DNA of 64,000 nucleotides from Deltaproteobacteria bacterium (lineage in GTDB: Bacteria; Desulfobacterota; Desulfomonilia; UBA1062). This document shows positions 1 to 64,000 of this stretch, piece after piece. Each line of letters opens with the position of its first letter. Position 1 is the first letter of the stretch. The stretch lies in contig WFSG01000005.1 of assembly GCA_015486075.1 (NCBI GenBank), positions 186,001 to 250,000 of the forward strand. Direction: 5' to 3'. The notes beneath the pieces are model-generated. The model had not been told where the DNA came from and searched no databases. It saw nothing but the letters and a program-made list of their open reading frames with translations. The translations under genes and the position numbers were made by a program.

Positions 1-1
1 G

Positions 2-151
2 GATATACTGACGCTTTTAAACGCCGAGCCTATTAGAATGAACCTATTGAACTCATCCGTGAACATACCTTTTATTATACCTGTGTTTGGAAAGCCTGCC
101 TTGGAAGGTACCTCTTTTAAGGTGGAGGTTAAGAAACTTCATTGGGAGTAA
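2..151 (+). CDS. C-terminal end of an unidentified protein running in from the left edge (partial)
   Basis: Open frame 2 from the window edge: DILTLLNAEPIRMNLLNSSVNIPFIIPVFGKPALEGTSFKVEVKKLHWE*; overlaps the TTG start of the next gene. Confidence 0.6.
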   Translation, partial: DILTLLNAEPIRMNLLNSSVNIPFIIPVFGKPALEGTSFKVEVKKLHWE

Positions 152-1152
152 AATACTCTAGCTTTGTTTACAAACTCAGACCTGTCATTGGTCTGTTGGT
201 ATCCATTCTTATCATAGGGACACTTGGTTTTCATTTCATTGAGAGATGGAATTTTCTAGACTCTTTTTACATGACGTTAATTACTATTACTACTATAGGC
301 TACGGAGAGGTGCACCCGCTTTCAACACTTGGTAGGGTTTTCGATATATGTGTAATATTGCTCGGTGTGGGGACAGCTGCATATGCCTTTGCTGAGATTG
401 CAGGCTTCATAGTAGGCGGAGAGTTGAGGGATTTGCTAGGTAAGAGAAGATTGAACAAGGAGATATCAAAGATGAAGGATCACTATATCATATGCGGTAA
501 TGGTAGAATAGGTGCCCTTGTCTGGTCTGAGCTGAGGGCAAACAAGAAGCCCTTCGTGGTGGTAGACTCAAATCCTAGTGCGCTTGAGTCCCTTTTAACT
601 GAAAATTTACCTTGTATAATTGGTGATGCAACACGCGAGCAGACACTTATAGATGCAGGTATTGAGAAAGCAAAGGGCCTTATAGCCACTGCGACCTCTG
701 ACGTGACAAACGTGTACATAACACTGATTTCAAGAAACCTTAAACCCGATATATTTATTTTGGCCAGGGCAGAGACAGAAGATTCAATCAAAAATCTGAA
801 ACGTGCAGGCGCTGACAAGGTAATATCCCCTTACATACTGGGTGGAAGGCACATGGCTAACCTTTTATTAAAGCCCGCTGTCGTGGATTTCATAGAGCTG
901 GCTGCGGGGTTGCGGGTGGGAATTAATATGGAGGAGTTCAGAGTGGAACAGGGTTCCGAGGTGGAAGGTAAAAGTCTTGTGGATTCTCCGATAAGAAAAA
1001 ATTTGGGGCTTATGGTCGTTGCTATAAAGCGGGCGGACGGAGATATGGTATTTAATCCAAGCGCTGAGTATATACTGGAAAAGGACGATATACTTATTTG
1101 TATGGGTGATAAAGAGGCATTTGGGTCTCTAAGGAGACTCGTAAGTAGGTAG
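142..1152 (+). CDS. Potassium channel protein with TrkA-N (RCK) domain
   Basis: Two hydrophobic segments around selectivity filter TITTIGYGEV; NAD-binding IICGNGRIGALV; C-terminal TrkA-C-like region. Confidence 0.9.
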   Translation: MGVKYSSFVYKLRPVIGLLVSILIIGTLGFHFIERWNFLDSFYMTLITITTIGYGEVHPLSTLGRVFDICVILLGVGTAAYAFAEIAGFIVGGELRDLLGKRRLNKEISKMKDHYIICGNGRIGALVWSELRANKKPFVVVDSNPSALESLLTENLPCIIGDATREQTLIDAGIEKAKGLIATATSDVTNVYITLISRNLKPDIFILARAETEDSIKNLKRAGADKVISPYILGGRHMANLLLKPAVVDFIELAAGLRVGINMEEFRVEQGSEVEGKSLVDSPIRKNLGLMVVAIKRADGDMVFNPSAEYILEKDDILICMGDKEAFGSLRRLVSR

Positions 1153-1157
1153 GCGGT

Positions 1158-1571
1158 ATGAGGTTCATGGGAATAGACTACGGTACAAAAAGGATAGGGG
1201 TGGCAATAAGTGACATGGGATGCACAATGGCGCATCCTTTAGAGGTTGTGGAAGTCAAGGCCGATGGATCCTGCATGTCAAGAATAAGGGAGATAGCAAA
1301 TACCTACGAGATAACCCACGTTATCGTTGGCCTTCCTTACAACATGGATGGCAGTATTGGTAATATTGCGAGACAAGTAATTCAGTGGTCAAAGGAACTC
1401 GAGGTTTTTCTAGGATTACCCGTTGAACTATGGGATGAAAGGCTTACAAGTTTTGAAGCAGAAACCGTGATGATGGGTTTTAACGTAAAGCCGAGGAAAC
1501 GAAAAAAGGCTATTGATAAGATTGCTGCTGGTATATTGTTAAAATCATACCTTGATTCGCTTGATCCATGA
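1158..1571 (+). CDS. ruvX: Putative pre-16S rRNA nuclease / Holliday junction resolvase-like RuvX (YqgF)
   Basis: MGIDYGTKRIGVAISD, VGLPYNMDGS, LWDERLTS motifs. Confidence 0.93.
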   Translation: MRFMGIDYGTKRIGVAISDMGCTMAHPLEVVEVKADGSCMSRIREIANTYEITHVIVGLPYNMDGSIGNIARQVIQWSKELEVFLGLPVELWDERLTSFEAETVMMGFNVKPRKRKKAIDKIAAGILLKSYLDSLDP

Positions 1572-2569
1572 GATACCTGAAAAGTATACTTTTTTTCCCG
1601 ATAATTGTATCTATTGTAATAATTATCCTTATACATTACTATGTATTTCTTAGAACCCCGGTAGGACCCCAAAGTCCAGTGAAATTCCATATAAGGGCAG
1701 GCACGCACTCATGGGAGATCTGCAACAGGCTCGAGAAAGATCACATTGTTTCCAATGCCTGGATGTTCATGGCTTCAGCCCTTGTTACCATGAAGATTAG
1801 GAGACTGGAGGCGGGGATGTATGTGTTCGAAGGTAAGCATTACCCGATGGATGTTATGGATATGCTTTTTCATGGTAGAACTGTAAAGTACATTGTAACC
1901 ATCCCCGAAGGTTCTGATGTGTACGATGTGGCAGACAGGCTCAGTGCAAAGGGCCTTGTATCAAGAAAGGGGTTTCTTGATGTGGCGCTTTCACCTAGAA
2001 CTGCAGCATTTTTTGGAATTCATTCCCCAAGCATGGAAGGTTATCTTTTTCCTGACACCTATTTCCTGTCCCCCAATATGACACCGCTCGAAATAGTGGC
2101 CGAGATGGTAAGGAGATTCAGGGAAGTATATACCCCTGATTTTGCCGCAAGGGCAAGTGAACTTGGAATGAGCCAGAATGAGGTCGTCACCTTGGCATCT
2201 ATAATAGAGAAAGAGGCCGTTCTATCCCAAGAGAAGCCTATTATATCATCTGTATTTCATAACAGGTTGAGGTTGGGGATGTTGTTGCAGTCAGACCCGA
2301 CAGCTATATACGGAATAGACGGATTTAACAGGAAAATTTCGAAAAAAGATCTTTTAAGGGATTCCCTATACAATACATACAGACACCCTGGCCTACCACC
2401 AGGGCCAATATGCAATCCTGGGAGAGATAGTATAGTAGCTGCACTATGGCCTGCAAGGACGAAATACCTTTACTTTGTTGCAAAGGGAGAAGGTCGGCAC
2501 TACTTCTCGTCCACACTGAGGCAGCATATGAGGGCCATTGCTAAGATTCGAAGAAAAAATAGCGACTAA
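1568..2569 (+). CDS. mltG: Endolytic murein transglycosylase MltG
   Basis: YceG motifs EGYLFPDTY, LASIIEKEA, FHNRL, LQSDPTAIYG, YNTYRHPGLPPGPICNPG. Confidence 0.94.
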   Translation: MRYLKSILFFPIIVSIVIIILIHYYVFLRTPVGPQSPVKFHIRAGTHSWEICNRLEKDHIVSNAWMFMASALVTMKIRRLEAGMYVFEGKHYPMDVMDMLFHGRTVKYIVTIPEGSDVYDVADRLSAKGLVSRKGFLDVALSPRTAAFFGIHSPSMEGYLFPDTYFLSPNMTPLEIVAEMVRRFREVYTPDFAARASELGMSQNEVVTLASIIEKEAVLSQEKPIISSVFHNRLRLGMLLQSDPTAIYGIDGFNRKISKKDLLRDSLYNTYRHPGLPPGPICNPGRDSIVAALWPARTKYLYFVAKGEGRHYFSSTLRQHMRAIAKIRRKNSD

Positions 2570-2703
2570 TCTTATCTGGATTTTTATCGTCTAGGTGTTC
2601 AATCTTGTTTCCATCTGTTCGTATGTCTGCATAATCCGTGAAATCAGGGATCAAGGGTATTTTGCCCTAAAGTCTGTGATTGAGGGATTCGATACATTAT
2701 TAG

Positions 2704-3315
2704 ATGAAGATTAGGTCAGCAGCCATTATTGATGATGACGACAAGGTCTTGGATCTTATCGAATTGGTATTAAAGGAAGAAGGGGTTGAAACAATCAGGC
2801 GTTCAAATACTGCAGAAGAAATCCTTGGTTTGATCAGCGCTGAAGACTTCGACTTCATAATATCAGACCTCATGTTGCCAGGTATGTCCGGCTTAGAGTT
2901 GCTTGATGAAATACATAAAATGGATCGCGATATACCATTCGTTCTTATAACAGGATATGCCTCACTAGATTCTGCCATAGAGGCAATAAACAAGGGGGCC
3001 TTCTACTACATAAAGAAACCATTCAACATAGATGAAATCCGATTTGTCTTAGCCAAGATCTCTATGAACAAAGAAATGATGAACGAGGTCTATAGATTAA
3101 GGCAAGAAAATCAATTGCTAAGGGAACGTCTTGAGGCAAGGGATGGCAACTTACGCATGGAACCTAGGCAAATGGACCAATTTATCAGGATGAGACAGGA
3201 TGCAGATAGGATTTTTGCCACGATTGAGTATCTTGGACGGCTGAAAGATCAGGGCCTTATAACAGATAGCGAGTTCGGCGAGTACAAGGGTAGGCTCCTT
3301 AAAAGGATTATATGA
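2704..3315 (+). CDS. Response regulator receiver protein with C-terminal SHOCT-like segment
   Basis: REC: IIDDDDKVLDL, ISDLMLPGMSG, PFVLITGYAS, KKPF; C-terminus LGRLKDQGLITDSEFGEYKGRLL. Confidence 0.85.
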   Translation: MKIRSAAIIDDDDKVLDLIELVLKEEGVETIRRSNTAEEILGLISAEDFDFIISDLMLPGMSGLELLDEIHKMDRDIPFVLITGYASLDSAIEAINKGAFYYIKKPFNIDEIRFVLAKISMNKEMMNEVYRLRQENQLLRERLEARDGNLRMEPRQMDQFIRMRQDADRIFATIEYLGRLKDQGLITDSEFGEYKGRLLKRII

Positions 3316-4745
3316 TGCAGCAAAAGGTATTGATCGTTGATGATGATGCAGGGATAAGAGATACACTCTCTGACCTGGTGAAACTTCTCGGTTATTCAAC
3401 CTGCACTGCTGAAAACGGTGTTAAGGCGATGGAGTTGTTCGAGGATGGCCCCTACCTTTGCGTATTCACAGATATCATGATGCCCAAGATGACGGGGCTT
3501 GAGCTTATAAAGGAAGTTAAGGCAAGGGACGTCTCTACCCCTGTAGTTGTGATAACTGGGTATGCTTCGGTGGAGATGGCCATTGATGCGATGAAATACG
3601 GTGCCTCTGATTTCATCTCCAAGCCTTTCAAGATGAAGCAGATAGAATTCATACTTAAAAAGGTTGAGAGGGAAAAGAAGTTATTGCAGGAGAACAAAAG
3701 ATTCTCCGAGGAGTTAACCTTGCACAGGCTCATAGACCATCTTTCTGGGCAGTTAGAAAAGTCTGTAGAGGAGATCAGCGCGCTACATGCAATATCTGAA
3801 AAGATAACAAGGCTGAGAGGTGTCAAGGATCTCGTGAATACCATGGTTGACGTTACAGGCGAGATCCTTGATACGGCCAATGTCTACTTTTACCTTTTGG
3901 ATGGTGCAACCGGAAAATTCATTGACCTTGATTCGGGGGGCGTAGTTGAGCTTAACAACGGCATCTTGGAAGGCAACATAGTACGTGGCAGGGTACCAGG
4001 ATCATTTGATGGCCAAGACCTAGAGATCTTGTTCCCGCTGAAGATAGAAGGCCGGCTTTTCGGTGCATTAAGAGTGGTATCTTCCAATGGTCTCGATGGA
4101 ACAAAAGAGGCAAAGCTTTCCTACTTGCTCCAGAGGATAGTTGAGAGGATGGAGAACGTTGTTCTTTACGAGGGACTATACGATAACATCCTGTCAACAC
4201 TCGATAGCATGGCCAAGATACTTGATGCTAGGGATCCTCATACAAGCAGACATTCAACAAGGGTAACAGAGCTCTCCATGAGGATAGGCAAGGCCTTGGG
4301 ATTACCAACCGAAGACCTTGACGTATTGAAAGTCTCAGCATCATTGCATGATATAGGTAAGGTCGGGGTGCCAGACAGGATACTCTTAAAAAAAGGCAAG
4401 CTTACACCTGCAGAGATGGAGATTATTAAAAGGCATCCGGATATAGGTTTTGATATACTTTCTCCTATTATTCCTATGAAGAAGGATGCCAAGATAATAA
4501 GGCATCACCATGAGCGTTACGACGGCAATGGTTACCCACTGGGCCTGAGGGGAGAGGAGATACCGTTTCTTTCCAGGATAATAACACTAGCAGATGCATT
4601 TGATGCAATGACGTCGGACAGGCCTTACAGGAAGGCACTCCCGTATAGCATTGCTCTTCAGGAGATCAAACGATGCAGGGCAACACAGTTTGATCCTGAT
4701 ATCGTTGACGTATTTATGCACAAGGTAATAACACCAAAGATATAA
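3312..4745 (+). CDS. Response regulator with GAF-like middle region and HD-GYP phosphodiesterase domain
   Basis: REC VLIVDDDAG, FTDIMMPKMTG; HD-GYP motifs SASLHDIGKVGVPD, HHHERYDGNGYPLGLRGEEIP. Confidence 0.92.
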   Translation: MMQQKVLIVDDDAGIRDTLSDLVKLLGYSTCTAENGVKAMELFEDGPYLCVFTDIMMPKMTGLELIKEVKARDVSTPVVVITGYASVEMAIDAMKYGASDFISKPFKMKQIEFILKKVEREKKLLQENKRFSEELTLHRLIDHLSGQLEKSVEEISALHAISEKITRLRGVKDLVNTMVDVTGEILDTANVYFYLLDGATGKFIDLDSGGVVELNNGILEGNIVRGRVPGSFDGQDLEILFPLKIEGRLFGALRVVSSNGLDGTKEAKLSYLLQRIVERMENVVLYEGLYDNILSTLDSMAKILDARDPHTSRHSTRVTELSMRIGKALGLPTEDLDVLKVSASLHDIGKVGVPDRILLKKGKLTPAEMEIIKRHPDIGFDILSPIIPMKKDAKIIRHHHERYDGNGYPLGLRGEEIPFLSRIITLADAFDAMTSDRPYRKALPYSIALQEIKRCRATQFDPDIVDVFMHKVITPKI

Positions 4746-4762
4746 TACGACCTTCGTCCCCT

Positions 4763-5206
4763 TTATTCTCCACCGGTGTTGGCCGTTGTACCAAGATTTG
4801 TCTGGGCTGGCTTAGTTTCCTGTGCCCCCTTTTTCTTTAGTGCCTGGTTTTCCTTCAACATGTTTTCATATGTGATTAGCTTTTGCTTGAGCTGCTGATT
4901 TTCGTGCTGCAATGAGTCTACCCTTGCTTTTAAATCCTTGAGCCTTGACTCTAATTCTACAGGTACTCCTTTTGACTCCTTTTTTAGCACATCGACTTCA
5001 TTTTCAAGTGTGTCAATGGTCTTAAGAAGCGTCTGGTTCTTGTGTTCGATGGTTGCTATGTAGTCTATAGTCTTTGAAAGCATCTCTTTATAGTCTGTGG
5101 GGCCTTTTCTTTGAATACCCCATAGATAATATCCCAGTCCCAGACCAATGGCAAAGACTATTACCGCAAGTACAACAGGGGCTGAAGTAATTTTTTTTTC
5201 ACCCAC
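4763..5206 (-). CDS. Hypothetical membrane-anchored coiled-coil protein
   Basis: N-terminal TM (VVLAVIVFAIGLGLGYYLWG) followed by heptad-rich helix. Confidence 0.6.
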   Translation of the reverse strand: MGEKKITSAPVVLAVIVFAIGLGLGYYLWGIQRKGPTDYKEMLSKTIDYIATIEHKNQTLLKTIDTLENEVDVLKKESKGVPVELESRLKDLKARVDSLQHENQQLKQKLITYENMLKENQALKKKGAQETKPAQTNLGTTANTGGE

Positions 5207-5316
5207 CTTTATGCCTCCTCGAAAAATTTCTTTTTTAGTTTTAAGATACCATTACCTTAATTGCTTTCATAGTCAAGGACTTGCTAAAAGATAAAATATG
5301 CCATATCCAATAAGAG

Positions 5317-6288
5317 ATGGATATATTGATTGTAAAACTAGGTGCCCTTGGGGATGTGGTAAACACGTTTCCTCTTGTAGTTAATCTAAAGCAGAGGCTT
5401 GGTGCCAGGATACACTGGCTGGTTGAACCATTGAGCTATCCCTTGGTGGCTGAACATCCATGTGTGGACGAGGTCATTGTCTTTGAAAAAAGACAGTGGT
5501 GGTGGTCATTACCGGGGGTAGCCTATCACTTAATGTCAGACCGCTATGATATCGCATTGGATCTACAAAGAATTTTGAAATCTTCGCTTTTCTGTCTGTT
5601 TGCCAGGGCAGATAGAATTATTGGCTTTGATAAGGACAGATGCAAGGAAATGACCTGGATTTTCCCCTTTGAAAGGATTCCGTCCTCTGATCCAGTGGGA
5701 CACATGGTGTTCCAGTACATGGAGTTTGCAACATATCTCGGGTTGCGTGGGCCAGAGGTAAGATGGGACATACCGGTAAAGGGTGAACCTGGTTTCGACT
5801 TGCCCAGGGATTTCATAATACTTAACATCGGTGCATCAAAGCCAGCAAACCTCTGGCAGGCCGAAAGTTTTGCATCTCTTGCTGGGATCATAGAAAAGAG
5901 ATTGAACGTTTGCACGGTGCTCACCGGTGATGTGCAGGATATTTGCATGGCAGACAGGATAATGTCTTTCTATAAGGGTAACAGTATCGTAAACCTCGTT
6001 GGGAAGACTTCTATACTGGAGCTAAAGGAGGTCCTGTATGCATCCAGGATGGTTGTGAGTTCTGATACAGGACCCATGCACCTTGCGGTTGCACTTGGGA
6101 AACCCGTGATAGGCCTGTTTGGCCCGGCTGATCCTAGGAGAACGGGTCCTTTTAGGGGCCGCGTAGTAAGGCATGCCATTGGATGTTCCCCGTGTAACAA
6201 AAGGGTTTGCTCAGATCCAGTGTGCATGAAGGCCATAAGGCCAGTTGAAGTTTTTGAGGAGATAGAAAGACTATGGTTAGCATCATAA
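5317..6288 (+). CDS. Glycosyltransferase family 9 (heptosyltransferase-like)
   Basis: KLGALGDVVNTFPLV; SSDTGPMHLAVALGKPVIGLFGPADPRRTGP. Confidence 0.9.
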   Translation: MDILIVKLGALGDVVNTFPLVVNLKQRLGARIHWLVEPLSYPLVAEHPCVDEVIVFEKRQWWWSLPGVAYHLMSDRYDIALDLQRILKSSLFCLFARADRIIGFDKDRCKEMTWIFPFERIPSSDPVGHMVFQYMEFATYLGLRGPEVRWDIPVKGEPGFDLPRDFIILNIGASKPANLWQAESFASLAGIIEKRLNVCTVLTGDVQDICMADRIMSFYKGNSIVNLVGKTSILELKEVLYASRMVVSSDTGPMHLAVALGKPVIGLFGPADPRRTGPFRGRVVRHAIGCSPCNKRVCSDPVCMKAIRPVEVFEEIERLWLAS

Positions 6289-7949
6289 TAGTTTGTCTTG
6301 GTGAGGATGAACTGCTAAGGCAATGCATTGGGTCTATACAAGACCACACTAACAATAGCGATTATGAGATTATAGTGGTTAATAATTCGCCTGATCCTAT
6401 CTCGGGAATGTATGTTGGCCCTGTAAGGGTGATAGAGAACGGCCATAATTTTGGGTTTGCAAGAGCGGTAAATAGGGGCATCCTTAGTTCTAGAGGCGAA
6501 TTTATAATGCTTCTAAATGCCGATACAAGGTTTATATCGGATGTGCTGGGCCCGGTAATGAGGTTTATGAAAGGTCATCCAAGTGCAGGTATTTGCGGTG
6601 TACAGTTAATTTTCCCCGATGGAAGACTGCAGAATTCCATTGATTTAATACCAGGAATAATAAGCCAGGTGATTAATAAATCCCTCCTTAAAATACTTTT
6701 TCCTGGCTCTTATCCCAGCAAGAGATCCAATCTTGATAGGCCCACTAAGGTACCTTCTGTTATAGGTGCGTGCATTATGATAAGAAGATCGGTTTTTGAC
6801 AAGGTAGGGCTTATGGACGAGGGATTCTTTTTTTACCTCGAGGAGACTGACCTTTGCAAGAGGGCGCGAGACAAAGGTTTCGAAGTCTGGCATCTACCAA
6901 GCGTAAGGGTAGTACATCACCAGGGTGCAAGCGCAAGACAACATGATGTGAGAAGAAAAGTAGAGTTCCAACGTTCCATGTACAGGTTTTTCTTAAAGCA
7001 CAGGGGTATTTTTGCTACTTTCCTACTCTACATGTTTACGGTCCTGAAACTTTTGATTGAGGTTGTAACCAATGCGCCTCTTTCTTTTAATTCTGGATCC
7101 AGGGCAAGGCTTAAGAGGTCGTTTTTACTACTAATGTGGCATTTGCTAGGTACACCCAGGGGATGGGGTCTTGAAGATATGAATAGCTTTTACAGGGTAA
7201 TAAAAAAGCGTGGGTACGCTTGGTTTATCAAAGATGGAACTGAGATACTAGAGGGCCTGGAAGATCCAGATGTATTAATTCAGGCAGATAATCTAGAAAC
7301 AGTTGCAAGATCAAGGACAGCCCTTGTGAAAGTAGGGTTTGTGCAGGGGTGTGGGAGTGTTTACATTAAGCAGTACCATTTCAAGGGTGTATTAGATGGC
7401 ATGAAAAATGTCTTCAGAAAGAGTAGGGCCCTGAAATCCTTCGAGGCAGCGATTAAGCTAGAGAATCTTGGTGTGGATACACCAAGGCCTGTTTTCTGTT
7501 GCGAGAGACGCGTTTGCCGTGTCTTGATAAAGTCATTCATAGCCACACAAGCCCTTGATGTACCTGACCTGATTAGTTATGCTCGATCTCAGGCAATGTG
7601 TAGAGGTGATTTTACGCTGGTTGCCTCGTTCGTACGGCGTATGCATGAAATGGGTATACTGAGCGTAGATCTAAAGGGAGATAACATCCTGTTTGACCGT
7701 GAAAAAAGACGGCTTTACCTCATAGACCTTGATAGGTTGAGGAGGAAAAGATTTCTTACATGGCGAGAGATTGCAAAGAACCTGAGCTATCTCTATGCAT
7801 CCTTTGAGAGCGACGTTCCTGGTGGCATGGATACCTGCTTTCTAGACGAGTATCTAAAAGGAAATCCCTACCTTGAGAAAAGGAAAAAAAAGATTTCAGA
7901 AATGATAGATAAGTATACAACTTTGAGATTAGCTCAGAGATACAATTAG
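6273..7949 (+). CDS. Fusion of GT2 glycosyltransferase and WaaP/Kdo-kinase-like domain
   Basis: N-term GT2 (IIIVCLGEDELLRQCIGSI, NADTRF, GFFFYLEETDLCKRA); C-term kinase-like SVDLKGDNILFDREKRRLYLIDLDRLRRKR. Confidence 0.82.
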   Translation: MVSIIIVCLGEDELLRQCIGSIQDHTNNSDYEIIVVNNSPDPISGMYVGPVRVIENGHNFGFARAVNRGILSSRGEFIMLLNADTRFISDVLGPVMRFMKGHPSAGICGVQLIFPDGRLQNSIDLIPGIISQVINKSLLKILFPGSYPSKRSNLDRPTKVPSVIGACIMIRRSVFDKVGLMDEGFFFYLEETDLCKRARDKGFEVWHLPSVRVVHHQGASARQHDVRRKVEFQRSMYRFFLKHRGIFATFLLYMFTVLKLLIEVVTNAPLSFNSGSRARLKRSFLLLMWHLLGTPRGWGLEDMNSFYRVIKKRGYAWFIKDGTEILEGLEDPDVLIQADNLETVARSRTALVKVGFVQGCGSVYIKQYHFKGVLDGMKNVFRKSRALKSFEAAIKLENLGVDTPRPVFCCERRVCRVLIKSFIATQALDVPDLISYARSQAMCRGDFTLVASFVRRMHEMGILSVDLKGDNILFDREKRRLYLIDLDRLRRKRFLTWREIAKNLSYLYASFESDVPGGMDTCFLDEYLKGNPYLEKRKKKISEMIDKYTTLRLAQRYN

Positions 7950-7953
7950 GATA

Positions 7954-9510
7954 TTACGGAGCATTTAGCGGTGTTATAAGGGCAAACCTGCCCGTGCTTC
8001 TCCCTATTTTCTGTTCTAGCAATACCCTAACCTTAATATCTTTGCTCTTTTTAAGTGCATTTAGGATAGAATCATGCGAATCTTTCCATATAAAAAGTCC
8101 CTTTTGTTTTATGCTTAAAGGGATATGTACCTCCCTGAATGTTTTACCTGCAAGCATGGGCAGCATTCCCTCAAAGGTCTCGTCAGGGTTGATTATGCTT
8201 ACGCTTGAGTCTCCTGCCTTTGCAAGGGCATTTTTTGAGAAAACCATGTAGTCTTGTCTTGGCTTCATGTAGTGGAAATAGACCATTGTGCTTGCATAAA
8301 AACCCATTGTAACTACCAGTACAAGCGGTAAGCCGTGAGTCATGTTTTTCCCTTTCGACAGGATAACAACAAGCGCTGTAAATGATACGCTACCCAGTAT
8401 GATGCCCTCCAAGGTATTGCCTGTTATAATACCTGCAAACGGGAGCAGACACAGGACAAATCCAATTGCCCACGTGATGTTTACCATGGCTTCTTCCCAT
8501 CTTCTACGGCCTTGAGCCATGAGGAAGCCCGTTACAATGAGTGCAGCTGCCGGATATAGTGGGACGAGGTATATAGCCCTTTTTGTTGACGCAATACTCA
8601 AAAGTACAAATGGGCCAAGGAACCATGGCAAGAATGTATCCTTGCGAAAGTTTTGAATAGACCTTGTAAACGCCGGTATAAACGCGAATGTCCATGGCAA
8701 GATGTCCCTGGGGAAGCGCTCGAGGTAATATGCTGGGCCGTGATGATGACCAAGCGCACCTGCGGCTTTACTCCCCACGAGTCTGCCTAAGTTGTTAACA
8801 ATAAATATTTCCTTGAGTAATGGTAACTGTCCCCTTGCGTACAAGGATACTAGCCAAGGGCTAATCGGTATAAATATGCTAGTAATAATAATTATAGGGT
8901 GGCATTTGAAAATGAACCTTGTATTTTTTAACCTTACCATATCTAGTATTATAGACGCACCTATAATGCCTGGGCCCACCATTCCTTTTGCCATGAAAGA
9001 GAGGCCGATGGCCAGTCCAAGTATGACTGCATCCGTTCTGCTGTATGACCTTAAGAGCCTCATGTAATAATACATGGCAAGGACTATGGTAAACACAAGT
9101 GATATATCCACCAGTATCCATCTTGATATCATGAAGAATTCCCACGAGGTTGCAAGTATGCCAGTGGCAAGAATACCGTATGTCTGACTCCATTCCAGAC
9201 AGGCTATGCGATACACAATGAGTAGCGTGAGCATGGAAAAGGCCAAGGATACAAGCCTATAAACAACATCACTTTTCGTATGGCCAATTGCTCTGGCAAG
9301 AAGCGCGCAGCTAGCGTAGTAAAATGGTGGCTTTTCCAGGAAGAGTTTCCCGTTAAGCCTAGGTATGGCAAGGTCCATTTCCCTTGCCATCTCGGAACAT
9401 ATGCCTACAACCCTTGGTTCATCTGGTCTCCATATGCCATGGTCTAAGCCTGGCAGGCACCCTAGTGCCATTATCAACAGTAAAACAATTAGATGTAATC
9501 TTCTTCGCAC
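7954..9510 (-). CDS. ArnT/PMT-family membrane glycosyltransferase (GT83-like)
   Basis: Many TM segments; HGIWRPDEPRVVGICSEMAR and LNGKLFLEKPPFYY signature. Confidence 0.88.
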   Translation of the reverse strand: MRRRLHLIVLLLIMALGCLPGLDHGIWRPDEPRVVGICSEMAREMDLAIPRLNGKLFLEKPPFYYASCALLARAIGHTKSDVVYRLVSLAFSMLTLLIVYRIACLEWSQTYGILATGILATSWEFFMISRWILVDISLVFTIVLAMYYYMRLLRSYSRTDAVILGLAIGLSFMAKGMVGPGIIGASIILDMVRLKNTRFIFKCHPIIIITSIFIPISPWLVSLYARGQLPLLKEIFIVNNLGRLVGSKAAGALGHHHGPAYYLERFPRDILPWTFAFIPAFTRSIQNFRKDTFLPWFLGPFVLLSIASTKRAIYLVPLYPAAALIVTGFLMAQGRRRWEEAMVNITWAIGFVLCLLPFAGIITGNTLEGIILGSVSFTALVVILSKGKNMTHGLPLVLVVTMGFYASTMVYFHYMKPRQDYMVFSKNALAKAGDSSVSIINPDETFEGMLPMLAGKTFREVHIPLSIKQKGLFIWKDSHDSILNALKKSKDIKVRVLLEQKIGRSTGRFALITPLNAP

Positions 9511-9520
9511 GCTTCATGCA

Positions 9521-10903
9521 TTAGCGTACAAGGGTTATATTCATGATTATTCCACGTCTGAATATCTTCAGGGATATCCTGTGGCCATTCAGCTTTGGAA
9601 GTACATTCCTGAATTCCTCGAGGTCCATGAGCCTTTTTCCATTTATGCTCAGTATTACATCGCCGGGCTTTATTCCAGTGCCTTCAGCTGCGCTGCCTCG
9701 CCTTACAGAAAGAACGAGTATACCCTTGAGATCTTGTGGAAGCCTCAGCTGTTGTTTTGCCATTATAGATAGCTTGCCCACTCTTGCCCCTTCAAGGAAT
9801 CTGTTGTCCTTTATTAAAAAGGAGGCTTCTGTAATGGGTGCCTTTGCAAGGTTTCCTATGGTTGCGGTTAGGACCTTCTCTCTTTGGTTTCTTATAACTT
9901 TTATTTTCGCTCTTGTGCCGGGTATAATCTCGGAGATCTTTATACGCAGGTCAGATGCGTCTTTCACCCTTTTGCCGTTTACGCTAACTATTACATCTCC
10001 CCGCTTCAAGCCTGCCTTCTCAGCAGGGGAGGAATGCATCACACCTGATACAAGTGCGCCTTCAGTAGTTTTGAGGTCGAGTGCCCTTGCGATCTCGGGT
10101 GTTATATCTTGGAATGTGATCCCAAGCCAACCCCGTACAACCTTACCGTAACGGATTATGCTTTTCATTACGCTCATTGCAAGGTTTATAGGTATGGCAA
10201 AACCTATGCCTACGCTACCACCTGACTTTGAAAGTATAGCCGTATTTATTCCTATGAGTTGTCCCTTCATGTTTACGAGTGCGCCCCCGGAATTGCCGGG
10301 ATTGATGGCCGCATCAGTCTGTATAAAATTTTCATAGTCAGCTATACCCAGTCCTGACCTGCCGAGCGCACTTACTATACCCATGGTAACGGTTTGGCCA
10401 AGTCCAAATGGGTTTCCTATTGCAAGAACAACTGTACCTACCCTTAGTCTTGAGGAATCCCCTATGCTGATTGCAGGTAAATTGCTAGCATTGATCTTTA
10501 TAACAGCTATGTCGCTCTTTGGGTCGGCACCTATTATCTTTGCCTTGTATACTCGGTCGTCGGATAACTTTACCTCTACTTTTTCCGCACCTCTAACTAC
10601 GTGGTTGTTTGTTATGATATAACCGTCTTTACTTACAATAACACCGGATCCAAGCGCCCTTTCTAATCTCCTCCTAGGTACGAAGTTAAAAAAGTCCCTA
10701 AAAAATGGATCCTGCAAGAAAGGTGATTGTTCTACAAGTACTATCTTGGTTGAAGATATGTTAACGACTGATGGTAAGACCTTTTGGGCAACGTCCGCGA
10801 TATGGTCACCCGTAAATATGTCCTTGGATTGTGCATGGGATGTGCCTATCAAAAGAAAGGTTAAAGCTAAAGTCAATAGCCCAATGCCAAGTATTTTTTT
10901 CAT
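9521..10903 (-). CDS. Periplasmic serine protease HtrA/DegP-like with two PDZ domains
   Basis: Signal peptide; GSGVIVSKDGYIITNNHVV, DPKSDIAVIKI, NPGNSGGALVN; two PDZ regions. Confidence 0.95.
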   Translation of the reverse strand: MKKILGIGLLTLALTFLLIGTSHAQSKDIFTGDHIADVAQKVLPSVVNISSTKIVLVEQSPFLQDPFFRDFFNFVPRRRLERALGSGVIVSKDGYIITNNHVVRGAEKVEVKLSDDRVYKAKIIGADPKSDIAVIKINASNLPAISIGDSSRLRVGTVVLAIGNPFGLGQTVTMGIVSALGRSGLGIADYENFIQTDAAINPGNSGGALVNMKGQLIGINTAILSKSGGSVGIGFAIPINLAMSVMKSIIRYGKVVRGWLGITFQDITPEIARALDLKTTEGALVSGVMHSSPAEKAGLKRGDVIVSVNGKRVKDASDLRIKISEIIPGTRAKIKVIRNQREKVLTATIGNLAKAPITEASFLIKDNRFLEGARVGKLSIMAKQQLRLPQDLKGILVLSVRRGSAAEGTGIKPGDVILSINGKRLMDLEEFRNVLPKLNGHRISLKIFRRGIIMNITLVR

Positions 10904-10921
10904 TATGTCCTCCTTTAGTTC

Positions 10922-10955
10922 GAAGCATCAATTAGCATAAAGCATTTGATGCTTC
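10922..10955. repeat. Inverted repeat 5' of htrA (10-bp arms)
   Basis: GAAGCATCAA-14 nt-TTGATGCTTC, just upstream of the htrA RBS. Confidence 0.75.
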
Positions 10956-11184
10956 AAGTACAGCTTATCTAATGAAGACAAAGTTCAATGTTTAGCATGG
11001 GTTTATTCATATCTAGGTGCTTAAGATTGACAATATGTCTTGCTTTTATAGTGAACTGCCATTCATTTTGACAGTTTGTACACGAAAAACTGAAATCTTT
11101 GCTGGCGGGGTGTCAGGCTGTCAGTTTGTTACGTGCATGAGCACAATGTCTCTGTATAATCAGTATGTTACCCACCATGGTTTT

Positions 11185-11200
11185 TGGCACAGGGATTGCT
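11185..11200 (+). promoter_or_regulatory. Sigma-54 (-24/-12) promoter
   Basis: TGGCAC-AGGGA-TTGCT, matches TGGCAC-N5-TTGCW; about 40 bp before a start codon with good SD. Confidence 0.8.
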
Positions 11201-11240
11201 CTAATTAAGGATAGAAGACCAATAAATAGGAGGAAAGGCA

Positions 11241-11417
11241 ATGTTGGTGCTCTGGATAATCATTGGTTGCTTGTTTCTGACAGGCATTGGTATCAGATTC
11301 ATGTACAGAGTGCTAGGGCTTACGCCTGCCGAGGCCACGGCAATATACATACTGATACTGCTGTTGGTTGGTATTAATTCAGGGCCTGCCAGGCAGTGGA
11401 TAGCGCATCTATTTTGA
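11241..11417 (+). CDS. Small membrane protein (58 aa), unknown
   Basis: SD AGGAGG at 11228-11233; MLVLWIIIGCLFLTGIGIRFMYRVLGLTPAEATAIYILILLLVGINSGPARQWIAHLF*; two hydrophobic helices. Confidence 0.7.
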   Translation: MLVLWIIIGCLFLTGIGIRFMYRVLGLTPAEATAIYILILLLVGINSGPARQWIAHLF

Positions 11418-11505
11418 TGTGAGGGATTATGGGAACTTTGAAGTATTTCAGTTTCCCTGATCCTGCAGATAAGCTATGTATAATAGCTTAAAAGGAAGAT
11501 AGGTT

Positions 11506-11745
11506 ATGGTAAACAAGGATATTTTATCTAGGGTTTTCACCTTTAGGGTGGTAAGGATAAGTGCCTACGGCCTTGTACTGGTAGTCAGCTCTTTTGCAGG
11601 ACTCTACCTAGGTATTTATCTGGATCACGTTACTAACATGACACCCAATTTTACTCTTGTTGGTCTTATCCTGGGTATCGTTGTTGGGTTTAAGGGGTTT
11701 ATTGAAGAGACCTTGAGAGAGAGGAAGGAGGGGAAATCTTCGTGA
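11506..11745 (+). CDS. AtpZ/AtpI-like small membrane protein
   Basis: SSFAGLYLGIYLDHVTNMTPNFTLVGLILGIVVGFKGFIEETLRERK resembles the AtpZ/AtpI family. Confidence 0.65.
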   Translation: MVNKDILSRVFTFRVVRISAYGLVLVVSSFAGLYLGIYLDHVTNMTPNFTLVGLILGIVVGFKGFIEETLRERKEGKSS

Positions 11746-11894
11746 GCATCGTCTTCGTTGTGATAGGTATTGTATTCTTTTGCGCCATAACCTTTAGGTT
11801 TGCACTAAGGATGTTAAGGGATCCTGCCTATGCATATGCCAAGCATAAGCAAGGCAAGACTAACGCCCGTAAGGAACTTGAAAGATATTTATAA
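11742..11894 (+). CDS. Small single-TM protein (50 aa), unknown
   Basis: GTG start overlapping the upstream stop, SD GGAGGGG; VSIVFVVIGIVFFCAITFRFALRMLRDPAYAYAKHKQGKTNARKELERYL*. Confidence 0.6.
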   Translation: MSIVFVVIGIVFFCAITFRFALRMLRDPAYAYAKHKQGKTNARKELERYL

Positions 11895-11981
11895 AACAAG
11901 AAGCATAACTTCAATAGGCCAGATCGTATCCCTGAGACCTGGCCTTATGGTATTTGTTATATAGCCTTGTAGCTTTATTTG

Positions 11982-12761
11982 TCAGTCTTGGCTTAACTCG
12001 GCCACAGCCCTTATCCAGCCTGCACTTGCGCCTTTTATCTTGATGGGAAAACAATAGAAGGTAAAACCGGTGGTAGGTAGTTTATCTAGATTAGTTAGTT
12101 TCTCTATCTGGAAGTAGCCCTTTTCTATGCCGGCAAAGTGACCCTCCCAGATGAGAGATGCATCCTTTGTCCTTGTATACTCTTCTGCCTGGAAGGATAG
12201 GGGCCTATCCCAGCTCCATGCATCTGTACCTACAACGTGTATCCCATGGTCTAGAATCCACAGGGTTGCCTCTCTGCCAAAGCCACAACCCTTTACCAAA
12301 TATTGCTCGCTACCCCAGTACCTGGAAGCCCCTGTTTGTGCCAGGAATATGTTACCTTCTTTGAGTGTTATACCTGTCTCGTCTAGTTTCTGTTTTATGT
12401 CATCTGGAGATATGTTGTAGCCGTCGGGCTTGTCCGTGAAGTCTAGCTTAACCCCTTCGCCTACGGCCCATTCCAGTGGCATTTCATCTATAGTCAGGGC
12501 AGGCTTTCCTCTGTCTTGTGTGGGGTGGTAATGCCAAGGTGCATCCATGTGTGTGCCTGCATGGGTAGATACCTCAAGGAATTCAATGGCCCAGCCCAAG
12601 CCGTCTGGAAGTTCTTTCTCTGTTATCCCGGGATAGAAGAGCTTCATGGTCTCGGCCCCCTGTTTGTGATCCATGTAGTTAATCTTGGGGATCATAAGCG
12701 GTGGATCGCTTGGAAGGCCGTCTTCTATGGTTACAGATAGGTCTATAAACCTTTTATACAT
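11982..12761 (-). CDS. Cyclase family protein (kynurenine formamidase-like)
   Basis: DLSVTIEDGLPSDPP, STHAGTHMDAPWHY, GTDAWSWDRP. Confidence 0.85.
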   Translation of the reverse strand: MYKRFIDLSVTIEDGLPSDPPLMIPKINYMDHKQGAETMKLFYPGITEKELPDGLGWAIEFLEVSTHAGTHMDAPWHYHPTQDRGKPALTIDEMPLEWAVGEGVKLDFTDKPDGYNISPDDIKQKLDETGITLKEGNIFLAQTGASRYWGSEQYLVKGCGFGREATLWILDHGIHVVGTDAWSWDRPLSFQAEEYTRTKDASLIWEGHFAGIEKGYFQIEKLTNLDKLPTTGFTFYCFPIKIKGASAGWIRAVAELSQD

Positions 12762-12837
12762 CAGTACACCTCCATGTTAACTTTGTATTACTCAAAGCTG
12801 TGGCAAACTGTTACAGAATGTTAATATCCATGGAACC

Positions 12838-13920
12838 TCATACCAGCATTTTAGGGATAAAGAGTTTGTTGAAAAGCCTTAAGAATGTAGAATCAGTAAG
12901 ACTTGCAATGTAGTCCCTGACGATTTCTGCAGGTGCGTGATTGCTTACATAGGCGTTATCCATTCTGTCAATAAAGTCATGGAATATAATGGAATTTCTA
13001 TTTGCTGTCTTTATATCTTCTGTCAGCCTTTTAAAAATAAGTTCGTACATAACCTTTATTTTTTTTGATTCTGACTTAACCTTGGGGTTAAGGTAGATGT
13101 TTTCATAGTTAAAAGTTTTAAGTTCCTTTAATGCATTGAATATGTTCCCTGAATACGTAATGGTAGAGCCTCCAGAACCTTTTATGAGGTCCTCCACTAG
13201 CGTGTACACTATCTTGCCGTTCGTATCCCCGAGTACATTCCTTGACCTGGTGGGTATATCATCCCTTGAGATGATGTCCAGCGATATTGCATCCTCGATG
13301 TCTCTCCCAATATAGCTTATGGTGTCTGCCATTCTTACTAGGCATGCTTCAGGTGTTCCGGGTATTGGGTTTTCCCCCTTCTTTGCCTGTTCAATCTTGT
13401 TGTCTAACATGGAAAAATCAAGGATGCCCTCAGGTGATAGTGACTGTTCGGATATCTCCCCGTTGTGGCAGAGTATGCCGTCCAGCACCTCCAGTGTAAG
13501 ATTGAGTCCTTTGCCCCACCTTTCTATAATCTCCAGCATCCTTACGCCCTGTACGTTATGTCTAAATCTTCCTATACCGGCATCCAGGCACAGCTCGTCG
13601 AGATAGGTCTCTCCATCATGTCCGAACGGGGGATGGCCTATATCATGTCCTATGGATATAGCTTCTATTAGATCTTCATTAAGATCAAGCCTTCTTCCTA
13701 TGGTCCTCGCTATCCTTGAAAGTAATTGAACATGTATGACCCTGTGGGATATACCTTGCTGTCCTACAAGGTAAAAGACCTGGGTTTTGTCAGTGTAAGA
13801 CGTGTACGCACGGGAGTGCAAAATCCTGTCCACGTCGATTGAAAAGGGATCACGCATGTCCCATTTTGTTCGTTCTTCTTTTTTTCTTCTTTTTGCATCA
13901 AGAGGATAGGTCTGATTCAT
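12838..13920 (-). CDS. dgt: HD-domain deoxyguanosinetriphosphate triphosphohydrolase-like protein
   Basis: FSIDVDRILHSRAYTSYTDKTQVF, SIGHDIGHPPFGHDGE, VRMADTISYIGRDIEDA. Confidence 0.88.
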   Translation of the reverse strand: MNQTYPLDAKRRKKEERTKWDMRDPFSIDVDRILHSRAYTSYTDKTQVFYLVGQQGISHRVIHVQLLSRIARTIGRRLDLNEDLIEAISIGHDIGHPPFGHDGETYLDELCLDAGIGRFRHNVQGVRMLEIIERWGKGLNLTLEVLDGILCHNGEISEQSLSPEGILDFSMLDNKIEQAKKGENPIPGTPEACLVRMADTISYIGRDIEDAISLDIISRDDIPTRSRNVLGDTNGKIVYTLVEDLIKGSGGSTITYSGNIFNALKELKTFNYENIYLNPKVKSESKKIKVMYELIFKRLTEDIKTANRNSIIFHDFIDRMDNAYVSNHAPAEIVRDYIASLTDSTFLRLFNKLFIPKMLV

Positions 13921-16001
13921 ACTGGTGTGTTAATATAAGAAAACTTTGCAATCCTTCCAAATAACTCGGACAATTCTTTCAAAAGGGCTAGTCTGTTTCT
14001 CCTGGTTGCCTCGTGGTCTGTCATTACGAGCACGTCGTCGAAGAAAGAGTCTATAGGGTCTTTCAAGGTTGACAACAACCTGAGAGCTTTCTCGTAGTCG
14101 GCCCTTTCTGCATGTTTCTGGAATTCGCTGTGGATTTGCACCATACTGTTGTAAAGATTTTTCTCCTGTTCCTGGCGCAGTAATTCTTCGGATACCTCCG
14201 TAGATATCTCTCCGGCCTTTTTTTTCAGGATATTCTCCACTCGTTTGGATGCTATACAAATTGAGTCAAACCAGTTCTCTTGACGCACAGATGATATTGC
14301 CTTTGCACGATTTAGCGTGTCCAATGGATCGTCAAAGCCTGTGCCAAGAACGGCCTCAATTATATCACCGGCTATGCCTTTTGACTGTAGTATATAGACG
14401 AGCCTGGACCTGAAGAATTCGAGTATATCCTTCTGTACATCAACGCCAGGTCTTCTGAGCTTGTCAGATAGAAATGTAAGGCTCTGTACTACAAGCTCTG
14501 GTAGTGATATCCTGTAGCCTTTATCAAGCAGTATATTCAGTATTGCTATGGCTTGTCTTCTCAAGGCATAAGGGTCTGAAGTGCCAGTAGGAATCATGCC
14601 CACGGAGAAACATCCGCATATGGTATCTATCCTGTCAGCTATCCCTACAATGTCCCCTATAATAGTGGATGGGAGCGTATCTCCTGCAAACAACGGCAGG
14701 TAATGCTCATAAATGGCGGTGGCCACCTCGGGATCATAGCCTTGTTGCAATGCATATTCCTTCCCCATTATACCCTGTAACTCAGGGAATTCCTGTACCA
14801 TCAGGCTGTTAAGGTCTGCTTTTGAAAGTCTTGCTGTAAGGTCTATCTTGTCCTTGTAATCAGGGGCAAGAAAATCGGCAAGGTAGAGCGCAATACTCCT
14901 GAATCTTTCTACTTTTTCAAAGGATGTGCCTAGATCTTTGTGAAAGATAACACCCTTTAACCTTTGTGCGTATTCCTCCAGCGGTACCTTCAGGTCCTCG
15001 TCAAAGAAGTAGCTTGCGTCTTCCAGCCTTGCCTTGAGCACCCTTTCGTTGCCCTCTTTTACCAGTTCTGGCCTGCGGGGTTTTATGTTGCAAACGGACA
15101 GGAAGTACGGCCTCAGTCGTGTCTTGGTCTTATCCTCGTAGACAGGGAAAAACCTCTGGTGGTGTTTCATAACAGTCACAAGCACTTCCTTGGGAAGCCT
15201 AAGAAAACGGTTTTCGAACTCAGCGATTATCGTATATGGATATTCAACTAGCTGGGTTACCTCCTCCAGGAGGTCTTTTTCTTCTACATATGCATCCAGT
15301 TGCCTTGATCCCTCTTGGAGTCCCCTTTTTATAATATCCTTTCTTTTTTCAATGTCTGGTATGACATATTTACCCTCTAATAAGGTTTCGTATTTGCTTG
15401 GCTCTGGTACATCAAAGGGCCCTGGTTCCATGAAGCGGTTTCCTCTTGTCTTATTGCCAGATATAATGTTGCCAAACCTGACCTCTACTATGTCACTTCC
15501 AAAAAGTGCCAGTATCCAATGTACTGGCCTAGCAAACCTGACGCCCGGGTTGGACCATCTCATTGTTTTCTTGAAAGGTATTGATGGTATCATCTCCCCG
15601 ATGACGCCACCCAGAACCTCCTCTGTTTTCTTCCCAGGCAAGTTCTGTGTAAAACATAGATATGTCCCCTTCTCCGTTTCTGTAAAGGAGATGTCGTCCA
15701 TGCTTACACCAAGGGATTTTGCAAACCCAATTGCAGCTTGGGTAGGTCTGCCTTGGTCATCGAATGCGATCTTCTTAGGTGGGCCCACCTTTGTTTGTAC
15801 TGTATCTGGAAGCTTTTCTTGGATATCATGTACTTCCACTGCTAACCTTCTCGGGGTTCCAAACACCTGGAGGTCTCCATGAGATAGCCTCAATTCCTTA
15901 AATTTATCTACCATCCAGCCTTTCATGAATTCCAGTGCTGGTTCAATAAAGGATGCAGGTAGTTCCTCTGTTCCTATTTCCAGGAGAAGATCTTTAGCCA
16001 T
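13917..16001 (-). CDS. glyS: Glycyl-tRNA synthetase beta subunit
   Basis: [40 protein letters not shown]; next to glyQ; start chosen at MAKDLL. Confidence 0.96.
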
Positions 16002-16851
16002 TAGTCTTGTTCCCCTGTTGATCCAGGTAGAGTGTTGCAGCTGTTTTTGCAAGATCTCTCACCCTTGCAATGAATGCTGTCCTTTCTGTTGTGCTGATTG
16101 CGTTTCTTGCATCGAGTAGGTTGAAGATATGCGAACACTTGAGACACATGTCGTATACAGGCAGGCATAAATTTTCACGGGCTACTCGTTTGCCTTCGTT
16201 CTCGTATAGGTCAAAAAGCTTGAGTAGCATCTCTACACCTGCTATCTCAAAATTGTATCTTGACCACTGAACCTCGTCTTCATGATGCATGTCGCCGTAC
16301 GTGATACTTTCGGTCCACTTGATATCAAACACAGAGTTTACTCCCTGGAGGTACATGGCTATCCTTTCAAGGCCGTAGGTTATCTCGGTACAGACTGGGT
16401 CCAAGTCGAATCCTCCTACCTGCTGGAAATAGGTAAACTGAGTTATCTCCATGCCGTCCAGCCAAACCTCCCATCCTAGGCCCCATGCGCCGAGGGTAGG
16501 TGATTCCCAATCATCTTCTACGAAACGGATGTCATGCTCAAGAGTATCAATCCCTAGGAAGGAAAGGCTGTCAAGAAACACATCTTGAACATCTATGGGA
16601 GAGGGTTTGAGGATTACCTGGTACTGGTAGTAGTGCTGGAGACGGTTGGGATTTTCCCCGTAGCGGCCATCGGTTGGCCTGCGGGATGGCTCTACGTATG
16701 CAACTCTCCAGGGCTCAGGCCCCAATGATCTTAGAAAGGTGGCAGGGTTAAACGTACCTGCACCAACCTCCACATCGTAGGGTTGTGCTATGAGACAACC
16801 GTGTTCTGACCAGAATCGTTCAAGATTCATTATCAAGTCCTGGAAATACAT
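15994..16851 (-). CDS. glyQ: Glycyl-tRNA synthetase alpha subunit
   Basis: [48 protein letters not shown]. Confidence 0.97.
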
Positions 16852-16863
16852 GGTTCCTCTCTA

Positions 16864-17586
16864 TCATCGGGTCTGCTTTTCGTCAAGTAACTTTGCCATG
16901 AAGCTTGCAGACTTAAGGGGCTTACCCACTATATGCTGGCATAGGGATATGAAGAATTTTTCGATTTCTGCCCTTGCCCTCATACTCATGCCCATGCGTT
17001 TCACAAGGTTTAGCGGCATATTTGAACCCTTGGCCAGGAAAGCGATGGATTCCTGGTTTAGGTGATGGCCTTTCATGTCAAAGTTTATTTTACCGATCCT
17101 TAGGGATATATCCCCCTTTAACCACCCCTCCATGTCTATTCCGTAACCTAGGCTTTTAAGTAGGTCCAACAAAGATATACTCCATACAGAAAACCAGTTT
17201 GATCTGGGTTCCATCAAGGAAAGGCTTTCTTTCAGGTAACGATAGGCACCTTGGTTGGGATCGTCCTCTCCAAGGAGATTCATGACCAGTTCCAGCATTA
17301 ATGATGCATGTGCCAAGAGATCCAGATCTTCCCTGATGGCGAGGTTAGGGTTTTTAAGGATGGCTGCTTCTATTCTATATAGTTCAAGGCCTGGCTTTGT
17401 GAATAGGTTCATTGAGATCTCTGAAAAGGGTTCAAGTGTGCCGGTAAAACGCTTTTTACTCCTTTTTGCTCCCTTGGCGATGCCATGGATAAGGCCACGT
17501 GCCTCGGTTATTGCACAGACTATCTTGTCGGATTCCATGTAATCAATGTTATTAAGGATTATTGCATCTGTTATGATTCTTTGCAT
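16864..17586 (-). CDS. recO: DNA repair protein RecO
   Basis: N-term TDAIILNNIDYMESDKIVCAITEARGLIHGIAKGAKRSKKRF; position next to glyQS. Confidence 0.88.
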   Translation of the reverse strand: MQRIITDAIILNNIDYMESDKIVCAITEARGLIHGIAKGAKRSKKRFTGTLEPFSEISMNLFTKPGLELYRIEAAILKNPNLAIREDLDLLAHASLMLELVMNLLGEDDPNQGAYRYLKESLSLMEPRSNWFSVWSISLLDLLKSLGYGIDMEGWLKGDISLRIGKINFDMKGHHLNQESIAFLAKGSNMPLNLVKRMGMSMRARAEIEKFFISLCQHIVGKPLKSASFMAKLLDEKQTR

Positions 17587-17592
17587 TTATGA

Positions 17593-18933
17593 TCAGAATA
17601 GCAACCATGCAGCCATACTGAAGTATGCGATTACGCCTATCAGGTCCATTACCGAAGACATGAAGGGACCAGATGCAACGGCTGGGTCCTTGCCCAGCTT
17701 GAAGAAGAATATGGGAAGCACCGTTCCCACCAGCGCAGCCAGGGTCATTGAATTGAATATAGATAATGCAACCACAAAGGCCATCTTCATATAGCTGGGG
17801 TACATTACCATTGAAATAAGTCCAAGCATGAAACCGTATACAATCCCCATAAGCGCCCCCACGCCCACTTGCTTAGCTATGATATTGAGAAAATATCTGT
17901 GTGTTACCTTTCCTGTTGCAATGCCACGTACGATAAGTGCTACCGATTGTGAGCCCACGTTACCGCCCATGCCGAGTATCATGGGCATGAATGCTGCCAG
18001 GCCGACCAGTTTACTCAATGTAGGTTCAAATCCCTTTATCAGTACAGAGTTAAGTGCTTCGCCCACCCAGCATACGAACAGCCAGGGTATGCGGGCAGAG
18101 GCATTCTTTAGAATCGACGAGCTCAGTATATCCTCGTCGGCACCGGCCAGCATAAACATGTCCTCTTCTGCCTCTTCGTCTATAACATCCACAATGTCAT
18201 CGACAGTGATACGGCCAAGTAACCTATTGTCCTTGTCTACAACAGGCATAACAACCGTGTCATATTTCTTGAACAAGCGGGCAACCTCTTCCTGGTCCAT
18301 GGTAACAGGGACCTTCATTGGATCAAGGTCCATTATCTGTGATATTTGGGTCTCAGGCTTTGCTAGAATGAGCTTGACCAAGGGGACACTTCCTATAAGG
18401 CGTGAATTGTTGTCAGTGACAAATATGGTATGTATGTTGTCGATCTCTGCTGCCCTTCGTCTGAGTTGTGTTATAACGGCCTCCACGCTTGTGCTAGATG
18501 GTACGGCCATTATCTCGCTCTGCATGATGCCGCCAGCCGTATCCTCGGGATACTTCAACAGTGATCTGATCTCTGAGGATTCCTTTGGGCTAATTGCGGC
18601 AAGTACCTTTTCTGCTCGTTCGTCCTGAAGGTCAGCTACCAGGTCTGCTGCATCGTCAGAGTCCATGTCTTCCACTATTTTTGCAAGAGCAGAGTCAGAG
18701 ATATCGTCTAGTACATCTTCCCTGGAGTCGGAGGACAACTCCGATATAACCTCTGAAGCCGTACTTACGTCAAGGAGCCGAAACAGCTTTCCCCTGGATT
18801 CTTCGTCCAGTGTCTCGATAAGTTCTGCTATCTCCACGGGTTTAAGGTCGTGGAGCATCTCTATTATGTGAAACTCCCAACCCTTGGCTATGTATTCCTT
18901 AAGGCGTTTTGCTTCTGTCGCATTTGCTGCCAT
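17593..18933 (-). CDS. mgtE: Magnesium transporter MgtE
   Basis: MgtE N domain, CBS pair, MILGMGGNVGSQSVALIVRGIATG. Confidence 0.95.
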   Translation of the reverse strand: MAANATEAKRLKEYIAKGWEFHIIEMLHDLKPVEIAELIETLDEESRGKLFRLLDVSTASEVISELSSDSREDVLDDISDSALAKIVEDMDSDDAADLVADLQDERAEKVLAAISPKESSEIRSLLKYPEDTAGGIMQSEIMAVPSSTSVEAVITQLRRRAAEIDNIHTIFVTDNNSRLIGSVPLVKLILAKPETQISQIMDLDPMKVPVTMDQEEVARLFKKYDTVVMPVVDKDNRLLGRITVDDIVDVIDEEAEEDMFMLAGADEDILSSSILKNASARIPWLFVCWVGEALNSVLIKGFEPTLSKLVGLAAFMPMILGMGGNVGSQSVALIVRGIATGKVTHRYFLNIIAKQVGVGALMGIVYGFMLGLISMVMYPSYMKMAFVVALSIFNSMTLAALVGTVLPIFFFKLGKDPAVASGPFMSSVMDLIGVIAYFSMAAWLLF

Positions 18934-18978
18934 GGAGTAACCCCGACTAAATTTTTGTAAACCCTTTTGCAGGGTATA

Positions 18979-19455
18979 CTAAACGCTTATGCCTGGGATT
19001 GGGTAACAACTTATGTTAGGACAACCGACATTTCCCTTATATCCCGTGGTTGGGTAGACATTCGTAGATGCATGTCCTTTAATATCACCTGAATTGCAAA
19101 ACCTTATAAAAAGTGCAAAAAATAATACTATGGCAAGTAATATAGCAACTTTCCACCATAATCCCTTTTTGCGCTTTTTTGTGGTATTGGCTAATGATTG
19201 TTCTGGCTCTCCTAGAGTCTGTTCCATGTGATGCAAGAGGGCCATCTCGTCCATGTCAAACTCTTTTGCAATAACCTGCAGAAATCCACGGATAAAGGCC
19301 CTTGGAGGGAGAAGATCTACCCGATCATCCTCGAGGAATCTCAAAATTTGTGCAGAGATCTTGGTTTTTCCCTCTATTTCCTTTAGAGTGATCCCCCTTT
19401 TCTCCCTTTCATTCTTGAAATATTCCCCAAGGCTCTGGGTTTTTTCTTCTTCCAT
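18979..19455 (-). CDS. RodZ-like helix-turn-helix membrane protein (short)
   Basis: SLGEYFKNEREKRGITLKEIEGKTKISAQILRFLEDDR...RAFIRGFLQVIAKEF; one TM; SD AGGAGG before MEEEK. Confidence 0.75.
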   Translation of the reverse strand: MEEEKTQSLGEYFKNEREKRGITLKEIEGKTKISAQILRFLEDDRVDLLPPRAFIRGFLQVIAKEFDMDEMALLHHMEQTLGEPEQSLANTTKKRKKGLWWKVAILLAIVLFFALFIRFCNSGDIKGHASTNVYPTTGYKGNVGCPNISCYPIPGISV

Positions 19456-19658
19456 GTCCTCCTCCGTGTGTTCATTCGACAAATTAACATGAGATCTTAT
19501 ACGTGGCAAGAAATAAGGTAACTATTTAGATTTTTCTAGATCTTTGGCAAAATATTTAGAGTGTTAAAAATGCTATAGAACAAAAAAGGACAGAATGATT
19601 TGACTATTTGCAACACATGTGGATAACGTTAAATATTAAGATATAAAAGGAGGTTATT

Positions 19659-20609
19659 ATGGAAAGAGTAAGGTTGGAGCAGGTAGACAAGGTCGAGATA
19701 CTAACCCTGCAGGACAATTATATTGACCTACTTGATTCAGGGGGTAGTCCTGTTATAGCAAGGGCGATGCCCGTAAAAGATATGCGCATAGGGAATTCCA
19801 TTGTTGCCGAGCATGGTTTCTCGGCACTTGTTACTGTTACGTCTGGGGCGTTGTCAAGGACAATGCTTTTTGACTTTGGGTTCTCGGAGTGGGGGGTTGG
19901 ACACAACATGGATGCGCTTGGTGTTGATCCTGGTACAATAGAGGTATGTGCCCTGTCCCACGGCCACATGGATCACTTTGGTGGAATGTTCCAGGTGGCA
20001 AAGAACTTGAAAAAGGGGATTTCGCTTGTCCTTCATCCAGCTGCCTTCAGGCAACCTAGATACATAAAACTCAGCGAGGACCTGAGAATATATTTCCCAG
20101 AGCTGAACAGGGAGGATGTGGAGAAGGCCGGGTTTGAGATAATAGAGACAAAAGAGCCCAAGCCACTTTTGGACGGTCAGGTGCTTTTCCTAGGCGAGGT
20201 TCCAAGAAAGACAGACTTTGAGAAAGGACTTCCATATGGTTTCTACGAGGAGGACGGCAAGGAATTGTGGGATGCAATAGAGGATGATACTGCTCTCGTC
20301 ATTAACCTAAAGTCAAAAGGCCTAGTTATCCTAACGGGCTGTGCTCATTCAGGTGTTATTAACACGGTTTACCATGCCAAGGAGGTAACTGGAGTGAATA
20401 AAGTCCACGCAGTGATGGGAGGTTTCCACTTGTCTGGTCCGCAGTTTGAACCAATAATTCAGCCCACGATTGATGCCATGAAAGAGATAGGTCCGGATTA
20501 CGTTATTCCAACGCACTGTACAGGAAGACCTGCCACGCTGGCCATGGAGCAACAGATGTCTGCGGAGTTTTTACTTAACATGTCAGGCACGAAAATGACG
20601 TTTGCTTGA
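19659..20609 (+). CDS. MBL-fold metallohydrolase (COG1237-like)
   Basis: LSHGHMDHFGG, LTGCAHSGVINTV, MGGFHL, IPTHCTGRP. Confidence 0.88.
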   Translation: MERVRLEQVDKVEILTLQDNYIDLLDSGGSPVIARAMPVKDMRIGNSIVAEHGFSALVTVTSGALSRTMLFDFGFSEWGVGHNMDALGVDPGTIEVCALSHGHMDHFGGMFQVAKNLKKGISLVLHPAAFRQPRYIKLSEDLRIYFPELNREDVEKAGFEIIETKEPKPLLDGQVLFLGEVPRKTDFEKGLPYGFYEEDGKELWDAIEDDTALVINLKSKGLVILTGCAHSGVINTVYHAKEVTGVNKVHAVMGGFHLSGPQFEPIIQPTIDAMKEIGPDYVIPTHCTGRPATLAMEQQMSAEFLLNMSGTKMTFA

Positions 20610-22945
20610 TGGTAAAAGAGGATTCACTATACAGGATCAAGAAACCCTTAAGATACACGGGCGGCGAGATAAACCAGGTACTTAAGGAGCCGTCTAGGAT
20701 CTCGGTACGCTTTGCACTCGCATTTCCCGACGTATACGAGGTGGGGATGTCCCATGCCGGGATCAAAATACTGTACCATGTGCTTAATTCCATGCAAGGT
20801 GTATGGGCACAGAGGGTGTTTGCTCCATACCCAGACATGGCAGGTGTCCTTGAGAGCGAGGATATACCCTTGTACAGCCTTGAAGAAAAAAGGCCTTTAA
20901 AGGATTTTGATGTACTGGGTTTTTCGCTTCTGTATGAGCTTTCCTATACCACCGTGGTAAGGATGCTTAAGCTCGCAAGGATACCAGTATATGCTGCCGA
21001 GCGGGGTGCTGATGATCCCATTGTTGTGGCAGGTGGTACCTGCACAGCAAATCCAGCTCCGTTCATGGATTTTTTTGACCTCATTGCTGTGGGGGATGGC
21101 GAAGAGATTGTAGAGGATATGGCTAGGGCCTGCATGAAGACGCAAAACAGGAAGGAGCGAATTGAGCTCATGGCCAGTATAGAAGGGGTCTTTAGACCAG
21201 GTAGCCCTGCCAGGCCCAGGAGGAGGATACTTTTTGACCTCGACAGGTACCCGTTTCCCTGGGACATAGTTGTGCCAGGTGTATCTATCATACATGACCG
21301 CTTAGGTGTGGAGGTGGCACGCGGGTGTACAAGGGGATGCAGGTTCTGCCAAGCCGGTATGATTTACCGTCCTTACAGGGAAAGGTCTATAGGTTCTGTC
21401 ATTGGTACGTTCAGGAAGGCCCTTGAGAACACAGGTTATGATAGCTTGTCCTGTCTTGCCCTGTCTATCACTGACCTTAGTTACCTGGAAGACCTTATAG
21501 AATCTACTGTAGATACGCATAGAAAGGTAAGTATTGGCCTTCCGTCCATAAGGGTTGAAGGAGTAAAGAGAGACCTGGCACAGAAAATAGCATTTGTAAA
21601 GAAGTCGGGTTTCACACTAGCCCCTGAAGCCGGTACTGACAGGCTAAGAAAGGTTATAAACAAGGGTAATACAGAGGACGACCTTTTGCAGACCGTAGAC
21701 ATAGTTAGGCGTTCAGGCTGGCAGGCAATAAAGTTATACTTCATGGTAGGCCTGCCAACAGAGACGGAGGAAGATATAGAATCCATAGCAAGACTTGCAG
21801 AAAAGGTTGCCAAGATCTTCAGGTCAAGGGTGACCGTAAGCGTTTCAGCCTTTGTCCCAAAACCTTTTACGCCTTTCCAGTGGGAACCCGAGATAAGCAT
21901 TGAGAGGTACAGGCAATACCTAAGGTACCTCAGTTCCAGGCTGAGGATGAGGAACATGAGGTTCAAGTGGCAGGAACCCTACCTTTCATTTCTTGAAGGT
22001 ATCTTTGCCAGGGGGGATCGCTCGCTCGCTCCGCTTGTTGTGAAGGCAGAGCAGTTTGGGGCCTACCTTGATGGCTGGGGAGATATATTTTCCATTGAGC
22101 CGTGGCTGGAGGCTTTTCATGTTCTTGGTATAGAGCCTGGAGGCTATCTCGGGGAGATGGATACAGGTAAAAATCTACCCTGGGATTTTATTGACATGAG
22201 GATAGACAAAGGCTTCTTGCAAGAGGAGAGGGATAAGGCATATAGGCTTGATGCTACCGAGGATTGCAGGTATGGACCATGTCTTGTCTGCGGCGTCTGT
22301 GACAGGGAAGTGTCAAACAAGATAAAACCGTCTAAAGGCCCTTGCCCTCTCTTTGAGGAACGCAAGGAGGATACTCAGGACATACCGTACGTGATAGGGC
22401 TTACAAAGCAAGGAATATTGAGGTTCATGGGTGCAAGAGACTGGGAGACTATGATAAGGAGGGCTATAAGGAGGGCCAAGCTGCAGGCCGTGTATACGAA
22501 GGGGTATAGTCCTAACATGAAACTGAGGCTCATACCACCTGTAGCCTTTGGCATTGCATCTTTCAGCGAATATTTCCAGATAAGCCTTGAGAAATACGCA
22601 AATACCGAAGATATAAAGTGCAGGCTAGAAGGTTCCTTTCCCGAAGGAGCAGAGGTTTTTTATTGTGCACAGGAGAGGCTAAGGCCTGTTGATGCTTACG
22701 TGTTTGAACTGGGTAGAGAACTGGATATAGGCACAACTGGCAGGCTTTATGTGGATAAGGCAGGTAAGAAAATGGATGTCATGGACTTCGTTGAAGCAGA
22801 CGGGCCCACAAGGCTTAAGATAAGGTTCATAGAAGGAAGGACGATTTCCCCAGTCATAGCAGCACGAGCACTCACAGGTTATGAGTACGAGCTCAAAGAC
22901 ATAGTGAAGGTAAAGACCGTGTTTAGGCACGATATTAAGACCTAA
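20606..22945 (+). CDS. TIGR03960-type radical SAM protein fused to DUF2344-like domain
   Basis: EVARGCTRGCRFCQAG (CxxxCxxC); PEAGTDRLRKVINKG; C-terminal GILRFMGARDWETMIRRAIRRAKLQAVYTKGYSPNMKL. Confidence 0.9.
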   Translation: MMVKEDSLYRIKKPLRYTGGEINQVLKEPSRISVRFALAFPDVYEVGMSHAGIKILYHVLNSMQGVWAQRVFAPYPDMAGVLESEDIPLYSLEEKRPLKDFDVLGFSLLYELSYTTVVRMLKLARIPVYAAERGADDPIVVAGGTCTANPAPFMDFFDLIAVGDGEEIVEDMARACMKTQNRKERIELMASIEGVFRPGSPARPRRRILFDLDRYPFPWDIVVPGVSIIHDRLGVEVARGCTRGCRFCQAGMIYRPYRERSIGSVIGTFRKALENTGYDSLSCLALSITDLSYLEDLIESTVDTHRKVSIGLPSIRVEGVKRDLAQKIAFVKKSGFTLAPEAGTDRLRKVINKGNTEDDLLQTVDIVRRSGWQAIKLYFMVGLPTETEEDIESIARLAEKVAKIFRSRVTVSVSAFVPKPFTPFQWEPEISIERYRQYLRYLSSRLRMRNMRFKWQEPYLSFLEGIFARGDRSLAPLVVKAEQFGAYLDGWGDIFSIEPWLEAFHVLGIEPGGYLGEMDTGKNLPWDFIDMRIDKGFLQEERDKAYRLDATEDCRYGPCLVCGVCDREVSNKIKPSKGPCPLFEERKEDTQDIPYVIGLTKQGILRFMGARDWETMIRRAIRRAKLQAVYTKGYSPNMKLRLIPPVAFGIASFSEYFQISLEKYANTEDIKCRLEGSFPEGAEVFYCAQERLRPVDAYVFELGRELDIGTTGRLYVDKAGKKMDVMDFVEADGPTRLKIRFIEGRTISPVIAARALTGYEYELKDIVKVKTVFRHDIKT

Positions 22946-23029
22946 AATTAACTGTAGTTATGGACATGCTAATGTGTTATTTCTGCATATGAGGAGTATT
23001 GATTAAATAAGTATTACTGGAGATGACTT

Positions 23030-23803
23030 GTGACCACAGATAAAAATGGTACAATTAATGAGATAGGAGGGGTCCCATCTCTTGTGAGGCCGGTAGTTGT
23101 GGATTTCGTAAAGGACGTGGTCTCCGTACTGGGAGCCAATCTCATATCCATGGCACTTACGGGAAGTGTGATCACAAAGGATTTTATGCCCCAATCCTCT
23201 GATATAAATTCCGCTCTTGTTCTCAGGGAGATGGATTTCAAGGTTTTAGATGGTCTGAGCGTTCTGGGCAGGAAATACAGGAAGAAGAGGATTAGAGCTC
23301 CACTTCTCATGACGCCAGAATACATAGAGCGCTCGCTAGATGTTTTTCCAGTGGAATTTCTGGATATGAAGGTTCTTCACAGGACAGTATATGGTCAGGA
23401 CATGCTTTCCGATCTAAAGGTAGAGAAACCCATGCTCAGAATTCAGTGCGAGAGAGATCTAAAGTCAAGGCTTATAAACCTTAGACAGGGTTACATAAAG
23501 TCGATTGGTCTAAAGGGTGTCCTTCTTAAGCTTATCCTTGATTCCTATTCTGGGTTCTTTCCACTTTTTAGGGCCATTATTTACATGGTGCAAGACCTGG
23601 GCGTACCTCCTATTGCAAAGAAAGAGATTCTGAATACTGTGGAAGATGTCTACGGGGTAGACATGTCCTGTTTTAGGAAGGTGATGGAGCTTAAAGGCCA
23701 GAGAAGACCCAAGCTCGGGCCAGATGAAACATCTAGGCTTTTTCAAGAGGTATACCGTGTCATAGAAAGCCTTGCGGTAAAGGTTGATGAGATACGTCTA
23801 TAA
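23030..23803 (+). CDS. Nucleotidyltransferase-like protein
   Basis: LISMALTGSVITKDFMPQSSDINSALVL resembles an NTP-transferase GS...D.N region. Confidence 0.5.
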   Translation: MTTDKNGTINEIGGVPSLVRPVVVDFVKDVVSVLGANLISMALTGSVITKDFMPQSSDINSALVLREMDFKVLDGLSVLGRKYRKKRIRAPLLMTPEYIERSLDVFPVEFLDMKVLHRTVYGQDMLSDLKVEKPMLRIQCERDLKSRLINLRQGYIKSIGLKGVLLKLILDSYSGFFPLFRAIIYMVQDLGVPPIAKKEILNTVEDVYGVDMSCFRKVMELKGQRRPKLGPDETSRLFQEVYRVIESLAVKVDEIRL

Positions 23804-24554
23804 ATTTATCGTAATATTTCTTGCCGTTGCCTGGCCTGGTTTCCTCTGGGCAGAGGATGTACCTGCCCATTATGTGGAGGATAGAGCAGGTGTCATCAGT
23901 CCTAATGTTGAGACTGCCCTGAACGGTTATCTGCAGGAACTCGAGCAGAAAACAGGTGTACAGATGATTATCCTTACCATAGATTCGACTAACGGCCAAC
24001 CTATTGAAGACTATGCCTTAGACAAGGCCATGAAATGGGGTCTTGGACAGAAGGGCAAGGATAACGGGTTACTTATGGTGGTTGCGGTAAAGGACAGGAA
24101 GTACAGGATCGAGGTGGGCTATGGCCTGGAGCCCATACTCCCTGACAGCTACTGTGGTACGGTCGCCAGGCGTCATATGGTTCCCTATTTCAGGCATGGT
24201 GACTATTCCAATGGTATTTATTCTGCGACCATGGTCCTTATCGACAGGGTGGCAAAGGCATACAATGTACAACTATCGGGCATGCCAAAGATACGGCCCA
24301 TGCAAAACTCCAGGTCACAGGCAAGTAGCATCATACCGTTTGTACTATTTATACTCTTGGTATCCTTATTACTTACTCCCCACTCCAGGGGATTAATGGG
24401 CATGTTCTTACTAGGCTCCTTACTCGGTGGTAGCTGGGGTGGTGGATACGGGAGCAATGACGGTTTTGGCAGTTTTGGAGGGGGTGGTTTTGGCGCCTTT
24501 GGTGGTGGAGGGGGCGGAACCTTTGGTGGTGGAGGTGTGACAGGTGGATGGTAG
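23787..24554 (+). CDS. TPM-domain protein with Gly-rich tail
   Basis: VPAHYVEDRAGVISPNVETALNGYLQELEQKTGVQMIILTI; IEVGYGLEPILPD; C-term GGGGGGTFGGGGVTGGW. Confidence 0.85.
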   Translation: MRYVYKFIVIFLAVAWPGFLWAEDVPAHYVEDRAGVISPNVETALNGYLQELEQKTGVQMIILTIDSTNGQPIEDYALDKAMKWGLGQKGKDNGLLMVVAVKDRKYRIEVGYGLEPILPDSYCGTVARRHMVPYFRHGDYSNGIYSATMVLIDRVAKAYNVQLSGMPKIRPMQNSRSQASSIIPFVLFILLVSLLLTPHSRGLMGMFLLGSLLGGSWGGGYGSNDGFGSFGGGGFGAFGGGGGGTFGGGGVTGGW

Positions 24555-24660
24555 AAAAATGTGTAGGGAAATCCTATATCTTTATTTATAGAGCGAAGAA
24601 ACAAGTGGCCTGTGGGAAAGGCCGTAGAAATTCATAGATAGTACAGGAGGATACCAGGTT

Positions 24661-25227
24661 ATGACGAGAAAGGGATGGTCGATTTTAATACTAATTATAT
24701 CAGTTGTGGTGGTGGCCTTCGGAATATTTGTTTCTCAGTATAACAAGGTTATAAGCATGAACGAGGCAGTTAAAGCCCAGTGGGCGCAGGTTGAAACCCA
24801 GTTAAAGAGAAGATTTGACCTTATCCCCAATCTCGTGGAGACGGTTAAGGGCTATGCCAAGCATGAAAAGGGCATATTCGAGCATTTAGCTGATGCAAGA
24901 AAGGCCTACTTTCAGGCAAGGAGTATTGCCGAGAAGGCGAGGGCAGCAGGAGAGCTGGAGGGAGCACTGTCCAGGCTACTTCTTCTCCAGGAAAGATACC
25001 CTGAGCTTAAGGCAAACGAGTCTTTTTTAAAGTTACAGGATAGTCTGGAAGGTACGGAAAACAGGATTTCCGTTGAAAGAAAGAGATATAATGATCGCGT
25101 CAGGGAACTGAACACCTATATAAAATCGTTCTTCGGCAGGTTCTTTGCTAGTTGGGCTGGTGTGGGCCCGGCAGAATATTTCAAGGTTCCAGAGGCACAG
25201 AGAGAAGTGCCAAAGGTAAAATTCTAG
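24661..25227 (+). CDS. lemA: LemA family protein
   Basis: YNKVISMNEAVKAQWAQVETQLKRRFDLIPNLVETVKGYAKHEKGIFE. Confidence 0.93.
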   Translation: MTRKGWSILILIISVVVVAFGIFVSQYNKVISMNEAVKAQWAQVETQLKRRFDLIPNLVETVKGYAKHEKGIFEHLADARKAYFQARSIAEKARAAGELEGALSRLLLLQERYPELKANESFLKLQDSLEGTENRISVERKRYNDRVRELNTYIKSFFGRFFASWAGVGPAEYFKVPEAQREVPKVKF

Positions 25228-27110
25228 CTTAGTATTTCCTGGATAAAGCCAGATGGGACCTGGTATCTCTCTTTGCCATATAGTGCCCTTAGCCTTGCCC
25301 AGGAGAGAAAGGCCTTTTTCCTTGCTCTTGTTATGCCAACATACAGGAGCCTTCTCTCTTCTTCAAGAGCATGGTCAGTATCCAGACTGCGTGAATGCGG
25401 TAGCAGGCCTTCTTCAATGCCCATTATGAATACATAGTCGAATTCCAGCCCCTTGGACATGTGTAGGGTCATAACGCTTACGTTGTTATCCCCTCTGTTC
25501 ATGTCCATGTTTGTGATCAAAGCCTTTTCTTCCAGGAAAGATACTAGGTTGCTTTGGCCTTTTGCACTTGCTGCAAGTTCCTTTATATTGGTTAGTCTGT
25601 CAAGGCCATCTATTTCGGCCTCTAAGGCCTCTTCTAGACCGGATACGACCACAGTTTTTGCTATCAGGTCCGATATGTCAAACATCCTTGATGCACACTG
25701 CATGAGATCATCCATTATATGCAGGAAAGACCTTGTCCCACGGGCACCTGTACCTTTTACAAGTCCTTTTTCAAGTGCCACCTGCAAGGCATCCATGACA
25801 CTCATGCCTTCACTCTTTGCAAGGCCGGTTAAGGCGTCCAGTGTCCTTATACCAATACCTCTAGGCGGTCTGTTAATTATTCTAATCAGTGCACTTTCAT
25901 CCATTGGGTTTGCAACCAGCCTTAGGTAGGCGAGAACGTCCTTGATCTCTCTTCTTTCGTAGAATCTGGTTCCTCCGTACACGGTATAAGGTATATCCTT
26001 GTGAACAAATGCCTCTTCTAGCACCCTGGATAAGGCGTTTATGCGGTAAAAAACAGCTATGTTACTAGGACTTACACCGCTGTCTAGCAGCTTTCTTATG
26101 GAGTAGGCAATGTCTTCAGCCTCATCCTCATCATCCTCGTACTCGGTAATGGTAACTGCTCCATCTTCGTTTCTATCTGACCAGAGTTTTTTGGGGGCCC
26201 TGAACTGGTTGTTCGCTATGAGTTTGGATGCAGCGTCCAGGATACTCTTTGGAGAGCGGTAATTCTTTTCCAACGTCACAATTCTTGCATCTGGAAAGTC
26301 ATCCTTGAAGCGCAGGATATTACTGACGTCAGCACCTCTCCAACTGTAGATGGACTGATCATCGTCACCCACAACGCAAATATTCTTCCCCTTACCAACA
26401 AGGCCCATTAGCATTGTATACTGGGCCTTGTTGGTATCTTGGTACTCGTCCACTAGTATATGCTGAAACATGGACTGGTATCTTTTCCTGAGCTCAGGGT
26501 GATCATGGAGTATCTGTATCGGTTTTAGGAGAAGGTCTCCAAAATCAAAGGCATTGCTCAATCTTTTCTTTTCCTCGTACAATCGTATCACCGGCTTGGG
26601 ATTAATGCCCAGTTTTATGTTAAAACTATCTATGTCCCTTAAGGTGTCTTTTGACATGCTTATGAGCCAGGCAATGATGCTCTCCACCCTGTTTTCCCTA
26701 TTTAGTTTCAGCTCCTTCATACATTGTGCAATAAGAGCCTTCTGGTCAGATTCGTCGTAAATCACGAAGTCATTCGTGTACCCGATTTTCCGGGCTTCTC
26801 TTCTGAGTAACCATGCCCCAAAGGAGTGGAAGGTGCCTGCCCAGATCCTATGCGAGCTGGGGCCAACAATGGTCATGAGCCTCTGCTTCATCTCGTTGGC
26901 GGCCTTGTTGGTAAAGGTAAGGCAAAGTATCTTGTCAGGGCTGACCCCTCGTTTTATGAGGTATGCCACCCTGTGCACAATGACCCGAGTCTTGCCAGAG
27001 CCAGCACCGGCAAATATGAGCAGTGGCCCGTCTTCGTGCTTTACTGCCTTTGCCTGCTCGCTGTTAAGTGCCTTTAATATGTCGTCAGGCAATCTTTTTT
27101 CCTTTTTCAA
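25224..27110 (-). CDS. UvrD/PcrA/Rep-type ATP-dependent DNA helicase
   Basis: FAGAGSGKTRVI, VDEYQDTN, GDDDQSIYSWRGA, VMTLHMSKGLEFDYVF. Confidence 0.95.
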   Translation of the reverse strand: MKKEKRLPDDILKALNSEQAKAVKHEDGPLLIFAGAGSGKTRVIVHRVAYLIKRGVSPDKILCLTFTNKAANEMKQRLMTIVGPSSHRIWAGTFHSFGAWLLRREARKIGYTNDFVIYDESDQKALIAQCMKELKLNRENRVESIIAWLISMSKDTLRDIDSFNIKLGINPKPVIRLYEEKKRLSNAFDFGDLLLKPIQILHDHPELRKRYQSMFQHILVDEYQDTNKAQYTMLMGLVGKGKNICVVGDDDQSIYSWRGADVSNILRFKDDFPDARIVTLEKNYRSPKSILDAASKLIANNQFRAPKKLWSDRNEDGAVTITEYEDDEDEAEDIAYSIRKLLDSGVSPSNIAVFYRINALSRVLEEAFVHKDIPYTVYGGTRFYERREIKDVLAYLRLVANPMDESALIRIINRPPRGIGIRTLDALTGLAKSEGMSVMDALQVALEKGLVKGTGARGTRSFLHIMDDLMQCASRMFDISDLIAKTVVVSGLEEALEAEIDGLDRLTNIKELAASAKGQSNLVSFLEEKALITNMDMNRGDNNVSVMTLHMSKGLEFDYVFIMGIEEGLLPHSRSLDTDHALEEERRLLYVGITRARKKAFLSWARLRALYGKERYQVPSGFIQEILS

Positions 27111-28350
27111 AGCCCTCTTTCTGTTTCATCCTGTCTTTTTCGCTGTAGGCCTTCCTTATAAGTTCTCCCTTTCGGGGCTTGAAGGGTACTACCAGTCTAA
27201 ATACCTGGTTGGGCTTTATGTATCTGGTTTTCACCCCGTCAACCACAGGATTTTTCAGTATAAACCTTTTGTATCCTGAATCTGCAGGAAGCCATTCCAT
27301 TTCCATGCCTTCCACGAGGGGATTTCTTGCTTCAAAGATTGTAGATCTACCATCAGATCCTAGTACTTTTGCAGCAAGGTGGTAGTTTTGGATGTAACCG
27401 TTCAAATCATAGGCCACGCCACCTGTAGGATGCTCCTTTTCGAAGAACCCGGTAAAATAGCCCCTGTTGCTTATTTTTGTAAGTTCCTCCATCCATGATC
27501 TATTTACTTCAAAGTTCCCGGGATCTTCAATCCAGGTATCCCTGGCTTTCCTGTACACGTAGACGGTTGTTGCAACGTATAGTGCAGTCTTTCCACGGCC
27601 TTCTATCTTTAGACCGTCCATGGAGAGCCGCATAACCTTATCCATTACAGGCAAGAGGCAGAGGTCCCTTGAGTTGTACAGGTATGTAAACCCATCTTGT
27701 TCTACCACGGGCATGAACTCTTCAGGGTTAGATCTTTCCACGAGGGCGTATTCCCACCTACAGGCCTGCGCGCAGAATCCTTGGTTTGCATCCCGGCCAG
27801 CCAGGTAATTGCTTATTAGGCATCTACCTGAGATGGATATGCATACGCTCCCATGCACGAAAATCTCCAGTTCTATATTTGTCTTTGCCCTGATCTCGGC
27901 TATTTCCTTCTGGTTTAGTTCCCTAGCCAATATTATCCTTTGTGCACCGAGTTCAGCCCAGGCATTGACCGATGCTGAGTTGACTGTATTCGCCTGTGTG
28001 CTTATGTGTATGGGTATATGTGGGGCAAGGCTCCGTGCAAGCCTGAACAAACCGAGGTCAGAGATAATAAATGCGTCCACCTTCATGTCAGCTGCAGCTG
28101 AGATTATACGTCTTATCTTATCCAGCTGCCTTTCCCTGGGGAATGTGTTTAGAGTAAGGTATACCTTTACACCCATAGAGTGGGCAAGATCTAAGGCCCT
28201 TTCCAGTTCTTCGATCGTAAAGTTTTTTGCCCTAGCCCTTAGGTTAAATGGGCCTTTTACTCCCAGGTAGACAGCATCAGCGCCGTAGAGGCAAGCTGTC
28301 TCAAGGGTTTCCATGTTTCCTGCAGGAGCCAGGATCTCGGGTTTTCTCAT
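27085..28350 (-). CDS. Peptidase U32 family protein
   Basis: PEILAPAGNMETLETACLYGADAVYLG; ELEIFVHGSVCISISGRCLISNYLAGRDANQGFCAQACRWEY. Confidence 0.95.
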   Translation of the reverse strand: MRKPEILAPAGNMETLETACLYGADAVYLGVKGPFNLRARAKNFTIEELERALDLAHSMGVKVYLTLNTFPRERQLDKIRRIISAAADMKVDAFIISDLGLFRLARSLAPHIPIHISTQANTVNSASVNAWAELGAQRIILARELNQKEIAEIRAKTNIELEIFVHGSVCISISGRCLISNYLAGRDANQGFCAQACRWEYALVERSNPEEFMPVVEQDGFTYLYNSRDLCLLPVMDKVMRLSMDGLKIEGRGKTALYVATTVYVYRKARDTWIEDPGNFEVNRSWMEELTKISNRGYFTGFFEKEHPTGGVAYDLNGYIQNYHLAAKVLGSDGRSTIFEARNPLVEGMEMEWLPADSGYKRFILKNPVVDGVKTRYIKPNQVFRLVVPFKPRKGELIRKAYSEKDRMKQKEGFEKGKKIA

Positions 28351-28487
28351 GACGGATAAGCATATATATCAACCTTCAAGTGTCCACAAGGGTAAAATAT
28401 TGTAGGTAGCCTACCCGGCGGCTCTTTAGAGAAAAAGGCAAATTGTTCTTGACTCTGCCTCAGGCCCGAGGTTAGTAGAAAACAACT

Positions 28488-28563
28488 GCCCCCGTAGCTC
28501 AGGGGATAGAGCACAGGATTCCTAATCCTGGTGTCGCAGGTTCGAATCCTGCCGGGGGCACCA
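28488..28563 (+). tRNA. tRNA-Arg (anticodon CCT), CCA encoded
   Basis: GCCCCCG..CGGGGGC acceptor stem, GCTC/GAGC D-stem, CAGGA TTCCTAA TCCTG anticodon arm, GCAGG TTCGAAT CCTGC T arm, ACCA end. Confidence 0.96.
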
Positions 28564-28700
28564 GTTATAATGTGGGTTTTTTATATCACCCCAGTTCGAC
28601 CTTTTTAATCTTTTACCACAGGTATTTTTTTCAGTTGGACATTTAGGCCTTCTTAAGACTGTTTTTGCTGGGATATTAAAGGTGAGAGGCGATAGAGAGT

Positions 28701-28786
28701 TGCTCTAGTTATTAAAGTGGTAAGGTACTAGGTAGCAATCCTTTTATGCTGCTTCCTTCTGATGATACTAGATCAGGAGAAGGAAG
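28701..28786. repeat. Two consecutive hairpin-forming inverted repeats in intergenic DNA
   Basis: TGCT-CTAGT...ACTAG-GT-AGCA (28701-28737) and CTTCCTTCT...AGAAGGAAG (28752-28786). Confidence 0.5.
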
Positions 28787-28892
28787 TTACCTTGAGGTAT
28801 GGTGGGAAAATGGCAGGAATCTAGCGTAAGGGATAGAACCGTGGCTACATAGTAAGATGCAGCATATCCATGGGTTATATGCACCCTTTTCT

Positions 28893-29618
28893 CTATGATA
28901 TTATATCTATGTAATTCCTGAACATGATTTCAAACTGACCTTTTATTATACCTTCTAGTCTCCTGGCATCTGCAAGTACCAGAGCAGGATTTATCTCGGG
29001 CTGGGAAAGGGATGAAATCCAGCTCTGATTCTTATCTAACCATCTTCTTACATCTCTGTGATAAGCAGAGTGATTATCGAACTGTAGCCCAATAATGTGA
29101 GGGCGCTTCTTTACTGAGATGGCTTCCACCTCACAATCTTTCGAAGTTGCCAGGATTTCCACCTGCTTTGGTAAAGGCTGTTGAACAGCCAGGGAGTGCC
29201 ACTTAAACAGCGGTAGCGATCTAGGAATGCCGTAGAATAGAGGGTGATCAATACCATTTTTAGTAAGTAGTCCTTCCACAAAACCTACACTATGTTGGAA
29301 ATTTGGGCCCACCTTGGCGCCCAGGGCATCTGCCAAAAGCTGATGCCCCAAGCAAAAACCAAGATAGGGCATATCCTGTTCAATGGCTTTGTGAACAGCC
29401 ACTTTCTCCTCTACGAGGAAGTCATACCTATCTTCCTGATCAACATTCAAACCACCTCCAAGGACTATCAATCCATCATATAAGGTGATATCAGGAATAG
29501 GCTTATGCCAGAGTTCTATAATATGTAAATTCACGTCGAATTTCTCAGAAGAACGAAGCAGATATTGCCCTGGCCCTTCCCATGGCATATGCTGAAAAAC
29601 AAGCAATTGTATCGACAT
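28893..29618 (-). CDS. Class I glutamine amidotransferase (GMP synthase-like)
   Basis: LIVLGGGLNVD, PYLGFCLGHQLLADALG, IIGLQFDNHSAYH. Confidence 0.85.
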   Translation of the reverse strand: MSIQLLVFQHMPWEGPGQYLLRSSEKFDVNLHIIELWHKPIPDITLYDGLIVLGGGLNVDQEDRYDFLVEEKVAVHKAIEQDMPYLGFCLGHQLLADALGAKVGPNFQHSVGFVEGLLTKNGIDHPLFYGIPRSLPLFKWHSLAVQQPLPKQVEILATSKDCEVEAISVKKRPHIIGLQFDNHSAYHRDVRRWLDKNQSWISSLSQPEINPALVLADARRLEGIIKGQFEIMFRNYIDIIS

Positions 29619-29634
29619 GATATCTGGTCCTTTT

Positions 29635-30447
29635 TTAAAAAGCCATGCTCACGGTAATACCACCGTAAACAAAATCGTCGTCAGTACCCTTCATACTACG
29701 CCATTTCATCTCGTGGCGTGCATCGTTTGAGAGTGGAAAGGTGTAAGAAACTGAAGGTGTCACGGTTATATATTCACCCACAGATACAGGGAGGCTAGCC
29801 GAGATCACGCCGTCATGCAAGGCATTGTATTTATCACCTGTCTCCTGTCCGCTGCTGTTAATCTTCGGATACTCATCTGAGTCCATACTCTTAAGGTAAC
29901 TGGCCGATCCTGATAATTCCAGGGAAACGGCCTTTGTTATCTTGAAAGAATGTGATACGCTGAGCAATAAATACCAATGTTGGTAATCATGGATCTCCCT
30001 GTATAGGGTCAATGAAGGTGATAGCACAGAGTCAAGGCCCAGGTTGAGGAAAATTTCCTGGGAATCACTGCAGCCATCCAGACCATAATAAATATAGCCT
30101 CCTCCCACATCCAAGGCTCCAAAATTCCTAGAGTAAGAGAATGTGAAATCTGTCTCTGTCCAATTGGCCGGATTATCTATTCCATGCGTCGTATAAGGGT
30201 CTGTATCCATATTACTCCAGAGATTGGCTGAGAAACCCATATAGCTGGCTGTGATGGATGGCTGGATCACCATGCTATCTCGGCTAAGTTCCTGGCCTCT
30301 CCAGATGTATTTACTGAGTACTGCTACTGAGAAGCTTGCTGATGGTTTGTCATCTCCTGCCATGGCAGTCGAAGTGCTGATAACGGTCAAAACTAGAATT
30401 ACAATAATTGTCAGGAAATGCCTCATGTATCTTAACTTTTTTATCAT
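29635..30447 (-). CDS. TorF-family (Gcw_chp-like) putative porin
   Basis: Signal peptide; FSVAVLSKYIWRGQELSRDSMVIQPSITASYMGFSANLWSNMDTD; beta-rich, C-terminal GGITVSMAF. Confidence 0.75.
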   Translation of the reverse strand: MIKKLRYMRHFLTIIVILVLTVISTSTAMAGDDKPSASFSVAVLSKYIWRGQELSRDSMVIQPSITASYMGFSANLWSNMDTDPYTTHGIDNPANWTETDFTFSYSRNFGALDVGGGYIYYGLDGCSDSQEIFLNLGLDSVLSPSLTLYREIHDYQHWYLLLSVSHSFKITKAVSLELSGSASYLKSMDSDEYPKINSSGQETGDKYNALHDGVISASLPVSVGEYITVTPSVSYTFPLSNDARHEMKWRSMKGTDDDFVYGGITVSMAF

Positions 30448-30529
30448 GTTTTTTCCCTTCCTTAACTTAGTTGTTTTGTTGCCTTGTAATCTACTGTGTC
30501 AATCGATATAGTTTGGCTCGTAAAAAAAA

Positions 30530-30889
30530 TTATTTCCGAGATTTGCTGGCACCAATTGCGCTGTCACCTTCCTCACCGGTACGTATCCTCACTGCATTGA
30601 CCATCTCTGAGATAAATATCTTACCATCTCCTATATCACCTGTTCTGGCTGCTTTAATTACAGTTGTAGTAATAGCTTCTATGTCCTCGTCTTTTGCAAC
30701 AATCTCGATCTTCACCTTGGGCAGAAAGGCAACCTTAAATTCCCTGCCGCGAAACTGTTCAGCCTTGCCCTTTTGTTGGCCATGGCCCTCAATGCGTACA
30801 ATACTCATCCCTGGGTAACCAAGTTCCAACAATGCCTCTTTCACATCAGCCAACTTTGTAGGCCTAATAATTATCTCCATCTTTTTCAC
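30530..30889 (-). CDS. glnB: PII nitrogen regulatory protein with Phe at position 51
   Basis: EGHGQQKGKAEQFRGREFKVAFLPKVKIEIV; ARTGDIGDGKIFI; VRIRTGEEGDSAI. Confidence 0.95.
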   Translation of the reverse strand: MKKMEIIIRPTKLADVKEALLELGYPGMSIVRIEGHGQQKGKAEQFRGREFKVAFLPKVKIEIVAKDEDIEAITTTVIKAARTGDIGDGKIFISEMVNAVRIRTGEEGDSAIGASKSRK

Positions 30890-30901
30890 TTTTTACCTCC
30901 C

Positions 30902-32275
30902 CTATCTGCCTGTTTCTATAAAGTCTGGATAAGCCGGTGTCCCATGTTCGATAATATCCAACCCTTGCAGTTCTTCTTCTGGGGATACACGAATACCAAA
31001 GGATTTATCCATCAATTTGAACATTATGTACCCCACGCCAAATGCCCAGACAAAAACTACTGCCATACTAATAAGCTGGGCAATAAGCTGTCCGCAGCCA
31101 CCACCATAAAACAATCCCGTGGCAAAGGGCTTAGTGATTGCGTAATTTCCGTATGTTCCATCAGCAAAGAGACCTACACTGAGAAGTCCCCACAATCCAC
31201 CAATGCCATGCACACTTACAGCGCCAACAGGATCATCTATGCCTACATTATCAAAGAATCGGACGCTGGCGTACATAAGTACTCCTGCAATAACTCCTAT
31301 TACAATCGCTGCCCAGCCTTCTACCCAGGCACAGGGTGCGGTAATTGCCACTAGACCAACTACAGCTCCGTTCAGCGCCATGCCCACATCCCACTTCTTC
31401 GACTGCCAGTACGAGATCAACAATGCTGAGAGTGCCCCAGCGGCGGCAGCCATGTTAGTATTTACCGCAATAATCGATATCCTCAGATGGTGCCCGTTGA
31501 ACGTGCTTCCTGGATTAAAACCAAACCACCCAAACCACAGTATGATGACACCAAGGGCGGCCATGGCAATACTGTGCCCTGGGATAGCCTGAGGCTTTCC
31601 TTTTACGTATTTACCATACCTAGGTCCTAAAACCATTGCGCCTGCAAGACCGACGAAGCCACCTATGGCGTGGACTACTCCACTTCCCGCAAAATCCAGG
31701 GCACCCAATCCGAAAGGAAGGGTTGAAAGCCAGCCTCCACCCCATACCCAGTGTCCATAAACTGGGTATACAATGGCGCTTACGACAATACTGTAAATCA
31801 AGTAGGCTTTAAACTTCAGTCGTTCAGCCACAGCACCAGATACAATGGTTGCAGCTGTGGCACAAAAGACCAGCATCCAGAACATACTAAGATACTTGCC
31901 CACATCGTAATACTTGCCGAGCATGAGCCAACCTCTAGTACCCAGAAGGCCATGCCAGTCTCCTCCCATCATTAGGGCATAACCGACAGCAAAAAAGATT
32001 AATGACCCCAATACATAGTCCATTAGGTTTTTAGCCATCAGGTTGGTGACGTTCTTTGCCCTGCAAAACCCTGCCTCAAGCATTGCAAACCCAGCTTGCA
32101 TGAACATAACAAGAAAGGCGCAGATCAATATCCATACATAATCCAGAGGGGCCTGAGGATTTGCCTTTAGGGTTTGAGCCCCTGTTGGGTCCTGTGCAAA
32201 TGCCAGAGATGCAATGCTAAAAAATAAGAAAGTAAATAAACTCAAGTACCATAAGCTTATCTTCATAGTTTTCAT
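30902..32275 (-). CDS. amtB: Ammonium transporter
   Basis: MFMQAGFAMLEAGFCRAKN, DFAGSGVVHAIGG, WFGWFGFNPGS, VHGIGGLWGLLSVGLFA. Confidence 0.97.
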   Translation of the reverse strand: MKTMKISLWYLSLFTFLFFSIASLAFAQDPTGAQTLKANPQAPLDYVWILICAFLVMFMQAGFAMLEAGFCRAKNVTNLMAKNLMDYVLGSLIFFAVGYALMMGGDWHGLLGTRGWLMLGKYYDVGKYLSMFWMLVFCATAATIVSGAVAERLKFKAYLIYSIVVSAIVYPVYGHWVWGGGWLSTLPFGLGALDFAGSGVVHAIGGFVGLAGAMVLGPRYGKYVKGKPQAIPGHSIAMAALGVIILWFGWFGFNPGSTFNGHHLRISIIAVNTNMAAAAGALSALLISYWQSKKWDVGMALNGAVVGLVAITAPCAWVEGWAAIVIGVIAGVLMYASVRFFDNVGIDDPVGAVSVHGIGGLWGLLSVGLFADGTYGNYAITKPFATGLFYGGGCGQLIAQLISMAVVFVWAFGVGYIMFKLMDKSFGIRVSPEEELQGLDIIEHGTPAYPDFIETGR

Positions 32276-32565
32276 TTTAGGACCTCGCTTTATTTTGTTG
32301 TTAGAAACCTGGTTGTTGAACCATAACTTATGAAACTTCTTAAAAATCTACTCATACCTATGCATAAAACTGCTCTTATCCTTTACTTGGTAAAGACGTT
32401 GCTAAGAACGATAACCTTACAGCCGACAAGATAAGACGTAATATGGTAATATGCTGTTCATTTATCATACCCCCCTTCTTTTATATTTCCGGAAAACATC
32501 CAAACACGCGGCTAATCTCATTAATCGAGAACCCGGCAAGGACGTATCCATTATTCTTGTTTAAG

Positions 32566-32581
32566 AGCAACAGTGGTGCCA
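32566..32581 (-). promoter_or_regulatory. Sigma-54 promoter upstream of amtB
   Basis: Minus strand TGGCAC-CACTG-TTGCT; in the nifA-amtB intergenic region. Confidence 0.72.
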
Positions 32582-32706
32582 AGGCTTGTCCAAAATGTTT
32601 GCATGATATAACCAATTGATATATTTAAAGATATGACTAAGGTTAGTTTGTACCGTACTGCAGAAATTTTCTACATATTGGTAGGATTAATGTATATAAT
32701 CTACAT

Positions 32707-34305
32707 TTATGTATGAAATCTCTTTGTGTCAATTTTATACTTTTTTATCCTCAGGCCAACTATTCTCTCGCTTGTTCCAAGGATCCTGGCTGCCCTAGTT
32801 ATATTTCCTCGGGACGTCTTGAGTGCATCTAGTACTAACTCACGCTCAAGGTTATCCAGAGCACCTCTAAGGGTGTTGCTGTAAACCGTTCCAGTGGCAG
32901 TCGCTGTTTGGAGTGTTGGTGGGAGATGATATCCGTAGATAACCCCTTCATTGCTCAAGAGAACAGCTCGTTCAATGCAGTTCTCCAGTTCGCGAACGTT
33001 TCCAGGCCAGTGATAACTCATGAGCATATCTATAGCAGACGTTGAGATACGATGAATTTTCTTGTTGTTTGCGTTTGAATAACGCTCAATAAAAAAATCA
33101 GCCAATAGAGGTATATCCGTACGTCGTTCCCGTAAAGGAGGTACATATATAGGAAACACGTTCAACCGATAATACAAATCCTCTCTGAATTGCCCTTTCT
33201 CCATAAGGGCTTCAATATTACGGTTGGAGGCAGCTATGACCCGTACATCGGCCTTGATTGTCGTCATCCCACCCACACGCTCAAACTCTCGTTCCTGTAA
33301 TACACGTAGAAGCTTTAACTGTACAACAGGTGAGAGATCGCCTACCTCATCTAGAAATATGGTACCAGAAGAAGCCAGTTCAAAACGACCCTTTCTTTGC
33401 GATATGGCCCCTGTAAATGCGCCTTTTTCATGTCCGAAAAGCTCGCTCTCCAATACAGCCTCAGGTAACGCTGCACAATTGACCTTGATAAATGGCCCGT
33501 TTGCTCTCAGGCTATTATAATGTATGGCATTGGCCACTAATTCTTTTCCAGTCCCACTTTCACCCCGTATCAAGACTGTGGCATTACTCTTAGAGACCTG
33601 TGCTATGAGGTCGTACACCTTCTGCATGGCCTTGGACTTCCCTATAATATTGGAAGGATGAAAATGATTCCTCAGCTCACTTTTAAGACGTGCGTTCTCA
33701 TGAATCAGGAACTCACGTTCTTCCTGTGCTTCCTGTCGGAGCTTAACTGCCTGAGCTATCATTGAGGCAATGATAGATAAAAGACGTACATCTTCCCTTA
33801 AAGATATGGTTTCATCAAACAATCTATCAGCACTCAACGCACCAACCACCTCATTGCCTATCTTGATTGGTACACATATGAAGGATACATCTTTTTTCTC
33901 TAGATTTTTATGCGATCCTGTACGGTTTAGAAAAAGTGGCTCCTCAGAGACCCTGGGCACTACAGCAGTTCGGCCTGTTTGTACGACCTTTCCCGTAACC
34001 CCTTCCCCTAACTTATACCTGCCTTGCCTTCTCTGGGTGGCAGAGAGGCCGTGCGCACACTCTATGAAAATTTCCCCTGTTTTTCTGTTAAGAAGCGTAA
34101 GTGTACCATGGCTCATACCCATACGCTCTGCAAGCGCATTAAGTACGGGGCTAACCACATCTCGTAGATCCATGCTACGCTCCAGGGCCTGGCTGATCTC
34201 CCAGAGCAAAGATAACTCATTTATTTTTCTTTTGATTATCTCCTTATTATATTTGGAATATTGTCTCATAGAGACTTCCCCTGTTATTCTTGGCCATTTT
34301 ATCAT
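32707..34305 (-). CDS. nifA: NifA-like sigma-54-dependent activator (GAF-AAA+-Fis HTH)
   Basis: GAF region; [41 protein letters not shown]; Fis-type [30 protein letters not shown]. Confidence 0.88.
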
Positions 34306-34742
34306 CTTTATAACATCATTACTATCTTAATCCTACAATATGGTATGATTATTGTACTGCTCCTATACTGCTTCCCATTAACATAGCTAGATGAACCTAG
34401 GAGTATTTAGTTTAATATATGTAACGGGGGAAGGCAGGATAGAGCATCCTAGGAAAGATTTACAGACTAATCATTTATCGGTAGTAGGTCTCCAGATAAG
34501 GTTGAACAACTTTACTGGACGAATACTCTCAATATTCAGTTTGACTAATGGGAAAGCGCTACGTTCTAGAGATGTCAGGATTCGCTATTTACTCAAATTG
34601 GCTATTGATAACACCATGATATTATGTCTATATAAACTTAATATAATCTATAATCTTAGCAGGCTACAACTTCAGGATACTCTATGTTTAATTTTGATCG
34701 TAGAGCATTCAAGTAAACATTTTGAGAGGGGGAAATATTATT

Positions 34743-35501
34743 GTGAAGAAATTCAATGCATTCTTGGTTATTATGTTTTTTGCAGCAAATTGTTTTGGTG
34801 CAGACCTGATAGTATTGAGCGGAGCAGGATTAATGAAACCCATGGAGGAATTGCGCCAAGGTTTTGAGAGACGCTATGGTGTGAACTTGGATATTCACTA
34901 CGGCAGCTCGGGTGAGATATTTGGCCAGGTTGCTTCTGGCCAGGCTTGCGACGTGTTAGTGCCAGGAGCCAAGAAATATACCGAGGATGCCCTGAAGAAT
35001 GGTTGGGTGATAAAAGGAACAATAAAGACCTTAGTGTATCATGTACCTACCATTGCTGTGCCTAGCGGTAACCCTAAAAACATTACCTGCCTTGAAGACC
35101 TTGCAAAGCCAGGGGTGCGCATTGCCATAGGTGATCCAAGGGCACCGGCCATTGGGAGGGTAGCTAGGAAAATACTTATAAAGAATGGATTGTGGGAGAG
35201 AGTCATGCCAAACATAACCGTCTATGCACCAACAGTAAACCAGTTACTCATATATGTTGCGTTAAGTCAAGTAGACGCTGCTATTATATGGGCTGACCTT
35301 GCTACATGGGCCGAGGCAAAGGGTAAGCTCAAGGTAGTAAAGATAGCGAAGAAAAAGAACATGATCAGAACCATATCAACGGCAGTATGCACTAATGCAC
35401 CTCACCGGGACATGGCTAGGAAATTTAATGAGTATATATCGTCCAATTATGGTATGAAGGTCTGGCAGAAATGGGGATTTAAACCCTGTAGAGATAACTA
35501 G
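34743..35501 (+). CDS. modA: Molybdate ABC transporter substrate-binding protein
   Basis: Signal peptide; DLIVLSGAGLMKPMEELRQGFERRYGVNLDIHYGSSGEIFGQVASGQACDVLVPG; start set at GTG 34743; followed by modBC. Confidence 0.88.
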   Translation: MKKFNAFLVIMFFAANCFGADLIVLSGAGLMKPMEELRQGFERRYGVNLDIHYGSSGEIFGQVASGQACDVLVPGAKKYTEDALKNGWVIKGTIKTLVYHVPTIAVPSGNPKNITCLEDLAKPGVRIAIGDPRAPAIGRVARKILIKNGLWERVMPNITVYAPTVNQLLIYVALSQVDAAIIWADLATWAEAKGKLKVVKIAKKKNMIRTISTAVCTNAPHRDMARKFNEYISSNYGMKVWQKWGFKPCRDN

Positions 35502-35510
35502 ACATGCACC

Positions 35511-36293
35511 ATGCATAAGCTAAATCTATTTAGATCAGCTCTTATCCTTGTTTCTTTATTCATAACTGCATTGCTCATGTTTGCAGTTGTATCGTTATTT
35601 TTAGTCCCGGACGTAAAGGATGTTTGGCACAATATATTTAGCAGGGAGATGATATTTTCCCTCAAGCTATCAGTTCTTACCGGCTTGATGTCCACGTTTC
35701 TTGTGATGGTATTCTCCATTCCAATTGGGTATGCCTTGTCCAGATTTACCTTTACGGGCAAAGGTTTTGTAAAAACCATTATTGATCTGCCCGTTGCTTT
35801 CCCAGAGTTGGTTCTTGGGCTGTGCCTGCTATTGCTTTTCGGTAATACCTGGCTAGGCAAGGCATTTGACTCGCTTGGCCTCAACTTTGTATTTACTAAG
35901 AAGGGTGTAGTCATAGCCCAGTTCTTCACTGCTTTACCTTATGCAAGCAGAATCATGAAGTCTACGTTTGACTACATTGATCCCAGGATGGAGTTTGTAT
36001 CCAGGTCACTAGGTTATTCCATGCCTGAAACCTTTATAAACGTAAGCCTTCCGCTTGCCAGGAATGGTGTCCTGGCGTCTGCCGTAATTAGCTTTGCGCG
36101 TTGTATAGGCACATTCGGGACAGTGTTAATACTTGCAGGAGGAACATACATGAAGACAGAGATCCTCCCAATCACGCTATACCTGAACATCTCTTACGGT
36201 AACATGGGCATGGCGCTTACCAGTGGAATAGTGCTTGCAGTGGTATCCTTTATTGCAATCTACATATTTGAGAAGGCAGAACTGGTCTTATGA
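35511..36293 (+). CDS. modB: Molybdate ABC transporter permease
   Basis: IPIGYALSRFTFTGKGFVKTIIDLPVAFPELVLGLCLLLLFG; EFVSRSLGYSMPETFINVSLPLARNGVLASAVISFARCIGTFG. Confidence 0.9.
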   Translation: MHKLNLFRSALILVSLFITALLMFAVVSLFLVPDVKDVWHNIFSREMIFSLKLSVLTGLMSTFLVMVFSIPIGYALSRFTFTGKGFVKTIIDLPVAFPELVLGLCLLLLFGNTWLGKAFDSLGLNFVFTKKGVVIAQFFTALPYASRIMKSTFDYIDPRMEFVSRSLGYSMPETFINVSLPLARNGVLASAVISFARCIGTFGTVLILAGGTYMKTEILPITLYLNISYGNMGMALTSGIVLAVVSFIAIYIFEKAELVL

Positions 36294-37345
36294 GCTTTTT
36301 CAGCGTAGAGAATCTCAACATAAACCTGGGGGAATTCAAACTGCAGCAGGTTTCCTTCGATCTTGATAGGATGGACTATCTTACTGTAATCGGGCCAACC
36401 GGGGCAGGCAAGACCATACTTCTTGAGAGCATCATCGGTTTCTGGCAACCTGATGAGGGTAGGATATACATAGAAGAACAGGACATAACCAATGAACCGC
36501 CTGAGAAGCGAAGGATCGGAATTGTGTACCAGGACTATGCGCTTCTCCCTCACTTTACAGTTTATGAAAATATTGCCTATGGTCTAAAAAAGAAACAAAA
36601 ACAAGGTATAAAAGAAAAAGTCCACGAGATAGCTATCTCTTTAAACATAGATCATCTTCTTCACAGGATGCCGTTGACCCTATCAGGAGGAGAGCAGCAA
36701 AGAGTAGCCTTGGCACGTGCCTTGATAGTGGAGCCAAGGATGCTCCTTATGGACGAACCCCTTTCTGCACTAGATCCCAAGACTCGCAGAGAAACAAGGG
36801 GCCTGCTCAGGCATGCAATTGAAAGGTTTGGTACTACGGTTATACATATTACGCACGACATGGAAGATGTATGGTCATTGGCCAACAAGGTGGCTATATT
36901 CAAAGACGGGTGCATGCTTCAGTTCGGTGCATTAGAGGATGTCTTCAACAGGCCCAAGAGCGAATTTATTGCCGAGTTTGTAGATGCCACAATCCTAAAA
37001 GGAATGGTTAGGGAGAATAGAGATGGCATAAGTATAATTGATGTCAATGGATTTAAACTGACCAGCCTTGATGATGCAACACCAGGGGAAAAAGTAAGGG
37101 TTGCAATACGGCCTGAAGATATCATCGTGGCGAGGGAAGTGCCTAGGGATATCTCGGCTCATAATGTACTGGAAGCAACCCTTGAGATGATTGTAAGAGA
37201 AGGTAAAACAAGTTCACTTAAACTGAGGGTCCGAGATTCGCTAATCACTGTGCTTGTTGCAAACAGTACCTTGCATCGCCTGGACCTCAAGCCCGGCGAC
37301 CGTATATATGCTGTCATAAAAGGGGCAAACGTGAGGATTGTCTAA
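36290..37345 (+). CDS. modC: Molybdate ABC transporter ATP-binding protein with TOBE-like C-terminus
   Basis: GPTGAGKTILLESIIG, LSGGEQQRVALARALIVEPRMLLMDEPLSALD. Confidence 0.92.
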   Translation: MSFFSVENLNINLGEFKLQQVSFDLDRMDYLTVIGPTGAGKTILLESIIGFWQPDEGRIYIEEQDITNEPPEKRRIGIVYQDYALLPHFTVYENIAYGLKKKQKQGIKEKVHEIAISLNIDHLLHRMPLTLSGGEQQRVALARALIVEPRMLLMDEPLSALDPKTRRETRGLLRHAIERFGTTVIHITHDMEDVWSLANKVAIFKDGCMLQFGALEDVFNRPKSEFIAEFVDATILKGMVRENRDGISIIDVNGFKLTSLDDATPGEKVRVAIRPEDIIVAREVPRDISAHNVLEATLEMIVREGKTSSLKLRVRDSLITVLVANSTLHRLDLKPGDRIYAVIKGANVRIV

Positions 37346-37551
37346 TTGACAACAGTACTTAGCACTCAACCAGGTATGTTTGAATTTGCTATGGGCTTTG
37401 AGACAGCCGTGGAGCGTCATGGGAATATTTTAAACATGGCAGTTATGATGGGCATATCAGCTTTGCTGACACACAAAGATTTCTTCTTGATTGACAAATT
37501 CACTGCTGTCTTAGTAGAATTCGACATATTTTTGTGTTGGAGGAGAGTGAC

Positions 37552-39768
37552 ATGCGTAAATTTTTCGGGCTTGGTTGTGTCGTCCTTTTTTTGTTACTAG
37601 GTACAGACCTTTTTGCACATCCAAACGTGACCCTCAGGGATGAAAACGGGGGACTGGTGAATGAAACAGGTTATCCTGTAAGCGTAAGGAATACCTGTGG
37701 GGCTTGTCACAACATAGACTTCATATCAAAATCCTACCATTTCCAGCAGGGTAGGCTTGCCCTGCTCCCGGAGGATGTTTACAAGAAGCACTATTACGAC
37801 AAGTACGGAAATAAGATCTTTAAGCACGGTCTTCCAAAGAAACTGAGTCCGGTTATTGACGGGGGTATGTACGGGAACAAGGTTGTCTGTCCCCATCCAG
37901 TGCCTGTAGGATCAACTGATGCAAGCAACCCTGCGTTCATAGGAATTACAACACCCGAATGGGTCATGCATTGTGGTCTGTGCCACCCTGGCGGTGGCCC
38001 GGCTGAAAAGGACAGGCATAATAAATTTCTGTATAAAAAAGGGGCCAAAGAAATAGCGGGTGAACTTTCATCTGGAAAGATCCCTGGCGATTATGTGGTG
38101 TGGGATGCCAAGAAGAAGACCTTTGTTCCGTTTGAATGGAAGAAATACGGGATAAACAATGTGGGAGAACCTGCATGCTTTTTGTGCCATTCAAGGCTTG
38201 TCAGTAAAGACCACAAGGCCCTTGGTAGTTATAGGAATGCTATTCTGGGTGGGTATCTTGCAGCGGCAAATACTCTGGCAGGAGGCCTGGCATCTTCATA
38301 TGATGCTAAGACTGGTAGGCTTAATTATAATATGGGCATGGATGTGGACAAGAAAACAAGAGGCTTACAGATAAATGGAAATATCATAGGTAAACCAACA
38401 GATGCTAGCTGCGCGCAGTGCCATGGTGGTTGGGTAGATGACATAGATGGGGATAACAAGATAACTCCAATGGATTTCTTCATACAGTTACTGGATCCAA
38501 AGTACTTACAGCCCGATACCTTCAAGGAGGCCATGATTTGGTATTATAGTGATAAATTTAAAGATCCAGAAGGCATACCAAAGGACATCGATGTACACAA
38601 GAAGATGGGAATCAGCTGCATAGACTGCCACAGCCCCGTGGGCCCTTCATCTCCCGTAATGCCTTCGCACGAGTTTGCAAAGGGTAATACAGGACCTTTA
38701 CATACAGTTAGGTGGCATCAGCTTGCCGGGACTGCAAGCTGCGAGAAGTGCCATACAAACCCTGTTTCTTTGCACAGGCATGTACTGGGCCCTGTTACAG
38801 GCATACACATGGAGAAGTTAAGCTGCACGCTGTGCCATATAAGCAAGAGGTATTTTTACAGGCTTAAGCTCGTGGATGAGACAGCACCCATTAATATTGT
38901 GAGTTATGACCGGAAGACAAAGAGGGTAACATTAAAGGGTGTCAACTACGTGGGTATGGGCTACCTTTGGGGCGATCCTAAAGACGGTATCTACTCTGAT
39001 ATAGCTCTGTTCCCAGAAAAGCGGGGTGATGGTAGCCTTAAGTGGAAATACAAGCCTGTAAATGTTGTAGGGCTACCTTATTTCGAGGACAATTCTACAG
39101 GTAAGTTTAGGCCTGTAAGGGAGAGATACATGTTCGAGGTGCTTAAGGTTGACTCCCACATACCCACCATGTACTTAACGTATGGCAAGCCAGCAAGGAT
39201 AGGTAAGGCCAAGTATCTCAGTTTGAAACCTAATACAGGCATGATAGCAATGGATAAAGCCCTTAATAGTGGTGCGCGCACGCTCATATACGCACTGCCG
39301 AACTACATAGACGTGAATCTGGACGGGCATTTTGACAGGGGTGATGTCCAGATAGTAGATGATACGAATCTCAAGGGTAATGGCAAGGACGGCATACCTG
39401 AGATCAATACGCTACGGGAAATAAAGGCTGCTGTTACGACACTTGAGAAGGTGATTACAGCGTCTACGGGCAAAAAGGGCGTAAGGGTTAGGCTATCAGT
39501 AACAATCAATCCATACCCGATAAGCCATAACGTAAGGCCAAAGCAGGAAGCCCTCAGCTGCACTGACTGCCATGGGTCAGGTGCAGGTCTTGATGGACAC
39601 ATGTTTACATCTCATACTGTTTTGTACTATCCATACGACAAGAGGGCTGTAAAGGCTGGCTATGTTAAGCTAGGTGTTCCCAGGATCCTTGAAGAACAGA
39701 ACCTCGCTGACAGGATTAAGAAGGAAATGCAGGACTTGGGGTTTAGATCTTCTCTAACTGAAAGGTAA
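37552..39768 (+). CDS. Octaheme multiheme cytochrome c, secreted
   Basis: Signal peptide; eight CxxCH (CGACH, CGLCH, CFLCH, CAQCH, CIDCH, CEKCH, CTLCH, CTDCH); SD GGAGGAG before MRKFFG. Confidence 0.9.
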   Translation: MRKFFGLGCVVLFLLLGTDLFAHPNVTLRDENGGLVNETGYPVSVRNTCGACHNIDFISKSYHFQQGRLALLPEDVYKKHYYDKYGNKIFKHGLPKKLSPVIDGGMYGNKVVCPHPVPVGSTDASNPAFIGITTPEWVMHCGLCHPGGGPAEKDRHNKFLYKKGAKEIAGELSSGKIPGDYVVWDAKKKTFVPFEWKKYGINNVGEPACFLCHSRLVSKDHKALGSYRNAILGGYLAAANTLAGGLASSYDAKTGRLNYNMGMDVDKKTRGLQINGNIIGKPTDASCAQCHGGWVDDIDGDNKITPMDFFIQLLDPKYLQPDTFKEAMIWYYSDKFKDPEGIPKDIDVHKKMGISCIDCHSPVGPSSPVMPSHEFAKGNTGPLHTVRWHQLAGTASCEKCHTNPVSLHRHVLGPVTGIHMEKLSCTLCHISKRYFYRLKLVDETAPINIVSYDRKTKRVTLKGVNYVGMGYLWGDPKDGIYSDIALFPEKRGDGSLKWKYKPVNVVGLPYFEDNSTGKFRPVRERYMFEVLKVDSHIPTMYLTYGKPARIGKAKYLSLKPNTGMIAMDKALNSGARTLIYALPNYIDVNLDGHFDRGDVQIVDDTNLKGNGKDGIPEINTLREIKAAVTTLEKVITASTGKKGVRVRLSVTINPYPISHNVRPKQEALSCTDCHGSGAGLDGHMFTSHTVLYYPYDKRAVKAGYVKLGVPRILEEQNLADRIKKEMQDLGFRSSLTER

Positions 39769-39824
39769 TACAAGAAGTTTGGTGTTATAGGAAATTAGGT
39801 AGTAGGTAGTACAACAAATTAGTC

Positions 39825-39854
39825 GCAGGAGGGTAGATCTAGCTACCCTCCTGC
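39825..39854. terminator. Probable bidirectional terminator between convergent genes
   Basis: GCAGGAGGGTAG-ATCTAG-CTACCCTCCTGC, 12-bp perfect stem, T-rich on + side. Confidence 0.8.
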
Positions 39855-39949
39855 TTTCCAAATTTCCCTGTGATTTGGAGCCTTGTTAGGGTATATTTTG
39901 TAATTTCAGAGAGTGGAGAGTAACACAATTTTTAGTCTTTTGACGAGGT

Positions 39950-40519
39950 CTACTTGTCTGCATAATGAGAATTCATATCTTCGATTGAAGAGAAACCGTT
40001 TGTTTCTGCAAGGTGCTTATAGCTTAACTCAACAAGGTTGACACCTTTGGCCAGGGCATTCTTGACATCTGAGTAGTAATATCCAAGCGTCTCGTCGGAA
40101 TAAGTCTCAAGCTCACTTCTTAAGTAGTTTGCAAAGCTATCTACTGGATTCTTCTTGAATACGTATGGATATCTTTCCTTGAGCTCTGCCAACCATTTTT
40201 TCTGAATATCCACGATTTTGTCTATAAAGAAGCTTTCTTTTAAAGGAGGAATTATGTTATCCATGCGTGCGTACTTCTCAACCATGAGATTCCTTCCCTT
40301 CCTCCTTGCCTCTTTCACATGCTTCAGATAGGCCTTAAGGGTTTTCTTGGACATGGGTGCAAAACCTATCTCCCTCATGTTTCTGAAGGCAGATAGGTTA
40401 TCCCTGCATGAGGACTCTTCCGAAGCCCTTACCTCTGTAAACCATTTCTCCTCTATATCCAATATTTGCCTTATAAGTGCCTTCTTTGTGTCCATTAGAT
40501 CAAAGATCATGAAACCCAC
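39950..40519 (-). CDS. DUF4125-like protein with internal duplication
   Basis: Resembles DUF4125 (SCRDNLSAFRNMREIGFAPMSKKTLKAYLKHVKEARRKGRNLMVEKYARM); two similar halves. Confidence 0.65.
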   Translation of the reverse strand: MGFMIFDLMDTKKALIRQILDIEEKWFTEVRASEESSCRDNLSAFRNMREIGFAPMSKKTLKAYLKHVKEARRKGRNLMVEKYARMDNIIPPLKESFFIDKIVDIQKKWLAELKERYPYVFKKNPVDSFANYLRSELETYSDETLGYYYSDVKNALAKGVNLVELSYKHLAETNGFSSIEDMNSHYADK

Positions 40520-40573
40520 CTTTAAATCATATTAAATTTCGTATAAAAAATATTCTATCTTCTCTTGTGCTCT

Positions 40574-41491
40574 TTATACACATATTCTATTCTGCCTGAA
40601 TATATTCTTGCATTGTTCAAGCCTATCTGCGCCCATGAACCTTGTCATCGCTGGATCGTGGTAGAGGATGCTCTTTTTGCCTATCTTATAATTCTTCTTA
40701 TGCCAGAGAGGATTATAAGCTAGCAGCTGAGCCTTTCTTATTCCGAGTGACTTGAGGAAAGTGGCAATGGCCTCCATGTTTGACCTTGTGTCGGTTATGC
40801 GCGGGACGAGTGGGGTCCGTGGTACCAATTCCATCGTGTCCTTATTGGACATTTTGTTTAACGCCTTAAAGTTTTCAAGTATCTTTTTGTTACTTACCCC
40901 GCAGTACTTTCTGTGCTCATCTTCGTTGAACAGTTTTATATCGTAATATAAGGTATCTACTAATGGATAGACAAGGGTCATGAAACTCTCAAGATTAAAG
41001 TGCCCACATGTTTCCACGAGGGTGTGTATGCCTTTTTTCTTCAGCATACCCAGCAACTCAGATATAAATTCCATGTGCATGGTAGGCTCTCCTCCGGATA
41101 AGGTTACACCTCCACCAGAGGACTTGTAAAAGGCCTCGTACTTTATTATTGTGTCAAAGACTTCTTTGACACTCATTTCTGTTCCAACCTTCTCTAGAGC
41201 GCCTGACGGGCAGTTATCCACGCATTCAAAGCAGAGGATACACTTAGATCTGTCTATGAAAAATAGATTTTCTTTTGATATTGCCTTAACAGGACATGTT
41301 TCTATACAGGTATCACACGCGATGCATCTATCGGGATCGTAGGATATCTCGACATTGGGTGATTTACTTTCAGGGTTGTGACACCATACGCAATCTAGTG
41401 GACAACCCTTGAAGAAGATGACGCCCCTGATACCAGGGCCGTCATCTAAAGAATTACCCTTTATCTCTAGGATAAGAGGTGTCTTGGCCAT
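40574..41491 (-). CDS. Glycyl radical enzyme activating protein (radical SAM, two ferredoxin-type clusters)
   Basis: FFKGCPLDCVWCHNPES; CIACDTCIETCP and CILCFECVDNCP; GGGVTLSGGEPTMH. Confidence 0.95.
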   Translation of the reverse strand: MAKTPLILEIKGNSLDDGPGIRGVIFFKGCPLDCVWCHNPESKSPNVEISYDPDRCIACDTCIETCPVKAISKENLFFIDRSKCILCFECVDNCPSGALEKVGTEMSVKEVFDTIIKYEAFYKSSGGGVTLSGGEPTMHMEFISELLGMLKKKGIHTLVETCGHFNLESFMTLVYPLVDTLYYDIKLFNEDEHRKYCGVSNKKILENFKALNKMSNKDTMELVPRTPLVPRITDTRSNMEAIATFLKSLGIRKAQLLAYNPLWHKKNYKIGKKSILYHDPAMTRFMGADRLEQCKNIFRQNRICV

Positions 41492-41502
41492 GTTATGTCT
41501 CT

Positions 41503-44469
41503 TTATACCCCGTATTCTGTCCTTTCCACCAGCTCTACTTGCATTTCCTTGTTCAGGGTTACGAAGTATGCGTTGTACCCCGATATACGCACAAGTAGAT
41601 TCCTGTAGTTCTCTGGGTTGGCCATAGCATCCTTGAGCGTCTCAGATGTTACCACGTTGAACTGCATCTGCATTCCTCCCTCGTCAAAGTATGTCTTTAC
41701 GTATGAATGCATGGCGTTTACTATATCCTCTCTTGAGTCGTTTGCGCTAGGCGTTAGCTTCACGTTGAAGGCCATGTTGTTGTCCATATTTTCAGGATCA
41801 AGCCTTGCCACGTCTTTTATGTTATCGAGGAAGTTTCTTGAGGCAAGCGGGTGGGGTGTAAGCCCGGGTGTAAAGGCTTTCCCTGAAAGTCTTCCTGATG
41901 GAAGTGCACCTGAGAGGTTTCCATAAGCAACATGCTGTGACATGGACCAGAAGCCCGAGGTATACCTGCCTCCCCTGAAATTCTTATGTGATGCATACAG
42001 GTCGTGTATCAGCTTGGTGGTCCTCTTCGCTATTTGAAGAGCCTCTTCATTGCCAGATCCGAACCTTGGTACCCTGTACTGAACAAGTGCATGTAGCTTT
42101 GGATCGTTCTTGAAGTTGTTGTCAATGGCCTTCTTGAGGTCCTTGAAAGATATTCTTTCCTCGTCGAAGACCAGTTTCTTGATTACCATCATGGAATCTA
42201 CAACATCGGCAAGGCCTATGTTTGCACTACCAGAGGTATTGTACCTTGCACCGCCCTTTGTTACGTCGAGTGCCTTTTCTATTGCACCATCTATCATGGT
42301 GCTTAGTAGGGGCGTAGGCCTATAATAGGCGTGTATCTCGGCCAGCATGTTGTTAAGCTCTACTGCATGGTGTACGAGAAACCTCAGTTGCTCGGCAAAA
42401 GCGTTGTAGAAGTCCTCGAAGGTCTCGAATGTACCATCTTCTATTGAGCCTGTCTTGGGTCCGAGATCCCATTTCATCAGGGGGTGTCTCCCGTTGTTCA
42501 GGGCCATCTCAAGGGCAGCAACAAGGTTCAAGAGTATAGAGCCTGTATGGCCCATGTGCTTCCCTGACAGCGTAGGCTCCACACACCCGGTTGCTGACCA
42601 GTTCCTGATATCTTCTATCGGGTAGCCGTGTTGTTCAAGGGCCTTGAATACAGCCTTGTCATTATGCATGGAAGGGGTTGCTGCAGTTATAAGGTTTACC
42701 TCACATAACCTTTTCAGGTAGGTATCGCTGTTTTTATCTGGATTGAATCTGGCATTTACGTTGGGGTCACGTATAGATAGCATCTCAGTAACCTTAAGAA
42801 AGATATAGGTCATGTCATTCACTGCATCTTCACCTTCAGGTGTAACCCCACCAAGGGTTATAGCCTGATCCGAGGAGCTACCACCAAATAGATAGTTACC
42901 TATATCCGGTACCAGCGGCAGATGATCGGTACATCGCATGTAAAAGCACCCCACAAGCTCAATGGCTTTTTTGATGTATTGTTGCCTTTCTTCATCTGTG
43001 TAGAGCTTCTCCATATCCATCTCGTAATAGGGCTGTAGCCATTGGTCAAGTCTCCCGAGGGATAGCCCTGTATTTGTGTTCTCCATGTGCAGGGCAACCC
43101 ACATGATCCATATGGAGTTTATTGCTTCGTCTAGAGATGTGGCTGGCCTCTCTGGGACCTTTGAGCATATATCAGCGAGCCTTGAGAGTTCCTGTTTTCT
43201 GATGGGATCTTTTTCTTTCTGGGCTAGTCTGTTTGCTTGCCTAGATAGGTTAAGTGCATAGGCGTTTACTCCTTCTAGGGCGATTATCATAGATTCTAGG
43301 GTTGCTTTTTTGCCCTGATCGCTTATTGTCTCAATGCGACTTTGAATGTCTTCTATTATACCCTTGGTGCCCTTTTCTAGTACGAGTGGGAAATTGGGTA
43401 TCGTGTGGGATATGGCGACTGACTTCCATACAAAGTATGCCACGAAGCGTTCGTCAATCTGTTCACCAAGCGGGTAGTTATACTTCTTTCTTACGAGTTC
43501 CCTGAAATTTTTCTCTGCCCAGAAGGGAAACACGTCGTAATGGAGCACATTCCTGTCTTGTTCAGAAATACTGTAAGGGTTCAATATGCGCTTGTTCATA
43601 GAGTCAAGCTCGCCCCATATCATTGAGCCCTGTGCGTCAGGGTATATGACCACTCCTATCTCCTTTGCTGTGGTGGTTCCTGCTATTAGATCGTTTTTTC
43701 TTATTATGGGTTTTCTGTTCTGCATCAGGTACTTGAATGCAAGGGCTTGGCGCATCTCCGGTACCCATGGCTTGCCTGATTTGTCACTATCAAAACCGTT
43801 TCCACTGTACCACTCGGTAAGTAATCTAGGCCGTTCTGAACAGACCTCTGGCATGGTGTTAAAATGTATGTCGAGGAATTCCTTAAGCCTTGGGAAGTCC
43901 TCTATGCTATACTGTCTTAGGTACGGTTCATCCAGGTACTTGACGCCTGTATCTCTATTCTCGGCCTTCATCCTGTAATTCTTCCTTGCATTCAGTTCCT
44001 TTGCCAGCTTAGGATTGTTCATGGAGTATTCCCTTTTCCTAGCCTGAACGTCATTGGCGTGGATCTTGTCGAGCATTCTCTGGTGTTTCTTTCCCATTAA
44101 GAGTGCCACGTAGAAGTTAAAAAGTTGAAGGTAGGAGAGGTTTCCTTCCAGCATCAGTCTGTTTTGAAGAATAAGGTTCAGTACCTCGTTAGGCGTTATG
44201 TTAAGCATCTCCTTTAGTGTATCTTCATCAACAAAGTTAAGCACGACATCCGTGTTGCTTGGTATGTGACCAAGAACCTTCACGTGGCCATCCTTGAACA
44301 CGATGCTTTGGTTCACGCTACCTGTAACAGTCCTAAACCCAATGGAAAAATTGATCCATCCAGTGCTGCCTTTCATGTACCTCTTTAGGGCTGGCCTCAG
44401 GTTAAACTGCAATGCAAATAAATGTAGTAGCACGGCCGTCAGCACGTTGTAAGCCTTTTTTGTTTTCAT
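41503..44469 (-). CDS. Glycyl radical enzyme, glycerol/choline lyase-like superfamily, with SCP2-like N-terminal extension
   Basis: NWSATGCVEPTLSGKHMGHTG (Cys/Glu site), C-term NLLVRISGYNAYFVTLNKEMQVELVERTEYGV (Gly radical loop); start at MKTKKAY after AAAGGAGACC. Confidence 0.92.
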   Translation of the reverse strand: MKTKKAYNVLTAVLLHLFALQFNLRPALKRYMKGSTGWINFSIGFRTVTGSVNQSIVFKDGHVKVLGHIPSNTDVVLNFVDEDTLKEMLNITPNEVLNLILQNRLMLEGNLSYLQLFNFYVALLMGKKHQRMLDKIHANDVQARKREYSMNNPKLAKELNARKNYRMKAENRDTGVKYLDEPYLRQYSIEDFPRLKEFLDIHFNTMPEVCSERPRLLTEWYSGNGFDSDKSGKPWVPEMRQALAFKYLMQNRKPIIRKNDLIAGTTTAKEIGVVIYPDAQGSMIWGELDSMNKRILNPYSISEQDRNVLHYDVFPFWAEKNFRELVRKKYNYPLGEQIDERFVAYFVWKSVAISHTIPNFPLVLEKGTKGIIEDIQSRIETISDQGKKATLESMIIALEGVNAYALNLSRQANRLAQKEKDPIRKQELSRLADICSKVPERPATSLDEAINSIWIMWVALHMENTNTGLSLGRLDQWLQPYYEMDMEKLYTDEERQQYIKKAIELVGCFYMRCTDHLPLVPDIGNYLFGGSSSDQAITLGGVTPEGEDAVNDMTYIFLKVTEMLSIRDPNVNARFNPDKNSDTYLKRLCEVNLITAATPSMHNDKAVFKALEQHGYPIEDIRNWSATGCVEPTLSGKHMGHTGSILLNLVAALEMALNNGRHPLMKWDLGPKTGSIEDGTFETFEDFYNAFAEQLRFLVHHAVELNNMLAEIHAYYRPTPLLSTMIDGAIEKALDVTKGGARYNTSGSANIGLADVVDSMMVIKKLVFDEERISFKDLKKAIDNNFKNDPKLHALVQYRVPRFGSGNEEALQIAKRTTKLIHDLYASHKNFRGGRYTSGFWSMSQHVAYGNLSGALPSGRLSGKAFTPGLTPHPLASRNFLDNIKDVARLDPENMDNNMAFNVKLTPSANDSREDIVNAMHSYVKTYFDEGGMQMQFNVVTSETLKDAMANPENYRNLLVRISGYNAYFVTLNKEMQVELVERTEYGV

Positions 44470-44506
44470 TGGATGGTCTCCTTTTTCTTGCATTAATATG
44501 TTCTCC

Positions 44507-45151
44507 TCACGAGTTATCCTCTGTAAAAGGAGCAATAAGTTCGTCTAACATCCTGTCTATCAATACTTGTGTATCTTCACTTACCTCCTGGAGCACCCTG
44601 CTGTTGTAAAGGGTCACAATGCCATGGAGAGTCGTCCAGAGCTTCAAGGTACAATAATCTACATCACTTTCTTTTACAGCCTTGTTAAGTCTTGAGATTT
44701 CCTTTATAACTTGTGAGGTTATATGTGCTACCTTTAGGGCAGTCTCCTTTTCAAAGCGTGCCACAGGTTCTATCTTTGTACCCACGTAGTCTGCATATTT
44801 GGGGGTGTTTCTATTGAACATGATATCATAATAATTGGCATTTTCTATTCCAAAGCTCATGTATGTTTCCATCATTGCCCTGAGTCTTGATATAGAGTTT
44901 TTATGCGTTTTGTATGCCTTTAGAAACAATTCGTAGAGTAAGGCGAAGCCCTCGGTCTGGATGGATAGATATAATTCATCCTTGTTAGTGTAATAATTGT
45001 ATATGTTGGCAGCAGTCATACCTATTCTTGAGGCGAGTTTTCTCATGCTGAAATTGCTGAAGCCTTCCTCTAGAATGATGTTAAGAGCCTCGTCAAGTAT
45101 CCTGTCCCTTGTTTCTTGAACCACCTCGGCCTTGCGTGCTGGTTTTGGCAC
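44507..45151 (-). CDS. TetR/AcrR family transcriptional regulator
   Basis: TRDRILDEALNIILEEGFSNFSMRKLASRIGMTAANIYNYYTNKDELYL. Confidence 0.93.
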   Translation of the reverse strand: MPKPARKAEVVQETRDRILDEALNIILEEGFSNFSMRKLASRIGMTAANIYNYYTNKDELYLSIQTEGFALLYELFLKAYKTHKNSISRLRAMMETYMSFGIENANYYDIMFNRNTPKYADYVGTKIEPVARFEKETALKVAHITSQVIKEISRLNKAVKESDVDYCTLKLWTTLHGIVTLYNSRVLQEVSEDTQVLIDRMLDELIAPFTEDNS

Positions 45152-45176
45152 CGATAAACTCCTTTTTTCTATTTCA

Positions 45177-45216
45177 TTAACTATGTTAACTTAACGCTGT
45201 TTAGTTCTTATGTCAA
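45177..45216 (-). promoter_or_regulatory. Candidate promoter/operator of the tetR-GRE operon
   Basis: Minus strand TTGACA-17-TAAGTT with three GTTAA repeats and AACTA...TAGTT dyad over the -10 region. Confidence 0.4.
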
Positions 45217-45390
45217 GATAATTAAGTGTCTTGTGTCAATAGCCGATGGGATAGCGTCAGGACGCATTTAGATGATTTTATCAGAAATTTTTTCAAAGGG
45301 TCTTGACAAAGAAGAAGTCGGTTTTATTTTATTGCTAGCTTTTAATGTCGTTTAGTGGGGATTCTGGTCCAAAAAGGGAGGTCTTAAATA

Positions 45391-45420
45391 AAAGGGGAGT
45401 AGGTTTACCTACTCCCCTTT
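45391..45420 (-). terminator. clpB terminator
   Basis: AAAGGGGAGTAGGT-TT-ACCTACTCCCCTTT, 14-bp perfect stem, T-rich 3' side on minus strand. Confidence 0.85.
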
Positions 45421-45435
45421 GGTTTAAGAGGTCAA

Positions 45436-48087
45436 TTATAGTCCTTGCTGGGCCTGTTCTAACTCTTCTTGGCTTGGTGCATGTTTTGTATTTACCACGA
45501 GTTTTCCAGCCGCTGTATCCACATAGACGGTTGATCCATCCGCTAGTTCTCCAGAGACTATTGCCCTTGCTATACGTGTTTCGAGTTCGTGTTGCAAGAA
45601 GCGCTTGAGAGGTCTTGCACCGTAGACAGGGTCAAAACCCTCTCTTGCAATGAACTCCCTTGCTTGATCGCTCATTTCAATCTTTATCTGCTTCTCTGAC
45701 AGTCTCTTTCTTATGTCTTCTAACAGTAGCTCCACTATTCTTTTTATCTCTTCGAGTCTTAGTGGCTTGAACAGTACTATATCGTCAACGCGGTTAAGAA
45801 ATTCTGGGCGAAAATGCATCCTTAGCTCTTTCATGACAGTGTCTTTTACTTCTTCGGTTAACATTCCTCCCGTGGTTACGCCCTCGACTAGGTGATCTGA
45901 ACCTATGTTGGATGTCATTATGATGACCGTATTCTTGAAGTTGACAGTACGTCCATGAGAGTCAGTAACCCTGCCGTCGTCAAGTATCTGTAGGAGCACA
46001 TTAAACACGTCGTGATGGGCCTTTTCTATCTCATCGAATAGGATTACCGAATAAGGCTTCCTCCTTACTGCCTCTGTTAGTTGGCCACCCTCTTCGTACC
46101 CAACGTATCCTGGGGGTGAACCTATGAGCCTGGATACAGTGTGTTTCTCCATGTACTCACTCATGTCTATCCTGATCATGTTATCCTCTGTGTCGAATAG
46201 TGCCTCGGCAAGTGTCTTCGCCAGCTCGGTCTTTCCTACGCCAGTAGGCCCCAGAAAGATGAATGATCCAATAGGTCTCCTGGGATCCTTTATACCTGAA
46301 CGTGCACGTATCACCGCATCTGCAACAAGATTTACAGCCTCATCCTGGCCAACTACCCTCTTGTGAAGTATCTCGTCCAGTCTCAGTAGTTTTTCTTTTT
46401 CTCCCTCTACCAAACGGGATATTGGTATTCCAGTCCACCTTGATATTATCTCTGCAATTATGTCCTCGGTGACGCTTTCCCGTAGGAGCCTCTTTGAATA
46501 ACTTGCGTTGTTCAGCCTTTCTTCCTCTTCACGGAGTTTGGCCTGGAGTTCGGGTAGTCTGCCGTGTTTCAGTTCTGCGGCCCTGTTGAGATCATATTCC
46601 CTTTCAGCCTTCTCTATATGCCTTCTGGTTTCCTCTATCTCCTTCCTCAAGCTACTTACCTTATGCAGTGCATTCTTTTCTTTTTCCCATTGGGCCCGCA
46701 TCTCGGCTTCCTGAACCTTCAGTTCAGCAAGTTCCTTCCTGAGTTCTTCAAGACGCGCCTTACTTGCTTTGTCCTTTTCCTTCTTGAGTGCAGCCTCTTC
46801 TATCTCAAGCTGCATGACTTTCCTGGTCACTTCATCCAGCTCAGAGGGCATTGAATCAATCTCGGTCCTTATCATTGCGCATGCTTCATCTATAAGGTCT
46901 ATGGCCTTATCAGGGAGGAAACGGTCCGATATGTAACGGTTCGAGAGCATGGCTGCAGCAACTAAAGCGCCATCATTTATCTTTACACCATGATGTACCT
47001 CGAAGCGCTCCTTAAGACCACGAAGGATGGATATTGTATCTTCTACACTTGGCGGCTCGATGAGTACTGGTTGGAAACGTCTTTCAAGGGCAGCATCCTT
47101 TTCTATATACTTTCTGTACTCATCGACGGTTGTTGCACCTATACAATGCAATTCGCCCCTTGCAAGCATTGGCTTTAACATGTTACCTGCATCCATTGCT
47201 CCTTCGGCACGTCCAGCGCCAACTATATTATGGATTTCGTCTATGAATAGGATTATCTGCCCTTGTTTTGCCTTTATCTCGTTCAGGACTGCCTTCAGTC
47301 TCTCTTCGAATTCTCCCCTGAATTTTGCACCAGCAATAAGTGCGCCCATGTCAAGGGCGTATATAGTCTTATTCTTAAGGCCCTCTGGTACGTCGCCCCG
47401 CACTATTCTCTGTGCAAGGCCTTCTACTATGGCTGTTTTTCCAACACCAGGTTCGCCTATTAACACAGGATTATTCTTGGTCTTTCTAGAGAGTATACGT
47501 ATGACCCTTCTTATCTCGGCATCCCTTCCGATTACCGGGTCGAGCTTGCCAAGCCTGGCCTGTTCAACAAGATCCTGTCCGTATTTTTTGAGTGCCTCGT
47601 AGGATGTCTCAGGGGTTGCACTTGTAACACGTTGATTGCCACGTACATCCGTTAGTGCCTGGAGGAAACGCTCCCTCGTTATATTGAACTGGGAGAAAAT
47701 ACGACCAGCCGGAGAAGTATTTCCCTCTTCAAGTATAGCAAGGGCGAGATGTTCTACGGAGACATACTCGTCCTTCATGTGCTGGGCCTCCTGCTCGGCC
47801 TTTATGAGTAGTTTGTTTAGTCTCTGTGTAACGTAGACCTTGCCAGGTTCTACTCCTGGGCCAGAGACCTTTGGGCGTTTTTCAAGTTCTTTTATTAGCT
47901 CCTTCCTGAAGCTTTCTATGGGCACGTCCATTTTTGTGAGCAGGCGTGGAAAGAGGCCATCTTCCTGATCCACCAGGGCTAATAGCAAGTGCTCGCCGTC
48001 TATCTCCACGTGGCCATATTGTATGGCCTTTGCTTGCGCTTCTTGTAAGGCCTCCTGAGATTTCTGTGTCAAAGTGTTTATATCCAT
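45436..48087 (-). CDS. clpB: ATP-dependent disaggregase ClpB
   Basis: Two AAA+ modules: [18 protein letters not shown] and [20 protein letters not shown]; long coiled-coil insert. Confidence 0.97.
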
Positions 48088-48139
48088 AACTTATCTTCCT
48101 CCCGTGTGCTGGTAAATCGAATATCCTAGCTACTTCATT

Positions 48140-48167
48140 TATAGGGGCATGTACGTTCTGTTTCAAG
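48140..48167 (-). promoter_or_regulatory. Sigma-32-like heat-shock promoter of clpB
   Basis: Minus strand CTTGAAA-N13-CCCCTATA. Confidence 0.7.
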
Positions 48168-48219
48168 AAGCATGCAATGTCTTAAACATGTGGTTATGAC
48201 CTGAAGATATTTGGAGGAT

Positions 48220-48242
48220 AAAAAAGGGGGGCATTGCCCCCT
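48220..48242 (-). terminator. Rho-independent terminator of the hsp20 operon
   Basis: GGGGGC-AAT-GCCCCC then TTTTTT on minus strand. Confidence 0.88.
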
Positions 48243-48264
48243 TTCTAAAAGTTTTGATACTTTT

Positions 48265-48774
48265 TTATTCCGTTTTTACCTTGATCTTCTTCGTTTCCTT
48301 CTGTGCTCTTGCCAACTTGGGTATGGTAACATAAAGAACGCCTTTCTTAAACTTTGCTTCAGCCTTGTCCGGATCTATTTCACCTGGCAGAGAGATCACC
48401 CTCTGAAAGGACCCAAAGGATCTTTCTCGATAATAGCAATCTTTTTCCTTTTCCTCCTTTTCCTCCCTTTTTTCTCCCTTAATGGTCAGGGCATCGTTGG
48501 ATAGATGTATCTCTATATCGTTATCGTCCATTCCAGGCAGCTCTGCCGTTACCCTGAACTCTTTGTCATCTTCAGTGAGGTCGATACTTGGACTGAATGC
48601 CCCCAAGCTTTCCTCTATACCACCAAATGGGGCAATGTCAAAATCATGGAAGAAATCATCAAATAGCCTATTCATAGCCTTTTGTAGACTTACAATTGGG
48701 TGTTCTGCGCCTTCCCTCCTAATTCCAACATCCTTCCTTCCCCAGTTCCAAGGGGCTATATCTCTGATTGCCAT
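48265..48774 (-). CDS. Hsp20/alpha-crystallin small heat shock protein
   Basis: SIDLTEDDKEFRVTAELPGMDDNDIEIHLSNDALTIKGEKR; start at MAIRD by SD position. Confidence 0.95.
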   Translation of the reverse strand: MAIRDIAPWNWGRKDVGIRREGAEHPIVSLQKAMNRLFDDFFHDFDIAPFGGIEESLGAFSPSIDLTEDDKEFRVTAELPGMDDNDIEIHLSNDALTIKGEKREEKEEKEKDCYYRERSFGSFQRVISLPGEIDPDKAEAKFKKGVLYVTIPKLARAQKETKKIKVKTE

Positions 48775-48814
48775 GCTGATCACCTCCTTCTAAGAATTGT
48801 TGTTCCTTGATCTA

Positions 48815-49225
48815 TTATTCTGCCTTGACCTCTATCTTCCTTGCCTTTGCAGGCTCTGCCTTTGGAAGAGAGAGTCTTAGCACTCCATTTTTCATCTTTG
48901 CCTCTATTTTATCGCGGTTTATCTCTTCCGAGAGGTTGAAAGCCCTGTAGTAATCACCTGTCTCAAACTCAGAATACACCATGTTGTACCCTTCATGGGC
49001 CTCTGGTTCCAGACTGGCTTCTAGCGTGAGAAGGTCCTTCTCAAGAGTTATATTCACGGATTTCTCAGTGGCCCCAGGCAGGTCTGCCAGTATTACAATG
49101 TCGTCGTTCGTCTCATATATGTCCACTGCAGGGACAAAGGTTTTTCTGTCCCTTGTCCTCTCGACAAAGGTTGCAGGCCTTGCTTCATCTTTCTTAATCT
49201 TTATTTGTTTCTCCTTGTCTGCCAT
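48815..49225 (-). CDS. Hsp20/alpha-crystallin small heat shock protein
   Basis: AVDIYETNDDIVILADLPGATEKSVNITLEKDLLTLEA; start at MADKEK. Confidence 0.95.
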   Translation of the reverse strand: MADKEKQIKIKKDEARPATFVERTRDRKTFVPAVDIYETNDDIVILADLPGATEKSVNITLEKDLLTLEASLEPEAHEGYNMVYSEFETGDYYRAFNLSEEINRDKIEAKMKNGVLRLSLPKAEPAKARKIEVKAE

Positions 49226-49242
49226 GTCTATCACCTCCTTTA

Positions 49243-49680
49243 TTAATCAGCTGTTCTCACAGATATCTTTCTAGGTTTATCCGCCTCGGCCCTTGGAAGG
49301 GTTATCTTAAGGATCCCCGCGTTATAATTTGCCTCTACCTTGCTACTATCTACGCTAAAAGGCAGGTGAACCGTCCTCACGAAATTACCATGTACCCTCT
49401 CCCTCCTGTGCCAGATAACGTTCTTATCAGGCTTTTCTTCCGCTCGCGATCCCTTTATGGTTAGAGCGTCGCCAGTAACTGAGATGTCAATATCCTTGGG
49501 ATCAACACCAGGGATTTCTGTTGTAACTATTGCATCGTTCTCGCTAGCCCATATGTTAATACCCGGTGCTCCCTGTGCGTAATATGCCCTACCTGTCGTG
49601 GCTATTCCTGAGAATACACGGTTTAACTCGTCTTGAAGTCTCTGTATCTCTCTCCATGGATCCCAACTTGTCCACAACAT
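49243..49680 (-). CDS. Hsp20/alpha-crystallin small heat shock protein
   Basis: GINIWASENDAIVTTEIPGVDPKDIDISVTGDALTIKGSR; start at MLWTSWDPW. Confidence 0.95.
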   Translation of the reverse strand: MLWTSWDPWREIQRLQDELNRVFSGIATTGRAYYAQGAPGINIWASENDAIVTTEIPGVDPKDIDISVTGDALTIKGSRAEEKPDKNVIWHRRERVHGNFVRTVHLPFSVDSSKVEANYNAGILKITLPRAEADKPRKISVRTAD

Positions 49681-49739
49681 CCTGATCACCTCCTTGCAAA
49701 AAGTTTGTTGAGATCTAGCTCTCAACAGCTTCTGCAAGT

Positions 49740-49769
49740 ATATTAGGGTCCATGAATTTGAATTTCAAG
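49740..49769 (-). promoter_or_regulatory. Sigma-32-like heat-shock promoter of the hsp20 operon
   Basis: Minus strand CTTGAAA-N14-CCCTAATAT. Confidence 0.65.
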
Positions 49770-49796
49770 ACGGGAACTGAATGCGATAGGTAGTCA

Positions 49797-49826
49797 ATGG
49801 CATGCTGATATTACCTAACATGCCAT
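49797..49826. repeat. Inverted repeat upstream of the hsp20 promoter
   Basis: ATGGCATG-14 nt-CATGCCAT. Confidence 0.65.
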
Positions 49827-49927
49827 GGCTTGGGGATGAGCGGTCTTTATTATAAGCCAAAACCTGGCTTTTCTTTCTTTGACTAAGGTAAATTGGATCT
49901 CGAAAACAAGTGCTAGGCCCTGTGATA

Positions 49928-50563
49928 TTAGGGCATTTCTTCCAGGAGCTTAATCCTGAAGGCAAGCAAAAATAGGGATGGACATAGGTTTACGTTTTCT
50001 ATGGCAACGTTTGGAGGGACTCTTAGGTTTATCGGTACGAAGTTCCATATCCCCTTAATATTAGCATCTACAAGCAAATCTGTTACATACTGTGCAGATT
50101 CTACAGGTGTTGTTACTATGCCTATGGTTATTCTTTTCTTCTTGACGATTTCAGGCAGACGCCCTAGGGGGTATATGGGTACATTGCATATCCTTTTACC
50201 TATGAGATCTTCGTTTACATCAAATAACCCTTTTATTACAAAACCTTTCTCCCTGAACTTTTTATGGTGAACAATGGCCATCCCTAGGCGACCAACACCT
50301 ACAAGTACCATATTTGCACCTGTGGTAACACCGAGTGCATTTTCTAAGACTTTCTTGAGACTTTTGGTGGAATAACCAAAGGAAGAACTTTCAATGGTTT
50401 CAAAATGCTTGAGATCTTGCCTGATAGTTGATGGAGTTAATCCAAGGGCATTTGCTATCATAAAGGACGATACCCACTTACTTCCCTCTGCTTCCATTCT
50501 AGAGATATATTCGTGGTAAAGCGGTAACCTTTTAGTTGTCGCTGTAGGTATACGTTTTCTCAA
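49928..50563 (-). CDS. rex: Redox-sensing transcriptional repressor Rex
   Basis: N-term winged helix (RLPLYHEYI...ANALGLTPSTIRQDLKHF), GVGRLGMAI Rossmann, FVPINLRVPPNVAIENVNL. Confidence 0.92.
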   Translation of the reverse strand: MRKRIPTATTKRLPLYHEYISRMEAEGSKWVSSFMIANALGLTPSTIRQDLKHFETIESSSFGYSTKSLKKVLENALGVTTGANMVLVGVGRLGMAIVHHKKFREKGFVIKGLFDVNEDLIGKRICNVPIYPLGRLPEIVKKKRITIGIVTTPVESAQYVTDLLVDANIKGIWNFVPINLRVPPNVAIENVNLCPSLFLLAFRIKLLEEMP

Positions 50564-50752
50564 GATAACTCCTACAAAGTTTATATTTTAACAATATTAA
50601 TTAGTTATAATAGTAAATATGTCTTTGTCAACATTATTTGTAATCTGTTCGTAAGACTGCATAGTTTGGTATATTCAGCTCTAGTTATATAGATATTTGT
50701 GAATTTTTTATTATCCTCTTTTATGATTCACTCGGAAGCATCTTTGTCTTGT

Positions 50753-50779
50753 TAAAGGTTTTATTTTGAAAACCGATAA
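50753..50779 (+). promoter_or_regulatory. Sigma-28 (FliA) promoter
   Basis: TAAA-N15-ACCGATAA versus consensus TAAA-N15-GCCGATAA. Confidence 0.82.
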
Positions 50780-50820
50780 GATATGTTGTATAAGTACTAT
50801 AGAAGACAAGGGGAGTGTAA

Positions 50821-51030
50821 ATGGAGGTAAAGGACATCTTTGTCAATAACATCATGAGGGTTTACAGGCACTCCGTTACCTCCAGAGATTATGTTGTTGG
50901 AAAGGATAAAGACAAGCTACCAGCTACAATAGCGATCTCAAGAGGAGGAAGCAGGCGTCTTTTTGAGGAGATCATGGAAGACCGTCTGAAAGCAAGCCTT
51001 AAGGAGGCAAAACAGGATGAAGATAAATGA
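50821..51030 (+). CDS. Small conserved-looking protein (69 aa) preceding flgM
   Basis: Overlaps flgM start; sits directly behind the sigma-28 promoter. Confidence 0.65.
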   Translation: MEVKDIFVNNIMRVYRHSVTSRDYVVGKDKDKLPATIAISRGGSRRLFEEIMEDRLKASLKEAKQDEDK

Positions 51031-51337
51031 CTCAACCTCTTTAGAACATCTAAAGGCTTACAATGCAAACACCGCTCAGAGGGTAGGTGCCAGTTCAGGT
51101 GCTGAGGACAATACGACATCCGTAAATAGGACTAATGGGTCCATTAGGGACAGGGTTGATATCTCCGACAATGTACAGCTCATGGTAAAGATAAAGGACT
51201 CAATAAATAAGAGTCCGGACATACGTATGGACAAGGTAAGGGATGTACAGGATAAACTGGCAAAAGGAGAATACAAAGCTGACTTTAATGCCATAGCAGA
51301 TAAGCTTTTAAGTCCTGATATAAGTAAGAGGATCTGA
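51017..51337 (+). CDS. flgM: Anti-sigma-28 factor FlgM
   Basis: DRVDISDNVQLMVKIKDSINKSPDIRMDKVRDVQDKLAKGEYKADFNAIADKLL. Confidence 0.85.
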   Translation: MKINDSTSLEHLKAYNANTAQRVGASSGAEDNTTSVNRTNGSIRDRVDISDNVQLMVKIKDSINKSPDIRMDKVRDVQDKLAKGEYKADFNAIADKLLSPDISKRI

Positions 51338-51370
51338 GCCATATTCCCAATGGTTATCTCTTGCTGATTT

Positions 51371-52525
51371 TTACTTAGATATATCAAAATAGACACTATC
51401 TACATATTTTAGGTTCTTGTTCTTGATGTTAGATACGAACAATGGCCTTAAAGGATCGCCATTCGCTTTCATGATTATTCTAGAGCATACGTAGGTATCC
51501 CCCGTTATACTGCTGAATGCGGACTTTATATTTTTTGAGTTCCCTGAATGCATCATCTTGATTACATCCGTTGTCATAAAGTAGGCATCTGCTGCAAGGG
51601 CTACAGAAGAGTCCATTTCATTGCCACCTGTCTGCTTTCTGTAACGCTCCAAAAACCTCTTGCCTATTTTTGTATGTTTACATCCTACACTGAAATCAGT
51701 GATAATGTATACATCACGTATATTTTTATTGAGATAGCTTAATAGTTGTGATTCCCGGAAAATATCAGTTAGAAAAAAAGGTACATTTATTCCGCGTTTT
51801 CTTGCTCCATTGATTATGAGAGCACTTTCTTTGGCAGGCGCAGCACAAAATACTGACTCGCTATTCCCACTCAGGATAGATGCCATCAGGGGTATGAATT
51901 CTTTCTGACCCGTGTTTATGAAACTTGTACTGACTATACTGCCACCCGACTTTACGATCTGAGACGCAAACGCACTTGCTAACATAACCGAGGAATAACG
52001 ATCCTGGTCAACTATCAATGAGACTCGTCCTTTGTCCGTTTTATTCATTACAAGGTTTGCAGCTACTTTTGCCCTTAATGAGTCTGATACGCATGCTCTC
52101 CATGCATAATCGCTGTTACCCGTTATAAGTGGACTAGTGGATGTAGTGATTACAACGGGCACCTTAAACCTATTGGCTAACCTGATCGCAGGCAATGCCT
52201 CGTCGTTAGTTGCCCCTCCCACTAGAAACAATGGCTTGTAGTCCTTGATCAGCTGGAATACCACCTCTGAAGTATGCCCGGGATCGGACTTGGTGTCCTT
52301 GAATATTAGGTGGATCTTACGTCCACATACATCAGGCCTTAAGATGTTCGCAAGGATTATGCCTTGGCGCTGTTTTTTGCCCATGCCTCTTAAGGGGCCT
52401 GTAAGAGGTAAAAAGACCCCTATGGTGTATGTTCTATCCTTAGACCAGATCCGACTAGAGTAGGCATCTAAACTGCACAGCACGAGGCCTAGCATGATAG
52501 CTAATAATATCTTAAAGAGTTTCAT
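51371..52525 (-). CDS. ABC-type branched-chain amino-acid-like substrate-binding protein (Peripla_BP_6)
   Basis: TIGVFLPLTGPLRGMGKKQRQGIILANI; LVGGATNDEALPAIRLANRFKVPVVITTST. Confidence 0.85.
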   Translation of the reverse strand: MKLFKILLAIMLGLVLCSLDAYSSRIWSKDRTYTIGVFLPLTGPLRGMGKKQRQGIILANILRPDVCGRKIHLIFKDTKSDPGHTSEVVFQLIKDYKPLFLVGGATNDEALPAIRLANRFKVPVVITTSTSPLITGNSDYAWRACVSDSLRAKVAANLVMNKTDKGRVSLIVDQDRYSSVMLASAFASQIVKSGGSIVSTSFINTGQKEFIPLMASILSGNSESVFCAAPAKESALIINGARKRGINVPFFLTDIFRESQLLSYLNKNIRDVYIITDFSVGCKHTKIGKRFLERYRKQTGGNEMDSSVALAADAYFMTTDVIKMMHSGNSKNIKSAFSSITGDTYVCSRIIMKANGDPLRPLFVSNIKNKNLKYVDSVYFDISK

Positions 52526-52642
52526 GGTCTTTTAAACTAGGCCTTTTATATGAAAAGATTGGATGATTCAAGGTGGGATTGAAAGGTCTTTATCCAGATG
52601 TATGGCTTCCATGTGGTATACATTTCGCATTGCTTTCTTTGT

Positions 52643-53725
52643 ATGCCAAAAGAAAACGAAGACGGACAGGAACGAACCGAACAACCTACTGCAAAAAGGA
52701 TTAGGGAATCTAGGGAAAAAGGACAGGTCTCCAAGAGCATAGAGGTCTCTACCGCACTTTTGTTTTTTGCAACCATAGTATCGTTTTATTTCTACATCCC
52801 GTCTGTTGGGATGAAAATGGCCTCTGCTGCGAGGATGTACTTAGGTAACCTGCATCTCTGGGATGGCACCACGGTCTCTCTGGTGGAGGTCTTCAGTAAG
52901 GCTGTCTACCTTATGGCGGGTATGCTGATGCCAATACTCTTGGTCCTACTCGTGGTGGGCATTCTTTCTAATATATCGCAGACAGGCCTTATCATAAGTG
53001 CTGAACCTATCAAGCCAAAGCTCTCCAAGCTGGATCCAATAAAGGGAATAAGGGAAAAGTTTTTTAGTTTCCGCGGACTGGAGCAACTCGTTAAGTGCAT
53101 AACCATCCTTGTAGTAATTGCGTTCGTGGCGTACAGATCGATCAAGAAAGATTTTCCATACCTACCAGCGCTTATAAATTGTGATATTAGTGTCATTCTT
53201 TTGACGTTTTTCAGGTCAGTTATGCACCTTCTGTGGAATGCATTGTGGATATTTGTGCTTATTGCCCTAGCTGATTTTATCTTTCAGAGATGGCAGCACA
53301 AGCAGGATCTTATGATGACTAAGGTTGAGGTAAAAGAGGAATTGAAACAGACCGAGGGCAATCCCCAGATAAAGAGCAGGATTAGGTCCATCCAGCTGCA
53401 CTTGGCGAGGCAAAGAATGATTCATGAGGTACCCAAGGCCGACGTGGTCATTACAAATCCAACACATTTGGCAATCGCTTTGCAGTACCTCAGGGGAAAG
53501 ATGATTGCTCCAATAGTTGTAGCAAAGGGAGCTGGTAGGTTGGCTGAAAGAATAAGAGAAGTGGCTAGGGATGCATCTATCCCAATTGTTGAAAACAGGC
53601 CTTTGGCCCATGCACTTTACACCTCGGTTGACGTAGGGGATGTGATACCAGAGGAGCTCTATAAGGCCGTGGCTGAGATACTGGCATATGTGTACCAAAT
53701 AAAGGGGAACTCTGTAGATGGCTGA
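52643..53725 (+). CDS. flhB: Flagellar export protein FlhB
   Basis: ERTEQPTAKRIRESREKGQVSKS; autocleavage motif NPTH; start set at MPKENEDG. Confidence 0.95.
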   Translation: MPKENEDGQERTEQPTAKRIRESREKGQVSKSIEVSTALLFFATIVSFYFYIPSVGMKMASAARMYLGNLHLWDGTTVSLVEVFSKAVYLMAGMLMPILLVLLVVGILSNISQTGLIISAEPIKPKLSKLDPIKGIREKFFSFRGLEQLVKCITILVVIAFVAYRSIKKDFPYLPALINCDISVILLTFFRSVMHLLWNALWIFVLIALADFIFQRWQHKQDLMMTKVEVKEELKQTEGNPQIKSRIRSIQLHLARQRMIHEVPKADVVITNPTHLAIALQYLRGKMIAPIVVAKGAGRLAERIREVARDASIPIVENRPLAHALYTSVDVGDVIPEELYKAVAEILAYVYQIKGNSVDG

Positions 53726-55787
53726 TTCATCGACATTGGCATACGGCCTACCAACAAAGTTTATCAACGATATGGTCATGGCAGTAGGGGTACTTGTAGT
53801 ACTTATTGTGGTACTGATCCCAATGCCAACCTTTGTGCTGGACATCACCCTTACGTTTAGCATTACCATTGCGTTGATAATACTAATGGTATCCATGTAT
53901 ACAACAAACCCCCTTGAGTTTTCGGTCTTTCCATCACTTCTACTTGTGGTCACCCTCTATAGGTTGTCCCTTAATGTTGCCTCCACGAGGTTGATACTGC
54001 TACACGGCTCAGAGGGCGAGCTTGCTGCTGGAAGGGTGATAAACGCCTTTGGTCAATTTGTGGTTGGCGGTAGCTACGTTGTTGGCCTGGTAGTGTTCAC
54101 GATCTTCGTGGTGATAAACTTCGTTGTAATCACAAAAGGTGCAACAAGGATAGGTGAAGTAACGGCAAGGTTCACATTGGATGCCATGCCGGGCAAGCAG
54201 ATGGCAATCGATGCCGATCTTAATGCTGGTATGATCACCGAGGAAGAGGCAAGGAGACGTCGAGAGATAATAAGCAGGGAGGCAGAGTTCTACGGCGCAA
54301 TGGATGGAGCCACGAAGTTTGTTAGGGGAGATGCAATAGCTGGTATCATTATAACCCTTATTAATATCATTGGGGGCATACTTATTGGTGTTGTTCAGCA
54401 GCACATGCCTCTAACTGACGCTTTAAAAACGTATACAACGCTTACCATCGGTGATGGCCTTGTTTCCCAGATCCCCGCGCTGATTATATCGACTGCAGCA
54501 GGTATCATAGTAACGCAGTCAGCAGTTGACATGTCAATGGGCAAGATGCTTGCCAGACAGCTATCTTTCCAGCCCATGGCCATATTAAGTGCTGCAGCGA
54601 TTATCTTTTTCTTTGGCTTGATACCGGGACTGCCTCATATTCCTTTTGTGTTGCTGGCCGTAGGAGTTGGGGCCCTGGGGTGGATAGGATTGAGGTCGAT
54701 ACCAGAAGAGGAAGAGGTCGAGGAGACTCCACAGGAAGAAGAAGCTACACCAGAGGCACTTTTACCCGTGGATGTCATGGAGTTTGAGGTGGGTTATGGC
54801 CTGATACCTCTAGTGGATATATCACAAGGTGGCGAGCTCCTTTCGCGCATAAAGACCATGCGTAAGCAACTAGCGCATGAAATCGGTATAGTTGTACCTG
54901 CCATTCATGTGCGTGACAACCTTGAGCTTAAACCAAATGAATATAGATTTTTGCTCAAGGGAGTCGAGGTGGCTAGGGGTGAAGCCATGGCAGACAGGCT
55001 ACTTGTACTTAACCCTGAGGATGAAAAGATAGACATACCCGGTATACCGGTTAAGGAACCTGCCTTTGGTCTACCATCGTTGTGGATAAAGAAAGGTGAT
55101 AGCGAACGTGCGCAGATATCAGGACTTACCGTGGTCGATGCTGCTACTGTGGTGGCTACGCACCTCTCCGAGATAATAAAGGTCAATGCGCACGAACTCT
55201 TAGGTCGCCAAGAACTTCAGGGCCTTCTAGATAATATATCTAGGACACATCCGAAGGTTGTTGAGGAACTTATACCAAATACCCTTCCGAGTGGTATTGT
55301 ATTAAAGGTGCTTAAGAATCTCCTGAAAGAAAGGGTTTCAATAAGGAATCTTCTTACCATACTTGAGACACTTGCTGATTACGGCATGGTAACCAAGGAT
55401 CCAGATATTTTGACAGAGTATGTCAGACAGTCCCTCATGCGTACCATATGCCAGCCATATACAAAAGACAACGAGATTCAGGTTCTTGCCTTGGATCCAA
55501 GGCTTGAAGCCATTATATCTGATTCCATTCAACACACTGAACATGGTTCGTATCTTGCAATTGATCTTGATAAGACACAAAGGCTGCTCCTAGCAATAAA
55601 CAAGGAGGTTGAGGGTTTGAGCAAACAAGGTGTTGTGCCTATTCTACTGACATCTCCTGTTATTAGGATATACCTTAAGCGCTTGATAGAGAGGTATCTG
55701 CCTGATCTTGTTATTCTTTCTCATAACGAGATTCCACCTGAAGTAACGATTAAAACACTGGGGATGGTGAGGATAGATGCAGATTAA
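53718..55787 (+). CDS. flhA: Flagellar export protein FlhA
   Basis: SVFPSLLLVVTLYRLSLNVASTRLIL; FTLDAMPGKQMAIDADLNAG. Confidence 0.97.
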   Translation: MADSSTLAYGLPTKFINDMVMAVGVLVVLIVVLIPMPTFVLDITLTFSITIALIILMVSMYTTNPLEFSVFPSLLLVVTLYRLSLNVASTRLILLHGSEGELAAGRVINAFGQFVVGGSYVVGLVVFTIFVVINFVVITKGATRIGEVTARFTLDAMPGKQMAIDADLNAGMITEEEARRRREIISREAEFYGAMDGATKFVRGDAIAGIIITLINIIGGILIGVVQQHMPLTDALKTYTTLTIGDGLVSQIPALIISTAAGIIVTQSAVDMSMGKMLARQLSFQPMAILSAAAIIFFFGLIPGLPHIPFVLLAVGVGALGWIGLRSIPEEEEVEETPQEEEATPEALLPVDVMEFEVGYGLIPLVDISQGGELLSRIKTMRKQLAHEIGIVVPAIHVRDNLELKPNEYRFLLKGVEVARGEAMADRLLVLNPEDEKIDIPGIPVKEPAFGLPSLWIKKGDSERAQISGLTVVDAATVVATHLSEIIKVNAHELLGRQELQGLLDNISRTHPKVVEELIPNTLPSGIVLKVLKNLLKERVSIRNLLTILETLADYGMVTKDPDILTEYVRQSLMRTICQPYTKDNEIQVLALDPRLEAIISDSIQHTEHGSYLAIDLDKTQRLLLAINKEVEGLSKQGVVPILLTSPVIRIYLKRLIERYLPDLVILSHNEIPPEVTIKTLGMVRIDAD

Positions 55788-56877
55788 GACATATAAGACC
55801 TTCTCGGTAAAGGATGCGATCAACCAGATAAAGACAGAGATGGGTTCTGATGCAGTAATTTTGTCGACCCGGGAGGTGAAGGACGAAAACTTTGGCATGA
55901 TGGCGAAGCCCATGGTGGAGGTTACAGCAGCTGTTGATTATGACGAAGAAATGTATCAGAGGCATGTAAAAAAGCAAGCTTCGCACCATACATACTCTAT
56001 GAATGATGATGTATCTAGGAAAACTTCAGATGATTTATCTTATGGACTTGGCAACAACATAGACATCATAGCTTCCGAGGTTAACAGGTTGAGTAGCATG
56101 GTAGAGATGCTTCTGAGGCATTCCGGTGTAAATCTAGGAAAAGCCTCTTTAGCCGTGGACGAGCTGGTATCCAGGGGCATGAAGACATCTTTGGCAAGAC
56201 TTATTACGGAGAAGATGGGGGAAAAAACAGACCTAGACAGTATAAAAGATGTTATTAAGAGGGTGATAAAGGTAGTAAGGCATCCATCTCCAAGGATCTG
56301 GGTCCTCTTAGGCTCAACGGGCGTTGGAAAGACTACCACTATAGCTAAGATTGCTGCAAGGGCAGTGATCAATGAATCTAAAAAGGTAGGTTTACTAAGC
56401 CTTGACACTTACAGGATAGGAGCAGTTGAACAGAGCCGCACATATGCAAAGATCCTTAATGTACCATTTAGGTCGGTTGCAACACCATCAGAATTTCGTT
56501 CAGCTCTAGCTAGATTTAACAGCATGGGGATGGACCTTGTCCTTGTGGATACGGTCGGTAGGTCACTATTATCGGATGCGTACATTGACGAATTCCAGAG
56601 GTTTTTCAACGGCATATCTGTCTACAAATCCCTGCTCATACCTGTTGCTACAAGGGAAAGGGAGATGGAAAGTGTGACAAGGTCTCTTTTAAACCTTGGG
56701 CTTGATAGCATGATATTTACCAAGGCTGACGAGGCATTGACGTTTGGTAGCATGATAAATCATAATCTGGTTTTCAGGATACCCATATCTTACCTGACCG
56801 TTGGACAGAGAGTCCCAGAAGATATTGAAGAGGCAAATGCTTCAAGGATAGTCGATATGTTTTTTGGAGAAGCATGA
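55777..56877 (+). CDS. flhF: Flagellar SRP-like GTPase FlhF
   Basis: MQIKTYKTFSVKDAINQIKTEMGSDAVILSTREVK; GSTGVGKTTTIAKIAARA. Confidence 0.95.
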   Translation: MQIKTYKTFSVKDAINQIKTEMGSDAVILSTREVKDENFGMMAKPMVEVTAAVDYDEEMYQRHVKKQASHHTYSMNDDVSRKTSDDLSYGLGNNIDIIASEVNRLSSMVEMLLRHSGVNLGKASLAVDELVSRGMKTSLARLITEKMGEKTDLDSIKDVIKRVIKVVRHPSPRIWVLLGSTGVGKTTTIAKIAARAVINESKKVGLLSLDTYRIGAVEQSRTYAKILNVPFRSVATPSEFRSALARFNSMGMDLVLVDTVGRSLLSDAYIDEFQRFFNGISVYKSLLIPVATREREMESVTRSLLNLGLDSMIFTKADEALTFGSMINHNLVFRIPISYLTVGQRVPEDIEEANASRIVDMFFGEA

Positions 56878-57782
56878 TGGGTGATCAGGCACATACATTA
56901 AGAAAACTGGCTACGACAGATAAGGGGCATGTATCAGGCGTGAGGGTATTTTCTATTACCTCTGGAAAGGGTGGAGTAGGGAAGACAAGCCTTGTTGTGA
57001 ACATGGCCGTGTTACTGGCATCTAGAGGTAAGCGTGTGCTTGTCCTTGATGCTGATCTGGGGCTTGCAAACATAGATATAGTCCTAGGTTTGGCACCTCA
57101 CTACAACATCAAACATGTGCTTGATGGTGAGTGTTCCATAGAAGACATACTTTTGGAGGGTCCTAAGGGGATAAAGATTATACCTGCGTCTTCGGGTATA
57201 CAGGAATTGACAGATCTTAGCCATGAACAGGAACTTTCCCTTGTAAACGCACTTGATTATTTTAACCAGGAGATTGACTACATGTTGATCGATACAGGGG
57301 CAGGCATATCGAATAACGTAATGTATTTCAACTCGGCATCTCAGAACATAATCGTTGTGGTAACACCAGAACCAACGTCAATAACCGATGCATATGCCCT
57401 CATAAAGGTACTCAGGAGAAAGTACGGTATTAAGAGGCTTGGCCTTGTAATAAATAGTGTTGCATCAGTTAAGGAGGGTGAGGAAGTGGCACTAAAGTTG
57501 AGTACTGTATGCGAGAGTTTTTTAGGGGATGTTGTCCTGGATATGCTCGGGTCTATACCCTTTGATAGTGGTATATCCGAGTGTATCCGTAAACAGAAGG
57601 CTTTTGTAGATATATTTCCTGGAAGGGAGATGACCAGTAGATTAGGCAAGATTGTAAACAAGCTGGACAGCCTGCCAGTAAAGGATGGTGTAGGACATAT
57701 TCAATTTTTTCTTAAAAGAATGGTTATGAACCAGGTGGAAGGAAAAGATGATGCAGGATATAGCATTTCCCAACCTTACTGA
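56874..57782 (+). CDS. flhG: MinD-like ATPase FlhG/FleN
   Basis: SITSGKGGVGKTSLVVNMAVLLASRGKRVLVLDADLGLANIDIVLG. Confidence 0.95.
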   Translation: MMGDQAHTLRKLATTDKGHVSGVRVFSITSGKGGVGKTSLVVNMAVLLASRGKRVLVLDADLGLANIDIVLGLAPHYNIKHVLDGECSIEDILLEGPKGIKIIPASSGIQELTDLSHEQELSLVNALDYFNQEIDYMLIDTGAGISNNVMYFNSASQNIIVVVTPEPTSITDAYALIKVLRRKYGIKRLGLVINSVASVKEGEEVALKLSTVCESFLGDVVLDMLGSIPFDSGISECIRKQKAFVDIFPGREMTSRLGKIVNKLDSLPVKDGVGHIQFFLKRMVMNQVEGKDDAGYSISQPY

Positions 57783-58521
57783 AGAACAGAAGCTTCAACC
57801 GGAGATAAGGGACAAGGTTATTCAAGACTTTGCGCCATTGATAAAGTACATAGCTACGCGTCTAGCAATGCGCTTGCCACCGCATATTGATATACATGAC
57901 CTTATTAATGCAGGTGTTATAGGGCTTATAGATGCGATCGACAAGTTCGACGCCTCAAAGGAAATTAAGTTCAAGACATACGCAGAATTCAGGATAAGGG
58001 GAGCAATGCTGGACGAGCTCAGGTCAATGGACTGGGTGCCAAGGTCAGTAAGGCAAAAGGCACGCAAAGTTGAAGAGGCATATACTCGTTTGGAGAGTGT
58101 TCTTGGTAGGCCCGCTAAAGACGAGGAGGTAGCAAGAGAACTTGATATCGATATGGACAGTTTCTACAAGCTGTTATCAGAGACAGCTTCTGTATCCTTG
58201 CTCAGCCTGGATGATTTCGGCGAGGACAACACAGATCTTTCAAGAAGAAACCTCCTTGAATTCATCATGCAGGATGAAAAGACATGGCCTACGCATCAAC
58301 TCGGGCTTGCCGAGGTCAGGGAACTTGTGGCCAACGCCATTAAATCTCTTCCGGAGAAAGAAAGGATGGTTATATCACTCTACTACTACGATGAACTTAC
58401 TATGAAGGAAATAGGCCAGGTTTTAAAGTTTACAGAATCAAGGGTCTCCCAGATACATACCAAGGCAATACTCAGGCTTCGTTCCAAGATGGAGAGGATA
58501 CTAAAGGAGATGAAAGGCTAA
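57748..58521 (+). CDS. fliA: RNA polymerase sigma factor FliA (sigma-28)
   Basis: DLINAGVIGLIDAIDKFD, FKTYAEFRIRGAMLDELRSMDWVPRSVRQKAR. Confidence 0.97.
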   Translation: MMQDIAFPNLTEEQKLQPEIRDKVIQDFAPLIKYIATRLAMRLPPHIDIHDLINAGVIGLIDAIDKFDASKEIKFKTYAEFRIRGAMLDELRSMDWVPRSVRQKARKVEEAYTRLESVLGRPAKDEEVARELDIDMDSFYKLLSETASVSLLSLDDFGEDNTDLSRRNLLEFIMQDEKTWPTHQLGLAEVRELVANAIKSLPEKERMVISLYYYDELTMKEIGQVLKFTESRVSQIHTKAILRLRSKMERILKEMKG

Positions 58522-58565
58522 AGAAATTGTGCCTCATTTACGAATAGATATACGCGGAGGTTATT

Positions 58566-58949
58566 ATGGCAGTGGATAAGAATATAAAGGTTCTAGTGGT
58601 GGATGATTTTTCCACCATGAGGAGGATTGTAAAGAATATACTCCGTCAGCTAGGTTTTAATAACATCGTTGAAGCTGATGACGGCACAACTGGCCTTGGG
58701 ATACTTCAGAAGGAAAAGATAGACCTTATTATATCAGACTGGAATATGCCGAAGATGACAGGCCTAGACCTCCTGAAAACCGTAAGGTCCGATGATGCCC
58801 TCAAAGATATACCTTTTCTAATGGTGACTGCAGAGGCGCAACAGGAAAATATTATAGAAGCGGTTAAGTCCGGTGTGAGTAATTATATAGTGAAGCCCTT
58901 TACAGCCGAGACACTGGGTAAAAAGATAGAGCAAGTGTTCAATAAGTAG
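58566..58949 (+). CDS. cheY: Chemotaxis response regulator CheY
   Basis: VLVVDDFSTMRRIVKNILRQLGFNNIVEADDG; SDWNMPKMTGLDLLK; PFLMVTAEAQQENIIEA. Confidence 0.95.
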   Translation: MAVDKNIKVLVVDDFSTMRRIVKNILRQLGFNNIVEADDGTTGLGILQKEKIDLIISDWNMPKMTGLDLLKTVRSDDALKDIPFLMVTAEAQQENIIEAVKSGVSNYIVKPFTAETLGKKIEQVFNK

Positions 58950-58973
58950 TCATGTATAACCAGGGAGAAGGAA

Positions 58974-59642
58974 GTGTCCGATGTATCCGATAGAAAGGCT
59001 GAACTTGATAGTAAAGATATAGAACTACCCGAATATGACAAGGCAAAGCTGGATAAAGAAGGCATAGAGGATAAAGCAGAGACTAGGATTGATAATAATG
59101 GAAAGGTAGACAGCAATAAAGAAGAAAATAATGAAGGTACAGGTCATGTAGTTAAAGGCGATGCCGTAACTGATGGGAAGGAATCAGATCAGGAGGACAG
59201 AGCTCACAAGAGATTCTCACCAAAATTATTAATTATTGCTGGAATCGGCGTCATGGTTCTGTGCCTTGGATCGGCATGGATCTTTATACATATGGGGCAT
59301 ATTAATAGTACAAGTGAGAAACCCAAGAAAGAAACCCTCACTCAAGTAATAACACGGACAGAATCAACAGATGGCGAACTTGTAATGGATCCGTTCATTG
59401 TTTTTTTCAGGACAAAGACCGGTGCAACAAAGCTACTCATAGCACAGGTAAGTCTTGGTGTAGATCCCGATCACAAGCAAGACCTTGTATCAAGGGAGTT
59501 TGATCTAAGGAGGAAAATACTTAATTGCCTATCATCTAATGTTCAGGTCTATAAAAAAAAGGAGATAGTAGACATTTTAAAGAGTGAGCTCAAGGTGTTT
59601 GGAATAAGGGATCTTGCCTTTGTAAGGTATAGTATAATGTAA
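58974..59642 (+). CDS. FliL-like single-TM protein with charged N-terminal tail
   Basis: TM LLIIAGIGVMVLCLGSAWIFI; C-terminal LISREFDLRRKILNCLSS-like FliL-type region. Confidence 0.55.
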   Translation: MSDVSDRKAELDSKDIELPEYDKAKLDKEGIEDKAETRIDNNGKVDSNKEENNEGTGHVVKGDAVTDGKESDQEDRAHKRFSPKLLIIAGIGVMVLCLGSAWIFIHMGHINSTSEKPKKETLTQVITRTESTDGELVMDPFIVFFRTKTGATKLLIAQVSLGVDPDHKQDLVSREFDLRRKILNCLSSNVQVYKKKEIVDILKSELKVFGIRDLAFVRYSIM

Positions 59643-59687
59643 TGTCCAGGGATTAGGGACAAGGGACTAGGCAGGGAGAGATGTGTT

Positions 59688-61592
59688 ATGGAACTAGATA
59701 GGATTGACAGACTAGTTAGTTCAGAGGATCCTGCTGAAAGAAGAGAAGCGGCCATGCTTCTTCCTGGAATAGGCGGAAGGACCTCTGCTGTCAGGCTGGC
59801 AAGGTTACTAACCGATGAAAACCAGGGTGTAAAGGACGCAGCCAATGAAGGTCTTATAGCTCTTGGGGGTAGGGATGTTGTTGAGGTTGTTTTGCCTCTC
59901 TTGAAATCCGATGATATAGGGTTAAGAAATGCGGCTATAGACATACTCAAGAGCGTAGGAAAAGAAGGTCTTGATTTGCTCCATGCCCTGATGGAAGATC
60001 CTGATGATAATACACGTCTGTTCGTTGTGGATATCCTTGGTAGCATAGGGGATACAAGAAGCGTTAGTGTGATTATAGATGCACTAAATGATACAAATTC
60101 TAATGTACGTAACGCAGCAGTGGTCTCCCTTGGCCTTATAGGTGACCCTAGGGCATTTGAATATCTTAAAAAGATGATAAACGACGGAGAATGGATAAGA
60201 TTCTCTGTTATAGAGGCTATATCCCGCCTTGATCATCCTGATGTTTTGCCTTTTCTATTAGAGGAACTCAAGAGATGGTCTGATGATGAGCTAACACTCT
60301 CGGTGATCCTGGAGGCAGTGGCAACCATAAGTGATCAATCTGTTTTAAGTCAACTCCTTTCCATTCTTGAAGAGTCCGACAATACATACAAGAGACTAGC
60401 TATAGTTAATACTATATTGCAGGTCCTCAATCCTGAGTTTCTCGAGTCAATTCCTGACAATAAAAAGACCTATGTAAAGAAGGTGATCGAGTGGCACTTG
60501 CTTGACGCAGATGATGACAAAGTTGTGAAGATGCTGGAAGGCCTTGAAAAGATAGGAGACATAGGATCGGTTGGAAAGGTCCTGGAACTAGCTAGAAGGA
60601 CAGACCCCGATGATCAGGTTGAGATATGGAAGGCCATTAAGCGTGTACTGGTGGCATTGAAAGACCATGATAAGATCTTAAGTCTTCTGGGCAGCAATGA
60701 TGAAAAGCTCGTTATACTGGGGGCAGAAGTCCTTAGTTCGATAGGTACAGAGAAGGATGTAATCTATATGGCCGAGAGACTAGGTTCTTCTGGTCTTTAT
60801 GCCAAGCGTGCCCTTACTGCTGCCATGGCCAAGATAGCCTCTCCTGTAGCAAGGGAAACGTTCAAGCGACTTTTGAATGAAGATGATGGCCATGTGCTTT
60901 CCAATGCAATCCACGGTCTGGGTAGTGTTGGCGAACCGAGGGACGTAGACGACCTTGTACCTTTGTTAAACCATAGATACGCGGATGTAAGGCAGGCTGC
61001 TCTTGAAGCCATTATATCGATAGATACGGCTAAGGCCGAAAGTGTATTTTTATCAATGATAAAAGATCCTGATTCTGAGCTTAGGATACTTGGCCTTGAA
61101 GGCTTAAGTGGTATGCACAGTGATAGCTTGACCAGCGAGATAGAGCATCTTCTTAAGGATGTAGATGCAAGCGTACGTGTGGCCGCGCTGCGCGAGGTGG
61201 TAAACAAGCAGCTTGAGATTGACCAAAACCTATTGCAGAGACTCATGAAGGATAAAGAAGACCAGGTAAGGCACGTTGCACTGGAGATAGCAGGTGAGAA
61301 AGCGATAGATGGATTAAGACCTATAATAGAAGATTATATAGGTAAGGCTGATATATGGACTTCATATCATGCCGTGAAGGCCCTAGGCGGGTTTAAAGAC
61401 GAAAAGGCAAAGTCAAGGCTTATAGATATACTGAAAGATGGCGAGGATGTATTAAAGATAGCGGCTGCAAATGCCCTTGAAACATGGGATGACAGAACTC
61501 TTGCAGATGAAATAGAACCCTTCACCGAAGACGAGAATCCAGATGTAGCAAGGGCTGTGTCCAAGGCCATAAATACTCTTAGGGGGTTGTGA
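59688..61592 (+). CDS. HEAT-repeat protein
   Basis: Tandem HEAT units, e.g. LGSIGDTRSVSVIIDALNDTNSNVRNAAVVSLGLIGDPRAFEYL. Confidence 0.92.
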   Translation: MELDRIDRLVSSEDPAERREAAMLLPGIGGRTSAVRLARLLTDENQGVKDAANEGLIALGGRDVVEVVLPLLKSDDIGLRNAAIDILKSVGKEGLDLLHALMEDPDDNTRLFVVDILGSIGDTRSVSVIIDALNDTNSNVRNAAVVSLGLIGDPRAFEYLKKMINDGEWIRFSVIEAISRLDHPDVLPFLLEELKRWSDDELTLSVILEAVATISDQSVLSQLLSILEESDNTYKRLAIVNTILQVLNPEFLESIPDNKKTYVKKVIEWHLLDADDDKVVKMLEGLEKIGDIGSVGKVLELARRTDPDDQVEIWKAIKRVLVALKDHDKILSLLGSNDEKLVILGAEVLSSIGTEKDVIYMAERLGSSGLYAKRALTAAMAKIASPVARETFKRLLNEDDGHVLSNAIHGLGSVGEPRDVDDLVPLLNHRYADVRQAALEAIISIDTAKAESVFLSMIKDPDSELRILGLEGLSGMHSDSLTSEIEHLLKDVDASVRVAALREVVNKQLEIDQNLLQRLMKDKEDQVRHVALEIAGEKAIDGLRPIIEDYIGKADIWTSYHAVKALGGFKDEKAKSRLIDILKDGEDVLKIAAANALETWDDRTLADEIEPFTEDENPDVARAVSKAINTLRGL

Positions 61593-62488
61593 TCTTGACA
61601 AGGGATGAAGTCCTAAAACATCTAGAAAAGATCGAGGACCTTCCCACTTTGCCTGAAGTTGTATCCAGAATAATTGTCTTGGCGCAATCGCCGGATGTAA
61701 ACATTAGAGACCTTTCTGGACTTATTCATAGGGATCCACCCCTTGCTGCCAAGGTCTTGAAGGTGGCAAATGCTCCCTATTACAGGTGTTTTTTAAAGGA
61801 CATAGATTCTCTGGATAGGGCAATCATTTTGCTTGGGATGGAAGAAATTGTAAATATAGTGACTTCAGTATCTGTCATGTCTGTCTTTGTGGACAAGGGG
61901 AGGGGGACAGGTTTTAAGAGAAAGCAGTTCTGGAATCACTGTGTTGCAACAGGTATTATAGCAAGGTCCTTTGCTAGGGAGCTTAGCGCGAAGACGGCAG
62001 GAAAAGAATTTGTTGGTGGACTTTTGCACGATATCGGAAAGATTCTACTCGATGCATATTTCCACAGTTCGTTTGTTGAGGCATACGAATATTCAATCGA
62101 AAACAGATGTCCTCTTTTCATGGCAGAGTCTAGGATACTCGGGATAACCCATATGGAAGTTGGGTACCTGCTTGCGTTAAAATGGGGTCTTCCACAATAT
62201 CTCGGTGACATAATACTGAACCACCACTGGCCTGATAAAGCAAGATTCAAGGATATGGTTGCCATAGTGTCAATAGCCAACCTACTGGCAAAGGCCGGTA
62301 AATACGCTTACGGGGGGGAGAAGTCCTCGTTTATTCTGAGCGATCAAAGTGGGTGGCAGGTCTTAGACAACATGGGTTATACCGTGGGTGCAGTTGACAT
62401 GGAAAGGTTTACGATGTCCATGGATAATGTTGGGAAAGAGGTCGATAGCTATATAACGACAGTATCAGGACATTCAAATGGGAGATAG
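61589..62488 (+). CDS. HDOD domain protein
   Basis: IEDLPTLPEVVSRIIVLAQSPDVNIRDLSGLIHRDPPLAAKVLKVANAPYY; GLLHDIGKILLD. Confidence 0.93.
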   Translation: MILTRDEVLKHLEKIEDLPTLPEVVSRIIVLAQSPDVNIRDLSGLIHRDPPLAAKVLKVANAPYYRCFLKDIDSLDRAIILLGMEEIVNIVTSVSVMSVFVDKGRGTGFKRKQFWNHCVATGIIARSFARELSAKTAGKEFVGGLLHDIGKILLDAYFHSSFVEAYEYSIENRCPLFMAESRILGITHMEVGYLLALKWGLPQYLGDIILNHHWPDKARFKDMVAIVSIANLLAKAGKYAYGGEKSSFILSDQSGWQVLDNMGYTVGAVDMERFTMSMDNVGKEVDSYITTVSGHSNGR

Positions 62489-63347
62489 CACGGTGCCTTT
62501 GGGTTACGCAAAGTCCTCAATGTCAGAAGAAGATTTCAGACTTTTAAGAGACTTCATATACGAGAATTCAGGTATATACTTCTCCGACGCCAAGAAAGAT
62601 CTTTTAGAGAACAGGCTCTCTCTTCGTCTGAAGGCCAACAACCTTAAGGATTACCAGGAGTATTATTACATGCTAAGGTATGGTCCCCAGCAGAGTAGGG
62701 AGATCAAGGCACTTTTTGACTCTGTGAGTACCAATGAAACGAGTTTTTTTAGAAGTCCACCACAAATACAGGCATTACAGGATTACGCACTGATAGATGT
62801 CGTTAAGAAAAGGCTCGAGAGGGGCGAGAATATCTTGAGGATGTGGTCTGCCGGGTGTTCAACTGGGGAGGAACCCTATACAATGGCTATAGTTGTCAAG
62901 GAATTTCTGAAAGAAAGACTATCTGAATGGGATGTTAAGATACTTGCCAGCGATATAAGTGAGAGGGCCCTTAGCTCGGCAAGGAGGGCAGAATACAACG
63001 CCTACAGCCTTCGCAGTATGCCGGATCTATTAAAGTATAAGTATTTTGATAATAGTGGAAATACTTATAAGGTTAAAGATGAAATAAAGAAGCTTGTTGA
63101 ATTACAATATCTTAACTTTGTAGATTCGAAAAGGGTAAGCCTTATGCAGGGGTTTGATATAGTGTTTTGCAGGAATGTACTTATATACTTTGATGATGCA
63201 CTGCGAAAAAGGTTTGTATCACAGTTGTATGATAGTCTCATACCCGGCGGGTATCTTTTTATTGGTCACTCTGAGTCTCTGCATAATATAACGAGAGCCT
63301 TTAAACTGGTGCACTTTCCCGGTGCTCTGGCTTACAAAAAGGAATAA
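62478..63347 (+). CDS. cheR: Chemotaxis methyltransferase CheR
   Basis: TNETSFFRSPPQ, MWSAGCSTGEEPYTMAIV, DIVFCRNVLIYFDD. Confidence 0.96.
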   Translation: MGDSTVPLGYAKSSMSEEDFRLLRDFIYENSGIYFSDAKKDLLENRLSLRLKANNLKDYQEYYYMLRYGPQQSREIKALFDSVSTNETSFFRSPPQIQALQDYALIDVVKKRLERGENILRMWSAGCSTGEEPYTMAIVVKEFLKERLSEWDVKILASDISERALSSARRAEYNAYSLRSMPDLLKYKYFDNSGNTYKVKDEIKKLVELQYLNFVDSKRVSLMQGFDIVFCRNVLIYFDDALRKRFVSQLYDSLIPGGYLFIGHSESLHNITRAFKLVHFPGALAYKKE

Positions 63348-63357
63348 TGGAGGGGAT

Positions 63358-63738
63358 ATGGCCAAGATACTGATTGTTGATGATTCCCCTACGGCGAGAA
63401 AGCTTATGGTGCATACACTGAGGCCAAGGGGCTACGAGTGTATAGAAGCATCGGATGGATTTGATGCACTGGAGAAGATGGTAATGCATCCAGACGTGGA
63501 GCTTGTTATAACCGACCTGAACATGCCAAACATGGATGGAATGGAACTTATCAAGGAAATAAGAAAGAACTCGGAATATAGGGATCTGCCTATTATAATG
63601 CTTACTACTGAGAATGACAGCCATAATCGCAGAAAGGTAATGCAAGCAGGGGCAGACTTATACATGGTAAAGCCATCTCCGTCGCATATTATTCTCTACA
63701 AGGTAGAGAGTTTGCTCAACGCCGATATTGATAGATAA
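63358..63738 (+). CDS. CheY-like response regulator
   Basis: KILIVDDSPTARKLMVHTLRPRGYE; ITDLNMPNMDGMELI; start set at MAKIL. Confidence 0.93.
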   Translation: MAKILIVDDSPTARKLMVHTLRPRGYECIEASDGFDALEKMVMHPDVELVITDLNMPNMDGMELIKEIRKNSEYRDLPIIMLTTENDSHNRRKVMQAGADLYMVKPSPSHIILYKVESLLNADIDR

Positions 63739-63752
63739 TGATTTAGTTTAGA

Positions 63753-64000
63753 TTATGAAAGACCATGACTTCTTAAATTATTTAGGATTTCAGAAAGAAT
63801 CCTTGTGTTAAGGTAGCCTTTGTATACAAGCATCACCTTTCCGTTTTTCACTACGATAAGGCTTGGTAGACAAGTTATGTTCTGGTTGAATACGATATCT
63901 TCACTGCAATGGTATGCCATGAATTTGGAAGACTTAATGTTTCCCAAATGTTGTACGCCGAGGGGATCTTTACCCACGAGAAGGAGCAGGAACGAAGTGC
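63753..64000 (-). CDS. Thioredoxin-like protein, partial (N-terminus beyond window)
   Basis: Frame open to the right edge (TSFLLLLVGKDPLG...); NQNITCLPSLIVVKNGKVMLVYKGYL resembles a thioredoxin cis-Pro region. Confidence 0.45.
   Translation of the reverse strand, partial: TSFLLLLVGKDPLGVQHLGNIKSSKFMAYHCSEDIVFNQNITCLPSLIVVKNGKVMLVYKGYLNTRILSEILNNLRSHGLS

Follow-up and report, generated by a model that had tools for sequence, protein, structure and literature searches.

A family-wide cassette of small membrane proteins, one of them AtpZ-like, behind a conserved candidate sigma-54 promoter

The window analysed here, a stretch of 64,000 nucleotides from a Deltaproteobacteria bacterium, carries on its forward strand three adjacent genes for membrane proteins of 58, 79 and 50 amino acids, preceded by an elaborate control region. 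The initial annotation had seen here a group of tiny membrane proteins under sigma-54 control, among them an orphan AtpZ-like one, and this description is strongly supported by the conserved promoter and cassette order set out below; the three open reading frames lie where it had placed them and the exact −24/−12 element is present in the sequence. The full locus begins at about 11069, with the upstream activator sites, and not at 11185. Its features, in window coordinates, are as follows.

11069..11081, + strand: putative upstream activator site 1, TGACAGTTTGTAC, aligned in 48 promoters (site pair seen in the window)
11111..11123, + strand: second putative upstream activator site, TGTCAGGCTGTCA, spaced 42 bp from the first
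11158..11170, + strand: putative IHF-like site, AATCAGTATGTTA, with one mismatch to the consensus WATCAANNNNTTR
11185..11200, + strand: sigma-54 −24/−12 element, TGGCACAGGGATTGCT, with a predicted transcription start at about 11211
11228..11233, + strand: Shine-Dalgarno sequence AGGAGG of the 58-aa gene, from sequence
11241..11417, + strand: reading frame of the 58-aa two-helix membrane protein, ATG at 11241 (AlphaFold2 and dN/dS)
11506..11745, + strand: 79-aa AtpZ-like protein with two predicted helices (Pfam match to PF09527, ATPase_gene1)
11742..11894, + strand: 50-aa single-transmembrane protein, its frame with a GTG start and a 4-nt overlap with the AtpZ stop
11916..11945, + strand: inverted repeat AGGCCAG...CTGGCCT directly 3′ of the cassette, without a T-run, from sequence

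Between the promoter element and the ATG lie 40 nt, which include the Shine-Dalgarno sequence. The inverted repeat, which was not scored as a terminator, is a possible 3′ end of the cassette.

Substitution patterns indicate that all three frames, which are conserved in relatives, are real genes under purifying selection. Compared with a sister species (L040), the 58-aa gene has codon-position differences of 4/0/22, a dN of 0.02–0.03 and a dS of 0.6–0.9 (dN/dS of around 0.03); the corresponding values are a dN of 0.10 and a dS of about 1.0 for the 79-aa gene (dN/dS of around 0.1) and a dN of 0.13 and a dS of 0.6–0.7 for the 50-aa gene (dN/dS of around 0.2). By hhalign, the transmembrane segment of the 50-aa protein matches the 58-aa family at helix 1 (93.6% probability, E = 2.1e-7). 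The cassette may therefore contain the same element one and a half times over.

The initial annotation had proposed looking for the peptides and their synteny in related genomes. In a tblastn-type search of 60 relatives, the 58-aa protein was found in about 21 of the 23 members of the family, at 55–95% identity and usually in one to four copies (rarely more), and in none of 36 genomes outside it at E < 1e-4. Order is retained as well: the 58-aa gene is followed almost always by the AtpZ-like gene and then usually by a third gene of 34–50 aa; in most of the copies with a called third gene, its start and the AtpZ stop share 4 nt. The family is known only from metagenome-assembled genomes (MAGs) and probably corresponds to GTDB UBA1062 of the Desulfomonilia; one MAG of UBA1062 has been proposed to be a potential syntrophic degrader of butyrate and long-chain fatty acids (PMC13248872). 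Across 396 genomes of the phylum, a 58-aa profile matched all sampled family members and one genome of another family (G194), in which the full cassette promoter is present too. A scan of 85,462 species returned 46 loci labelled as Deltaproteobacteria, Syntrophaceae or Thermodesulfobacteriota MAGs, bar one short Firmicutes contig that is probably misbinned.

The tree of the 58-aa proteins is poorly resolved and has many genomes with one copy on each side, which suggests an old duplication of the gene. One genome has two cassette copies with identical 58-aa proteins (G007:C49 and G007:C56; L071, L072), suggesting a recent duplication, and in another (L079:1722-2089, G022:C202) two tandem 58-aa genes share a single sigma-54 promoter, and the next gene downstream encodes a holin-X-like domain (PF07332). 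Around the window cassette, a DegP/HtrA gene lies divergently upstream and is conserved within the genus only; neither DegP nor a cyclase was retained as a functional partner, because their synteny is genus-limited, except for the cyclase alone in one relative. The downstream neighbours, which by eye appear exporter-like, beta-lactamase-fold-like, glyoxalase-like and sensor-like, were rejected as an extension of the operon because they differ between lineages.

An exact match to the −24/−12 motif was not accepted as stand-alone evidence of a promoter: TGGCACN5TTGCW occurs four times genome-wide against three times for a reversed control, which is not above chance, and the case therefore rests on conservation. 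Nearly all of the 50 copies examined have a match to TGGCA[CT]N5TTG[CA] 34–50 nt upstream of the ATG, and an alignment of 48 upstream regions holds in register TTTTGNCANTTTGTCA, TTGCCANNNTGTCA, a WATCAANNNNTTR-like sequence, TGGCAY-N5-TTG and the ATG. Paired palindromic sites and TGGCAY-N5-TTG are common to all 48. The activator sites follow a family consensus of TGNCA-N3-TGNCA or TGACA-N3-TGTAC, and in 40 of the 40 promoters in which both match strictly their centres are 41–42 bp apart, about four helical turns, with both sites on the same face of the DNA; the 64-kb window has a single TGNCA-N3-TGNCA pair of this kind, at 11069 and 11111. The IHF consensus is WATCAANNNNTTR. Most of the 48 promoters have an IHF-like site at one common alignment position. 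The pattern of IHF site plus −24/−12 element was found in 19 of the 24 genomes of the family, and its reversed control had 0 matches. A profile of the whole promoter region matched 23 of the 24 at E up to 1e-5. Its strong matches are essentially only cassettes; those without complete genes that were checked lie at contig ends, one of which cuts the start of the 58-aa gene. In the genome to which the window belongs (G000), the whole element is found at two cassettes only. A sigma-54 promoter with two putative activator sites and a putative IHF site is thus strongly supported by comparative sequence evidence.

Because this complete switch is conserved and present, in one to several copies, in almost all genomes of the family, we regard the module as real: judged from its promoter and gene content, the cassette is an undescribed, putatively inducible membrane module distributed family-wide. 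That induction is predicted to be conditional follows from the sigma-54 promoter class together with the conserved activator and IHF-like sites. The genome encodes rpoN (C5:175726-176289) and has 13 strong matches to sigma-54 activators (PF00158). No activator gene was found adjoining the 58-aa cassettes and no paired sites at the activator loci scanned in this genome, so that neither adjacency nor such sites yielded a candidate. In the literature searched, we found no meaningful link between AtpZ and sigma-54, and none between sigma-54 activators and Syntrophus aciditrophicus. A separate exact sigma-54 element in the window (32566-32581, − strand) lies directly downstream of a sigma-54 activator gene and upstream of ammonium-transporter-like and PII-like genes.

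The 79-aa protein scores 43.1 bits against PF09527 (gathering score 26.6), a family matched by all 31 of the cassette AtpZ proteins scanned, and 14.9 bits against NCBIfam TIGR02230, far below the cut-off of 46.7. Asp40 and Pro47 (D40 and P47) are invariant in the cassette AtpZ family; solved-structure and fold searches with the 79-aa protein gave no significant match. AtpI has been assigned a role in c-ring assembly and AtpZ a role involving Mg2+ (PMC4453477, PMC4154653). The window had been described as free of ATP synthase genes, and no a- or c-subunit gene was found in it; the cassette has none beside it and does not stand at the head of an atp operon. The annotation had also suggested checking whether an atp operon outside the window has AtpZ/AtpI genes of its own. 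There is one: contig C41 carries a complete F1Fo operon (c subunits identified by PF00137, the others by their sequence and order) with both genes at its head, and C22 carries a further Fo set of c, a, AtpI and AtpZ genes (L083:6139-7937, G000:C22), with no F1 genes seen in that stretch. Since the atp operon has its own AtpZ and AtpI, the window AtpZ is, by genomic context, an accessory paralogue and not the ATP synthase's own. A second cassette of the same genome, with its own promoter, lies at C22:18172-18593, about 5.5 kb from the extra Fo set; its 58-aa and AtpZ proteins are 66% and 60% identical to those of the window.

In the C41 operon, four hairpins are fused into one c subunit, with ion-binding residues E,Q,Q,Q (L298:8924-9904, G000:C41), and relatives (L308-L313) encode fused c subunits of 407–576 aa with one E followed by four or five Q, together with a separate single-hairpin c subunit with E nearby. 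From their sequences, such fused subunits would form a rotor with few ion sites and a low ion-to-ATP ratio. Stand-alone c-subunit genes at L066:1369-1815 (G000:C32) and L299 ~7076-7267 (G000:C21) each adjoin a predicted membrane sensor-like gene, and the one on C21 is followed by genes resembling an rnf operon.

A sister family of 91-aa proteins shares with the 58-aa protein a homologous C-terminal hairpin (hhalign E = 1.1e-5). It occurs in 21 of the 396 phylum genomes, in up to several copies each, with an AtpZ-like gene downstream in many copies. Among 29 upstream regions, 24 contain a sigma-54-like element and 18 an activator-like motif, AACRTTTCWTT (1% of shuffles in each case). Several genomes have a sigma-54 activator gene immediately upstream of the 91-aa gene. 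The 91-aa/AtpZ modules L238-L267 have a variant −12 box, TTTCA or TTCCT, not TTGC. In three genera (G000:C32, G005:C302, G012:C4), a 91-aa set is located 5.2–5.4 kb from a divergent stand-alone c-subunit gene; in G000 a histidine kinase and an activator lie between the two, and the activator in this position is conserved in the other genera. Of the genomic clues that such pairs have to do with the Fo sector, this proximity is the best.

On this basis we propose that an enhancer-binding protein would bind the paired sites, probably in response to a signal related to energy, ions or the envelope, that IHF would loop the promoter DNA and that sigma-54 RNA polymerase would then make a short mRNA from which the 58-aa, AtpZ-like and 50-aa proteins are translated together. 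These may assemble as one small inner-membrane complex. Through its AtpZ-type subunit, the complex would act on the Fo of the F1Fo-ATP synthase, helping to assemble or regulate it under certain conditions, in hosts whose genomes already contain several Fo gene sets. The regulatory anatomy is read from the DNA; the signal, the complex and its target are what we infer. We give this reading, an inducible accessory complex for the membrane sector of the ATP synthase or for ion balance, a probability of roughly 0.38. It is favoured by the second cassette near extra Fo genes and by the 91-aa modules near c-subunit genes; against it count the lack of atp genes near most 58-aa cassettes of relatives in the stretches examined, the failure to find an activator gene adjoining those cassettes and the score of the AtpZ-like protein far below the TIGR02230 cut-off. 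A more specific version, in which multi-copy, sigma-54-inducible complexes re-tune Fo (through c-ring assembly or the rotor) in an energy-limited, probably syntrophic host and each paralogous module is wired to a different enhancer-binding protein, is an unlikely one as it stands.

The main rival to the ATP-synthase reading is direct transport of divalent cations, in which the AtpZ-like protein and its two small partners would form, or help to form, a channel for Mg2+ or Ca2+ that is induced at ion shortage. AtpZ of Bacillus pseudofirmus has been reported to aid Mg2+ acquisition, and an evolutionary link between atpZ and mitochondrial calcium uniporters has been suggested (both in PMC4453477); Pfam names PF09527 a Ca2+/Mg2+ transporter, and the separation of the cassette from atp genes in most genomes fits such a role. 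However, clustering of neighbours found no Mg2+ or Ca2+ genes recurring beside the cassettes, and the sister 91-aa modules stand beside c-subunit genes in three genera. We consider cation uptake a tentative alternative, somewhat unlikely but to be taken seriously.

A phage-shock-protein (Psp)-like response to envelope stress, with small sigma-54-induced proteins stabilizing the membrane next to a DegP protease, would share the logic of promoter, activator and small inner-membrane proteins, and the divergent DegP/HtrA gene in the genus of the window might suggest envelope stress. It is rendered quite unlikely by the lack of any PF04012 (PspA) match in the genome itself, of any match between the three cassette proteins and the Psp families, and of DegP beside the cassette outside the genus.

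Improbable, too, is a reading of the 58-aa protein as a proteolipid of c-subunit type, with which the cassette would supply an additional or replacement rotor or ion-binding element. The protein is predicted to be a helical hairpin (residues 2–25 and 29–57; AlphaFold2, pLDDT 90.7), with Arg19, Glu31 and Asn46 (R19, E31 and N46) among the invariant residues of the family. The only two matches of its profile in the PDB are both ATP-synthase c subunits (E = 0.037 and 9.9), and Glu31 aligns with the ion-binding Glu of the better one. Comparison with c subunits by hhalign gave P = 0.0037 for the 58-aa and 0.0095 for the 91-aa family, and column shuffles reached the real score in 0–1 and 1–4 of 150 cases, respectively, which is suggestive although borderline. 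On the other side, no member matched PF00137 at E up to 1, the predicted position of Glu31 is in the first turn after the loop and not mid-helix as in c subunits, Foldseek returned no c subunit, and fold and solved-structure searches with the 58-aa protein gave nothing significant. Given the modelled position of Glu31 beside the loop and the lack of a Pfam c-subunit match, we do not call the protein a c subunit.

A selfish or toxic element of holin- or type-I-toxin-like peptides is extremely improbable. It is suggested by small hydrophobic proteins in several copies per genome and by a weak match between the 50-aa protein and a holin model (E = 0.034, far below the cut-off and rejected as an identification). 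Strong purifying selection, near-universal presence in the family and an apparently old duplication already speak against it, as does the elaborate promoter of host type that is intact in nearly all copies.

The cassette represents a so far undescribed regulon that is shared across the family. Its promoter is legible to the single base, from two candidate activator sites through an IHF-like site to the −24/−12 element, and its products, all shorter than about 90 aa, are missed by routine annotation. Should the AtpZ-like subunit act on Fo, it would place the ATP synthase under inducible control in organisms whose way of life is probably close to the energy limit. For the poorly understood AtpZ family, it offers a natural setting outside the atp operon with two defined partners.

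Among known systems, the AtpZ/AtpI proteins (PF09527) resemble the 79-aa protein in family score, above the gathering threshold, and in their two helices. Unlike those of atp operons, the cassette protein lies outside such an operon, behind a sigma-54 promoter, falls below the TIGR02230 cut-off, is paired with the 58-aa hairpin and usually a mini single-transmembrane protein, and occurs in several extra copies per genome. The Psp operon likewise produces small inner-membrane proteins under sigma-54 and an activator, whereas the cassette has no Psp homologue and its genome no PspA. The 91-aa plus AtpZ-like pair described above (families f1, f32, f67, f94 and f106) shares a homologous hairpin, an AtpZ-like gene downstream in many copies and a sigma-54-like promoter; it differs in the extra N-terminal leader of the 91-aa protein, its own activator-like motif and −12 box, an adjacent activator gene in several genomes and a wider phyletic spread. 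The orp operons of Desulfovibrio vulgaris Hildenborough are IHF-assisted sigma-54 operons of a sulfate reducer (PMC3897727) and share with the cassette a sigma-54 promoter with IHF involvement, predicted in the case of the cassette; they contain other genes, and the TGNCA-N3-TGNCA pair is, among the genomes searched, specific to the cassette.
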